Assembly: GCA_964017235.1 (NCBI GenBank)
Contig: OZ024933.1
Location: forward strand, 94,083,432 to 94,147,431
Source: Sabellastarte sp. h YS-2021
Lineage: Eukaryota; Annelida; Polychaeta; Sabellida; Sabellidae
DNA: 64,000 nucleotides
Reading direction: 5' to 3'
Part shown: piece after piece, positions 1 through 64,000 of the stretch
Layout of the letters: every line of letters starts with the position of its first letter
Numbering within the stretch: position 1 is the stretch's first letter
Position numbers and translations under genes: made by a program
The notes under the pieces: generated by a model
What the model saw: only the letters and a program-made list of their open reading frames with translations
Databases searched by the model: none
What the model was told of the DNA's origin: nothing

Positions 1-597
1 AAAAAATGAATGTATGTGTGATTGAAGAAACATTTGAAACACTTTAATATATCAGAAGTGAACTTAAAGATTTTAAACTTAGAAAAAAGTTAGGTTTAAT
101 AACATTGTAGTCAAGGAAACTTTTGTCAGCCCCAAAATTAAAAATTATCGAAAAAATAAAACATTTAGACTTTAAGGAAGGTTTGATATTTGGGGGAAGT
201 ATTTTGACTTTTGGATTTGACCTTTTGTCCTTTGACCCTCTGAGAAACTTTTGAGGCTTTTATGATTTTTATGATTTTAAACTTTAAAATATCTTGCAAA
301 TTTGCAAGAAAATAATTTTGAAAAAAAAACTTCTTCAAAGGTTTATAAATTTTGACTTTTATGGGGGACATTTTTACATAACTTGGGTTGATTGTTTTCA
401 ACAGGGGACTTGTAATTTGGTTTGAAATAGTTTTGAAAGTTGGATTGGATTTTCTTTGGAAATTTGTTGGAAATTTGAGCAATACCAGGTAATAAAAGTT
501 CTGGGAATAATTGGGTAGTCCTGAAAAGGACTGATAGTAGTCCTAAAAAGGACTGATAGATGCCAGCTTCTGCCCCCAGGTTGTTGGTTGACACATC
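1..597. other. AT-rich intergenic DNA with a duplicated 20-mer
   Basis: No gene is recognised. The only structure is a direct repeat of GTCCTGAAAAGGACTGATAG at 518-537 and (one change) 540-559. Each copy contains an AGTCCT / AGGACT inverted pair and so could fold into a 6-bp hairpin. It lies just beyond the 3' end of the Harbinger transposase relic and may belong to that element's terminal region. Confidence 0.4.
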
Positions 598-1873
598 TCA
601 GATCCTGTCCTTCTGCCCATCCAATGCCCCCACGTGATTGAAGTAGTCTTTCAGTAGTTCTAGTTGATGTTTGGCCTCCCTCAAAGGATTCCTGTAGTTC
701 TCATTAGGTGCATACACCACATGTTCATTTTGTAGGGCTGCTACATCATTTGCTGGGGTTGGTGCCCTGTCTGCTCCACCCTGGTGTTTCCTCAGCATGT
801 TATGCAACACCACACATGTAAAAACAATGTCTTTGACAACAGTTGGCCTTTGCTCCATGGTGCCAAGTAGTACCCTGAATCGACTCACTAATATTCTAAA
901 GGCATTTGCAACCACCCTCCTGCCTCTGGAGATCCCACAGTTTGCAATAATTTCTTCCCTTGTGGGTTGTCTTCTGCTGTAGGGTTTCACCACCCATGGC
1001 ATCAGGGCAAAAGTATCATCACCCAGGAAAAAAGAGTGCAAATCTGGCCCTCCCTCCCCCAATGGTTCAGGTGCCGGAAGTCCCAAGGTGCCATCCTCAA
1101 TCTTCTCCCTCAAATCGCCTCTGTTGAAAATCTGTGCATCTGATGAAGAACCACTTGACCCACAGTGTATCCACAGCAATCTGTATTCTGCACCGACCAG
1201 GGCTAGCAGCACCAGGGAAAAGAAGCCCTTGTAGTTGTAATAGTCAGCGCCTAATTTCTTTGATATGCTTCCCGTGTAGGGCCCCAAGAGTTTGGGGGAC
1301 ATTCAATCTGGTTCTAAACTTCTCCTCCACCCTTTTCTACGCCTCGGGGTTAGTAGGGCTGTGGAAATATTTGTCCTATAATTCAGCAAGGATGGCTTGG
1401 CAGACATGGGGGATGAATTTACAGATGGTGGTTTGGCCAACCAGCCAGTTATACTCCAAGGAGGTGTAGATGTCCCCTTTTGCCAGGTGTCTTAGTGTTA
1501 TTGCCAGTTTCAATTTACCTTTTAAGGGCTTCCTAAAATTGGTGACTGACTTCTTGATGCAGTGGTGTATGCGTTCTTTGATGAGGTCCAAAAAGGCAGG
1601 TAGCATCCTGACAAAATTCTGGTATCCTGGGATATCAGTGTGTATTAATTCGACCAGGAGGTTGATGTAGCATCCTTTTTCTTGTTTATAAGGACCCAGG
1701 GCATAACCCAGGGGTTTGGTGGCTTTCTTCTTCTGGGGGCTGGCTGGGGCTGTGGTGCAGGCTGTATGGCAGATGTGTCCTTCTCTCTCTGTAATTATGA
1801 TGAAAATCAAAATATTAAACTCAATAAGTATCCTAAGCTTATGTAGAAAGTCTCTCTGATGTGACGCTGGCAT
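598..1873 (-). pseudogene. PIF/Harbinger (HARBI1-like) DDE transposase relic
   Basis: The minus strand encodes two pieces of a PIF/Harbinger transposase. The upstream piece (1376-1873) holds the helix-rich N-terminal region: RMLPAFLDLIKERI, then a KLKLAITLRHLAKGD stretch and a TICKFIPHVCQAI segment. The downstream piece (598-1302) holds the DDE_Tnp_4 catalytic core, including YYNYKGFFSLVLLALV, SSSDAQIFN, FFLGDDTFALMPWVVKPY and a C-terminal CVVLHNML helix. They are separated by in-frame stops and a frameshift around 1300-1375. The first catalytic Asp, normally in a GALDGKHI-type motif, reads GALHGKHI in a neighbouring frame. The third catalytic residue, normally the Glu of VVENAFG, reads VVANAF (residue 132 of the 1302-start frame). 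The second Asp (SSSDAQ) is kept. Family assignment is confident and the copy is clearly dead. I could not define its terminal inverted repeats or the usual 3-bp target duplication. Confidence 0.88.
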
Positions 1874-3017
1874 CTTTGCAGTGACAAATGATGTTTTATG
1901 ACAGCCAGAAGGGGTTTATATAGTTTTGATTCGATCCCAACTCTGGATCCGGACTGCAGGATTTAATGAGTCCAGTCCGAGTGAATCTGAAAAATGCTCC
2001 AGTCCTGTCTGTTTGTCAGTATGGCTTATTAGGGCTTGCTACGGCTTGTCTGTTAGGGGTATGTGGTTTTTCGCGGTAGTTTCCTGTGTTGTCCTGAAGA
2101 AATCATCTGGACCCTAAGTCAGGTCTGTATTTGGAACCAGACATGCCGGGATGTACTACATCCTGTTGGGGAGATGTAACCGACCCAACATTTTTGCATG
2201 CTTTTTTCGATTTTTGTCCCCGATTCCCCGACTTTTGCAACTGACCCTAGAGTTGTAGAGTTGGTTACAGGGTCGGTTCCACTGGAACACCCCCATTAAT
2301 GTACATCTAAATTTTAACCATGATGCTTGAAAGTCATTCTTCGCTAATACTGATATTGAGGCATGAATTTTAGTTCACTGTATACCAATCCAGATTACTT
2401 GGTGTCATATGTACCTGTTCCTTTATGGAAATTCGATTGTTAACCTCTTTACCAATGGAAAAAAGTGGGTGGATCAGGAATATTGTTCTCGAATGAGGGT
2501 GCATTTTATGATAACTTTCTTTTGACGTTGTGACTGGCACTGAAAACCTTGGCTCACATAAATGTTGCAATTGTTTCTCGACCCATCTGATTGGTTCCAA
2601 TTGGTTCTTGAATCCTCTCTAATGGATAAGATTGCTGAATCGGAATGTTAAGATAGCTTTAAGATTGAGTTCCTGAATGCATGTAAAAACTGATAATCAT
2701 CAAACAAGAGCGTAAAAGGTTGATAAAAATTCAAACAGTTTAAACTTTTTGGGAAGACATACAATTGGCTCGTGAAATTCAAATTGGTTCCCAGATACTT
2801 CCTGAAGTTGACGCACTGGCTGGAATGTTAAGATCCTGGTTTACAGGCCTAACAGATGAAAACATTGACCTCCTGAATGGTTCTGATGACATTTCTTTAG
2901 AATTGTAAAGCAATATGGTAGGATGATCACCATAGTGGAACGGGTGAATGTTCCCACAGGTTTGGCCACCACAATGCCTGATCGTTGATGGCCATACTTT
3001 AAAATTTTGAAACAAAA
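1874..3017. other. No gene seen
   Basis: Nothing coding is supported. An inverted pair around 2178-2187 (AACCGACCC) and 2271-2280 (GGGTCGGTT) is the only structure noticed and may be a transposon end or small hairpin. The rest is AT-rich unassigned sequence. Confidence 0.35.
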
Positions 3018-3480
3018 CAGGTTATCTAAAACTATTGATCTGCCACTGTAACCTAGTGAATAACTAGATAATATAGTGGGTATGGGTTCAATCCCAGGTA
3101 CAGGCAAAACATAGTGGATGACCTTAACAGATTATCTAAAACTATTGATCTGCCACTGTAACCTAGTGAATAACTAGATAATATAGTGGGTATGGGTTCA
3201 ATCCCAGGTACAGGCAAAACATAGTGGATGACCTTAACATGGTGGTCCTCTGTCACTGGGTACTTTCATCTGTGGCAGGCTAAAGAGCTCAGTGGAGTTG
3301 ATAAATGATCATCCCTGAGCTTCTGTCTTTCAGTTAGGTGAATGTTAGTCATTCAAGAGCTTGGGCTGTACTAATGCAGTCGGGATGAGTCAAATAGCAC
3401 TGAGTTCTGTAGTAAACTTGAAACTGTGCTGAGTATAAATATGCAATACATTACTAATACGCTATTGGCTGTCATCAGCA
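3018..3480 (+). mobile_element. tRNA-derived SINE with tandemly duplicated head
   Basis: The sequence matches the SINE at 44731-45062 along most of its length: CTGCCACTGT..CCTAG head, GGTTCAATCCCAGGTACAGG (RNA polymerase III B-box-like), a GGTCCTCTGTCA..GGGT middle, a GGCTGTAC segment and a GCTGAGTATAAAT tail. The first ~110 bp, including the B box, are present twice in direct tandem (3018-3127 and 3128-3237) with almost no differences. The duplication is therefore much younger than the divergence between the two SINE copies. Confidence 0.7.
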
Positions 3481-3484
3481 TCTC

Positions 3485-6400
3485 GAGCATTTCTGGGAGT
3501 TTAAAATGATATATAAAGTTAAAGTGATGGTAAACAAATTGACATCAGACATAAATTATTTGTTTTTGTGAATTTTCCAGATACAAATTCCTACCTTTGT
3601 ACCTAGTTGTGGCTCCGATTGCATGTAAAAATTATCGTATCACCCCATAAGAAACACTTTAAAAGGTTAATCAGTTTTATTTTTGTTGTATATATGGCCC
3701 ATTTATAGCTTGAAGTTGTGTCAATGTATATCTTCAAAGAATTCCATGTTAATACACTTTAACCAAACATTAATAAGATTTTGTGACTAAGTTGTGCCAA
3801 TATGTATTACATTTGCCATATTAATACCTAGTTCAAGCTAAAACTGAAAAAGCTTGAATAACTTCAGTTATTTTTGGTTGTGGTTCAGTCTGCTTTGTAT
3901 TTTGCTTGGATCCCTTTGTTAAACCCCGTACACACTACAGGTGGTATAGGCCGTGGTAATAGGCATTTTGTAAATGCCCCTGTGCTTCAACTACCGTCTG
4001 ACATGTGTATGCAAACTTGTAACACATTGGCCAACCATCAATTCTTGAGCATCTCATGTAAGCTAGGAGTGCTCAAAATTTCCGCCTCTGAATTTCTCAC
4101 CATAACCATCTCTTTTGCGCCCTATGACCTTTCCTTTATACATATCTTCCTGCCTGTCTGTCCATTTCAGTGACCGTCTGTAGATAATTTTAGTTATACC
4201 ATAACTGACTGGATGGCCACTGACGTCACACAGTGTGTAACAGTAGAATGACAGTAGTGCAAACGCCTACCACCGAAAAGACAACTTCCACTTACCGCCA
4301 CTCAGCTTATGTAGCTGTCAGACGGACACCTTATACCAAAGCAAGAATGAGTCACAACCGTCACGGGGTGTAGTATCACCGTCCTTCACCATCTATAAAC
4401 TGCAAATATCACTGTGACACCACAGTACCCACCCCTTCGGTATCTCAAAAGATATGATGCATCCTGCCAGGTCCTTCCACTGCCTAGAAAAATGTCTAAC
4501 CAAGGGTTGTACGGCCTGTAATAACAAAACGGGTATTAGGATTCGCAGTTGAGACTGGTGTCTTTGGTGCAATTCAACACAACTCAGAACATATTTTGCA
4601 TTTTAAACTTCTTAAGATTTTGAATGTTTAAAAAACCTCTTACAGGTTTTCATGAATCTACTGAAATACACACTGGAGCCACTGGGCAGATATTTGAGAT
4701 GGTTCATTCTTCAATGTGTCCCACCTAGATTGGAGGGTCTCTTTTCAGGCCATAAGGACAAGGATGTCCAGTTGAAAGTAAAGACATACAGATACAACCA
4801 TAATGACAGGTATGACTGGGCCATTATCAGTGTTTAGAAACTGATCAGCATGTTTAGCATACTCCATTTGTAACCAGGGAAAGGGTGTTTACTGAGCAAT
4901 ACAATGGAACAGTTAGAAAGCAGTTTAAGAAATTTCAGAACTGATTACATTGCGATAACATCAATACAGTGATATTTCAGGTGAGGTATGGCAGCTTGCG
5001 AGCGAGCCCTCTGTAATATCACTTGACAGTTAAAACCAATACGTGTGTCTTCTCTTGTTGCAGAAAGAAATATGACAAGGAAAGGAAATCTTATAGACCA
5101 TGGCATGCATAGACACCATTTCCAAAGGTCTACAAGTCGACAACTTGAGAATTAATGCCATAATATGGCGCCTGGGAAGCACTAAAATTCGTAATAAACT
5201 GTGAACTGAAAACACTGCTTGAAAGTGCAGTGTCATTAAAATGTGTGCTGATGATTTAGACTTGATGGCTGTTTACTGGATTATTGATGTCTTGTATGAT
5301 TGCCCAGAAATAGATGGTTATTATACACATTTAACTTTCAAATAAAACTGATTTCAAAGTGTCTCTTACATTTAAAATCAAATTGCAACCAAACCATGGG
5401 CGTAATTGCTGAATTTAAAAGATTTATATATGAGATATTTAAGGGAGAGTTCAACAAAAATGTTTTTTGTTTACTTTGCAAAAAAACAAATGTTACTGAT
5501 ATAAATATTGACCGATGCTTGAAACTCAGAATAAGTTCACATCTTATAACACCCAAAGAGATATTAATCACAGATGACACATAGGCATTGTGTGACATAT
5601 TGTCATAACTATTAGTTTCCACTAAAGACAATATTTAAGGTACCATTATGATGAACTCAAATGTGTGAAGATCTATACAATGTACTCTTCTGTAAATGTA
5701 AATATGTGTTTGTATTGGCGATACTTGAGGCCACATGTGTCATTGAGGTTTGTTTAGTTTTCAAAATTATAATGAATGAGATAATATCTTGTGTTCATAT
5801 TCTCTTGTATTAATAAGATAAATATTGAATGTAAGAATACATATAAACGTCTGTTTGAATAAGGTACAGTGGAACTATATGTAAATGGTGTGTCGTTTCT
5901 TATATGATAACAGAAGAGTGTCTCTGATAGGGCTGTTCCACCTTGGCAATCGACATTCCCATTTCCCCATTGGGTTACCATCCTAAGCAGATTCAGAAGG
6001 GCCATCTTTTCATTCAGGAGGTTTGTAAACCAAGATCTTAGTATTTGAGAATTGTTTGGGACCCACAATGAAAGATCAGGAACATTCTAGTATAAATAAT
6101 GTGTGTTTCCATTTAGTTCAACCTTTTAAAAAAAATTTCCTAAAGTTTCTGTAATATTTATTATCCTTTTCATATCCGCATTCAGAAACTCAATCCGTAA
6201 ACTATCTTAACATTGGTAAAGCAACCTTTTCTATCTTAAGCCAGTTGTACCAATCATGTTGACCTTCGTAAGGTGCATGATTCATTCAGGGGGATTTGGG
6301 AATCAACTGGAACATTTTTAGGTTCTAAAATCAGAGGGTTCGGGAACCAATTGGAATGTTTTCGGGAACAAAAAGTCTGCAGGTTTTGAGACCATTTATA

Positions 6401-7229
6401 ACATTAGGTCAGAAAACTATATATTATAGAAATTCCAATCCTCTTCTCATTTGGATCTTGGTCGATTTAGTTTGCCAATCAGGGACAAGGTATATGATTT
6501 GATCGCCAATGTGGAACAGATATACAAAAATAAAAAAATGTTTACGTTTTACTTTGTGATATATACCTATCTATATCTTGCATTTATAATGGAAACATGC
6601 AAATGCATATAACTTATCCATATGTTACCTTGCTCAGCTTTATATTTGAAAAAAGTGAAAAGATTGTTTGTCTTGAACTTTTTAATCTTTGTAATATACA
6701 TTTGCATTTCTGTTGAAAGTTCAACCACATGCTTATACGGTTTGCTTGTAAAACAATCAGTTATGCTGTCACTGGAATAAAAAAAATACATAAACTTTTT
6801 TCAGGCAAAGAAGCACAATGAAATCAAATAAAATCCAAGAACATGGCATTGTAATTGTCAAGATATAAAAGGTGTAATTTTTTTTTCACTTAGTCTGATG
6901 CAAATATATTATGGCTTGTGTTATCTTGTGATGCAATTTGAATATTATTTAGTATTTGTATAGAGTCATTTGACAGTTGGATGTAGAAATCATTGATAAA
7001 TGATCTAACACAAATATAATTCAAAGAGATATACACTGTGGCAGATTTTACTTCACACATATGCAACATACTCGGGATATGGACACATTACAACACCAGA
7101 AAAACTGAAAACAAATCCTATTAGAGTTAGATTGTGTTCTACATCTACATATTACACGTGTATTATATCGTTCCTGTCCCATTTCCGTTAGTAATTTATT
7201 TCAACATGTCATCATTATTTACCATCATT
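3485..7229. other. AT-rich region without recognisable genes
   Basis: I read all frames for conserved protein motifs and found none; the longest open frames (about 100 codons) are low-complexity and AT-rich. A perfect TGACGTCA (CRE-type) palindrome lies at 4213-4220. Fragments around 5980-6400 resemble wording at 2570-2660 (GGTTC/GGAACC-rich) and may be old repeats. Confidence 0.35.
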
Positions 7230-7484
7230 ATTACCTTTACCAAGGAAATATTATTTTCATGACCATTGGTTTGTTTGTCTGTTTGTTAGCATGATTACTC
7301 AAATACTACTGATTGGAACTTCATGAGAAAAAATCAAAGGATGGATCTTGGTCCCACTTAGATCCCATTACATTTTGAGAGTGATCTGGTTCACCATCTG
7401 GATACAAAAAAAAATCTTGATTTTCCCATTTACTTATTATTACTTATTTATTATTATTACGGAGGTCTACCCTCTCCGAGTGCT
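7230..7484 (-). mobile_element. Hairpin-headed short repeat (GCACTCGGAGAG family)
   Basis: Read on the minus strand the element starts AAGCACTCGGAGAGGGTAG and ends near GGTAAAGGTAATAATG. It carries the TTGTTTGTCTG..GAACTTCATGAG body typical of the same family at 57141-57390, 60287-60430 and 31818-32272. It is noncoding and diverged. Confidence 0.5.
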
Positions 7485-8754
7485 TTTGTCTGTTCCTCTG
7501 TATTGACAAAACTAAATATTTTAAAACACGGCTGGGATAGCTGTTTCAGAGGTAACATATAGATTTGACATATATCGCAATCTGCTGTACACTAAATAAT
7601 TGCCCCATGGACAAATGTAAGCAGTGCTTTATAGTATAATGAACTGTTATAAATATCATATTCCCAGTTATAAAACTAAATAAAATTCATCATCTAGCTT
7701 TCTAATACTCATTTTGGAATAATGATTATGGTTAGACCTGAACTCAAAATCACCCCATCACTTTTTTTTCTACTCTGCCACAGTGATGGGTTAAATATTT
7801 GAACAGACCAAGACAAACCCAATAAGCTTGCCTCACATTCCTTGTTTTATGTGTCTGCTCAAAAACTGCAAATCTCTTACAGTGATTAGTGCAGCAAATG
7901 TTGTCTCCTTTGAACTATTGCTGAAGAAGAGAAAAAAAGAATGATCATGCTGCATATATTCATTGCTTATTCAATCGGTGGCATATATAGTAGTGTGTTA
8001 GTTCTCGAATTTGAACCTTTCCAAGTCTGGTCAAGGAACACAAGAAATCATACCAGTTAAGTCTGCTATTTTTATCCTAATCTTAAATACAGCTATCTGG
8101 TACTTCACCAAGCTATAAGTTTTAATACTGCACCACTAGTACTGCCACCATGAAGGTTAACCAATTTTTTCCAGTATCAATTCTGATGTTATATATTAAA
8201 CATAGGTAATCATTAGTAATTGCAAGGAAAAGAACTAAACCTTAGTGCTAGATTAAAATTCCACGAAGAATATCAGATTATCAAGTTATTACTACCGGAA
8301 CTACACTTTGTTTTGGCAAAGAGAAACTTTGTTAATTAACACTCCAAGGTGTTAGCAGAAGTGCCTGGCCTTATTGGACTTTCTTTCATGTCCATGTGAC
8401 ATGATGTTTGATTATGCAAAGCCTGTCACCTGAAACTTGATGGATGGGCTCCATACAGAAACAGATCAAATATGTGCATGTACCAATGCTTGAGGAATGA
8501 CCCCTTCATATATCTCCCACAGTGTAGTGTATTATTCAGAATTTTGATTTATAAGCTACTCAGTCACATTATTTTCTGGCTTGTGCCTAGATTCCCATTG
8601 TTTGTGAGTGAAAAGTATTCTTCTTGTACTTTCACAGTAAAATATCTGCATGAAAAGCAAATGATTAATCTACGGAAGCCTATAGTAAAAAGTAGCGAAG
8701 TAAAAAAAATATTTCATAAGTTGTAATTATGGCATACTATCTTATAATTTTGAC
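7485..8754. other. No gene seen
   Basis: AT-rich unassigned sequence. The 84-codon frame at 8472-8726 has no recognisable domain or splice context and is most likely chance. Confidence 0.3.
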
Positions 8755-9140
8755 TTTCTAGACTCCCTGCATATGGTTTCCTGTTACATTCTAGTACATT
8801 CGAAAGCTCTAAAAGCAAAAGGAGATAAAAGCAAAACACAAAATCTACTATTTTATGACCCCACTTTGACCCATAGGGGTGAGGACAGGGTGGTTCATCT
8901 GACCAGCTTTCTAGACTCCCTGTATATAGTGTCCTTCTACCATCAAATGCATTCAAAAGTTCTAAAAGCAGGAAAAACGGAGATAAAATCCCAAACCCTA
9001 AAATCTGCGATGTGTTACGACCCTTGTTTGACCCATAAGGGAAACCAGTGGGTAAATCTGACTGGTTCTCTAGAATCCCTGTATATGGTTTCTTAATACC
9101 TTCCAAGACGTTAAATATGTCTAAAAGAAATAACAAAAGA
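8755..9140. repeat. Tandem repeat, ~160-bp unit, about 2.4 copies
   Basis: The words TCTAGACTCCCTG(C/T)ATAT, ATTC(G/A)AAAG(C/T)TCTAAAAGCA and TTTGACCCATA(G/A)GGG recur in the same order at roughly 160-bp spacing. A third, more diverged unit begins near 9068 (TCTAGAATCCCTGTATATGG). The open frames on both strands here come from the repeat and encode no recognisable protein. Confidence 0.7.
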
Positions 9141-9179
9141 GATATAAACTAAAAAATTATAATTTGTGATTTTATTACT

Positions 9180-9335
9180 CAATTTTGCCGTACTTGTCGT
9201 ACTTACAACATACATAAATTGTAATTATAAATATATGTGTTGCAATTATAACAAACATAAATTGTAATTTCTACATACTATTACTTTATTATAACATATG
9301 TATGTTGTATTACGACTTATGTATGTTGCATTTAT
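9180..9335. repeat. AT-rich imperfect inverted repeat
   Basis: CAACATACATAAATTGTAAT (from about 9206) is mirrored by several TTATGTATGTTG / CATATGTATGTTG words near 9295-9330, so this 130-bp stretch can fold back on itself. It could be a small MITE remnant; no clean ends were seen. Confidence 0.4.
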
Positions 9336-9744
9336 GATTTAAGTGTGTCAGCATTCTATCTTGCAATTAATACTTATGAAATATTTTTTTTTTTACTTTG
9401 CTGATGTGACCCTAAAAAGCTTCCATACTAATTGATGACAACTGTCAAAAATGCAACTGTCAAATCTTGTTTATTTTTTAAAAATTTCTTTTCTGTGATT
9501 ACTACTTCAGAATACAGAAAATCCCTAATTTTATTACATAACTGAGAGTGATAGCTGCAGGTTGTGGGTTTAACTCTCTTGAAAACCTTTTTCTGTGAGC
9601 TCAGTAAGAGATAAACTGGTGCTGCTGCATTAATCAAAGAGTGGAAAGCCAGTGGCAGTAGTTGGTAAGACACAGTAGCTAGAACCCCAGGACATGTTTC
9701 ATTGGTGGATGATAAAGATGCAAAATGCAATATTCTGGGAAATT

Positions 9745-10545
9745 AGGTCTTGCCAGCACAAAGTGTCAGGAACCTTGGAGTGGTGTTCGACTCTAATTTC
9801 AATTTCTCAAACCACGTGTCACAGGTCATTAAGTCCACTAGATTACAAGCGAGAGACCTCTACAGAATCCATCCCCTTCTAGACCTGAATACATCAGTGC
9901 TGTTAACAAATGCTTTGGTGAGCAGCAGGCTGGACTACTGCAATTCACTCTTCTTATCGCTCACTGATTTTGAGTTAAGGAGATTGCAGCTAGTCCAGAA
10001 CTCACTCTGCAGGGTTGTCACCGGTTCCTCTAAATTCTCACACATTACCCCTCAACTAAAAAAACTTCATTGGTTACCAGTCAAATACAGGGTACAATTT
10101 AAAATTGGTCTTATTACATATAAGATTCTCAAGGGTCAACCAGTTTACCTAAGAGGATTAATCTATCCCTACACCTCTTCTAGAAACACGAGGTGAAGTA
10201 CCCCCAAACTCAAGTTCCTTCAAGCGTAAAGTTTACAAATCAATTAAACACTTTTCTAATTCCTTCAGTCACTATGCCCCTGTCATTTGGAACTCTTTCC
10301 CTTTCCATGTAAGAAATAGTCCTTCTGTTGCATCATTTAGGAAGCACCTCAAAACTCATCTCTTCAGTTCTAGCTTCCCAACTTAGTTTTCGTTCCCTCC
10401 CGGTCACACCCACAATCCTGGATTATCGACCTTGAACGCCCCTCGATTTTAATATGAAAATGATTTTGTTTAATTAGCGCACTGTTTCCCCATTGTGGGG
10501 AAGATATTGGGCTTGCAAAGCAGTAGATTAGATTAGATTAGATTA
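9745..10545 (+). pseudogene. 5'-truncated L2/CR1-like non-LTR retrotransposon 3' end
   Basis: The frame at 9750-10196 encodes the C-terminal end of a non-LTR reverse transcriptase: VRNLGVVFDSNFNFSNHV, SSRLDYCNSL, LRRLQLVQNSLCRVVTG and LHWLPVKYRVQFKI are characteristic of CR1/L2-type ORF2. After a frameshift near 10195 the homology continues in another frame with YAPVIWNSFP and FRKHLKTHLF. The element ends in a (GATTA)n microsatellite at 10523-10545, the kind of short 3' tandem tail such elements use. The upstream reverse transcriptase and endonuclease are missing, as expected of 5' truncation during target-primed reverse transcription. It is a dead copy. Confidence 0.85.
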
Positions 10546-10924
10546 AAATCCTCTTTGATAACATTTTAATACTGGGTCAACTTTTTCATTGCCATTTACA
10601 GTGAGAAAATGATTTTTAATTCTAAAATTGTAAAAATTGAGTTAAAACTTGTTTTGTAACTAAACGTGAATTATTAGACACCCAACAACAAAGAGGTTTT
10701 ATCAATTTTTCCCCAAAACCATATTATGGCTCACTATCATCTTGATAATAAATTCATGGTTAGCCCAACATTGGCTCAACAGAGGAAAGATCTAGACATT
10801 TACTGCAACCATTGGATTAGCCCCTATGGGATCATTGTTGGCCAAATGGTTATAAATCTACTGACCATGTGACCAACAGCCAATGTCAGTCAATAATGGA
10901 ATGCTATCAGAGGAATTAGTATAA

Positions 10925-11015
10925 AATTCCTATGTAGCTCACGTAACAGAGAATAGGCCTTGAAAAAGGGGGTTGTGGGTTTGAGTCCCGTGGATACCTG
11001 TGTATTATGACAAAT
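10925..11015 (+). mobile_element. tRNA-like SINE head fragment
   Basis: TGTAGCTCACG..ACAGAGAATAGG followed by TGTGGGTTTGAGTCCCGTGG resembles a tRNA D-arm and T-arm (A- and B-box). No complete cloverleaf can be drawn and there is no clear SINE body, so this is a fragment. Confidence 0.4.
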
Positions 11016-11726
11016 AATATCCACAGATTCACCAAACAACTATACATATATTAATTTTAGTTTACATTTACTCAAAAATAAAAGAAAACATTATCTTTTT
11101 GAAAACTGGAACATTTTTTCAGCCATGTGAGTTTGGACATGTTTCTATCTACAATCACCCGTCAGTATATACATGCTTTTATTGTTTTCTTAGAAAGTTT
11201 GTGTGAACCAGTAAACACAATTTAATATTAAAATGCTAGTTAGAGGAAAATATGGTTTTGATGACATACTTTATTATGCCATTGGTGTGATGTCCTGTTT
11301 ATCCAGAAACGCCACTTACCACACTATTATTAACAAAACAGGAATGTTTTATAAGCTGACATCTCATGTGTGTTAAGTACTTTAAGGGATACTATTCAAT
11401 TTTCTTATCTGGCAATGTACATGAGAGGAAAGTCATAAATTACACTGATGTTTCCTTTACATCAAACCATCTATTTTTTCGGGATAACATTAATTCGAAC
11501 ACGAAATGGGATTTTGGTAAATCATACGTATCGTGTATACGGAAGCGCCAAAATATTTTCTGTAAGTCTAATTTTCTGCCAAATAATGGTCAAATCTTTG
11601 CAATTTTAGATGTGTAAACAATGGAACCTATATCACGCATAATGTATTGCAATCGATCTAACAAATCACTGCATAAAACAATAGTATTGCGAATATATTG
11701 TATTATCGCTCATTGTTTACATTCAC
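11016..11726. other. No gene seen
   Basis: AT-rich unassigned sequence; the 83-codon frame at 11366-11617 has no recognisable motif. Confidence 0.3.
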
Positions 11727-13102
11727 AATAATCTAGTAGTGCTATATATCAAGAACCATATGTATAGAGCTATGAAAAACTGACTAAAATTTTAAATATA
11801 AGAACTTTTCCCATGTAGGAAAAATAATGTTTTTTTGGTTTTTCCATGTAAATTCAATCTATTTCATAGTTACTGTACATATGTCAGTTGCACCAGTAAT
11901 CATGCTACTTAATAAAAAATATCAATAAAGTATGTGATAAAACAAGTTTACACTAAGTTTTCCACAACTATAAAATACTTCAGGCATTATTTATGCTGAA
12001 TTATGAAGAAAATGTCCACAAAAATGCTAAAAAAACATTTGTTGCATTCATTTAATTTAAAATGTCACAGGTTATATGTCACAGGGTTACTGACCCAGTT
12101 TTCATGCTATCTGTTGGTTATTTCAGAAACTTTAAAAATTAAATAATTTTTGCACAATACTATACAAAACAAAGACATAACCGTTGAACTCAATGCAATA
12201 AAGTTTCCAATGGTGTTTTAATTGTAAAAATTGGTAATGTATTGACAGATTTACAAGCAATTAAAGATAAACAAAATTTCCCATTGCATGGATAAAAAAT
12301 TATTTTCAAACAAACCACTGCATGAACCCAAAATAAAGACTAAAAGAGTTTGACAAGTGATATCCAAGTACCTGATTCAACTACAGAAATGATAAATGTA
12401 TCATTTTAAAGAAAAATTACAGTCGATTTTGTCAGTTTTATTTGAACAAAGTTCGTTTTGTATTGGCTGAGATATTGTTACATATGCAGCAAACACACGA
12501 AAACTAGTGGGGTGTGGCATGATAACATGACCCATTTGTACCTACCCTCAAAAACTTGAGTCAAGCTTGCCAACCAAAGCATATAAAATGAAATGGTTCA
12601 CATTAAAATATATCTTAATGATGGGCAGTTGTGGAGAGACAACTTCAGGTCAACTGGATTAGCAGTTTTTTTATGAGAAAGGAATATGTTACCAAAATTC
12701 ACCATTTTTTCACGAAAAATTTGTTCACTCTGAAAAAAGCAAAGTTTTAAAATGTGTATATTGCATATAAATCTCTTAATAAATGCTAAAAAACAATATT
12801 TTTATGAAAGCATATTATCTCACGTTTGATTTGGTATATAAAACTTGAACCTACCTTCAATACTTTTTAAACTACAAGCTCTTGAGTATGTGCTGGTGGA
12901 TATGCAAATTTAGGTTTGAAAATTGGGTGACTTTGTTGGAGCACCCACTACTATAACATTTTTTTGTCTTTTACTGACATTTTTAGTCAAATGATAGCCT
13001 AAAGTCTTTGGTTAAATGTGATCAAGATTTAAAGTCATTATCCCAATGCATCTCTGAGTATATTTGAATTAAAATATTAAATTCTGTTGTCCGAAACGCC
13101 CT

Positions 13103-13804
13103 GTCACATCTGAAGAGGCCACCTTTAAAAAAAACCAGGAGCTGCAGAATCAAACAAAGATGCTGTTTAGAAGGAACAACATGTACATTATAATGCCTGA
13201 AAATATAAACCTTTAATGGTTTTCTTCAACAGAATGACAGGCAAAAGTTTCTGTCCGAAACAGAAAATGTCACATCTGAAGAGGTTTAGTTTAACCTATG
13301 AAGATGTATTGTCATGATTGATAGTTTTAAAAGCAATATTTCAGCTTTATTTTATATTATTTTGTTTTAGGGAATATAAAACTGTGTACAGACATGAAAG
13401 TTTATTGGAAAAAGTCCCTAATATACAAATGAGGATGCCTACTTTTAAAAATTTACACTTTCTTCACAAAATGTAGATTTTACTTCCAGTGACATGGATA
13501 GATGAAATCAATGATCATTATTATGACTTACCATGAAAGTCAAATGCACTTAGTTGTAATCCAGTTCAGAAAAAAGGCTATTGGAAGATCGCTTCTGGAA
13601 TAGTTTGACACCAATGGAACTCTTCAGATGTGACCAAATGCTCTTCAGATGTGACATTAAATAGTTTTGTCTCAACGTTTTCCCCATTCTTTACCTTGTG
13701 CAAATCCTTTATACAAAGGTCCGCAATTTCCAATATGTTGTCACATATTAGAATAAAAAGGACTCTGAAATGTTGACCTTATTTAACATGTCACATCTGA
13801 AGAG
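13103..13804. repeat. Left cluster of the 15-mer GTCACATCTGAAGAG (5 copies)
   Basis: Exact copies lie at 13103-13117 (+), 13269-13283 (+), 13620-13634 (-), 13641-13655 (-) and 13790-13804 (+). The first two are preceded by the related words TGTCCGAAAC, so there the repeated unit is longer than the 15-mer. The two minus-strand copies are 21 bp apart start to start. The last copy ends exactly where the DIRS recombinase remnant begins. Confidence 0.85.
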
Positions 13805-16300
13805 CTCTAACCAATTGGACAATTGCTAATGCAGTTGGGAACACTGGCCCACCAAACAAAGTCATTCTGTGTTTCCACCAACAGGATGTTCCAGGAGGGG
13901 ATGCCTCTCCGACCCCTAAGTCTGTCTCTGTGGAAACTAACCAAGAGACAAGTGAGATTCTCATCTTTACTACTATAGATGGGTGCATTTCCAAGTTTGT
14001 CTGCAATGGCTGACCTGTTGCCATCAACTGTACTTGGCCGCAACTTCCTGGGCTGGAATAGATTCAACAGGAAGTCACCAACCTTTGCCCTGAAGTTCAC
14101 CTGATTACTGTGGCACCACTTTGTAAAAATGGTTCACTTAGCCTCATACACTGATTTGGTTGAGACTCTCTGAGGAGCTTCAATTCGTGCTGCCACTACC
14201 TCAGACAAACCTCGCTCATTGATAACTGAGGCTCCAGGAGCCAGACATTGAGATTTAGGTTTGGTAGAATCCTGTGAGGGAAGTGACTGAATGGCTGGGT
14301 TAGCAGATTGGGCAGGTACAGTGGAATTTGACCTGACATGGTCACTAGGTCCCAAAACCAGGGCATGGTGGGCCACCCTGGAGCAATCAGAATAATTCTG
14401 TTGCACAGAGAGTCCTGAAACTTCTCCAGCACTTTGCCCAAGATGGCTACTGGTGGGAAGGCATGAGGGTCCAGATCCTTCCACAGCAGACCAGTGCAAC
14501 CTGCTTTCTGGGAGGGAGCAGGTTCCTCTTATAGTGTGCTCTCCTAAGTTAGTGCCCCACCCTTCTTTTGAAGATTGGCAGAGCACACCTGAGTGTATTG
14601 GTAGACCTTGAAGAACATTTTCTTCATATGGTCATCACTTTAGCTGAGGAGGGAGTGACCTGGGGATAGGGACCACCTTTTCTAGCGATTCTGGAATCTT
14701 CCAATTCCTTTTCAGGTGCCACTGTATAGGTCTCATATGTAGCCATCACAGGTGGACCTGTTTTTCTGTAGCTTTCAGTAGCCCTTATCAGGGACATCAG
14801 CTGCTTGACCTGACATGTTGGTTTTTAGAGCAGTTTCTGAATCTTTGCATTCAGGGTTTTCCAGCACTGTGGGCGACAGGGTCTGACCTTGCCCTCCTTG
14901 AGGTTTAACTGGTAATGTTTGAGGTTGAACACTTGCTTAAGTGGTTTGGGGTCCAGTTCTGATTTTTTCCTGTTTACCAACCTAGCTCCTGACACAGAGC
15001 TGCTAGAGTATGTTTATGCTGGAGACAGGTTTGGTGGGATCTGGCTCTGACCAACCAGTCATCTAAGTACTGGTAGATTCTTATACCCTGTGTAAAACCA
15101 TCAATTTGACCTTCATCACTACTGTAAATTCCATGGGTGTTGTGAACTGCTGGGACTGACCCTGGATGTGAAAATGTTCAGTCTGGCAGATTTATAATCC
15201 CAATAGGAAATTGAACTGGAATCCTTGTCTTTGCTGGTGTGTAAACTATATCCAATCCTGAGACTTGGCAGTCCCGGTGTACTGGTTACATTGCAAATCA
15301 GTAGCCTCCAAACTCCTAGAAGGGTAGCCTTCAACTAGTGTGAGGTTCAGTTTATCCAACTTCTTACATAACCAGTCATCTGTCGGTATGTTGACTGAAT
15401 TTAGATTTATTTTTTATTTTACATCATGTTCAACAGCCAGGGTCATGCTAGTTGGTCAAGATTATGCTCTGTAAACCACCGGGCATTGGTAAGTAACTAT
15501 CAACTTTCCAACATGAAGTACCTGGGCTGAGATTCGAACCGATGACCTCAGAGGTTAAAGGTGAGCATTCTAACCACTACACCACTGAGCCCCCTGCATG
15601 TTGACTGAAATCTTTCCAACTGGTTGCAGTTTTGGCCCTGCAAAGGGGAGGTCATCAGCCTCTGAAGTGGCTGTATCCAGGTCGGGGATATGCTTTCAAC
15701 CCATGAAGGAGTCTAATGCCTCTCTCATTGTCTCTCTATAGCTTTGCTCCTCTGAAAGAGCTTGGTCAGTGTCGGCTGAAGTCGGACCCTGATCTAGGTC
15801 AGACAGCTCCATTTCCTCTGCTGGGCAAACAGTATGAGGTCGGTCAGTGGGGTTGACATTCGAATCAGTGTCCATCTAGGTAAGCTGCCTTGCTGCCTCT
15901 GTAATCAGTGTACTGGACACCTGTCGCTGCATAGCAGTGGATGGGTCAGTCAACAGGCTGAGGTCTGTCAAAAAGCTGAGTTGGTGTAATAAAAGGGTCA
16001 GCTGCCTTCACTGCACCAGCTGGTGGAGCCCTTGTTGGTGTCACTTTCACAGTCTGGAAGGTCAGTTACAGTAGAAAGCTTCTGGCCAACAACATTGCCT
16101 CCAGCCCTGAGAAATGTTCTGACCATTTCTGATCTAGAGCTTCTAATTTTTTGTTAGTTGACAGCTTGGAAGACTTACAAGGCCTTGAATGCTTTTTGGT
16201 CTTATCCTTGTCTTTGGCCAATGTATTCTGAGACTACAGTTGAATATATTAGGGTCTAACTTAGTATCAGCAGCAGCAGCAGATGTGTCAGACTTGCCAT
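13805..16300 (-). pseudogene. DIRS-type tyrosine-recombinase retrotransposon remnant
   Basis: On the minus strand three DIRS-like regions appear in the expected order. Near 16200-16060 there is a gag-like LSTNKKLEALDQKWSEHFSG followed by LEAMLLA. Near 15800-15300 there are linker words such as LTLVEGYPS; the reverse transcriptase core is largely missing. At 14586-14134, in shifted frames, there is RNase H-like sequence: LGKVLEKFQDSL, IILIAPGWPTMPWF and LPNLLTQP. The recombinase N-terminal part follows: SEVVAARIEAPQRVSTKSVYE, broken by a frameshift, then KVGDFLLNLFQ, LRPSTVDGNRSAIADKLGN and SKDENLTCLLVSFHRDR. The catalytic R-H-R-Y part of the recombinase is absent because the remnant stops at 13805. 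Stops and frameshifts are frequent, so it is inactive. A (CAG)n run sits at 16268-16283. The 5' boundary is uncertain. Confidence 0.8.
15400..15597 (-). mobile_element. tRNA-derived SINE with 12-bp target duplication
   Basis: Read on the minus strand it begins GGGGCTCAGTGGTGTAGTGG, has GGTTCGAATCTC as B box, and a body ending in a T/A-rich tail (TAAAATAAAAAATAAATC on the minus strand). ATGTTGACTGAA flanks it directly at 15388-15399 and 15598-15609. The insertion interrupts the DIRS remnant and is therefore younger. The head matches the SINE at 43273-43507, and the CAGCCAGGGTCAT segment matches both that copy and the one at 30544-30686. Confidence 0.88.
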
Positions 16301-16622
16301 CTTGTTTTTCTTTCTTCAGTTTGTAAGAACAGTTATGCTCGCTGATCAGTGGTTAGGATATTACTGCGAGAACAGTCTTCTTTCAAAACACAATGGTTGC
16401 TGCCCTTACCCTTGTCACGATAACATACACAGTGGGTTGTTACTATTAAAGGTTGGCATTGTGATCTCATGTCCCTCTTTTCTGTCCCGGTGATACCATG
16501 TTAAGAAGTAACAATCACAATACGTAGAAAATATGAAATTAAAGTTCAAATCCGCAAACCAGTACACGTACAACATGGAAAAGATGATGTGATGTCACAC
16601 TGACTAGACAAGAAGGAAGTAT

Positions 16623-17154
16623 GTCACATCTGAAGAGCCACTTTTATTTCATCTAAAAATGACACCCATGTTGCAAGTTATAATTATTTATTACTTTCTT
16701 GGTGCAATATAAACCTTTCTAAGCTTTGACAAGAAAATAAACACTAAAATTTTTAAAAAGTCACATCTGAAGAGCTATAAGTCACATCTGAAGAGCATGT
16801 GTCACATCTGAAGAGTTTGCTTTGGAGACCTATATATGTGAAACCTGTACAATCATCCTAACATTGGTTCTTTTAGAGGTAGACCACCTTTAGGTTAACA
16901 CCTGCAAAAAGTTTCAACTTTTTGGATATAGTACTTTTCTTTTTACAAGAAACGAAATGTGTTTTTTCAATAGGTGCTAAATATGCAAAAATAGAAAGCT
17001 GTCAAAAAATTTAACCAAGTTTCCATACATTGTTAACTTCATTCATATATGTTAGGGTGCTCAGTATAGTATTGGCAAAACACAAAATATGCTTTGTTAT
17101 TAAGTCTTAAAATTATTAAAAATGAGAATTTCATGATGTGTCACATCTGAAGAG
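16623..17154 (+). repeat. Right cluster of the 15-mer GTCACATCTGAAGAG (5 copies)
   Basis: Exact plus-strand copies lie at 16623-16637, 16760-16774, 16781-16795, 16801-16815 and 17140-17154. Three of them are packed at 20-21 bp intervals, about two helical turns, recalling a protein-binding array. The cluster is 187-719 bp from the right inverted repeat of the host element. Confidence 0.85.
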
Positions 17155-17448
17155 TTTCCAGACACACCTTTATATTCTTCAAGTTAAAATATACAAAACG
17201 ACAAAAAGTTATCTTTTCATTATTGGAAGTAGATACTAGGGTCATAGTAGTATCTAAATAAACAGTTAGGTTTAATCTCCCAAAGACTTTAAAATTTCAC
17301 CTCCAGTGAACACTTTTGGGTCATGTTATCGTGCCACACCCCTAGTGCTAGCACGAAAACTGGACCATCGACCATATATGCAGTGAAATTCATTACACTC
17401 ACTAACTTTTGTCACCTGCCATTTAAACCCATTATTTCTGTTCAACCA

Positions 17449-19194
17449 TGTAGTGGTGTTGGACCAATTTTCATGCCCGTGTACCTATTCATGCCCACCC
17501 CTAAATCTATCCAAAACAATCACAGTTAAACAGTAAATGATCCATTTGATGATTATCTATGATTTGGTAAACATCTTCTCTATGAAAAATTATAACGAAG
17601 TGATTATCCGTCCGGTCTGACCCATTAATTAGGGATTCGTTTATGTATCGGATCGTGCAAAATTTAAAGAAAAAACAACTTTAAACTTGAGAACTCACGG
17701 CCATAGAACCCAGTTCATTAATATTATTAATATATGAGGATACCCCTGCGATTTCCTTGCAATATTTTGTAAAATAGAAGCATGGACAAAAATCAAATAC
17801 TTTAAACTTGAGAAAAGCACCCAAGTCATTAATATTCATGAGAAGATATGAGGACACAGATTTCCCCTGGGATTTCCTTGCAGCTCACATGGCTTGTCAC
17901 GAGAGTTTTTAAAAGACGTCTAGACCTTGCGACCTGATGAATAATATACAGCCTCAACATTGGGTGGAACCCGACGAATAATCCCTTGCAAATTATAAAT
18001 CTTTACAAGTGATAAGTTGATTGCAATTAATACTTGTAAGCCTGATCAGTCAGTTTTAAGCAAAACAATAGCTTATACTATGAGACTTTACATATATTTT
18101 TCCATATAATCTTTTACACATTCTTCCCCACAAGTGATACAAGATTGTAACTGGGGAGTGAACAAATAATTCACATTTGTTAAATTTACTCAAGCACTGT
18201 ATATTAATTACATGTAAAAAGGAAAAGATTACACTATCAAGTTTTCTAATGGTTTAATTTCCAGATTTAATACAAATTATTTTGAATGTCTTATTTAGTT
18301 CTCCATAGCTGGTACTAATGATATGTTAATGGGGAAAATACTTTAAATACTACAAACAAAATATCCATAATTCACAAACAATAGAATAGATTCACTGAGA
18401 ACCAGGGAAAAAATTTTTTTTCCCTGTATCTACATCTTGTATATACAATGTTTGTCTTGACTAAGTATTTTGTTTAAGTACTGCTATGAAAGAAAAAATA
18501 AAAATTAAAAAAGAGATTCATACTAAAAATTATTTTAAAAATATACTTTACCCAAATTTATTTAATCACTACATGTAAAATTAGAGCTTAGTCGTAAGTC
18601 AATTAATCCCTCAGTCACTCAATTAATCCCTCAATGCTCAGGCCAATGTTGTTGACTTGAAGACAAGGGGAAAATTCATAGGTGTAATCAACAACACAGT
18701 ACTTGATTTGTTTGTCTTCAATTATTCAACTGTCAATTATTAATTACAAAATTAGACTAAGGTTCTTCCTTTATTTCACTTTTGGGAGAGTCATGACTAA
18801 ATAGGATTAATTATCACCAAAAATAAAGAGTTATAGTTGGCCAGTTCTCCTTATCTATCTATAATAATATTCTAAGGTACTAATGTAGTCTTTAAAAGGT
18901 TTTGAAACCTAAAAATGCATTTATATTACAAACATTGGGCTATCAAATGCTTATTTGTAATGCCTGCAGGGAAATTTTTTATGATGGGCTCATAAATAAC
19001 TAGGGGGTACAAAATATGGCAAAGGGGATACAGAATATAGCAGGGGATACAAAATATGGCAGCCCCCTTGCCATATTTTGTATCCCCATACACTTTGTGG
19101 CAGCCACCCTTGCCATATTTTGTATCCCCACACACTTTGTGGGGGATACATTATCTGGCGCTACACCGGGCGTGAATTGGTCCACCACCACTAG
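17449..19194. mobile_element. TAGTGGTG-ended element inside long duplication copy
   Basis: The left end (TAGTGGTGTTGGACCAATTT, 17449 onward, continuing CATGCCCGTGTACC) is inverted relative to the right end near 19168-19194 (CGGGCGTGAATTGGTCCACC, continuing ACCACTA). The intact short version is at 20237-20855. Here the inner part of the right inverted repeat (GGGTGGGCCTGAATTGA) has been lost and about 1.1 kb of other sequence intervenes. No clear target duplication was found. Confidence 0.6.
19009..19153. repeat. GGGGATACAAAATATGGCA inverted/direct repeat cluster
   Basis: The word GGGGATACAAAATATGGCA and its variants occur at about 19010, 19023 and 19043, and its inverse TGCCATATTTTGTATCCCC at about 19070-19087 and 19110-19128, followed each time by CA(T/C)ACACTTTGTGG. 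The stretch can fold into alternative hairpins. Open frames on both strands here are by-products. Confidence 0.75.
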
Positions 19195-19858
19195 ATAGAT
19201 ATTTATTTCTACTACTTACAAGTAATATGTAACAATAACTGATATTCACTGTGATAAAATAAATAACGTTCTGAATACCCATTGTTATATGATTTGAACG
19301 AACTACACACATATATGGGGACTTATGATAAATTATATATTGTCACATAAGGTAGAAAAGGAGTGCATGGAAGTGCAATACTTATGGAAGACTTGCCCCT
19401 TTTCCTACATAAACAATTACATCAATAACTATCTGCAGCTAATTTTCAGTGAAAGATTTAAATACAGATGAATTTACTAGTTATTATAGCAGTACATAAA
19501 TTATTAAATACCCATATTAAAGTTATCGAACTTATCGTCACATGGTATGACCTTTATAAGAATTGAAAACTGACACTTTGTACAACTTTTTTAATAGCCT
19601 AGATTTTTTATTAAATACAAAAAATAATGGTAAATACGATATTCAGGGATTCTTATATTTTAAAATATAATATACTGATATGAATATACAAAAGTTTAAG
19701 GACGTTTAACAAAGAAAGGGTTATTTTATTTGTGGCTCTTCCAATATTTCAACTACACCATTTGATAAATAATCTTTATAGAATATTCGTATATTTTTGT
19801 ACAAAATAGCTTCAAAACTAAGTTTTATAAGATAATTTTCAAATGTCATGTTAGAATA

Positions 19859-20002
19859 GAAATAGACAACTCCGAGCTCGGGGTTATATGCGATTTTACA
19901 ACGATTAGCGCATTAGAATCACTCAGGCTTCGCCTTCGTGATCCTAATATCGCTAATCGTTGTAAAATCGCATATAACCCCTCGCTCGTCGTTGTCTATT
20001 TC
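19859..20002. mobile_element. 144-bp near-perfect palindromic MITE with TA target duplication
   Basis: The ends GAAATAGACAAC and GTTGTCTATTTC are inverted and flanked by TA on both sides (19857-19858, 20003-20004). Arms at 19881-19910 and 19951-19980 are perfectly complementary over 30 bp. The central 40 bp also pair (ATTAGAATCAC with GTGATCCTAAT). Transcribed, it would form one long hairpin. It sits immediately before the short duplication copy. Confidence 0.9.
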
Positions 20003-20005
20003 TAT

Positions 20006-21262
20006 AATAATCTAGTAGTGCTATATATCAAGAACCATATATATAGAGCTATGAAAAACTGACTAAAATTTTAAATATAACAACTTTTCCCATGTAGGAA
20101 AAATAATGGTTTTTTGGTTTTTCCATGTAAATTCAATCTATTTCATAGTTACTGTACATATATGCAGTGAAATTCATTACACTCAATAACTTTTGTCACC
20201 TGCCATTTAAACCCATTATTTCTGTTCAACCATGTAGTGGTGTTGGACCAATTTTCATGCCCGTGTACCTATTCATGCCCACCCCAAAATCTATCCAAAA
20301 CAATCACAGTTAAACAATAAATTACAAATGTAAATGATCCATTTGATGATTATCTATGATTTGGTAAACATCTTCTCTATGAAAAATTATAACGAAGTGA
20401 TTATCCGTCGGGTCTGACCCATTAATTAGGGATTCGTTTATGTATCGGATCGTGCAAAATTTAAAGAAAAAACAACTTTAAACTTGAGAACTCACGGCCA
20501 TCGAACCCAGTTCATTAATATTATTAATATATGAGGACACCCCTGCGATTTCCTTGCAATATTTTGTAAAATAGAAGCATGGACAAAAATCAAATACTTT
20601 AAACTTGAGAAAAGCACCCAAGTCATTAATATTCATGAGAAGATATGAGGACACGGATTTCCCCTGGGATTTCCTTGCAGCTCACATGGCTTGTCACGAG
20701 AGTTTTTAAAAGACGTCTAGACCTTGCGACCTGATGAATAATATACAGCCTCAACATTGGGTGGAACCTGACGAATAATCCCTTGCAAATTATAAATCTT
20801 CAAGAAAATTGAGGGTGGGCCTGAATTGATACCCGGGCGTGAATTGGTCCACCACCACTAGATAGATAGATATTTATTTCTACTACTTACAAGTAATATG
20901 TAACAATAACTGATATTCACTGTGATAAAATAAATAACGTTCTGAATACCCATTGTTATATGATTTGAACTAACTACACACATATATGGGGACTTATGAT
21001 AAATTATATATTGTCACATAAGGTAGAAAAGGAGTGCATGGAAGTGCAATACTTATGGAAGACTTGCCCGTTTTCCTACATAAACAATTACATCAATAAC
21101 TATCTGCAGCTAATTTTCAGTGAAAGATTTAAATACAGATGAATTTACTAGTTATTATAGCAGTACATAAATTATTAAATACCCATATTAAAGTTATCGA
21201 ACTTATCGTCACATGGTATGACCTTTATAAGAATTGAAAACTGACACTTTGTACAACTTTTT
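20006..21262 (+). repeat. Segmental duplication, short (deletion) copy
   Basis: It matches the outer parts of 11727-19592 closely but lacks ~5.5 kb (11887-17376) and ~1.15 kb (18014-19165). The first deletion joint is at ACATAT, a short word shared by both breakpoints (TACATATG on the left, CCATATATG on the right). This suggests microhomology-mediated loss. Confidence 0.85.
20237..20855. mobile_element. ~620-bp TIR element (TAGTGGTG ends)
   Basis: Left end TAGTGGTGTTGGACCAATTT and right end (inverted) TAGTGGTGGTGGACCAATTC continue with similar sequence (GCCCG.GTA.C.ATTCA.GCCCACCC) for about 50 bp. It has no coding capacity. Flanks are part of the duplicated block, so this is an inherited insertion, not the duplication's cause. 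Confidence 0.7.
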
Positions 21263-21790
21263 AAAAATAAAAATACTATTAGCGCTACAAATTCCTTCCT
21301 CAAGACAATTCCACAGTTTTACCCCTGCTATAGATAGACACATTGCTTTCTCAGTTGTTCTGCAGTATTTCACTCTGAAATTACTGTTATATAAAAAGTC
21401 ATAATTGTTAGTAGTATTAGGATATTAGTTGGTAATAATTTATTCCTAGCCTTGTACATTATTAAATTTTAAATTTCACTAGATCAAGAAATTTTACTAA
21501 CTTATTTTCTACCAACAATTTATATGTGTGATCTAAAAAAACAACTTTATTTATGATACGTACAATTCTTTTTTTGCAAAATACAGATGGTCGTTAAATT
21601 AGAAGCATAAGTATTGCCCCATACTTCAGAACAATAGTTTATATATGGTAAAAAAAATGTACAGTATAAGATATACAATGCCTCTTTATCAAGCATATTT
21701 TTACACCTTCCTACTATTGATACAGTTTTTGATTATATACTTTTAACTAAATTGATATGTTCTTTCCAATTTAAGCCTTCATCAACAGCT
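21263..21790 (-). pseudogene. Non-LTR reverse transcriptase C-terminal remnant
   Basis: On the minus strand, with several frameshifts and stops, one reads LNWKEHINLVKSI, LDKEALYILYCTFFLPYINY, CSEVWGNTYASNL, then a weaker RVKYCRTTEKAMC..LWN region. This order (LNW.EHI.., YC..VWGNTY, ..LWN) is typical of the C-terminal part of non-LTR ORF2 proteins. It is a different lineage from the 9.7-kb fragment. It abuts the end of the short duplication copy. Confidence 0.7.
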
Positions 21791-21852
21791 TGTAATATTG
21801 ATATGTAATTCAGTGATGAGCTTTAAGTATTCACAAGGGGTGTGAACAAGTA

Positions 21853-22668
21853 CAGTAGAACCTCGATTATCCGAACCCTATGGGAGACATACAATCCGGC
21901 CGGATAATCGAGGGGTTCGGATAGATGAAGGAAGCCGAAATTCACGGTCTATGGGTTACCGGGTGGGCGATAATTGAAGAAATGTCGTTTTTATGCAATA
22001 AATATATACGTTGGTGGTCATCGATAAAATAATTTAATATATTTGTCTCATATAATATAAGTGGCCCTTCAATTGTCGTTTATTTGCTCCATATCTATAG
22101 ATATTACATGTATTATTATTTAAATATTACGCGGATTTGAAATGATTGCGTTCGGTTGGTACATGAATGTGGACGTTTTAATTTTAGATAAACAGTGTTA
22201 TGCATTTTGTCATTTGTGAAAACTCCAGGAGATTTATTTATTGTAAAACCCAAAGCGAACACGCCTTCAGTGATAGGTGTGTTTGGTTGGTAATGCATTG
22301 AGGACGTCTTTTCTTTTGATACACGCTGTCAGTCTGTGACCCTACTCCAGGAGATTATAAATTGTGAAACGCAATCGAACATGCTTTCATTTATTGGCGT
22401 ATTATCAAAGAAGTGGTGTAGTGGGGTCGTGTAATTGAATTAATCCCTCCCCTATTGTAACAATTGTGATAAAGATCAAAGAAGTTAGGCGTTTCTGTGA
22501 ATGGTACGTTTTATAAAGCACTAGAATTAATAGTTTCCGAGACTGTGTAAAATCCTGTATTATCGCTCACGGTAGACGGTGCATTGTACATGTGTTGGGA
22601 GACATGATTTTGGTTCGGTTAATCCGGAGATTCGGATAATAGAAGGTTGGATAATCGAGGTTCTACTG
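21853..22668. mobile_element. pogo/Tigger-like MITE (816 bp)
   Basis: The left end CAGTAGAACCTCGATTATCC and the inverted right end (GGATAATCGAGGTTCTACTG) are flanked by TA (21851-21852, 22669-22670). This terminal sequence and the TA target site are characteristic of pogo/Tigger-type Tc1/mariner elements. Second internal copies of the terminal word are present (CCGGATAATCGAGG near 21900; GGATTCGGATAAT-like near 22627). No transposase is encoded; the open frame at 22116-22298 is not recognisable. Confidence 0.9.
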
Positions 22669-22689
22669 TAGTTGATGCTCGGTAAATTA

Positions 22690-23107
22690 TAGAGCTTTAG
22701 CAATTATTTGTACTAAATGATTATCAGGTTATCAACACAGTAGTCAACACCAATATTGCTAAACCGATTTACTGTTTTCTTGTGTATATCACCCCTTATG
22801 GGATTTTATGCGATCAGTAAGACTATATTATGTATTTCTATTTTCTAGTTAAGACCTTAAAAGGTATCACATTAAAGCATTTTATCTGTATTTTATTTTT
22901 AAAAAATCAAAATATTATTAGCCAATTTACCGAACAATCTGATGAAGTCTTTGCTTTTCTAGCATTTCGTGATCCACCATTTTGTTTGTATACATCCTGA
23001 ACACATGTACATACAGTATTTCTCATGCTAAACCTTGGAAACAGTTAATCGGTTAGTCGATTACCTGACCATCTGGCGAGCAAAATTTGCTAATCGTTTC
23101 AGCTCTA
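22690..23107 (-). mobile_element. hAT-type MITE (TAGAGCTGAAACGATTAG family)
   Basis: The right end read inverted is TAGAGCTGAAACGATTAGCA; the left end begins TAGAGCTTTAGCAAT. Flanks GTAAATTA (22682-22689) and GTAAACCA (23108-23115) match at 6 of 8 bases, consistent with an old 8-bp hAT duplication. The body matches the copy at 35289-35710 in inverse orientation, including a CATTTTGTTTGTATACATCC segment and an AATCGGTTAGTCGATTA inner end. Confidence 0.82.
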
Positions 23108-23115
23108 GTAAACCA

Positions 23116-24251
23116 GTGTGATTTCATAAAGATTCAATTCCAGATTTTCTAGTTATTAAAAGTTATTTAGTAAAAGGTTATTTAGACAACTGCATAATGC
23201 CTAGAGCTGCGACTCAGCCATTTGTAGAGACTTGAATATTGGCCACCTTGGATCGGTTAATCATTCAATTTAATCGACAGTCATTCAGAATCACAAAAGT
23301 CGTTACATAAGCATAACTAAACATATTCATCCTATCAATTAACAAAATAATGAAATCTTACTTGAAGAAAATCATTGTTAAAATATGCTAACCGAAAACA
23401 TGAGGCCATGGCATCACCTGGGATTTCCTCCAATTAGAAAATGTGAGGTTACAGAATTCTGTGGGATTTTGAAATAAATATGAGCTACATTTTAAAATAA
23501 ATATGAGGATAAGGCATAGTTTGGGCGAAAAGAAGGGTTCAACTTGGAGTGATTCCATGTGGTTACTCTTGATGCATTGAAACTGTTGCTACAAATCGAT
23601 CAATTCATTGAACGGACCAGACCATAATTCATCCCAGCACTGATGATGCCCCATTTTGACAATATCTTCACTCTTTTATATTAGTGGCATCAGCTAATTC
23701 CAATGATTCAAGCCTTTTATCTTCATGTTTTTTTGTTTACGAGAGTTTCCATATTGGATGTTATTTTCTGTCAAGGTATATACTAAACATCAATTTAATC
23801 TTATCAACCCTAAAAGGCTTTAAAGGTGTCTGAATGGGTTCCAGAGTATGCATTAAAGTGTTTTTGGAGATTACATGAATTTGGAGCCACACCCACTCCT
23901 AATAGCAATTAACAGTGTACACACTTCAGACAAGATTCTATAATTTATATAGGAATTTAAAGACCCAAAGGTCTGCATAATTTTAAATGAAGTGATATGT
24001 TTTTATTTGCATGATGAGACTACAGGATGTAATCTGCCACATGGAAAAGACCCCCATGTACCTTTTTTCTATTATTATTTTATTACATGGGTATCATAAA
24101 TTGCTAATTTCAGATGTGTAAACTGAGATTGAATAATTAATGTTGCCCTCCAGTAAGTGTATCTGTAATTAAACCAGTAGATTTGCCAATGATTTAGGTT
24201 TGGATGCCGGTAAATGGTATTAAATGCCTTTTCATGCTATATATATTGTAG
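23116..24251. other. Region upstream of first BRIP1 coding exon; no gene seen
   Basis: No coding exon or clear promoter was recognised. The transcription start and 5' noncoding exon(s) of BRIP1 are presumably here or further upstream, because the first coding exon appears to start at a splice acceptor (ATATTGTAG at 24243-24251). Confidence 0.35.
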
Positions 24252-24359
24252 GTCAAGCAGTCAGTCATGGCTTCTGCCACTCAGTCCTACACCATCAATG
24301 GAGTAAAGGTGCAGTTTCCACACAAACCCTACCCCTCCCAGCTGTCTATGATGGATAAG
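24252..24359 (+). CDS. BRIP1: BRIP1/FANCJ helicase, first coding exon
   Basis: BRIP1 is an XPD-family (superfamily 2, iron-sulphur) 5'-to-3' DNA helicase acting in interstrand-crosslink repair and in unwinding G-quadruplexes at forks. This exon gives the first 31 residues. The start ATG at 24267 has a purine context (+4 G) after 15 nt of leader following a plausible TTGTAG acceptor. The peptide contains YTINGVKV.FPHKPYPSQL, aligning without gaps to the vertebrate N terminus, including the Q-motif glutamine Q25. It ends at AAG with a GTGTGT donor (24360), after exactly 93 coding bases. As I recall, this is also the intron 2 position in the human gene (c.93). The open frame does not continue usefully past the donor. 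Identification is very secure; the leader boundary is less so. Confidence 0.92.
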
Positions 24360-25242
24360 GTGTGTTAGATGCAGTATGAAATGCAATGATGATCCATGGG
24401 GTTTCCATGGTAGTAAACATTAAAATAAACTATTACAATGTTGCAGATCAGTTTCAACTTTTAACTGTTCAAATATATATTTTAATTTGATTTTCTGAAA
24501 AATATTTCCATAATTATAGCTGTAAAAATTATTGCACAAAATTGTGTGTATTTAGGAGCATTTACTGTGGACTGTTGTTAATCTTTTTGATATTCTGAAA
24601 TGGAAAAGTCAAGTGGCATTTGGATTTTATTGGACTTTTGACACCATTGTGAAGGTCATACAGGAAGTAGAAAAGTATTTATGTAAGTTAAGTGTCAGTG
24701 ATCAACTGATCATAGTGATGAAGGTTTGATACATTCAAACCCCCTAAATAAAAACAGTGATAGGTTGACTTCTCTTTCAAATATAAATAAATGTCAGATC
24801 TCTAAAGAGCATTTTTCCTTGAAGCAATTATTGAAGTATTTTTAAGTGTCCCGCAAGGGACACTTGTTTGTGTATGGGAGAGCTTCCGGCTCCGGCGGCT
24901 CCGGCGGCTCCGCATTTTGTTTTCCTGATAACTCTGTAACCATTAGGCGGATTCTTTTCAAATTTGGCAGGTTTAGGCAGTAGCCTTGGGGAATTTTTTT
25001 GAATATGCTGCAGTGACATTTCAACCAATCAGAGAGGTCACATGACTAAAAATGTCTTTTTTCGATGGGGAAGCTTGTCCGGATGATAACTTGAAAGGAA
25101 TTTTATCAATTCACCTGAAACTTGGCAAATACATTCATTCTATTAAAATCTGGAAATCATTAGATTTTGGCATTGATTGGTCAAGAAATGGCCGAGTAAT
25201 TAATGATTAATTAATCATTACGAATTTTCCAAATAAGGAAAA

Positions 25243-26090
25243 CACAAAAATGCTTATATCTCGAAAACCGTGCTAGATAGAGCGATTTCGACGAAATTTT
25301 TGACCCGCAAGGTATCTCTGCGGAGTAGTTTTCCCAATTTTCAAAAAATTTTTGTCTCACCCAAATGGCGGCCATTTTGAATTTTCGATTTCGCAAAAAT
25401 TGCAAAACACAAAAATGCTTATATCTCAAAAACCGTGCTAGATAGAGCAATTTCGACAAAATTTTTGACTCGCAGGATATCTCTGCGGAGTACTTTTCCC
25501 AATTTTCAAAAAATTTTTGTCTCGCCAAAAATGGCGGCCATTTTGAATTTTCGAAATTTTCGCAAAAATTGCAAAACACAAAAATGCTTATATCTCGAAA
25601 ACCGTGCTAGATAGAGCGATTTCGACGAAATTTTTGACCCACAGGGTATCTCTGCAGAGTAGTTATCCCAATTTTGAAAAAAATTTTGTCTCGTCAAAAA
25701 TGGCGGCCATTTTGAATTTTCGAATTTTTCGCAAAAATTGCAAAACATAAAAATGCTTATATCTCGAAAACCCTGCTAGATAGAGCGATTTCGACGAAAT
25801 TTTTGACCCACAGGGTATATCTGCAGAGTAGCCATGCCAATTTTCAAAAAAATTTTGTCTCGGCAAAAATGGCGGCCATTTTGAATTTTCGAATTTTTCG
25901 CAAAAATTGCAAAACATAAAAATGCTTATATCTCAAAAACCCTGCTAGATAGAGCGATTTCGACGAAATTTTTGACCCGCAGGGTATCTCTGCAGAGTAG
26001 CCATGCCAATTTTCAAACAAAAAATTTCTCGCAAAAAATGGCGGCCATTTTGAATTTTCGAATTTTTCGCAAAATTGCAAAACACAATCT
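25243..26090. repeat. 168-bp tandem repeat (satA), ~5 units
   Basis: The word CACAAAAATGCTTATATCTC (or its CATAAAAATG variant) recurs at 25243, 25408, 25577, 25746 and 25915, with a truncated unit near 26083. Each unit contains CTCGAAAACCGTGCTAGATA, GCGATTTCGACGAAATTTTT, TATCTCTGC.GAGTAG and the palindrome AAAATGGCGGCCATTTT. The overlapping minus-strand frames of 80-122 codons are read-through of this repeat and are not genes. Confidence 0.95.
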
Positions 26091-26122
26091 TCAGGGTATC
26101 TCTGCAGAGCAGCTATCCAAAA

Positions 26123-28780
26123 GAGCTTTCACTTGGTGAAGTTTCAGACCCATAGCTAATTGCTCACCTACTCAAAAAGAGTAAATGCGAATTACCTCTA
26201 AAAGTATTGCAGATGGCCAATTTTTCTCAACTCATTCACCTACTTTTGGAAGAGCTTTCACATGGTGAAGTTTCAGACCCATAGCCAATTACTCACCTAC
26301 TCAAAATGAGTAAATGCGAATTATCTCTAAAAGTATTGCAGATAGCCAATTTTTCTCAAATAACTCATTCATGTACTTTTGGGAGAGCTTTCACATGGTG
26401 AAGTTTCAGACCCATAGCTAATTATTTACCTACTCAAAATGAGTAAATGCTAATTATCTGTAAAAGTATTGCGGATACCCAATTTTTGTCAAATAACTCA
26501 TTCATCTACTTGTGGGAGAGCTTTCACATGGTGAAGTTTCAGACCCATAGCTAATTACTCACCTACTCAAAATGAGTAAATGCGAATTATCTCTAAAAGT
26601 ATTGCAGATAGCCAATTTCTCTCAAATAACTCATTCACCTACTTTTGGGAGAGCTTTCACTCTGTGAAGTTTCAGACCCATAGCTAATTACTCACCTACT
26701 CAAAATGAGTAAATGCGAATTATCTGTAAAAGTATTGCAGATAGCCAATTTTTCTCAAATAACTCATTCACCTACTTTTGGGAGAGCTTTCACTTGGTGA
26801 AGTTTCAGACCCATAGCTAATTACTCACCTACTCAAAATGAGTAAATGCGAATTATCTCTAAAAGTATTGCAGATAGCCAATTTTTCTCAAATTAATCAT
26901 TCACCTACTTTTGGGAGAGCTTTCACTTGGTGAAGTTTCAGACCCATAGCTAATTACTCACCTACTCAAAATGAGTAAATGCGAATTATCTCTAAAAGTA
27001 TTGCAGATAGCCAATTTTTATCAAATAACTCATTCACCTACTTTTGGGAGAGCTTTCACTCTGTGAAGTTTCAGACCCATAGCTAATTACTCACCTACTC
27101 AAAATGAGTAAATGCGAATTATCTCTAAAAGTATTGCAGATAGCCAATTTTTCTCAAATAACTCATTCACCTACTTTTGGGAGAGCTTTCACTTGGTGAA
27201 GTTTCAGACCCATAGCTAATTACTCGCCTACTCAAAATGAGTAAATGCGAATTATCTATAAAAGTATTGCAGATAGCCAGTTTTTCTCAAATAACTCATT
27301 CACCTACTTTTGGGAGAGCTTTCACTTGGTGAAGTTTCAGACCCATAGCTAATTACTCACCTACTCAAAATGAGTAAATGCGAATTATCTCTAAAAGTAT
27401 TGCAGATAGCCAGTTTTTCTCAAATTAATCATTCACCTACTTTTGGGAGAGCTTTCACTTGGTGAAGTTTCAGACCCATAGCTAATTACTCACCTACTCA
27501 AAATGAGTAAATGCGAATTATCTGTAAAAGTATTGCAGATAGCCAATTTTTCTCAAATAACTCATTCACCTACTTTTGGGAGAGCTTTCACTTGGTGAAG
27601 TTTCAGACCCATAGCTAATTACTCACCTACTCAAAATCAGTAAATGCGAATTATCTCTAAAAGTATTGCAGATAGCCAATTTTTCTCAAATCAATCATTC
27701 ACCTACTTTTGGGAGAGCTTTCACTTGGTGAAGTTTCAGACCCATAGCTAATTACTCGTCTACTCAAAATGAGTAAATGCGAATTATCTCTAAAAGTATT
27801 GCAGATAGCCAATTTTTCTCAAATAACTCATTCACCTACTTTTGGGAGAGCTTTCACTTGGTGAAGTTTCAGACCCATAGCAAATTACTCACCTACTCAA
27901 AATGAGTAAATGCGAATTATCTCTAAAAGTATTGCAGATAGCCAATTTTTCTCAAATAACTCATTCACCTACTTTTGGCAGAGCTTTCACTTGGTGAAGT
28001 TTCAGACCCATAGCTAATTATTCACCTACTCAAAATGAGTAAATGTGAATTATCTCTAAAAGTATTGCAGATAGCCAATTTTTCTCAAATAACTCATTCA
28101 CCTACTTTTGGGAGAGCTTTCACTCTGTGAAGTTTCAGACCCATAGCTATTTATTCACCTACTCAAAATGAGTAAATGCTAATTATCTGTAAAAGTATTG
28201 CAGATACCCAATTTTTATCAAATACTCATTCATCTACTTGTGGGAGAGCTTTCACATGGTGAAGTTTCAGACCCATAGCTAATTACTCACCTACTCAAAA
28301 TAAGTAAATGCGAATTATCTCTAAAAGTATTGCAGATAGCCAATTTTTCTCAAATAACTCATTCACCTACTTTTGGCAGAGCTTTCACTTGGTGAAGTTT
28401 CAGACCCATAGCTAATTACTCACCTACTGAAAATGAGTAAATGTGAATTATCTCTAAAAGTATTGCAGATAGCCAATTTTTCTCAAATAACTCATTCACC
28501 TACTTTTGGGAGAGCTTTCACTTGGTGAAGTTTCAGACCCATAGCTAATTACTCACCTACTCAAAATGAGTAAATGCGAATTATCTCTAAAAGTATTGCA
28601 GATAGCCAGTTTTTCTCAAATAACTCATTCACCTACTTTTGGGAGAGCTTTCACTTGGGGAAGTTTCAGACCCATAGATAATTATTCACCTACTCAAAAT
28701 GAGTAAATGTGAATTATCTCTTAATAGTATTGCAGATAGCCAATTTTTCTCAAATAACTCATTCACCTACTTTTGGAAGA
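26123..28780. repeat. 133-bp tandem repeat (satB), 20 units
   Basis: Units run from GAGCTTTCAC..GGTGAAGTTTCA, through GACCCATAGCTAATTACTCA and CTCAAAATGAGTAAATG, to GTATTGCAGATAGCCAATTT and a TTCACCTACTTTTGG end. The array length of 2658 bp is 20 units almost exactly. Variant words (CACTCTGTGAAG, AAATTAATCATTC, TTGGCAGAGC) mark individual units. The first four and last few units carry shared edge variants (CATGGTGAAG, GATACCCAATTTTT) also seen in copy 2. Confidence 0.95.
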
Positions 28781-29292
28781 CCTTTCGCACACGAAAATGA
28801 AAAATTGTGAATATCTCGGAAAAGCTATTTCTTCTGCTTTAATGCTCGGCTGGAGATACACACCACGGCAGTGGTCTTGACAAAAATTGTGGTCTCCCCA
28901 AAAATGGTGGCCATTTTGAATTTTCAAAGTTTTTGCAAAACACAAAAATGCTTATATCTCGAAAACCGTGCTATATGGAGTGAACTCAACAAAATTTTGG
29001 ACCTGCTGGGTATCTCTGCAGAGTAGCCATGCCAATTTTCAAAATATTTTTGTCTCGCCAAATATAGCGGACATTTTTAATTTTTTTATTTTTTGCAAAA
29101 CACAAAAATGCTTATATCTTGAAAACCATGCTAGATAGAGCAGACTGCGCTGACTTTGGTTGCCACAACAGTATAAGGCTAGAAACGAAGCATTTTCTTA
29201 ATAATTTAGCACTCACCTTTATATCCTTTTCGGGACGCTTTGTTTTTGCTATACAAAAACATTATCTTTTTTTTTTGCGAGCGATCCTCTAG
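28781..29292. repeat. Right segment of composite element copy 1
   Basis: After the array come AAAATTGTGAATATCTCGG, a GCTCGGCTGGAGATACACAC stretch and two diverged satA-like units (near 28930 and 29095). The terminal domain with CCTTTTCGGGACGCTTTG and GCGAGCGATCCTCTAG follows. It matches 52060-52569 nearly base for base. Confidence 0.85.
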
Positions 29293-29415
29293 TTGTAGTT
29301 GCTTGGGAATCAGCTGGGATCAATTTTATTAGTAAAATAAATACCTTGATACAGCTGTTGCTATACCTTCTACTATGTTCTTGATAGCTTGTTCAATCCA
29401 GCTTATATTTATCAG

Positions 29416-29527
29416 ATCATAAAAGGGCTAAACAGAAAACAGAACTGTTTACTTGAAAGCCCCACTGGAAGTGGCAAAAGTCTTGCTCTGTTATGTTCTG
29501 CATTGGCATGGCAGCAGAGTGAACAAG
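29416..29527 (+). CDS. BRIP1: BRIP1/FANCJ helicase, second coding exon (Walker A)
   Basis: This 112-bp exon lies between the acceptor TTTATCAG and the donor GTGAGA. It encodes residues 32-68, including the helicase motif I sequence [20 protein letters not shown]. The Walker A lysine falls at residue 52, the same number as in the human protein, where it is essential for ATP hydrolysis. Exon length and phase (enters in phase 0, leaves after one base of a codon) match human exon 3 (c.94-205) as I recall. It is the most conserved part of the gene seen here. Confidence 0.95.
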
Positions 29528-29654
29528 GTGAGAAGGACAGTTATACTTTCATTAAACACATTTTTAAGCACAAGTTCTGACAAGGCTTGTACTTCTAGAG
29601 ATCTTTTTTTTTCAATTTTTATCTTTTTGTCTCCTGATTTTCATGAATTGTGGT

Positions 29655-29745
29655 GTAGCATGATGAGTACCTGTCTCATCACTGAAGTTAAGCAGCAATG
29701 GGCTATGTTAGTACTTGGATAGGTGACCGCTTCAGTGCACCACCT
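29655..29745 (+). mobile_element. 5S rRNA-derived sequence (SINE3-like head or 5S pseudogene)
   Basis: CTGAAGTTAAGCAG (29682-29695) and GTTAGTACTTGGATAGGTGA followed by CCGC (29707-29730) align with the internal promoter half of 5S rRNA: box A (AAGCTAAGCAG) and box C (TTAGTACTTGGATGGGAGACC). The 5' third and the end are diverged or missing, so this is not a functional 5S gene. It could be the head of a 5S-derived SINE or a retro-pseudogene; no A-rich tail was identified. It lies in BRIP1 intron 2. Confidence 0.72.
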
Positions 29746-30236
29746 GTCTCTCTAATGGCTTTGCAGCTCGCGCTAGTAGATGTTTTCCCAAATATTGCTC
29801 AACTAGTAAATATTGTCAGGATATCAGGAGACCAGTGTAAATTCAAAATAAAGAAAATAGTGCCAAAATAGCAACCATAGTGTTTAATGCCATTTGTTAA
29901 TAGTTAATACAACCCTGTGTGATATTTATTGTTTAGGCAATTTATGAAAATATACCAACAGATAAATAATGGATTATGCATATATAAAAGGTGTGCTATT
30001 TTATTTCGATAATGTTAAATGTTTGAGAAATAGGACCTCTGATTATATGCAGAAGAGTATTATTAGCAAGAAGACCTACACCTACCACACAGCCTTTCTA
30101 CGTTAATTACTAGTGAATTTTTATTTTCCGCCAACTGAAGGCCCAATCAGAAGATTACAAAACACCTTTGATGCATACATGCATCTGTTTGCTACGATGT
30201 ACATAAATCTTCATTTCACATTAATATATCATTAAT
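29746..30236. other. Intronic sequence, no feature seen
   Basis: BRIP1 intron 2; no repeat or exon recognised. Confidence 0.3.
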
Positions 30237-30830
30237 ATTAAGATATCCTCATCAAATTTGAGGAGAATGAGTATGGCCATGAAAACATGTGAGTGAAATA
30301 TTTTGACCTTATTTTGAAGATGAAATTGGCTGCCATAGCAGATTCTTCGAAAGTCAGATGTTCTAAAAATTAAAGTGTATTGCAACTAGCTTCATCAGAA
30401 TTACATATAGTACATATGGTTAGCTAAGCATGCCTGGGAGTAATTTTGACCTTGCTTTGAAGGCAAAATGGCTGCCATACTATATCTTTAAAGTTATATC
30501 TATCTTGTCATTTGTCCTACTCCTGGGGTTTGGGATGTGAAAAGAGGTACTCAGTGGCCTAGTGGTAAGCAAGTTTGGCACCTATCACAGTGGGTTTGCC
30601 TCCCACGAGTGGCAATGCTGAGGACCTTGCCCAATATGACCTTGGCTGTTGAATGGGACTTGAAACCTCAACTTTCAACTTGAGGAATGTGAAAACAGCT
30701 TATAGGAAACCAGGGCCAGTGAATCTTTTCCAAGTGTCTGATTAGACCTTTGACCACCTGCCTCAGTGTCAAGTCGGGTCATCATACTTAAAAGACTTTA
30801 TGTCTCCCTTATTATTGGTCCTAGGGCTTT
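30237..30830. repeat. Diverged TTTGACCTT / GGTCCTAG repeat interrupted by a SINE
   Basis: Words such as TTTTGACCTT.(A/G)TTTGAAG, AAAATGGCTGCCAT, ATAGGAAACCAGGGCCAGTG, AGACCTTTGACC and TTATTGGTCCTAGGG are those of the tandem repeat at 61762-62245. This is an isolated, older copy. A SINE splits it at 30544. Confidence 0.6.
30544..30686 (+). mobile_element. tRNA-derived SINE with 9-bp target duplication
   Basis: It begins GAGGTACTCAGTGGCCTAGTG (A-box-like) and ends with the CCAATATGACC.TGGCTGTTGAA tail that it shares with the SINE at 43273-43507. ATGTGAAAA flanks it at 30535-30543 and 30687-30695. Confidence 0.8.
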
Positions 30831-31075
30831 TAACCCTTTTTCAATGTCACACTACTTCCACAGTTGCTTAATACCTAGCAGGAGCTACCTATCATGGCAG
30901 TGGTCTATTTTGTCAACTGATACAAAATTGATTACTTCTCTTATGTCAGCATTGTATTGGTCACCACTAAGTATAAAAGCAAAATATTGGCATTGCTAAA
31001 CAAAAATAAACTATACTGATGAAAAATTAAGTTCATTATTAAATTCATGCACCTCTCTTCTATTTTTTTCACCAG

Positions 31076-31123
31076 AAAAAGCTAAAATTGAAAATAAGGA
31101 ATTCATGGACAAAGTTGGTTCAG
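31076..31123 (+). CDS. BRIP1: BRIP1/FANCJ, third coding exon (48 bp)
   Basis: A small exon between TTTTTTTCACCAG and GTAAGA. It enters with two bases completing a split codon and leaves after one base, so it fits between its neighbours without shifting the frame. It encodes KAKIENKEFMDKVG, a charged linker after motif I. This part of the protein is poorly conserved, so the call rests on splice sites and phase. An alternative is that this small exon is skipped in some transcripts, since 48 is a multiple of three. Confidence 0.75.
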
Positions 31124-31286
31124 GTAAGAAATCTTTTTTCAGTGTAATTTGGACTTTAAAGTCAGTGTCAGCACAGTCATATCAATACAGGCAGTTTTAC
31201 TGGTAGAGAACACATTAATTCATAAAGACTTTACATTAAATCTGTCTTTAAGCATTGTTACTTAAATAAATAAAATAAAAAGTACA

Positions 31287-31312
31287 GTAGAATCTCTATC
31301 ATCCGACCCTGT
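31287..31312 (+). mobile_element. Solo pogo/Tigger-like terminus
   Basis: CAGTAGAATCTCTATCATCC closely resembles the termini of the element at 21853-22668. No matching inverted end was found nearby, so this is a fragment. Confidence 0.4.
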
Positions 31313-31696
31313 GTCATATGAATTTTTAATGATCATAATATACAGGTCTAAGTTTAAATCTTCATATCTGAGAATATTGTAATGTTTTGATTTATGCTGT
31401 CCTACAAGCATACATCAAGGCTGGGCTTACTATGTACAATTTTAATATGTTGCTGTGTGGTTTACACACTATTGTAAATTATTTTATTATAATATGCAAA
31501 CATGACTCTCTAATGAGAAATATTCTATTTTAATGGGATACACCACAAAATCTATGATCTATGCAAGTTTAGATTGTGAATTGAAATTCACTTATTCACC
31601 GAGGGGGATCCTCCAATTCACAGTCTGAATTTGCACAGAATTGCCTGGGTACTGCTGTTTCATGTAAAAATTCAGATATTGAACCTGTCTTTCATT

Positions 31697-32650
31697 TAGT
31701 GCTCTTGTGACAACTCGCCAACTCGAGTTTCATATCGTTTTTGTTCAACTCGTGCGTGTAAGTTTGTCTTATTGCAAACTTGAGTTCCGTTAAAATACTG
31801 CAAAAAATATATATATAAACAAGAGCACTCGGAGAGTGCAGACCTCAGCCCAGTGAGCACATATCCTGAAAATTTCATCAAAGTCCATCCATAACTTTTT
31901 GAGTTATGTGTCTTTAAAAAATTAGATTTCATGGATCCAGAAGATCCTGACACTGATCGAGATCACTCCCAAAATTGAATCATTTCTTCCTTTAACTTTT
32001 CAGACATATCCTGAAAATTTCATCAAAAGCCGTCCATAAGTTTTTGAGTTATCTGTCTTTAAAAATTACAATTCATGGATCCAGAAGATCCTGACAGTGA
32101 TCAAGATCACTCCCAAAATTGAATCATTTCTTCCTTTTACCTTTTCAGACATATCCTGAAAATTTGATCAAAATCCGTCCATAAGCTTTTGAGTTATCTT
32201 GTTCACAAACAAACTCATAAACCCACAAACAAACCCAGGCGAAAACATAACCTCCTTGACAGAGGTAATAAACCACTTGCCAGTCTACAAAGATGCAATA
32301 AAAGCACAATTCGACTTGTTTACTTAATATTTTCCTTCATATTTAGCTATTACGATGCAAGGCCAATGATTCCTCTCCATACACCTTACCTGATAAAACA
32401 ACCAATCAAACCGTCCGTTTTATTTCTCAACATAGTGAAGATGTTGATCCTGATTTTGCAGGTAAAATGTGACAAAGTTTGTTGGAATATGGTTAAAAAT
32501 AGTTTTCATTATGAAAGGAATCATATTAGTGTGTATATATTTAAGTGTGGATATTTTAGAATATTGTTATTGACTCAAGTTCAACTCGAGTTGACTTGTT
32601 GGTGTTACATGAAACTCAAGTCGGTATTTTGACGGCTCCTGGGAGCACTA
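31697..32650. mobile_element. hAT-type MITE (TAGTGCTC ends), containing a nested repeat
   Basis: Left end TAGTGCTCTTGTGACAACTC and inverted right end TAGTGCTCCCAGGAGCCGTC both lead to a (G/T)GAGTTTCAT word. Flanks CTTTCATT (31689-31696) and ATTTCATT (32651-32658) agree at 7 of 8 bases, as expected of an 8-bp hAT target duplication. It lies in BRIP1 intron 3 and has no coding capacity; the 147-codon frame at 32189-32632 has no known motif. Confidence 0.82.
31818..32272 (+). mobile_element. Hairpin-headed repeat nested in hAT MITE
   Basis: It opens with GCACTC-GGA-GAGTGC (31825-31839), a perfect 6-bp stem. It then has three units of ATATCCTGAAAATTT.ATCA with TCCATAA..TTTTGAGTTAT (starting near 31862, 32007 and 32152, ~145-bp period). 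It ends in CACAAACAAAC..GCGAAAACATAACC with TCC-TTGACAG-AGGTAATAA. The tail recurs, inverted, at 63640-63745. Confidence 0.75.
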
Positions 32651-32679
32651 ATTTCATTCACAGGTATTTATCATTTTAG

Positions 32680-32814
32680 CATGTACATGTCATTGTGGTA
32701 AAGATTCCAAGTGTGACTCCGGAGATCAGCCTTTCATGGGATTGACATCAGCCTATCAAATTCCTCCTCTGCCTGTCAATCAAACAGTTACCATAACAAC
32801 TGATAAGTATTGTT
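32680..32814 (+). CDS. BRIP1: BRIP1/FANCJ, fourth coding exon (Cys-rich insert)
   Basis: The exon lies between TATCATTTTAG and GTAAGT (135 bp) and enters and leaves in phase 1. It encodes CTCHCGKDSKCDSGDQPFMG followed by a Pro/Thr-rich stretch (IPPLPVNQTVTITTDKYC). A Cys/His-rich patch at this place follows motif I in vertebrate BRIP1 too (CCCACH-type), before motif Ia. It is not the iron-sulphur cluster domain, which lies further on. A weaker alternative donor (GTATTG at 32806) would break the phase. Confidence 0.85.
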
Positions 32815-33077
32815 GTAAGTTTTACATGAATTTTAAGCTATTGTTTAAGGAAACAGAATATTGGTTTGTTTATTTGTCTGTTTGTTTGTCTGCACTTGTA
32901 ACTTAAAAACTACACATTGTGTCAAGGTTTTCTTTTCACACAAATTAGAGTCAATCTGAATCAAGACTCCACAATTTTATTTAGGTAGTTTTTAATAATA
33001 TCTGCTCCAAAGTTCATTGATCATATCAGGATTTCATTCTCACACAAAGGTCTAGCCTGAAAGATGGGAAAAAGTTT

Positions 33078-34345
33078 GTCCGGGCTGTATCTCAGAAACC
33101 GTAAGGTGTAGGAAGTTGATACTTGGTAGGGACATTGGTTAGGGGGTGTTGGTGTGCAACGTCATGGTGTGACCTTGATTTGACCTTTGACCTTGCCGCA
33201 GTGACCTTGAGTTTAAAAATCTTGTAAAGCGTAAGGTGTAGGAAGTTGATACTTGGTAGGGACATTGGATAGGGGGTGTAGATGTGCACCGTCATGGTGT
33301 GACCTTGATTTGACCTTTGACCTTGCCGTAGTGACCTTGACCTTTAAAATCTTGTCCGGGCTATATCTCGGAAAGCGTAAGGTTTATGAAGTTGATACTT
33401 GGTAGTGACATTAGTTAGGCGGTGTAGGTGTGCAATGTCATGGTGTGACCTTGATTTGCCTTGCCGGAGTGACCTTGACCTATAAAATCTTGTCCGGGCT
33501 ATATCTCAGAAACCGTAAGGTGTAGGAAATTGATACTTGGTAGGGACATTGGTTGGGGGTTGTCGGTGTGCAACGTCATGATGTGACCTTGATTTGACCT
33601 TGCCGTAGTGACCTTGACCTATAAAATCTTGTCCGGGCTATATCTCAGAAACTGTAAGGTGTAGGAAGTTGATACTTGGTAGGGACATTGGTTACGGGGT
33701 GTAGGTGTGTACCGTCATGGTGTGACCTTGATTTGACCTTTGACCTTGCTGTAGTGACCTTGACCTATAAAATCTTGTTTGGGCTATATCTCGGAAAGCG
33801 TAAAGTGTAGGAAGTTGATACTTTGTAGGGACATTGGTTGGGGGTTGTAGGTGTGCAATGTCATGGTGTGACCTTGATTTGACCTTTGACCTTGCTGTAG
33901 TGACCTTGACCTATAAAATCTTGTTTGGGCTATATCTCTGAAAGCGTAAGGTGTAGGAAGTTGATACTTGGTAGGAACATTGGTTGGGGGTTGTAGGTGT
34001 GCAATGTCATGGTGTGACCTTCATTTGACCTTTGACCTTGCCGTAGTGACCTTGACCTTTAAAATTTTGTCCAGACAATATCTCTGAAACTGTAAAGTGT
34101 AGGAATTTGATAGTTGGTGGGGGCATTGGTTAGGAGTTGTAGGTGTGCATTATAATTTTTAGTTTACCGATTAATGCTGTCATCTTGCTATTGAATTGTC
34201 TTGTTTTAATACTTTATCTTTACATACATTTTCCTTCTCTTAGATGTTATTTTCTCTACTTACACATTATTTGGTCCATTAACCGACATTGCTCTGAATC
34301 TTTGTACTGTTTCACTATTTCTATATCTCATGGTGTCTAAAGTTT
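33078..34345. repeat. ~146-bp tandem repeat with AGGTCA half-sites plus unique tail, copy 1
   Basis: About 7.5 units (33078-34150) of TGTCCGGGCTATATCTCAGA, CGTAAGGTGTAGGAAGTTGA, TACTTGGTAGGGACATTGG, GTGACCTTGATTTGACCTTT, GACCTTGCCGTAGTGACC. A noncoding tail follows (TTTAGTTTACCGATTAATGC to TCTCATGGTGT). The same array-plus-tail plan is seen at 37256-37745 and 41045-42110, so this is one dispersed element family. It lies in BRIP1 intron 4. Exact AGGTCA direct repeats spaced by one base (seen as TGACCTTTGACCT) lie at 33181, 33311, 33734, 33880 and 34026. Confidence 0.9.
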
Positions 34346-34468
34346 TTGACTAATGTGTTCCCGGACCCCACCCCCATCGCTCCCCTCCTGGGCTCTGTAA
34401 AAATGAAAGTATTGATTGACTATATTCTGGGGACATACTCTACCCACAAATATTCTGATTTTTGTCAG

Positions 34469-34545
34469 TAGCTGGTGTTGATAATGACATGGAAGACTTC
34501 AAACTTGATCCAAGATATGGCAACACATTTGCAAACCTGCCTCAG
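34469..34545 (+). CDS. BRIP1: BRIP1/FANCJ, fifth coding exon
   Basis: The exon (77 bp) completes a split codon and ends in phase 0 at CTGCCTCAG before GTGAGG. It encodes an acidic-then-basic linker (AGVDNDMEDFKLDPRYGNTF). The acceptor is a tandem TTGTCAG/TAG; use of the second AG (start 34472) would change only one residue, so both isoforms are viable. The support is splice phase and position, because the linker has little family conservation. Confidence 0.8.
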
Positions 34546-34559
34546 GTGAGGGTAATGTT

Positions 34560-35125
34560 GTGCTTGTTTCCTTTTTTCAAGTGGATCTGATAGCAGAAAG
34601 TAACCTTCATCAAAACAAACGTATGTAAGATATAGCAAAAATTGTTAATCCAGTTTCAGGAAAGATATGAGAAAATAAATGCAATCCTTTGATGGCATTA
34701 TCATGTTAAGCAATTGTTGTATTATTTCAACCTAACTCAGTAAACTACACCGCAACACTGGCCATTGAGTTTTGAACATTCAGTTATCTACTGGTTAGTT
34801 TAAAGTCCAGTCCCTCTTTAACTTTAGGGTTTTTTTTCTTCTTTTTTTATAAATATGGAGATTTTATGCACATGTCATACTAATGAAACTGAACACTTTA
34901 AATTATTTTTTGTATAAAGATTATAAGATTATTTGCTGTAGATATTATTCATTTTGTGTTTAGTTTTTTACTGTACCCTTGTTGATGAAACTCATGCTCT
35001 GGAGTGAGTGGTATTGTCAAGGCCTTGATTGAGGGTGTCTTATTAAGCTTATCACTTATTAAACTTCTAAGACTGCAAAGTTTAAAAAAAATCTCATAAC
35101 AAGTCCTTTGTCCTCTTCCTGTTAG
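34560..35125. other. BRIP1 intron 5, no other feature
   Basis: Ordinary AT-rich intron sequence with a T-rich acceptor (CTCTTCCTGTTAG) at its end. Confidence 0.4.
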
Positions 35126-35262
35126 GGTCTTGGCAATTCTTTAGTTGCCCCAGAGGAGAATATATCGTTGTACGGAGGTGAGGCAACAAAATGGTCATCA
35201 GGAGAACACTCTACAGAGGGATGTACCTGTCATACTGATGTAGTGGAAAAGCCCCACAGGAA
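35126..35262 (+). CDS. BRIP1: BRIP1/FANCJ, sixth coding exon (last one seen)
   Basis: The exon (137 bp) starts in phase 0 after CTGTTAG and leaves after two bases of a codon at GTAAGT (35263). It encodes GLGNSLVAPEENISLYGGEA, then a Ser/Glu stretch and EGCTCHTDVVEKPHR. The CTCH cluster corresponds in position to a second Cys cluster just ahead of motif Ia in vertebrate proteins. The next expected block (the YFGTRTH motif Ia region, DEAH motif and Fe-S domain) was searched for by eye to the window end without success. Confidence 0.85.
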
Positions 35263-35288
35263 GTAAGTGCCAGGGGCATTATGGGTAC

Positions 35289-35710
35289 TAGAGCTGAAAT
35301 GATTAGCAAAATTTGCTAGCCGAGTAGTTGCTTACAATCACTGTTGACTAACTGATTAACTATTTCTGAGGTTTAGCATGTTTGAGATATACCGAAAACA
35401 TGGACCTGTGTTCCAGATACAAACAAACAAAATGGCGGATCGCGAGATGCTAAAAAAGCAAAAACTTCACCAGATTGTTGGGTAAACTGGCTTATAATAT
35501 AATATTTTGATATTTTAAAAATAAAATACAGATAAAGTGCTTTAGCTTGATATCTTTTAAGGTCTTAACTTGAAATATTAATAGCTTCAACGATCACGTA
35601 ATATTTCTTATGTGGTGATATACATAAGGAAACAGTTTTCGCAATATTAGCGTCGACTAGTGCTTTGATAACTTAATAATCAGTTAGTACGATTAATCGT
35701 TTCAACTCTA
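35289..35710 (+). mobile_element. hAT-type MITE (TAGAGCTGAAATGATTAG family)
   Basis: Ends TAGAGCTGAAATGATTAG and (inverted) TAGAGTTGAAACGATTAATC are flanked by ATGGGTAC (35281-35288) and ATAGGTAC (35711-35718), 7 of 8 matching. It begins 26 bp after the donor of the sixth BRIP1 exon. It is the inverse-orientation relative of 22690-23107. Confidence 0.87.
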
Positions 35711-35718
35711 ATAGGTAC

Positions 35719-37255
35719 TACCACAAAGTCGATATTGTTTTCCCATATTTTTAAAAGGCTGTACAGGTTTTGTTTTCATCATTGGCATCCAGCTGGGTTG
35801 GCGGGCAGCAGGAAAATATTGTCTGGGCTGTGTCCCAGAAACTGTGATATAGAAAGTTGATACTTAGTGGCTACATTGGTTGGGAGTTGTTGGTGTTAAT
35901 CCACCTTTTAAAATGGAAAAGTGTCTGATGATTGGTGGTCTATGTCGTCAGATGTCCGTTATACGGAAACACTTTACAGATTACAAAGAGTGAGAGTGGT
36001 AGAATCTGTGTTGATGGTAGTCAGTGCTGTGGGAAACACTGCAATAATCTCTTTACAAGGTTAAGCACTGTCAGTTAAAACCTAGGGGGCATTTGATTTT
36101 CACATATTGCCCACCTAAATCCTCTTATTTGAGAGGGTTTTTAAAGGCGGCTTTTATTTTGGAGGGGTTAGGGGAAGGATGGGGAGGGGTCAAGTAAAGG
36201 GTTTAGGATGACATGTGTAATCCTGTATTCAGGGGTTTTGTAAGTTGTCATGTGACCATGTTGATGCAATTTATTCAGCTTTTGGGGCAATTTTCTGATG
36301 AGATTTCTATTGGATCAAGCAGCATTTTTTATCCGGTAACCTACGCCTTTCAGGGTCTCGGGGGCACATGCTAGGTCTTCTTTTTTTCTTACTGTAAACA
36401 ATGTAATTTTGGGTCTTATGTTAAGTGAGAAGTCTTAATATTGTCCTGGGGCGAATGTCCTATTAAATTTCACTTTTGGTGACTCTGATGGTGCTATATC
36501 AAATGTATTAAACAAACCAAATACTTTATTCAGAGTTTTATGATTACAAAACTTTATATACAAAGCTTTGGTAGTGTTAACTACAAGTTGTACAACCCAG
36601 TATTTAGTCAAAACAGCTCACTGCAAACCAATTTTAGTGAAATTACAGATCAGTTTAATGAATTTAGGTGCACAAAAATTTGTATATTCATTCACTTTCA
36701 AAACTTCTATTTTGTATAATTTTCAAATGAAAAGTATATAATTTTTTTTTTGTTTCAAATGCATAGGTAAATACATTTCATTTGGAAATTGCAAATGCAA
36801 ATCCATTCAAAAAGTATTTTAAATGCAGAAACCTAACAAAGTCAGAAACAAACCAATCTGGCTGCTGAGGAATTGCATATCATCTATGTAACAATGAAAT
36901 GCCATAAACTTTCAAAATAGTTTGAATGCTTTAATATGTGTTTTAGCTATGAGATACTTGGCATGTATCTGTGCTGTGTTATGTATTACCTGTGTGTTTT
37001 TGTAATCACCTCGCCCACGATCTCATGTGAATGCCCATAAATTGCTAATATGTCATTTTGAGGTAAATTAACTCCATCAAAAACCCAATAGTATATCAAA
37101 TTTGATTACTTTATAGTCATTCTCAACATAATTGCCTTATTTTAACAGTTATTTCACATTTTATTATTACCTAAGAATTTGATTACATCAACTGCACTTC
37201 ACTTGCAGTTGGTGTATACTAAATGTTTTTAAGTACCTAGATTCAGAACATTTTT
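35719..37255. other. Intronic/unassigned sequence with one half-site repeat remnant
   Basis: A single diverged unit of the AGGTCA-repeat family lies near 35795-35905 (GGCGGGCAG, TGTCTGGGCTGTGTCCCAGA, TTGATACTTAGTGG). Otherwise no gene or element is recognised. Confidence 0.4.
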
Positions 37256-37745
37256 ACAGGCGGGCAGTGGGAAAAAGTTTGTCCGGGTTGTATCTCGGCA
37301 ACCGTAAGGCGTAGGAAGTCGATACTTGGTAGAGACATTGGTTGGGCATTAAAGGTGCACAACGTCATGGTGTGTCCTTAATTTGACCTTTTATCTTGCC
37401 ATAGTGACCTTGAACTTTAAAATTTTGTCTGGGCAATATCTCTGAAACTGTAAATTGTATGAAGAAGATAGTTGGTAGGAACATCCTTAGGGTTGCAGGT
37501 GTGCATTATAATTTTTAGTTTACTGATTAATGCTGTCATCTTGCTATTGAATCGTCTTGTTTTAATACGTTGTCTTTACATACATTTTCTTTCTCTTAGA
37601 TGTTATTTTCTCTACTAAAACATTGTTTGGACCTTTATATAAGTGACACTGCTCTGAAAGTATCCCGATCTTTGTACTGTTTTGCTACTTCTATATTTCA
37701 TGGTGTTGAAAACTGTTTCCCCAGACTGTGGGGTACAGGAATCTC
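37256..37745. repeat. AGGTCA-repeat element, copy 2 (about 1.5 units plus tail)
   Basis: GCGGGCAGTGGGAAAAAGTT, TGTCCGGGTTGTATCTCGGC and TTGATACTTGGTAG-type words give one full and one partial unit. The tail (37510-37745) then matches those at 34151 and 41885. The tail ends near a perfect CCCCA-GACTG-TGGGG hairpin (37719-37733). The frames at 37600-37806 on both strands are tail sequence, not genes. Confidence 0.85.
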
Positions 37746-37799
37746 TAATATTTTTGTGGATTTTAAGATTTTTGTAAAAGGTAATAATGTCTTCTAAAA

Positions 37800-38930
37800 A
37801 GTCCAATTCTGTGATAAAAAGAGTTTTGTTCTAGCGTATCCCTGGCTGAATAGATCTCCTAACAGGAAGTGAAGTTTGTCACAACAAAAGCTGGAAGTTA
37901 TTATCAAAAACTCATTAAAAACTGCAAAGATACTACCGGTGTGCTCATGCTTTTGAAAGCGCCCATCCACAATCTTACATTATCGCTCATAAACTGCTTA
38001 TACGTTGTTTCGAGGTAAACTTTCTCCGTAAATACCCAATAATTGGTGAAATTTTTCAATTTATAGCCGTTTTCAACAAAATTGTCCTTATGTTAGTAGT
38101 TATGTCACCTTTTATTGCGTCGAGATTTGCTGCATATTTTACTTCCAGTCTGTGTGTGCTAAATGCGGTTTTCCCAAATTTGGGTTATTTCTTTGAAATG
38201 CCTGGCTTGTTTTTGTTGTCGTAAATGCCCATCCCCAACTTTTGCAAATATTTGGTTATTGCCCATGGGCACTACAGAGCATGGCACTGGTAGATAAAAG
38301 TCTCTTCAGATTTAGGATTTTTAAAAAATATTTCAAGTGTAAGTTCATACTGTTACATAAAAATACCAATATTAATATACGTCTTTGCACAATGATATTG
38401 GCAACCCTCTTTCAAAACACTAAATATTGATGATAATCTATAAAAAAAACCTTTTCCAAGCCACAATATCTGAAGAATGGCTTCACCTCACCTCCCTTGG
38501 GTTTTGTCTAGCTAGGAGCAGAATATGTGTGGTTTACAGTGAACCAGTTGATGGGTTTTTCGCGAGTTTTACTCTCACTTTGCACTTGACACTTGCGACT
38601 GCATTTACACTTTTTGTAGGACTTAATCCTTGCTGCAGATTGAGATTACTCAGTTTGGAAGTCCTGGTGACTGGATAAGTGTTATAAGGAGATCTTTTGT
38701 GGACGATAACATGTTTCAACTTTGTGTTGTGTTTTTGAGGTCAAATATACATAATGCCTATCAAACAGTGCCACATTTTGAAAGCTCTGACTCTGGGGTA
38801 CAAGAACATTCACCAGGGCTTTCCAAAGTATTTCGACCCCCTACCTTAGTCATTGTGTACCCTACAATGCCAGGCATAGAAACCCAGACAGAAATTATCT
38901 AAAGTTTCCACAGTTCTTGTCTTTGGTTCA
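37800..38930. other. No gene seen
   Basis: Frames of 83 and 90 codons at 38427-38902 show no recognisable domain or splice context. Confidence 0.3.
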
Positions 38931-38934
38931 CAAA

Positions 38935-39030
38935 TCTGAAAAAGTACTTTGCCCACAGCTTTGCATATAATGCTTCGGCTTTGTGGAATGAGTTCCAGGA
39001 TGACATCGAAACAGTGGTTTCTCAATAATC
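38935..39030 (+). pseudogene. Possible non-LTR ORF2 C-terminal scrap
   Basis: KKYFAHSFAYNASALWNEFQ then DDI resembles the conserved FS..AP.LWN.LP..IR block at the end of many CR1/L2/Jockey-type ORF2 proteins. Only ~30 residues are visible, so this is tentative. Confidence 0.35.
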
Positions 39031-39056
39031 TTTCAGATGAAAACTTGCCTTCTTCT

Positions 39057-39350
39057 AGGGTCTCATGTGGCTCAGTTGGTAGGGTGTTGGACTTATAATC
39101 CAAGGGTTGTGGGTTCGATCCCCAGTGATGCCAACTGTTTCATGTGGGATAACATCCTTGGGCAAGATCTTAACCTGGACTGGGCCTCTCTCCACCCAGG
39201 GGAAATGTGGGTACCCAGCTTTAAGGGATACTGGCTTCTGCGCCTTGCATGGCAGCAATAGGTAAGGTTACCAAGGCTAGCTACCAAGGTTAGCTTTGAG
39301 CTAATAATAGAAAAAGCACTATATAACAATATAAGAGCCCAGTATTATTA
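39057..39350 (+). mobile_element. tRNA-derived SINE (TGTGGCTCAGTTGG head)
   Basis: The head has a strong A box (TGGCTCAGTTGGTAGGGTG), an anticodon-like arm (TTGGA..TCCAA) and B box GGGTTCGATCC. The acceptor stem does not pair, so it is not a tRNA gene. A SINE body follows: ATCCTTGGGCAAGATCTTAA, CTCTCTCCACCCAGGGGAAA, GAGCTAATAATAG and AAAGCACTATATAA. A TATTAT-rich tail ends near 39350. Confidence 0.8.
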
Positions 39351-39749
39351 TGATATTATTATTCTTAGTTATACCTAGCCTGTTTCCATGGCTTCTCTGG
39401 TGTTGGTATGCTATATCTCTGTATTCTGATAAAAGTACTCATTACATTTCATAGCCTTGCTTAAAGCTCAGATTTGCTTGATATCTTTTCAGAGACTTTC
39501 TCTTAGCTGTGTGCTGCTGTAAAAGTCAGTACATGTATGAGTACATTATAGAAACTGAAACTCCATTATCTGAATTGAAAACTTTCCCTAACTGCAAAGA
39601 AACTTGAGCCTTCAGCAAGGCTATACATTTCATAACATTACATGTGAAAATATAAGTCATGCAACATTCACGATTTGGCTGGCAAGTGCACACTCAGGGC
39701 TATTTGGGAGGAAAACTTTTGACAGAGGAATGGGGACATTACTGCCTGT

Positions 39750-39782
39750 CCCCCCCATCCCCACCCCAAACCCCCCACCCCC
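39750..39782 (-). other. C-rich tract, G-quadruplex potential on the minus strand
   Basis: Six runs of four or more C separated by 1-3 bases. On the minus strand this matches the G4 pattern. No gene context is recognised. Confidence 0.6.
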
Positions 39783-39799
39783 AAGAGAAAGAAAAGAGA

Positions 39800-41040
39800 A
39801 AAGAAACAATAGGTTAAAGGCAATTCTTCAGGTTGTTAAAAGTGACACCAATGCTGCTTTTAAAATTGAATTAAGAACCACACCGATTCGATTGGCTCAC
39901 AATTGCAAAAGTGGGATTCTTTATACAGAGTTATCCAGGTTTGATTAATCCAATTATATCCTCAGATATCTGTCTATTTGAGGCATCAGAGATCAATTTA
40001 AATTTTAGTTTCTTCTTTTGTGGGACAGTTCTCCCCCCATTTTTTTCCTGACAAATGACAGAGGAAATTTCTCCCCGTACTTTTGATAGGGGAGTGTTTT
40101 TTGTTTTGAGTTTTTTGTGGATAGTCTGTAATGGACTTGATTAAGCATCACACGTTTGACTCACACTTTTCCAATTAGACTGTAGACTCATATTACACCA
40201 AGCTTTTAAAGTGTGGGCTATTGTTTTTATACATTTATAGAATGTCAAAGGGTTTGTGTTTTTCAGTGTATTTGTATTATTATGCTGAAATAAAGTGAAA
40301 AATGCATGCATATAATCTCTTTGTTACTGCAGTGTGTTTCGTTTAGAAAAGTGACTTCTGAAGGTGTCGTTTGGAAAGAGGTTTTTTTAAATTTAAAACA
40401 AAAGCTGCAATTTGCGTCGAGAATATTCGTAACTTAAACCCCCTCTCAAGTGGATTCCTGTATAATTGATGAATTTTAAGTGGCCATAAATGCAAAGGTG
40501 TGAGATTACTTTATGCTTAATGGGAGAGAGTACATGTTGCTTTTAATCTTTATATTGAACATCTTAACATCATATTGAGCATCCCCCCAAATTTTCAGGC
40601 TTGCGTAAAACCCACTTCACAGCAACAGAAATATTTTGTCTTGAGAGCCTTGAAATGCACAAAGAGTGAGAAATCTGATGTCATTAAAACTCGGGCTGCG
40701 AATAGTTACTCGAGCCTCGGTAGACGAGTCGGTCATTGCTGGGACTCAAATCCATTTTAATTACTTGATTACTCACAGTGTATTGTATTATCACCTGCCA
40801 AATGAAACGTTTGTGTAAAATATGCTACATTTTTGCATTTCCATCACATAATATCAATTAAAGTTGTGGTTTTGACTTAAAAAACATATAATTTACTCAA
40901 TATTCTATAATACCTGGTTAAATAGATGACATTTTTCTTCAAACATTTCGCTACAATTTGTTTACAGAAGACTTCTAATGGTAGATACTAAATCTTGCAG
41001 TTACTTGAATTCGGGACGGTTGTCAGAGTGCGGGTACTCA
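39800..41040. other. No gene seen
   Basis: AT-rich unassigned sequence. A possible TIR relic exists around 40690-41050 (CGGGCTGCGAATAGTTACTC on the left; GAATTCGGGACGGTTGTCAG on the right), but ends are unclear. Confidence 0.3.
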
Positions 41041-41044
41041 GAAC

Positions 41045-42110
41045 TGTGTACTCGCCGTAGTGACCTTGACCTATAAAATTTTGTCCGGGCCATATCTCAG
41101 AAACTGTAAGGTGCAGGAAGTTGATACTTGTAGGGACATGGGTTTGGGGGTGTAGGTGTGCAACGTCATGGTGTGACCTTGATTTAACCTTTGACCTTGC
41201 TGTAATGACCTTGACCTGTAAAATCTTGTCCGGGCGATATCTCAGAAACCGTAAGGTGTAGGAAGTTGACACTTGGTAGGGACATTGGTTAGGGGGTGCA
41301 GGTGTGCAACGTCATGATGTGACCTTGATTTGACCTTTGACCTTGCTGTAGTGACCTTGACCTATAAAATCTTGTCCATACCATATCTCAGAAACTGTAA
41401 GGTGCAGGAAGTTGATACTTGATAGGGACATTGTTGGGGTATTGTAGGTGTGCAACATCATGGTGTGACCTTGATTTGACATTTGACCTTGCCGTAGTGA
41501 TCTTGACCTATAAAATCTTGTACGGGCTATATTTTGGAAACTGTAATTAATGTGTAGGAAGTTGATACTTGGTAGGGATATTGGTTAGGGTTTATAGGTG
41601 TCAATGAGTTTTAAAATCTTGTCTGGGATATTTCTTTGATTCCATAAGGTGTAGAAGGTTGACACTTGGTAGGGACATTGGTTAGGGTGTGTATTTAAAT
41701 ATATATGTGCATCATGGTGTGACCTTTTTCTCAGCCAAAGTGTGTTCATCTGCCATATTTGTGACATCTTTCTCTTGTGACAAATATATATGGATTGCTG
41801 CAACTTATTATTATATGCACTTTTACATAATTATACTATTTCTATTGACAGCTATTCTCCAATTAATAAATTTTACAGCTTCATATTTTTTTAGTTTACT
41901 GATTAATGCTGTTATCTTGCTATTGAATTGTCTTGTTTTAGTACTTTATTTTTACATACATTTTCTTTCTCTACTTAAACATTATTTGGACCTTTATATA
42001 ACTGTCACTGCTCTGAAAGTATCCCGATCTTTGTACTGTTTTACCACTTCTATATCTCGTGGTGTTGAAAACTAGTTCCCCAGGCTGTGGGGTATTGGTA
42101 TCACTGATGC
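41045..42110. repeat. AGGTCA-repeat element, copy 3 (~5 units plus tail)
   Basis: Units at about 41080, 41225, 41370, 41517 and 41625 carry the same words as 33078-34150 and decay towards the right. The tail (41885-42110) ends in CCCCAGGCTGTGGGG (42078-42092). The exact AGGTCA DR1 word is kept at 41331-41343. An AT-rich stretch separates the last unit from the tail. Confidence 0.87.
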
Positions 42111-42119
42111 TATTTTTTT

Positions 42120-43263
42120 GTACTGAGTATGCATTCACCTAAAACTGGAATCATATACCTCATATATTGCTCACTTTCTGTATAAGGAAATGCACCAGAA
42201 GTCACAGGCAAATGGCAAATTTAATGAATTTTACAGATTATTGACATATACCGGTATTTTCAATTTATTTCACATAGTTATCGTTTTTGTTGCCTTTTAG
42301 AATATCAAGCTTAAGATTTTTGGTAGTTTTATAAATTCGACGGTTATTTGGTGTCGACACGAATAGTACTTGACCTATTACTTAGTTATTTTACCTGCTG
42401 CTACCTATTCTGTTCACTTTTCTATGAAAAAGGTGCCTGGTGAAACTTTCTCCAGAGAAGGTAGGCAAATACAGGAGTTCACAGGTTACTGCAATAGAGT
42501 AGTAGGACTTATTGCTACGAGTTATATTTTTGAGCTGTAGTAGTTACAAGCAGGACATAAGGGTAATCTTATGTTTTTTTTGTTTTTATATGGGACAAGG
42601 CAGAAGGCTTCCCAGTTTGCCCGCTCATTTTCAACACAATTGTAACATCCCCAGAATTTAAATTTTGACTGGTGTTAAAAACAACTTGCCAAACTAGAAC
42701 AGTGGTGCTAGAGTAAGAAATCTAAAATTCGCCAGAAATCTAAAATTCGCCAATTGTAAAAACCTCAGTGAATTCTATGAATAAAATCATGCTTTGTCTT
42801 AAGCTTGGTATATTTCAGTTCATGAAGCCTTGATTTACTGTACATTCAATAAATCTCACCTCAATTCATTTATTTTATTAGTCTTTCCACATGTGGCGAA
42901 TTTCAGATATGTGGGGAATTTTAGATTTCTTACTCTAGATGCTGAGAACCCTTAATCACTATCCTTGTTGTATATTGGCCAGTGTCATCAGTGTTAATTT
43001 TTGCCAGTTTGGGAGTGTCTCTGATCTCATCCCAGTGTTTGTCCCCAAGCCCCAAATTTCATATTCTTGTGATCATAACATGGCCTGGGGTTGGCAGGAC
43101 TGAAGTGTTTGGGGAGGGGTATTTGTTAAGAGGGCTGGGAGGGGATGGGAGGTAACAGGGAAGAAATTGGGTGTTCGACTATGAATGATATTATCATTAC
43201 CGTATGTTACGAGATTTGTGACTTGGGTGTGAATTAGTCCCAAATCACTAATGGAATAGGTTG
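42120..43263. other. No gene seen
   Basis: AT-rich. GAAATCTAAAATTCGCCA is repeated directly near 42718 and 42735, and its inverse (TGGCGAATTTCAGAT, AATTTTAGATTTCTTACTCT) lies near 42893-42940. These may be the ends of a ~230-bp fold-back element bounded by AGAGTAAGAAATCTAAAATT. Confidence 0.45.
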
Positions 43264-43272
43264 GATGTTAAG

Positions 43273-43507
43273 TAGGTATGTTCGGTAGTGCAGCGGTTAG
43301 AGTGCTCACCTTCAACCTCTGAGGTCGCTGGTTTGAATCTCGGGGGCTTCATGTGGAGAAGTTAGTATTTACCTGCTGATGCCACCTGGTTTACTGTGCA
43401 GAACAAGTATGCACTGGTTCCTCTATACGTACACTACCCATTGCAATATGACCCTGGCTGTTGAACGTGACATAAAACAAAAAACAAATCTAAATAAAGC
43501 TAAATCT
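43273..43507 (+). mobile_element. tRNA-derived SINE with 9-bp target duplication
   Basis: The head GTAGTGCAGCGGTTAGAGTG, B box GGTTTGAATCTC, body (TTTACCTGCTGATGCCACC) and CAATATGACCCTGGCTGTTG tail are flanked by GATGTTAAG at 43264-43272 and 43508-43516. Same family as 15400-15597. Confidence 0.88.
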
Positions 43508-43783
43508 GATGTTAAGAATTTAGAAGTTCTCCTATTCTCAGAAAATGTGGGACAGTAAAACTTCCGAGCATAAATATTTCTGACAATTGTCGGGAATTTT
43601 CTCTACTTGTAGTTATATTTTATAACACTGGCGAATATAAAGGCTGCAATATAATTTTGTAAATTTACAGCTAACACTGCTGTCACACCAGCTAATAATC
43701 AGCAGCTGGATATGTAATTTTGCTGTAGGGTCTTTCTGATACAACATTATTCCCCAGTTGCACTGTCATTAGTGTGACCTGAC

Positions 43784-44223
43784 TAGGGATGTCACAGCTT
43801 CAAATATTTCATGTTGGCTAATCGCCAAGTACTACACTGAATAACCGTTGAATATTTAAAACTACCAAAAATCTTAATTCTCATGTTCTAAAAGACAATG
43901 AAAATCGATAATTGTATGAAATGAAATGAAAATATATGTCTATCATCTGTAACGTTTAATAAATTTGCCATTTTCCTGTGACTTCTGTTTCATATATTTC
44001 AGACAGGATGTGGGCGATATAAGAGGTGAATGGCACTTCATGGAAACATGGCTATAGTTGGGTTTTAACCTTTTTTATATGACAATATGCACGTAATTGT
44101 TGGATTCAGACCTTTTGTCATCTTTTACACTACATCAAGCGATTATTCCTGCTTTAAAATATGAGATAGAAAATAACACTATTCTAACTGTCGTCGAATA
44201 GTCGGCTAGTTGTGACTTCCCTA
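43784..44223. mobile_element. hAT-like MITE (TAGGGATGTCAC ends)
   Basis: Left TAGGGATGTCACAGC and inverted right TAGGGAAGTCACAAC; inner words TAATCGCC and CGAATAGTCGGCTAG are typical of hAT MITEs. Flanking octamers GACCTGAC and CCTCGAAC do not match well, so the target duplication is unclear. Confidence 0.65.
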
Positions 44224-44730
44224 CCTCGAACTACATTGATAATGCAGCCTGGAGGGTAATTTTGTTGGTTGTTTGACTTGTCTCTACACTTCTGAAGTTA
44301 GAGAGCATTATCAAGAAGAATGTGGTAGAAATTCTTTGTGAGTTAGCATTTCTCTCCTAACTACTAGCATCCCATCTTGTCAGTCATGACAGTGTTATTA
44401 CCTATCTTTTGGATGAGCTACCTTTACAGTTTTACACTATATCTGTTTATAATAAGACTAATCTTTCTGTTCAAACAGATCTGAGTGATCATGTCCCACC
44501 AGAATTTAAATCTCACAAGTGTCCCAGTTATATTAATCTTCTATGCTCTCTTCTTGCATTTTGGCTGTTGTTAAGTGTTGTTTTTTTAATTACAGCATTT
44601 ATATTGAAACAAGACCATAGATTCTAAGACTAGGTTCTAATGTTGTCATTTCTTTTTCATTAAGTTAATTCACAGCCTGATCTTAAAATATGTATGTATG
44701 TAACACCTAATTTATAACTCATGAGTGTTA

Positions 44731-45062
44731 TCTGCCACTGTGGCCTAGCGGGTAACACACTTGTCTAGGAACTCAGAGGACGTGGGTTCAATCCCAGGTA
44801 CAGGCAGATACATAGTGGCTCGGATGACCACTTAAAATGGCGGTCCTCTGTCATTGGGTCCTATCCCCAGTGGCAGGTTAAAGAACCTCAAGGACGTTGA
44901 TAAATGGTCATCCTTGAGCCTCTATCTTCCAGTTAGGGGAATGTCAGTTACTTGTGAGTTGGGGCTGTACCTGTACAGTGGATTGGTTAAATAGCGCTTT
45001 GAGTCCTGTAGTATATGGAGATATTGCGCTGAGTATAAATACATAATAATAATAATAATTAT
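44731..45062 (+). mobile_element. tRNA-derived SINE with (TAA)n tail
   Basis: CTGCCACTGTGGCCTAGCGG (A-box region), GGGTTCAATCCCAGG (B box), a GGTCCTCTGTCATTGGGTCC body, ATTGCGCTGAGTATAAATAC and an (ATA)n tail. It is a fuller copy of the family at 3018-3480. Confidence 0.85.
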
Positions 45063-45838
45063 AAAGTCAATACATTAAGACTGACTAAATGATAATTTTG
45101 ATGTAGCCTCCTCATTCAGAAGATATGGAAAAAAGTAAAAGTTAAATTGTCACAGAAAAGCAACAGAAAGTAATAGATATTATTTCGATCTATTACTTTT
45201 ATATTTGAAATTTTTCTACAGTCTATTACTGTTACTATTACTTCAGTCTTGACTCCAATCTTTTACTTTGTTATTAAGTTTATTGTGTTATTTATAAGTC
45301 TGATTGCGAACTCAATTTTCCCCTTCCATTAGTGACATGAAAAATAGTAGCAGGGCCACGACTTTAAAATCAACAATATCTGATGATAGGTTGTGAAAAT
45401 GGAACTGGTGTATTAAACCAAGAATTGCAAATGACAAAAATTACACTTAATAAAAATGTAGATTGTCATTTGTAGTTCTGTGTCTTGTTTATGCTTTTTC
45501 AGTTTCATGAATTTATTATAATTTTCCTGAATTTATTATAATTTTAAGTGAAATTTCTAGTAAAACATTTGTGTTTGAGATGTTTTTTGGACCGTTCCAG
45601 TTTTCTGCTTCTTGAAAGAATGTGTCTGTTAAACACACAGACTTAATTTGAACTTCCAGTAGTTTCCCTCTGGCTCGAAGGTTAAAGCATTATACTTGAA
45701 CTTTATTCTGGCTGAATCAACTCACTTTACAGTGGATACTGAATTACTAGAACCCCAAGTAACAAATGAGTTTACCTCCCAACCTCCCTGATAATGCCGT
45801 CATGGTCATGATTTTGTTGGTCATGTGACCTAGTTTTT
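45063..45838. other. No gene seen
   Basis: Unassigned AT-rich sequence ending in a GTTTTT insertion site of the following element. Confidence 0.3.
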
Positions 45839-46807
45839 AGGCGGGTTGCGTGTAACCAACCCGCCTATTAGATTGATGTGTCCGACGTCCGTCTGTCCGT
45901 CTGTCTGTCTGTCCGTCCACATTTTTCGTTTCCGGACTCTAACTTTAAAACGGTTTGACCAATCAAATTCAAACTTCACAGGGAGATAGATCACCATCAT
46001 AGCTAGGTTCCTTTCGAAATTGGTGAAATTCCGTGTGTTCGTTTGTCCGTTTTTCGTCCGTTTGTCTGTCCATCCATCTGTTTGTCCACATTTTCGTTTC
46101 CGGACTCTAACTTTAAAACGGTTTGACCAATCAAATTCAAACTTCACAGGGAGATAGATCACCATCATAGCTAGGTTCCTTTCGAAATTGGTGAAATTCC
46201 GTCTGTTTGTTTGTCCGTTTTTCCGTCCGTTTCTTCGTTTTTGTCGGTTTTTCTGTCCATCCATCTGTCCGTCCACATTTTTGTTTCCGGACTCTAACTC
46301 GAAAACGGTTACTCCAATCTAATTCAAACTTCACAGGGACATACATCACCATCATAGCTAGGTTCCTTTCGAAATTGGTGTAAATCCGTCCGTTCATTTG
46401 TCTTGTTTTTCTGTCCATTTGTTCGTTTTTAGGCGGGTTGCGTGTAACCAACCCGCCTATTAGATTGATGTGTCCGTCTGTCCGTCCACATTTTCCATTT
46501 CCGGACTCTAACTTGAAAACGGTTTGACCAATCAAATTCAAACTTGACAGGGACATAGATCAACATGATAGCTAGGTTCCTTTTGATATTGGTAAAATTC
46601 TGTCTGTTCGTTTGTCCGTTTTTCGTCCGTATGTCTGTCCATCCGTCTGTTTGTCCACATTTTCGTTTCCGGACTCTAACTCGAACACATTTACCTTAAG
46701 TGGGTAACCTAACATTTCTTTCCTTGTTCCTAAATTTAATGAGAGCAGTTGCTAACCTTGTTTCCTGCTTGCGCAACCCGCCTTTTGGGGCACCTCTGAC
46801 CCTCTTG
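45839..46807 (+). mobile_element. Hairpin-headed tandem element (AGGCGGGTTG family), two heads
   Basis: AGGCGGGTTG-CGTGTAAC-CAACCCGCCT, a perfect 10-bp stem, occurs at 45839-45866 and again, identical, at 46431-46458, each after GTTTTT. The body is a tandem repeat of ~170-180 bp: TTTCCGGACTCTAACTTTAA, CAATCAAATTCAAACTTCAC, AGGGAGATAGATCACCATCA and GTCCGT/CTGTCC-rich linkers. CAACCCGCCT near the right end (46774-46783) is the inverse of the stem word, and the element ends GACCCTCTTG before TT. The minus-strand frames of 139 and 148 codons are repeat read-through rich in K/R/Q and are not genes. Confidence 0.85.
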
Positions 46808-47178
46808 TTTATTTTTATATCAGTGAAAGTCACAAACAATTGATTTATTGTATGCTTGTTATGTTTAAGTTTTCCCATGATTTTGTATGCTGGCAGTTGG
46901 CATGACTGTTATAATATTTTGTTTCTATATTTCAATGAAGTTGTCTTGATACTATGATACTAGCATTACTGTTTCAACCCTTATAGCATTGTCCAGAATG
47001 AATGGGTTAAGTGACTAGAAGTAAAATTAATGAAGACAAAAAAGTTTAACCAAAAGAAATCAGCAAAAAAGCTGCAAAATCAGAAAAAAGATCATTTGTT
47101 AATTTGTTCAGGTGTATTGTCTGTGTGCATTCTCAGTCTTATCGCTATTGTATGTGCTGACTATCTAAATTTTATACA
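46808..47178. other. No gene seen
   Basis: The 72-codon frame at 47030-47248 has a basic start and hydrophobic middle but runs into the next MITE and has no homologue I recognise. Confidence 0.3.
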
Positions 47179-47668
47179 GTGTTCACTAGTGCTGGGAATC
47201 ACCTCCAATTTGCATGGTGGATTATTCGTCCATTTTTCCGAGCGATGATCGACCCATAATTGATTATTTTACTCCATTATTAAGCGTCCCGCAAGGGACG
47301 CTTGTTTGTGTATGGGAGAGCTTCAGGCTCCGCCGGCTCCGCATTTTGTTTTCCTTATAACTCTGTAACCGTTAGGCGGATTCTTTTCAAATTTGGCAGG
47401 TTTAGGCAGTAGCCTTGGGGAATTTTTTTGAATATGCTACAGTGACATTTCAACCAATCAGAGAGGTCACATGACCAAAAATGTCTTTTTTCGATGGGGA
47501 AGCTTGTCCGGATGATAACTTGAAAGGAATTTTATCAATTCACCTGAAACTTGGCAAATACATTCATTCTATTAAAATCTGGAAATCATTAGATTTTGGC
47601 ATTGATTGGTCAAGAAATGGCCGAGTAATTAATGATTAATTAATCGTTACGAATTTTCCAAATAAGGA

Positions 47669-48580
47669 AAACACAAAAATGCTTATATCTCGAAAACCGT
47701 GCTAGATAGAGCGATTTCGACGAAATTTTTCTCTGTGTAGTAGTTTTCCCAATTTTCAAAAAAATTTTGTCTCGCCCAAAATGGCGGCCATTTTGAATTT
47801 TCGAAATTTTCGCAAAAATTGCAAAACACAAAAATGCTTATATCTCAAAAACCGTGCTAGATAGAGCAATTTCGACAAAATTTTTGATCCATAGGATATC
47901 TGTGCGGAGTACTTTTCCCAATTTTCAAAAAATTTTTGTCTCGCCAAAAATGGCGGCCATTTTGAATTTTCGAAATTTTAGCAAAAATTGCAAAACACAA
48001 AAATGCTTATATCTCGAAAACCGTGCTAGATAGAGCGATTTCGACGAAATTTTTGACCCACAGGGTATATCTGCAGAGTAGCCATGCCAATTTTCAAAAA
48101 AATTTTGTCTCGCCAAAAATGGCGGCCATTTTGAATTTTCGAATTTTTCGCAAAAATTGCAAAACATAAAAATGCTTATATCTCGAAAACCCTGCTAGAT
48201 AGAGCGATTTCGACGAAATTTTTGACCCACAGGGTATCCCTGCAGAGTAGCCATGCCAATTTTCAAACAAAAAATTTCTCGCAAAAAATGGCGGCCATTT
48301 TGAATTTTCGAATTTTTCGCAAAATTGCAAAACACAAAAATGCTTATATCTCGAAAACCGTGCTAGATAGAGCGATTTCGACGAAATTTTTGACCCACAG
48401 GGTATCTCTGCAGAGTAGCCATGCCAATTTTCAAAAAAATTTTCTCTTGCCAAAAATGGCGGCCATTTTGAATTTTCGAATTTTTGTGCAAAAATTGCAA
48501 AACACAAAAATGCTAATATTTCGAAAACCGTGCTACATAGAGCGATTTCGACGAAATTTTTTATCTTCAGGGTATCTCTG
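47669..48580. repeat. satA (~168-bp) array, ~5.5 units
   Basis: ACACAAAAATGCTTATATCT-type words start near 47671, 47827, 47997, 48165 (as ACATAAAAATG), 48335 and 48505. The first unit lacks ~13 bp compared with copy 1. The last unit (GCTAATATTTCG) is present here but mostly deleted in copy 1. Confidence 0.93.
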
Positions 48581-48598
48581 CAGAGCAGCTATCCCAAA

Positions 48599-51500
48599 GA
48601 GCTTTCACTTGGTGAAGTTTCAGACCCATAGCTAATTCCTCACCTACTCAAAAAGAGTAAATGCGAATTACCTCTAAAAGTATTGCAGATGGCCAATTTT
48701 TCTCAAATAACTCATTCACCTACTTTTGGAAGAGCTTTCACTTGGTGAAGTTTCAGACCCGTAGCTAATTACTCACCTACTCAAAATGAGTAAATGCTAA
48801 TTATCTCAAAAACTATTGCAGATACCCAATTTTTATCAAATAACTCATTCATGTACTTTTGGGAGAGCTTTCACATGGTGAAGTTACAGACCCGTAGATG
48901 ATTACTCACCTACTCAAAATGAGTAAATGCGAATTATCTCTTAAAAGTATTGCAGATAGCCAATTTTTCTCAAATAACTCATTCACCTACTTTTGGAAGA
49001 GCTTTCACATGGTGAAGTTTCAGACCCATAGCTAATTACTCACCTACTCAAAATGACTAAATGCGAATTATCTCTAAAAGTATTGCAGATAGCCAATTTT
49101 TCTCAAATAACTCATTCACCTACTTTTGGGAGAGCTTTCACATGGTGAAGTTTCAGACCCATAGCTAATTATTTGCCTACTCAAAATGAGTAAATGCTAA
49201 TTATCTGTAAAAGTATTGCGGATACCCAATTTTTCTCAAATAACTCATTCATCTACTTGTGGGAGAGCTTTCACATGGTGAAGTTTCACACCCATAGCTA
49301 ATTACTCACCTACTCAAAATGAGTAAATGCTAATCATCTGTAAAAGTATTGCAGATAGCCAATTTTTCTCAAATAAATCATTCACCTACTTTTGGGAGAG
49401 CTTTCACTTGGTGAAGTTTCAGACCCATAGCTAATTACTCACCTACTCAAAATGAGTAAATGCGAATTATCTCTAAAAGTATTGCAGATAGCCAATTTTT
49501 CTCAAATTAATCATTCACCTACTTTGGGGAGAGCTTTCACTTGGTGAAGTTTCACACCCATAGCTAATTACTCATCTACTCAAAATGAGTAAATGCGAAT
49601 TATCTCTAAAAGTATTGCAGATAGCCAATTTTTCTCAAATAACTCATTCACCTACTTTTGGGAGAGCTTTCACTCTGTGAAGTTTCAGACCCATAGCTAA
49701 TTACTCACCTACTCAAAATGAGTAAATGCGAATTATCTCTAAAAGTATTGCAGATAGCCAATTTTTCTCAAATAACTCATTCACCTACTTTTGGCAGAGC
49801 TTTCACTTGGTGAAGTTTCAGACCCATAGCTAATTACTCACCTACTGAAAATGAGTAAATGTGAATTATCTCTAAAAATATTGCAGATAGCCAATTTTTC
49901 TCAAATAACTCATTCACCTACTTTTGGGAGAGCTTTCACTTGGTGAAGTTTCAGACCCATAGCTAATTACTCACCTACTCAAAATGAGTAAATGCGAATT
50001 ATCTCTAAAAGTATTGCAGATAGCCAATTTTTCTCAAATTAATCATTCACCTACTTTTGGGAGAGCTTTCACTTGGTGAAGTTTCAGACCCATAGCTAAT
50101 TACTCACCTACTCAAAATGAGTAAATGCGAATTATCTCAAAAAGTATTGCAGATAGCCAATTTTTCTCAAATAACTCATTCACCTACTTTTGGGAGAGCT
50201 TTCACTTGGTGAAGTTTCAGACCCATAGCTAATTACTCACCTACTCAAAATGAGTAAATGCGAATTATCTCTAAAAGTATTGCAGATAGCCAATTTTTCT
50301 CAAATTAATCATTCACCTACTTTTGGGAGAGCTTTCACTTGGTGAAGTTTCAGACCCATAGCTAATTACTCACCTACTCAAAATGAGTAAATGCGAATTA
50401 TCTCTAAAAGTATTGCAGATAGCCAATTTTTCTCAAATAACTCATTCACCTACTTTTGGCAGAGCTTTCACTTGGTGAAGTTTCAGACCCATAGCTAATT
50501 ATTCACCTACTCAAAATGAGTAAATGTGAATTATCTCTAAAAGTATTGCAGATAGCCAATTTTTCTCAAATAACTCGTTCACCTACTTTTGGGAGAGCTT
50601 TCACTTGGTGAAGTTTCACACCCATAGCTAATTACTCATCTACTCAAAATGAGTAAATGCGAATTATCTCTAAAAGTATTGCAGATAGCCAATTTTTCTC
50701 AAATAACTCATTCACCTACTTTTGGGAGAGCTTTCACTCTGTGAAGTTTCAGACCCATAGCTAATTACTCACCTACTCAAAATGAGTAAATGCGAATTAT
50801 CTCTAAAAGTATTGCAGATAGCCAATTTTTCTCAAATAACTCATTCACCTACTTTTGGCAGAGCTTTCACTTGGTGAAGTTTCAGACCCATAGCTAATTA
50901 CTCACCTACTGAAAATGAGTAAATGTGAATTATCTCTAAAAGTATTGCAGATAGCCAATTTTTCTCAAATAACTCATTCACCTACTTTTGGGAGAGCTTT
51001 CACTTGGTGAAGTTTCAGACCCATAGCTAATTACTCACCTACTCAAAATGAGTAAATGCGAATTATCTCTAAAAGTATTGCAGATAGCCAATTTTTCTCA
51101 AATAACTCATTCACCTACTTTTGGGAGAGCTTTCACTCTGTGAAGTTTCAGACCTGTAGCTAATTACTCACCTACTCAAAATGAGTAAATGCGAATTATC
51201 TCTAAAAGTATTGCAGATAGCCAATTTTTCTCAAATTAATCATTCACCTACTTTTGGGAGAGCTTTCACTTGGTGAAGTTTCAGACCCATAGCTAATTAC
51301 TCACCTACTCAAAATGAGTAAATGCGAATTATCTCTAAAAGTATTGCAGATAGCCAATTTTTCTCAAATAACTCATTCACCTACTTTTGGGAGAGCTTTC
51401 ACTTGGTGAAGTTTCAGACCCATAGCTAATTACTCACCTACTCAAAATGAGTAAATGCGAATTATCTCTAAAAGTATTGCAGATAGCCAATTTTTCTCAA

Positions 51501-52059
51501 ATAACTCATTCACCTACTTTTGGCAGAGCTTTCACTTGGTGAAGTTTCAGACCCATAGCTAATTATTCACCTACTCAAAATGAGTAAATGTGAATTATCT
51601 CTAAAAGTATTGCAGATAGCCAATTTTTCTCAAATAACTCGTTCACCTACTTTTGGGAGAGCTTTCACTCTGTGAAGTTTCAGACCCATAGCTATTTATT
51701 CACCTACTCAAAATGAGTAAATGCTAATTATCTGTAAAAGTATTGTGGATACCCAATTTTTATCAAATACTCATTCATCTACTTGTGGGAGAGCTTTCAC
51801 ATGGTGAAGTTTCAGACCCATAGCTAATTGCTCACCTACTCAAAATGAGTAAATGCGAATTATCTCTAAAAGTATTGCAGATAGCCAATTTTTCTCAAAT
51901 AACTCATTCACCTACTTTTGGGAGAGCTTTCACTTGGTGAAGTTTCAGACCCATAGATAATTATTCACCTACTCAAAATGAGTAAATGTGAATTATCTCT
52001 TAATAGTATTGCAGATAGCCAATTTTTCTCAAATAACTCATTCACCTACTTTTGGAAGA
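48599..52059. repeat. satB (133-bp) array, 26 units, with 8-unit higher-order period
   Basis: The length of 3461 bp is 26 units. Diagnostic variants recur exactly 1063-1064 bp (8 units) apart: TTCACACCCA at 49551 and 50614, CACTCTGTGAAG at 49671 and 50735, TTGGCAGAGC at 49791 and 50855, CCTACTGAAA at 49841 and 50905, TTGGC at 50456 and 51520, TAACTCGTTC at 50571 and 51635. Confidence 0.95.
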
Positions 52060-52569
52060 GCTTTCACACACGAAAATGAAAAATTGTGAATATCTCGGAA
52101 AAGCTATTTCTTCTGCTTTAATGCTCGGCGGGAGATACACACCGCGGCAGTGGTCTTGACAAAAATTTTTGTCTCCCCAAAAATGGTGGCCATTTTGAAT
52201 TTTCAAAGTTTTTGCAAAACACAAAAATGCTTATATCTCGAAAACCGTGCTATATGGAGCGAACTCAACAAAATTTTGGACCTGCTGGGTATCTCTGCAG
52301 AGTAGCCATGCCAATTTTCAAAATATTTTTGTCTCGCCAAATATAGCGGACATTTTTAATTTTTTATTTTTTGCAAAACACAAAAATGCTTATATCTTGA
52401 AAACCGTGCTAGATAGAGCAGACTGCGCTGACTTTGGTTGCCACAACAGTATAAGGCTAGAAACGAAGCATTTTCTTAATACTTTAGCACTCACCTTTAT
52501 ATCCTTTTCGGGACGCTTTGTTTTTGCTATGCAAAAACATTATCTTTTTTTTTGCGAGCGATCCTCTAG
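52060..52569. repeat. Right segment of composite element copy 2
   Basis: Two diverged satA-like units (near 52212 and 52375) and the terminal domain; differs from copy 1 at only scattered positions. Its 118-codon plus-strand frame is incidental. Confidence 0.85.
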
Positions 52570-53640
52570 TTATGTATTATTTAAGAAACACTTTCCGGGA
52601 TAAAGTATAGGTCAATCCGGTAAGAGTAACAGTGTTCCGACATTTAGAATCTACCGAAAGCACCCACTTCCTGTAAATATGGCGGTAGACATAAACAAAC
52701 TTGAAATTCAAGACAAAACTGTCAGTTTATTAAGTAAAAATACCTAAAATATTTTTAAAATACGTGGATATTGATATAAATCAGGAAAGGTAAGAAACCA
52801 TAAGCTTAATAATCGATCATTTGAAAATGTCAGTGACCGACCGCGATTCTACACTATCACCGACGATTAATCGACAATACGTCTAATCGCCACACCACTA
52901 GTTTTCACGAGAAAAATGGGAAATATATATGGCATATGGGACACTAATCCCAAAGAATGACTTCAGTGAAAAACTGGGGCAATTGCCCCATACATCCCTT
53001 GTAAACAGAGTCATAACATCATGAGTTGCAGGCATGGAAACGTAAGCTTATCCAATTTCATCCCAATCTGTTTAACAAATGTAATAATGTGCAATATGGT
53101 TTGGATTTCCCTGAAGTGCCTTAGGGGTGTGATTTGTTTGTGGGTTATGTGCATAGAACTCATGCCATAAATAAAAATAGATAGAAGCTGAGGTGGGCCG
53201 GTCGAAACAAACTCTTTGATCTTGTGACAAAAGTCTCTGAAATGTTTGTTTATTTTACTATTTTGAAAATTGAATACATTATCACTTGGATAACAAGTTT
53301 AGTAACATATTTAGTTGCATTATGTAGGCTAAGAAAACAAAACTGCTGCCACAGTGGTTATTTCTCCCCTTTTTATGAAAAATAGAAAAGGAGATGTGAG
53401 GCTTTTCCATATGATGACCCAACTTGATCTTGAAGCAGGGGTCAAAGGTTAATTAACTCTTGGAAAGGATTTGCAGGCCATGATTTCCTATAAGTTGTTT
53501 TCACATTCAGAACTCATTCATTCGAATAAATCAAAAACTAAATTTAAAATACTGGTAAGTTTTCTTGTGACCGTTTTTCTTACAAGAGGTTTGTTGAAAC
53601 AACATTACAAGCTAAAATATGTGTTTTTTTTTTGTTTTTT

Positions 53641-53683
53641 TGGGGGGTGGGGGTGGGGGGGTGTGGGGGGCTGGGTAGGGTGG
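53641..53683 (+). other. G-rich tract with G-quadruplex potential
   Basis: Runs of 3-7 G separated by single T/C/A bases, following a T-rich tract. More than four G-runs fit the G4 pattern on the plus strand. Confidence 0.65.
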
Positions 53684-55222
53684 ATATAAGCCCTCAAAAT
53701 TGGTTAAATGGTGGTCCCCTATATTAATTGAAAGATAAAAAGAAAAATTCATGGAGAAAATTAAATTTTTGCCATAAGCCAAGGTAAAAACCATAAAATA
53801 ATAACATTCACAAAATCATAGCCTATGACTGATAGGGATTGATATTTTGAACTTGTGTGACATTTTTATATCAAGATATGAAAAAAAAAGAGGCAGCTAG
53901 TTTATGTCCGTGCAGATAAAGCCTAATGGCTGTTATAATGTCTCAGGTGAAACTATCTTTATTTTCATCTCCAACTGTTATTTTGGCCATTATGACAAGC
54001 CTGATCACACATTAGTTTTTGATTCATATTGAGATATGCAGTTATTATGCCACAAATGTGTGTCTTTTTTTCACTGGAAACAAGTTGTCGTGAAAGAATC
54101 TTTATTGTTATGAAACCAGCGAACTGGAAACACTTCAAGGGGTATAGAAATCATAACAGTGATAATAACAATACTACAAAATGGAATAATATCAATACAT
54201 AAATGCTGATGTGGCAATGTTCAAAGCCTTTTTATGTGCCGAGTGACAGACAGTTTTTTTATCAATAAATATTAGACATGTATTATATCTGGTAAACATG
54301 GGCTAATAAACTTCAAAGCACGCATTTATCTGGTTCAATTTAATAAATAAATTACAACAATAAAACCACATGATTAGCTAGAGTTCAGTTATATATATGT
54401 CCCAGCCTTGTATAATATTATTATAGTGTCTGTTTTGTATGATATATGATAATGTTTAACAAGTTGTAGATGAGTAAAAAAACACTCACATAAAGTTTTA
54501 TAGCCACAGATATATTTGCTATTGAAACAATATCACATGATTACGCAACGATGTGACAGACTGTAGCAAGATCACTATCATAAAAGGTTGAGCAAAGAAG
54601 TGATGTTCATGTCAGTTCATTGTCAATTCATGTTTGATCGTCTAGTTATACTTAGCCTTGCTTCAGGCTAACTTTGTACCATATCTTTGTTCAAACATTT
54701 ACACAAATATTTGGTAATATGCCCAAATATGCCCCCACCCCCCAAACAAATTAGATTCAGTAGATATTTTACTGAAATCTTACTCCTTTTAAGTACTTCT
54801 ACTTAATGCTCTAAGAGGTTAAAACAAGAGAAAAAGCATTTTAGAACACCACATGTTCCAATATCGGTTTATTTTTTGTTCAGTTAGTGTTTTTACATGA
54901 CACCTAGTACCTTTGTATTGGTGATATTCTGACGGGTAGTTGGAAGGGTGGAGATAAAGGTACATGTACATATGGTGGTCATGATTCTGTACCATAAACT
55001 GCCAACAAGCAAGTACAAGTCTTATAAGCTTTAGGTCTGGCCAGGATTCAAACTCCTATTTCACAGATGGTGATCCTCTGTCAAATATGACGCTACATAG
55101 TGACATTCTAAGATGTATATTGCAAGTGCCAGATAACTTAATGTAAATATCACAGCAGTGACGCTACAGTGAGTGCAATTTACACCGTCAAATAGAGGGT
55201 ATACCATAGAAAGAAGAAAACC

Positions 55223-55282
55223 CCAGTGGACAAAACACCAGTGGACAAAACACCAGTGGACAAAACGCCAACAGACAAAATG
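55223..55282. repeat. 15-bp minisatellite (CCAGTGGACAAAACA), 4 units
   Basis: Units start at 55223, 55238, 55253 and (diverged, CCAACAGACAAAATG) 55268. Reading frames over it show repeated VLSTG / FVHWC words that are artefacts. Confidence 0.9.
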
Positions 55283-57140
55283 ACCAAGGTCGCATAACTG
55301 TGGTGGCTTTTTATGAAACATGGCCAAACCTGTGTGATAACTGATAAGCCATGATGGACATTGTTAAACATTGTTAAAATGGTTTCAGCTTGCCTGGGGC
55401 TGGTAAGAATTTCAAGAGGAGGACAAAATGCTGGCTATTTTGGGGGGCTGTGAGAGGACACAATGCTGGTCTTATAAAAAAAATTAGTATACTTTCATTC
55501 TTGTCTCTTGGGATAATTATATGATATTGAAACATACTTTTGGCCATTCAAACTTCAAACAATGGCAATTATATGAGGCAATTATATAAGCATTTCTCAC
55601 ATTCATTCTTTAAATATGGATTAATTTAACTCCAAAATCTTACAAAATGGTGGATAATAAAGTAAAACATCCCCCATTTTACTGATACAGAAAACAATAT
55701 ATCACTCATGTAGATTAACAATATAATATTGTGCTGCACACATGTTTAATATTGTCATCTTTATTCATGATATATTTTTTCTGTCTATGTCATTCATGAA
55801 GTTTTCCTATTATGTGTAACATTTTTTTTCAGCATTTAATGGTCAGTGTTCATATTGACGTTTTGCTTTCATTTAAGCAGCTTTGTTGTTTTGGGGATAG
55901 ATCCTCAGTATATCCTATATATAGCTATAAACTGGCTTAAAACAAAGACTGTGACTGTGTCAGAATAATGACACTCGGTGTGCATGTGAAAAGAACCAAT
56001 CCGAATTCGGGTACTCACATTTTAGTCATAGCCAACTGCAAGTCATCAATGAAGCAAACATGGCGGAATATGTAAACGTATGTTTTAAAAATGAATGTTA
56101 AATATCTGAACAAAAAAGAAAAATCGGATCATTTTGGAGTCACCAGGTAACCAATGACGGCCTTAATTCAAACCCAAGACACAAGTTATGAGAGTCAAGT
56201 TATTATACACTAATTATGTGTTAACTACTCAGGTGTTGAAATCTTAATTATTTCATGGTTAAAGTTATCATTCACCATTACTCTTTCAAATTTAAAATAT
56301 AAAGTTTTCCTTTTCAAATTCTCGTGGACATATGTTCAATTGTCTCTACAAATAACAACATTAAAGAACTCTACAGATGAAAATAGTCATTGAAAAGTCC
56401 ACTGTGTAAATAAGACAGTGATATTTGACCAGAATGGTGATCGTTTGATGTTCAAATGACAGCAGATACAGGACATTTAAAATAATACTCTCTCAGAAAC
56501 TTCACATAGTGTTTCAGCCCTGATAATAAATATCCTTGAGGTTGTATTAAAAACACGATCAGTTGTAGAGTGCATACCTATACCAAGGCCCAATGTCTCA
56601 ACTATTGCTCATAAGTAAGTGCAAAGATAAAAAAGTCCTTTAAACAAAATCCTGGATCCCGGCATCAGATGCAGATCATATCCAACATTAAATCAGTTAT
56701 GTCTTAGACCAAGACCCACTTAATGTGAAAATTTAATGTGATTTAATTTAATCTCTGTGGGTCTCAGTTTTACAAAGTCTATTTTCAGAACATTTTTTTT
56801 TGTCTGCAAATAATATCTTAATATCTAATATCTATACTACAATATACAAATGCCACTGTTTTTCACAGAACTAATACATGTAGTTCATCATTAGTATTGT
56901 CACGTTGGTTCAAACCCAGAACCATAGAGGTGAGAGTCATGAGATCAAATGCCAAGTTTTTTTAACTGCTTAATCCTGAGGCCTCCAAGTGGGGGTTGGA
57001 GGAGCTCACATGGTGGTGCAGCAGACAACCTGAATCTGCCACTTTAAAAATGGTTTCAAATCGTCATCCCTTGGCCTTAAGTGAAGCGTGGGAATAGGCA
57101 TTGCTTTTGTACACCCCTTCAGCTAGCCACAGTAGAAACA

Positions 57141-57390
57141 AAAACACTCGGAAACCACATATCTCTGCCAAGGCATGTATAATTAAAAAAAAAAATAGCT
57201 CAGTAATTAAGTATATCGAAAAATCTGGACCTTTGATATTTTTTTTTGTCTCCAGGCTTTAAGTTTTACCAAGACCCATCTTCTGATTTTTTCATAAAGA
57301 TCTGACAGGTAGTTTTACGTAATCCTGTTAACAAACAGACAGACAGAAAACAGACAAATGAATTTAAAACCTCCTTGGCGGAAGTAATTA
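57141..57390 (+). mobile_element. Hairpin-family repeat (ACACTCGGA ... ACCTCCTTGGCGGAAGT)
   Basis: It begins AACACTCGGAAACCACATAT, has a CTTTAAGTTTTACCAAGACC body, a CAAACAGACAGACAGAAAAC run and ends CTCCTTGGCGGAAGTAATTA. The head and tail match the 31818 family, though the head hairpin has decayed. Confidence 0.6.
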
Positions 57391-57549
57391 GTGACTGAAC
57401 CTTTCTAAATGTGTCGAAAGCATTGTTTAGTGCAGATGTATGAATTTAACCATTGCAGTGTATGTATTTAACCATTTTTTGGTAAACAAAACCGAAAATG
57501 TTTCAGCAGGATTTGATTTCCTTCAATACTTAAAAACTAGAGATCTAAA

Positions 57550-58385
57550 GCCCATTGCACACTAGCGCGGCGCGGCGCGGTGCGGCGCGGCTAAATAAAA
57601 TAGAAATAATGGAAGTAGTTCACTGCTTATACATATATGCGGCGCGGCAGTTCGCGGTGCGGCGCGGATTTTTCTATTTAGAAAATTTTCTATTTTTTTC
57701 AAAAACCGCGCGGCTTTTTTTACTATTTTTCCCAAGTTTTCATTGATATTTAGATTCCTCACAGGTTAAATATGGCAATCTATTACAGAACTTTATACAA
57801 ATATATTAATTGGAAAACAAAATGCAAGCACACAGGCTCATTGTGAAGGGATTAACTACTATGGGAGAGATGACAAAATATGGTGGGTGTCCATATAGAC
57901 ACATAAGAAGGTTTAACTGAATGAGGATTGCAATTAATAGGAATTCTAAAATGGACACACTGGTCTAGGGTCTTGTTTGTGGAGGGATTATGTCCTTATA
58001 ATAGACAGAGGGATGTTATGTTAGGCCATGTTAGGTGTGTGACAATATCTGTAAACACAACACAGCCAGAAGTTTATAAATTGAAAGGGGGTGTAATCAC
58101 CATTACTATAAAAGAGACACTGGTCAAGGTCTTTCATTGTAATAAGATTAATTGCATGTAAGGGTAGGAGAGTGTGGAAATGTACTGTGGGGTATTGGCT
58201 TTTTAATTACATTTATGATTATTTTAACTATTCTATTCACTTTCACTCTAGTTAAAATATCTTGTCAATATACTGAAAACTGCTGGGAAAATCGCCCAAA
58301 TGTGCAAGGTAAAGAAAATTCGTCTGCTCAGTATGCAGTAAAAATCGTACCGCGCCGCACCGCGCCGCGTATATGTGCAAGGGCC
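57550..58385. mobile_element. TIR element with GC-rich (CGCGG/TGCGG)n ends
   Basis: Left end GCCCATTGCACACTAGCGCG and inverted right end GGCCCTTGCACATATACGCG are both followed by GCGCGGTGCGGCGCGG. An extra internal copy of the GC word lies at 57640-57667 and a short one at 57706-57714. About 836 bp, no recognised transposase; the internal frames (57928-58427) have no known domain. The GC-rich ends contrast sharply with the AT-rich interior. The superfamily is not certain and no target duplication was found. Confidence 0.72.
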
Positions 58386-59349
58386 TTATGTGGCATTTTT
58401 TATCCTTTTTCAAGTGTATTTTTGTAAATTGTTCATGTTCTAGGACCTATCATTCCCCTTCTGTGTAAACATGACTTATGCTTTAATCAAGGGATGAAAA
58501 TCCCTTAAACTGTGAACTATATCCTGTAAAGCAAACACCAGCAGTTGTCCCTTGTTTGTGCAGCTTTCTTACAAGGATGAAGAAAACCTGTTGTCATTTG
58601 AAAGACAAATATTGCTTTAGTAATACAAGTTATTAGACAATCCTCTCAAGTAACCTGAGTATATAGGGCATATCTCACCCTACAACCCACCTTTGCAACC
58701 CCCCTCTCTCCTACCAGTCTTTCAAAAGAAAAAAAAATATTATTTTATTTCAACCTCTGAGATTTAAGTCACTATACTTTTATGATTTTCACATTGTACT
58801 GATTGCATGGGCTTTATATTGAAATTTGAACTAATAATATTCCATATAAAATTTATAGTGTTTAAACATAGTAACCAGTTTATTAATTGTAAAAAAACCA
58901 AATAATGTTAATTTTACTTAAATATATTAAATTTAAATGTTAAATTTCAGCTTCAGTCTTAAAACTTAAGGTATGAACACAGAGTTTAAGTTACCCTCTT
59001 GTGACTTTTGCCATCTTGAAGGATTCTTCAACACATTTTTGAAAATATGTGGAAGAGGTTATTTCGGGTGAATTGGCGTTTTCCCCCTCGACAAAGGGAT
59101 CAAGCCTTTTGAGAAACCATTTGACTCCTAAGCCATTTTCAAAGTGTTTATCCTGGTGGCCAGTTTGTCCTGTCAATGGCCCTTTAACCTAGCCTTGGCT
59201 TAAGGCTCGAGTTTCTTTGTAACTAGGAAGAACTTTGTAGTTTGCATTATGTACTCCTGCACATAGGGACGTCAGCATACTGTCTGTTGAACGAATATAT
59301 CCTAACATATAATAGTACCTTATGTATATTAATCCATTGTGTACATGTG
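58386..59349. other. No gene seen
   Basis: AT-rich unassigned sequence. Confidence 0.3.
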
Positions 59350-59351
59350 TA

Positions 59352-59566
59352 TGTCACAGTGGAGACTCCGAATTAGAGGAATCGGTGATTCCCCTAGTGG
59401 AGATACCTATCAGAGTTTTCACCAGTGGAGACTCCGATCCATTATTTAAAGGCTGTAGTCACAGTTTCCACTAGAGGAAACTCTGATCGGAGTCTCCACT
59501 AGCGGAAACTCCAATCGGCACTAGGGGAATCACTGATTCCCCTGAATCAGAGTCTCCACTGTGACA
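59352..59566. mobile_element. 215-bp multi-palindromic MITE with TA target duplication
   Basis: Ends TGTCACAGTGGAGACTC and GAGTCTCCACTGTGACA are perfect inverted repeats flanked by TA (59350-59351 and 59567-59568). The next ~25 bp (GGAATCGGTGATTCCCCTAG on the left; CTAGGGGAATCACTGATTCC on the right) are also inverted. The word GTGGAGACTCCGAT or its inverse recurs several times inside. It is noncoding. Confidence 0.88.
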
Positions 59567-60150
59567 TAAACAAAGGCTCCACTAACATACTTGTGCAAGG
59601 CTACCCTCAGCTTACTGTATTTTTTGTTTAAGTGGAGGATTTGATTTTTTTTAAAATAGGGAACAAAATTATTATTATACAGAGAAAAAAAACCGCAAAA
59701 ACTCACAACGCTGTCATTTTTCAGAGCCATGTTTAGTTCAGACCCTTTTTCATAGAAACATTTTGAGAAACACCTTTATCATGATTGAAAGGTGATATGC
59801 TCCTCTTTGGTTAGATTATGTTTCGTTGTCATTTGACCAAGTGGAAATGTATTGTATCCTTTGTTTTAATAAGTATAGTAAAGTGTTGTATTCAATGGCT
59901 ATTTACCAGTTTAAAGTAGACTCTGTATAGACTAGATAACCTCTAATATCCACAGGAATCGGTTCCCATAACGTGTAGCTATGACTAACTTTTACCATAT
60001 TTGTCTATATGAACATATTTTTGTTCATTTGGGGACTTTAATAGCAATTTTGTCGAGAAAACTGACACGTTTCACTTTCTCTTAGTGGTTTCTTTGATTA
60101 GGGCTGAACTAAAATGCATCTTTTTCGACTCCTGCAATCACAAAAGTGAA

Positions 60151-60189
60151 GGGGGGTGGGGGGGGGGGGGGGTGGTGGAGGGGGGTGGG
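60151..60189 (+). other. G-rich tract with G-quadruplex potential
   Basis: Nearly uninterrupted G with a few T/A, including a 15-base G run (60158-60172). Strong G4 pattern on the plus strand; also a likely site of assembly or length error. Confidence 0.7.
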
Positions 60190-60286
60190 CATTTAATAGG
60201 GATGGGTCGTGTATACAGATACATGCCGTACTTATATTCTTAGCCTGTATATTTGGGTGAGTGATACCATTATAATCTGTTAACAA

Positions 60287-60430
60287 GAGCACTCGGAGAT
60301 TGCAGACATCTACTAAGGCATGTCATAAAAAGTAAATGAGAAAGTCTGGATTTTATTTTTTTAATTTCAAAGGATCTAAGTTGGATCAAGACCATCATTT
60401 GAATGTTTTTCATGAAGTTCAAACCAGTGG
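60287..60430 (+). mobile_element. Truncated hairpin-headed repeat
   Basis: GAGCACTCGGAGATTGCAGA is the family head (one mismatch in the GCACTC / GAGTGC stem). The body follows to about 60430 (CTAAGTTGGATCAAGACCAT); no tail. Confidence 0.55.
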
Positions 60431-61761
60431 TATATATGGGATAAGGGATATATGGGGCAGCTCTAACAACTCTAGATGTTGTTTTACTGAAAAAGTCATT
60501 CTGATGTCATAGAATGATATAGGTGCAAAGGGTCAAATGGAAGTTAGGAGCATAAGTGTACTAGTGGTAATCGAATTGCCAAATGTCCAGAACCCATTCT
60601 GTCATCTGTTTAGGTCATTGGTTTGAATCCAGCAGATGACCAACGCCATAAACAGTGAGATCAAAAACTCCAGTCTGAATGTTCACTGGACCTCGTGTTG
60701 CATCTCAAGCCAAAAGAAGGTTAGAAGTAGATATTTACAGAAGATTGTTGTTCAAAACTTGACCTATGTGTCAGCATCATCTCTCACTGGAAGCTGACTG
60801 CTAGTTCAAATGAAAGTGGCTCACGTTTCCCACTCACAAATCCCTTAATGGTCCAAAGGGGGGCGAAATCCTTCAGATCTGAGGAGAGATGTGTAATAGG
60901 AAGCTTGAACAGGTTAATTGGAGGAGGAGGGGTGTCATATGGGCTACCTAAATCCTCCCCCCAAAAAAACAAAAGCCTCAGTTGCTGTCAGATTTTTCCT
61001 TCTTGGCTCTGGTCATTTTTCTTTTGGAGATCTTTACAATTTGGGTTATGATACTGTAAAGATATTGTAAATATTCAGTACTGTTAAGGCAAACCTATAT
61101 CTTCATTGGAGACACAGAAATGACAGAATAACACAGAATCTGGAGGAAAGGCAGCAGCTACAGAAATGATAAAACACCCCTAGTGTGACTGGGGCATTAG
61201 GTAAATTGTTTCCATGTTTTAGTCAGCTGATTGCTGATATTACAGAACTCACTTCAATTCTTCTAAATTTGTATGTCCCGCCTGTTTCCTATAAAAGTGC
61301 ATATTCAGCTTCTCAAAGGTTGTGTTATACACATAGTGAAAGTTAAACTAATACCGGGTACAGATATCTGACCATTTTCTGTTAACTGGTTAACCTGTTA
61401 CAGCCTCTAGGATTTACTCGACTAGGATTTATAATGGGTTGAGGCAGTGGAACAGCAGTTTTAATGAACCCGGTTTGTATGGTGAAGACACTGGGCACAA
61501 TATCAAGTTTTTAGTTGTGTTTTTATATCCTATTGAGAAACAAGGGGGAACTTAATTGGGGTTTTTAGTGCAATGTAGATGTAACTGCTGTTCATTTCAT
61601 TCTTCCAAGACTTTTCTCAGAAAATAGGGGTTTAAAACTTGCATGAAGTATCTGTTAGAACAATACCTTCACGTAAATCGAGTAAAAGGTACTAATGTGC
61701 CCTGTTTTCAGAATAGCTTTTGCATCTAATTTATTATTAAGGGAGCTTGGTGGTGTTTTAT

Positions 61762-62245
61762 AACTCGCTTACTATTACTCCTAGAGGTGTGCAATGTGAA
61801 ACTAACCTATAGGAAATCATGGGCTAAGAATCTTTTAATGTGGTCAGATTTGACCTTTGGGCCCCTCCTTTAAGGTCAAATGAGGATAGCCAAACTTAAA
61901 AGGGATTTTAACTCGCTTATTCTTGGTCCTGGAGTTTTGCAATGTGAAATCAACCTATATAGGAAATCATGGGCCAGGAATCTTTAATACGTTCAGATTG
62001 ACCTTGGTTCCCTCCTTCAAGATAAAACGAATATAGCCAAAGTTAAAAGTGCTTATAACTCACTTATTCTTGGTCCTAGAGGTTTGCAATGTAAACCAAC
62101 CTATAGGAAATCCTGGGCTAGGAATCATTTGATGTATTCCGATTTGACCTTGGCCCCTCATTCAAGGTCAAACGAGGATATCCAAACTTAAAAGTGCTTA
62201 TAACTCACTTACTATTGCTCCTAGAGGTTTGGGATGTCAAATCAA
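61762..62245. repeat. ~147-bp tandem repeat, about 3.3 units
   Basis: AACTC(G/A)CTTA..ATT..TCCT recurs at about 61762, 61911, 62057 and 62202. Each unit includes CCTATAGGAAATCATGGGC, a (T)TTGACCTT... AAGGTCAAA inverted pair and a GGATA(G/T)CCAAACTTAAAAG word. An isolated relative is at 30237-30830. Confidence 0.85.
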
Positions 62246-62249
62246 CCTA

Positions 62250-62830
62250 TATTTTTCTGAATTTCGGCTGCCATCTTGAATTTTGGTAGATTTGGAAAAT
62301 GTCATCTGGAAAACCGTAAGAGATTGAGTGATTTCAGGCAGATGTTGGACGCCTTTGGTGCTTAAGATTTTGTCGGAGATGGAAAATGTTGTTTTTTCGA
62401 TAACCGTAAGAGATAATAAGTGCGATTTTGGCCAAATTTTGCACCCCCTGGCTACTTTAGGACTACGAGTACCTCTGAAAAATTTAGACTTCTGCGAATT
62501 TCAGCCACCATCTTAAATTTTGGTGGAAATGGAAAAGGTTGTTTATCTCGAAAATCGTAAGTGATAGAGTGAGTTCGGGCAAATATTTGAGCCCCTGGGT
62601 ACCAAGGACTACTCCTCTATGACCTGAAAAATGTAGACTTTTCTGAATTTCGGCCTCCAATTTGATTTTTGGCGGAAATGAAAAATGTCATTTATCTCAA
62701 AAAGTGTAACGCATAGAGTGATTTCGGGCAAACGTTGGCCCCGCCGGATTATAAAGACTACTCCTTAAATTCCTGTGAATAATTTAGAATTTTCTTAATT
62801 TTTGCTGCCATCTTGAAAAATGCTGTTCAT
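62250..62830. repeat. ~165-bp diverged tandem repeat, about 4 units, satA-like
   Basis: CTGAATTTCGGC.GCCATCTTG, (T)GGAAATGGAAAA.GTT, TATCTCGAAAATCGTAAG, GATAGAGTGA.TTCGGGCAAA and GACTACTCC..T words recur in order. The order of motifs (clear-text ATCTCGAAAACCGT, TAGAG.GATTTCG, ..GCC.CCAT.TTGAATTTT) is the same as in satA, though the sequences are well diverged. Confidence 0.75.
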
Positions 62831-63635
62831 CTTCGAAATCATATTAGTTGTCCTTTTCCGGTGACTGCATCTTGCATCTGAGTATGATCTGACCATACAT
62901 GCGTTCTTAGTCTAGCTTGAGAGTGTTAGTGAAAATGGACCCTGGCCATTTATGTAAATTAGTACTTAATTTATAAGGCCAGTTTTGTATCTTGTTACCT
63001 TAATTATGCAATAGTTGCCCCTGCTGCAGCTAATTACACATGCTGCAGCAAATGTCACATTTCTCAGGAAGCTACAAAATCTGAGAATCGTTGAATAATA
63101 TACTAATGTGACATGGAACAAAACAACGCCAACAACCTTGATGAAATCTTTAGCAAGGATGAACCAAAATCTCTTCGACACATGACACTCATTTTTTTCT
63201 CAGCGGTGACAAACGATAGGAAGAAAGAGTGGACAAAAGGCCTGAAATTTTTAAATTAAACATGAAGCTTGATCCGATTTAATGGCACTTTTTGCGGCAG
63301 TTAAGTTGTATTGTTGTGAACGTGTCGGTGTGCCTCAGACATTCTAGAATTTATCTAGGTTGACTTGTAAAGAGGGTGGAGGGGGTGTGGGTGTTTCAAT
63401 GGTGACTGAAATATTTTTTGTTGTTTAACACTAATCTTAAGGTTTCTTATCCGTTTTCTTTATCATTAGTTTCAAAACTAAAGTTTTGCATTGTATGTGT
63501 AAGAAATATATGAATTTTCCATGTGAGATTGAATAGGACTGCTGTGGCTCAAATATGTAATTTTAAACTTTATAACTTACAAATACAGTTAAATAATTAC
63601 TTTCCCAGTGGAAGAATTTTTGAAAGGTATGTGTG
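62831..63635. other. No gene seen
   Basis: Unassigned sequence; the small frame at 62966-63181 has no recognisable motif. Confidence 0.3.
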
Positions 63636-63639
63636 CAGT

Positions 63640-63800
63640 CGAAGGTGGTTATGTTTTTGTTTTATTTGTTTGTTTGTCTGTTTTTGTGAATAATAACTTG
63701 AAAAGTTATGGACAGATTTTGATGAAATTTCTAGGAAATGTTAAAATATGGCAAAAACGGATGATTCACTTCTGTAGGAGAGCATGGGTGATACATGAGA
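63640..63800 (-). mobile_element. Tail of the 31818-type hairpin-headed repeat
   Basis: GAAGGTGGTTATGTTTTTGT, TTTGTTTGTTTGTCTG, ATAACTTGAAAAGTTATGGA and CAGATTTTGATGAAATTTCT are the inverse of the right part of 31818-32272. The 66-codon frame here is repeat-derived. Confidence 0.65.
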
Positions 63801-64000
63801 GGCTATAAGTGAGGCAAATATAAAAAAAACATCAAAAATTTACAAAATGTTGTCCTGTATTTTAATAATCCATGTCTGACATCTCAGTATTTATCCTCAT
63901 AAATACTCAGTATGTGATCAGACATACAAACAACTAATTAAGTGCATTCTCCCTGCCACAGCTCAGCCACTTGGCACCCATGAAACTTCTCAGTGTGGGG

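Follow-up and report, generated by a model that had tools for sequence, protein, structure and literature searches.

A probable nonautonomous DNA transposon family with subterminal word arrays and a retroelement interior in the genome of Sabellastarte sp.

Analysis of a 64,000-nucleotide stretch of the genome of Sabellastarte sp. h YS-2021 (contig OZ024933.1, positions 94,083,432–94,147,431; hereafter, the window) showed the presence of a 4834-bp repetitive element, located at positions 12509–17342 of the window. The element probably represents, with a confidence of about 0.7, a nonautonomous cut-and-paste DNA transposon, which would be mobilized in trans by a transposase of the type encoded at locus L043 (845 aa) and which carries, inside both ends, short words as predicted binding sites of this protein. 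According to this model, the basic N-terminal part of the L043-type protein would bind the subterminal words, of which three follow one another at intervals of 20–21 bp, corresponding to about two helical turns. Several molecules bound in this way would bring the two element ends together, and the catalytic part would cut at GGGG...CCCC and join the 3′ ends with a stagger of 4 bp, with a preference for CTNNAG-like targets. Two features of the family deserve attention, namely, the capture of a retroelement piece and a similar word spacing in the two families compared.

Element structure, genomic copies and target duplication

The element is bounded by inverted ends of 26 bp, GGGGTGTGGCATGATAACATGACCCA on the left (12509–12534, + strand) and TGGGTCATGTTATCGTGCCACACCCC on the right (17317–17342, − strand), both detected by inverted-repeat search; the two 26-nt ends are 96% complementary. 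The terminal inverted repeats described in the earlier note are therefore present, being one base longer than the 25 bp given there. Read from the inner side, the repeat at 12509–12534 begins with GGGTCATG, and the ends of a relative (L047:618–640) begin with GGGTCATTC, which may be due to chance.

Ten exact copies of the 15-mer GTCACATCTGAAGAG, eight on the + strand and two on the − strand, are located 188–1281 bp inside the element ends and form two subterminal clusters, as had been reported from the first reading of the sequence. The left array (13103–13804) contains copies at 13103 (+), 13269 (+), 13620 (−), 13641 (−) and 13790 (+). The right array (16623–17154), where all copies are on the + strand, contains those at 16623, 16760, 16781, 16801 and 17140; counted from the right end, these positions are at 705, 568, 547, 527 and 188 bp. 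In 100 shuffles, the count was 0.

The genome searched comprises 1,785,957,881 bases in 647 contigs. The 15-mer occurs in it 711 times in exact form (357 + 354), versus 2 occurrences of the reversed control, and the end motif, with up to two mismatches, 141 times, versus 0 for its control. Among the first 100 listed of the 711 15-mers, 92 belong to copies in which one or both ends were recognised; the 8 remaining ones lie in two degraded relatives, at C1:116.77–116.78 Mb and C2:24.04 Mb. The earlier view of a family-specific word is supported. Searches with the left and the right 0.4 kb of the element each gave 40 matches from the best 40 of 79 candidates, at 95–100% and 97–100% identity, respectively. 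Terminal inverted repeats are present at both ends of many copies, and the family consists of dozens of dispersed copies with defined ends. Three copies (L013, L019 and L032) are about 99% identical to the window copy over 4.8 kb, and identity to other copies is lower; this pattern points to the existence of subfamilies and suggests that the family is likely to have moved recently. Seven end pairs located 5.27–5.30 kb apart enclose a 74–76% version of the retroelement fragment described below and probably represent a third subfamily (C3:165000084–165005387, C4:83820525–83825827, C4:144488620–144493919, C5:7393199–7398473, C5:29133881–29139182, C7:4501394–4506697 and C8:21581960–21587260). The ends of one more pair, C6:123371093–123373511, are only 2.4 kb apart, perhaps as a result of internal deletion.

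The hexamer CTAGTG, regarded in the earlier note as a 6-bp target duplication, does flank the element on both sides, but the other copies indicate that only its inner part, TAGT, is duplicated, and that the neighbouring G and C are the element's own terminal bases. Ends were read in 35 copies, comprising 25 of the 26 loci of the first set (L017, without paired ends by the pattern, was left out of the counts) and 10 further chosen end pairs. An exact 4-bp repeat directly outside GGGG...CCCC was found in 26 of the 35 copies, and a 6-bp repeat in 16, while neither was present in 9; exact 6-bp repeats in the 26-locus set numbered 14. In the 26 copies with the 4-bp repeat, C stands to the left of the repeat in 21 and G to its right in 20, while the terminal G of the element is kept in 25 and the terminal C in 26. 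The repeat starts with T in 18 of the 26 cases and ends with A in 20, which, together with the C/G flanks, suggests a preference for CTNNAG-like targets; the C and G around the duplication are accordingly read as target preference.

Empty sites were sought by joined-flank queries, for which 26 segments were built and 14 searched, with the best 40 candidates scored per search. One search gave 80 of 86 matches at 97–100% identity (best 40 of 3,123 candidates), covering L029 and L039, whose insertions lie in copies of the same host repeat, at a distance of about 200 bp from each other. A second search gave 40 of 40 matches at 96–97% (best 40 of 4,565 candidates), covering L067 (35), L014 (3) and L025 (2). 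All 11 fetched empty sites, representing five insertions other than that of the window, read as predicted, with 115–120 of 120 bases identical. The junctions of these five insertions, G-TATA-G, C-TACA-G, C-TACA-C, T-TTTA-G and C-ACCA-T, contradict a 6-bp CNNNNG duplication in four cases. The 6-bp target duplication was rejected on the strength of the 26 copies with a 4-bp repeat and of the empty sites, which read 4 bp. Among the best 40 candidates per search, empty sites were not found for 9 of the 14 segments, including the window's own; by the family rule, the target duplication of the window copy would be TAGT, at 12505–12508 on the left and 17343–17346 on the right, with C before the left TAGT and G after the right one as target bases.

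Subterminal words and their spacing

In 25 copies compared with the window copy, word positions differ by 0.43% (left) and 0.61% (right), versus 2.1% outside the words; random blocks were as low as the words in 9 of 5000 draws on the left and 167 of 5000 on the right. In the coding relative L011/L012 (C1:116,764,900–116,784,700), the left and right arrays of which are 84% and 91% identical to those of the window element, the words contain 1/60 + 1/60 changes, versus 94/567 + 33/318 outside, or 2/120 versus 127/885 in total; cross-array rows (L012 left, L011 right) were excluded from these totals as array repeats. The words were not spared in L016 (8/45 vs 62/583), and no significant sparing was found in L046 (9/45 vs 125/430). 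Word sparing is thus clear in recent copies and in the coding relative, but not in each old one.

An arrangement similar at one end was found in an intact relative, in which the 845-aa gene is located in a 6136-bp element on C3 and a 6116-bp element on C2, 99.2% identical to each other. These elements have the ends GGGTC...GACCC, 4-bp duplications ATAT and AGCT, and no other frame above 152 aa, the 152-aa one being without a Pfam match. In the C11 copy, a right end was not detected at the expected place, which leaves two copies of the relative with both ends; the C4 copy L086 aligned over a portion of the 3′ region only, too little to reveal the layout. The C3 element contains ten copies, with up to three mismatches, of the 16-bp word TGTCAACACCGTTACA (mean 0.07 and largest 1 in 100 simple shuffles), of which six are located near the 5′ end of the gene and four lie 568, 550, 531 and 191 bp inside the 3′ end of the element. 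With the right end of the window element as the 3′ side, as judged by the coding relative, the 3′-end distances in the two elements agree within 4 bp (about 190 and 530–570 bp), while the words themselves differ; this comparison covers two families, with one relative. The window element and the relative are laid out differently at the left end, and their words at about 190 bp have opposite strand orientations. A placement model gave 9e-5 for the agreement of the distances, being a model written after the match had been seen, with two word modules and with the left end ignored.

The words could also be read by a host protein, such as a promoter, silencer or replication factor, in a cut-and-paste element otherwise as described above. 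Their depth inside the element would suit such a reader, and word sparing alone is compatible with more than one protein in this role. We consider this rather unlikely, since words are present at both ends and the intact relative keeps similar 3′-end distances with a different word, which suits a reader changing along with the element. For the L043-type transposase as the reader, the words would be binding sites used for end pairing, a prediction strengthened by their conservation in recent copies and in the coding relative and by the similar spacing in one other family.

More tentatively, both families may belong to a superfamily without a Pfam entry and perhaps still to be named, whose transposase would read the ends via a long-range array, comprising one word at about 190 bp and a triplet spaced by 20 bp at about 530–570 bp from one end. 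The spacing, not the sequence, might then be the lasting end code, because the geometry stays while the word changes between lineages. Several transposon families are known to carry subterminal words; here, two families with different words in a single genome seemingly have the same geometry hundreds of bases from one end, and such families would make it possible to test how transposase and word coevolve at a constant synapse shape.

Coding relatives and the candidate transposase

In L011/L012, insertions are present between the arrays, along with two same-strand frames: a basic frame of 153 aa, adjoining the left array, and a frame of 159 aa, located toward the right array. About 15 kb, with insertions, separate the N-terminal frame of L011 from the L012 piece. 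The insertions at this locus include a reverse-transcriptase frame (L011:3727–5106) and tandem repeats; no recognised element ends were found there. Relatives of the 159-aa piece are L042 (E 9e-19) and the 845-aa frame (E 1.4e-5), with only 24–30% identity to the latter. The basic frame has a weak tie to L042 (E 0.003), and L012:7506–7694 aligns to the right-hand portion of the 845-aa frame, which alone is not significant (E 1.8). In L046, the left array adjoins the N-terminal region as well, at 70% identity and with the frame broken by four stops; array and coding region thus occur together at two loci. The search for an autonomous relative, proposed in the earlier note, accordingly revealed coding pieces between the same arrays, but no intact transposase gene with the GGGGTGTGG ends of the family was found in the genome search.

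Three nearly identical loci, on C3, C2 and C11, carry the 845-aa frame (L043; 814 aa from the first Met) in intact form. This frame showed no Pfam match up to E 1, including none to a Pfam MuDR model, and no convincing PDB sequence match; no convincing relative was found in viral_contigs and genome_contigs by single-protein searches, whose reach is limited to close relatives. A PDB match to an immunoglobulin-binding protein (E 0.028), a further match at E 0.22 and a Pfam match of the L011 frame to colicin DNase (E 0.023, below the cut-off) were taken as chance. L043 and L071 are 45–53% identical over the aligned pieces and have the common motifs HxDFSENY, SISD[DC]xxH, FWSDSP and HGKGAPDGxGG; SISD[DC]xxH (position 552 in L043) is located before WSDSP in both. 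The motifs DFSENY, SISD/WSDSP and GKGAPDG are candidates for a DDD/E core. L071 yielded neither convincing ends nor a convincing array of words.

The coding pieces in L011/L012 and L046 might instead be unrelated genes, located in or beside old copies, with the family moved by another kind of transposase. L011/L012 is indeed full of insertions and without recognised ends, and the protein links are partly weak, as in the matches at E 1.8 and E 0.003. The joining of the array to the N-terminal region at two loci argues against such an explanation, as does the intact relative, an element built in the same way, with one gene and 4-bp duplications; we give it slightly less weight than a host reader of the words. 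A tnp2-type gene, present in the 19-kb copy L021/L022, was also considered as the transposase and discarded, being located within a 14-kb stretch that interrupts this copy; the 685-aa frame there (L022:1484–3541, + strand) matches Transposase_21 (tnp2) with E 4.5e-12.

Among the known groups of transposons, hAT and P elements duplicate 8 bp, Dada 6–7 bp and Polinton 6 bp, lengths that do not fit the 4 bp of the family; CACTA elements duplicate 2–3 bp and have CACTA ends. In hAT and CACTA elements, clusters of short words inside both ends act as transposase-binding sites; the clusters in the window family are alike, but the words here reach 1.3 kb inside. Affinity to Sola, Academ, MuDR and Kolobok was weighed by published descriptions, with the addition of Pfam for MuDR, rather than by protein comparison. 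Sola2 elements have 4-bp duplications, as in the window family, short terminal inverted repeats and, in Dictyostelium fasciculatum, one 888-aa transposase and AWWT targets (PMC3627910). AWWT is not the rule among the 26 repeats of the family, which include TACA, TAGT, TATA and others, flanked by C/G; of the duplications of the intact relative, ATAT agrees with this target, unlike AGCT. In bivalves, Academ elements are frequent (PMC10294476), and AcademX, described with a nuclease, has 3–4-bp duplications (PMC10045372); the length fits, whereas the 845-aa frame is without a Pfam match and without a second long frame. Kolobok has RR..YY ends, as here, and a TTAA target, while KolobokP of molluscs duplicates 3–5 bp and has long terminal direct repeats (PMC9587614). 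TTAA, which is also the target of piggyBac, was found in only 1 of the 26 family repeats, and no long terminal direct repeats were found at 12400–17500 of the window. IS256 and MuDR together cover duplications of 4–10 bp (PMC10045372), a range that includes the 4 bp of the family. The C/DxxH form of SISD[DC]xxH in L043 and L071 recalls the motif located between the second D and the last E in hAT, P, MuDR, Kolobok and Dada (PMC9587614, PMC10045372). In the literature search, which extended to further transposon papers (PMC4455052, PMC5753468, PMC8905726, PMC7913693), no account was recognised as this family; subscription papers were mostly outside its scope, so prior publication is possible.

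Retroelement interior and other features of the window

The interior of the window copy contains a decayed retroelement fragment (13867–15091, − strand), detected in two frames by protein similarity to the frame of locus L074, with 64% identity over 14490–13867 and 38% over 15091–14495; interior DNA common to the family copies extends to about 16560. Weak matches were obtained to Phage_integrase for the last part of the L074 frame (E 6e-4, under the curated cut-off) and to RVT_1 for the window fragment (E 0.07); they make it likely that the interior is a piece of a DIRS-type retroelement. This retroelement is abundant: its piece from L022 gave 52,728 first-look candidates, the best 150 of which, when scored, gave 151 matches, and related frames of up to 1020 aa were found elsewhere in the genome.

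A SINE-like insert (about 15400–15597, within 15388–15609) is bounded by 12-bp repeats ATGTTGACTGAA at 15388–15399 and 15598–15609. In L016, the insertion site is present without the insert. Its tRNA-like part was recognised by eye only, with no ARAGORN or Rfam call. The interior, composed of the decayed retroelement fragment and the SINE-like insert, is the reason to regard the window copy as nonautonomous, in line with the earlier note, which had overlooked this retroelement interior with its insert; a retroelement fragment takes the place of a transposase gene. The family therefore offers a clear case of a DNA transposon carrying a retroelement piece at the gene position and spreading with it.

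A DIRS-type retroelement with the ends and words as its own is very improbable, even with at least part of the GC-richer retroelement middle present in 26 of the 26 family loci compared, since the window fragment is broken into several frames and ends before the Phage_integrase-matching part of L074, the coding relatives have the arrays without the retroelement interior, and the empty sites show a 4-bp target duplication, which tyrosine-recombinase elements are not known to make.

Other features were found in the window. A 234-aa frame at 598–1302 (− strand) matches DDE_Tnp_4 with E 3.2e-20 and encodes a transposase that we take to be of the Harbinger-like kind. The frame at 9747–10196 (+ strand), with no Pfam match above chance, resembles by eye the reverse-transcriptase frame L011:3727–5106. 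A tRNA-Ile-like sequence at 39059–39133 (+ strand; ARAGORN; Rfam tRNA, 35.6 bits) could be a gene or the head of a SINE. The same pair of tandem arrays, with a 169-bp unit and a 133-bp unit, is present at 25239–28786 and 47749–52067, side by side in reversed or like order, and two arrays of a related 146-bp unit are located at 33076–34149 and 41057–41601.
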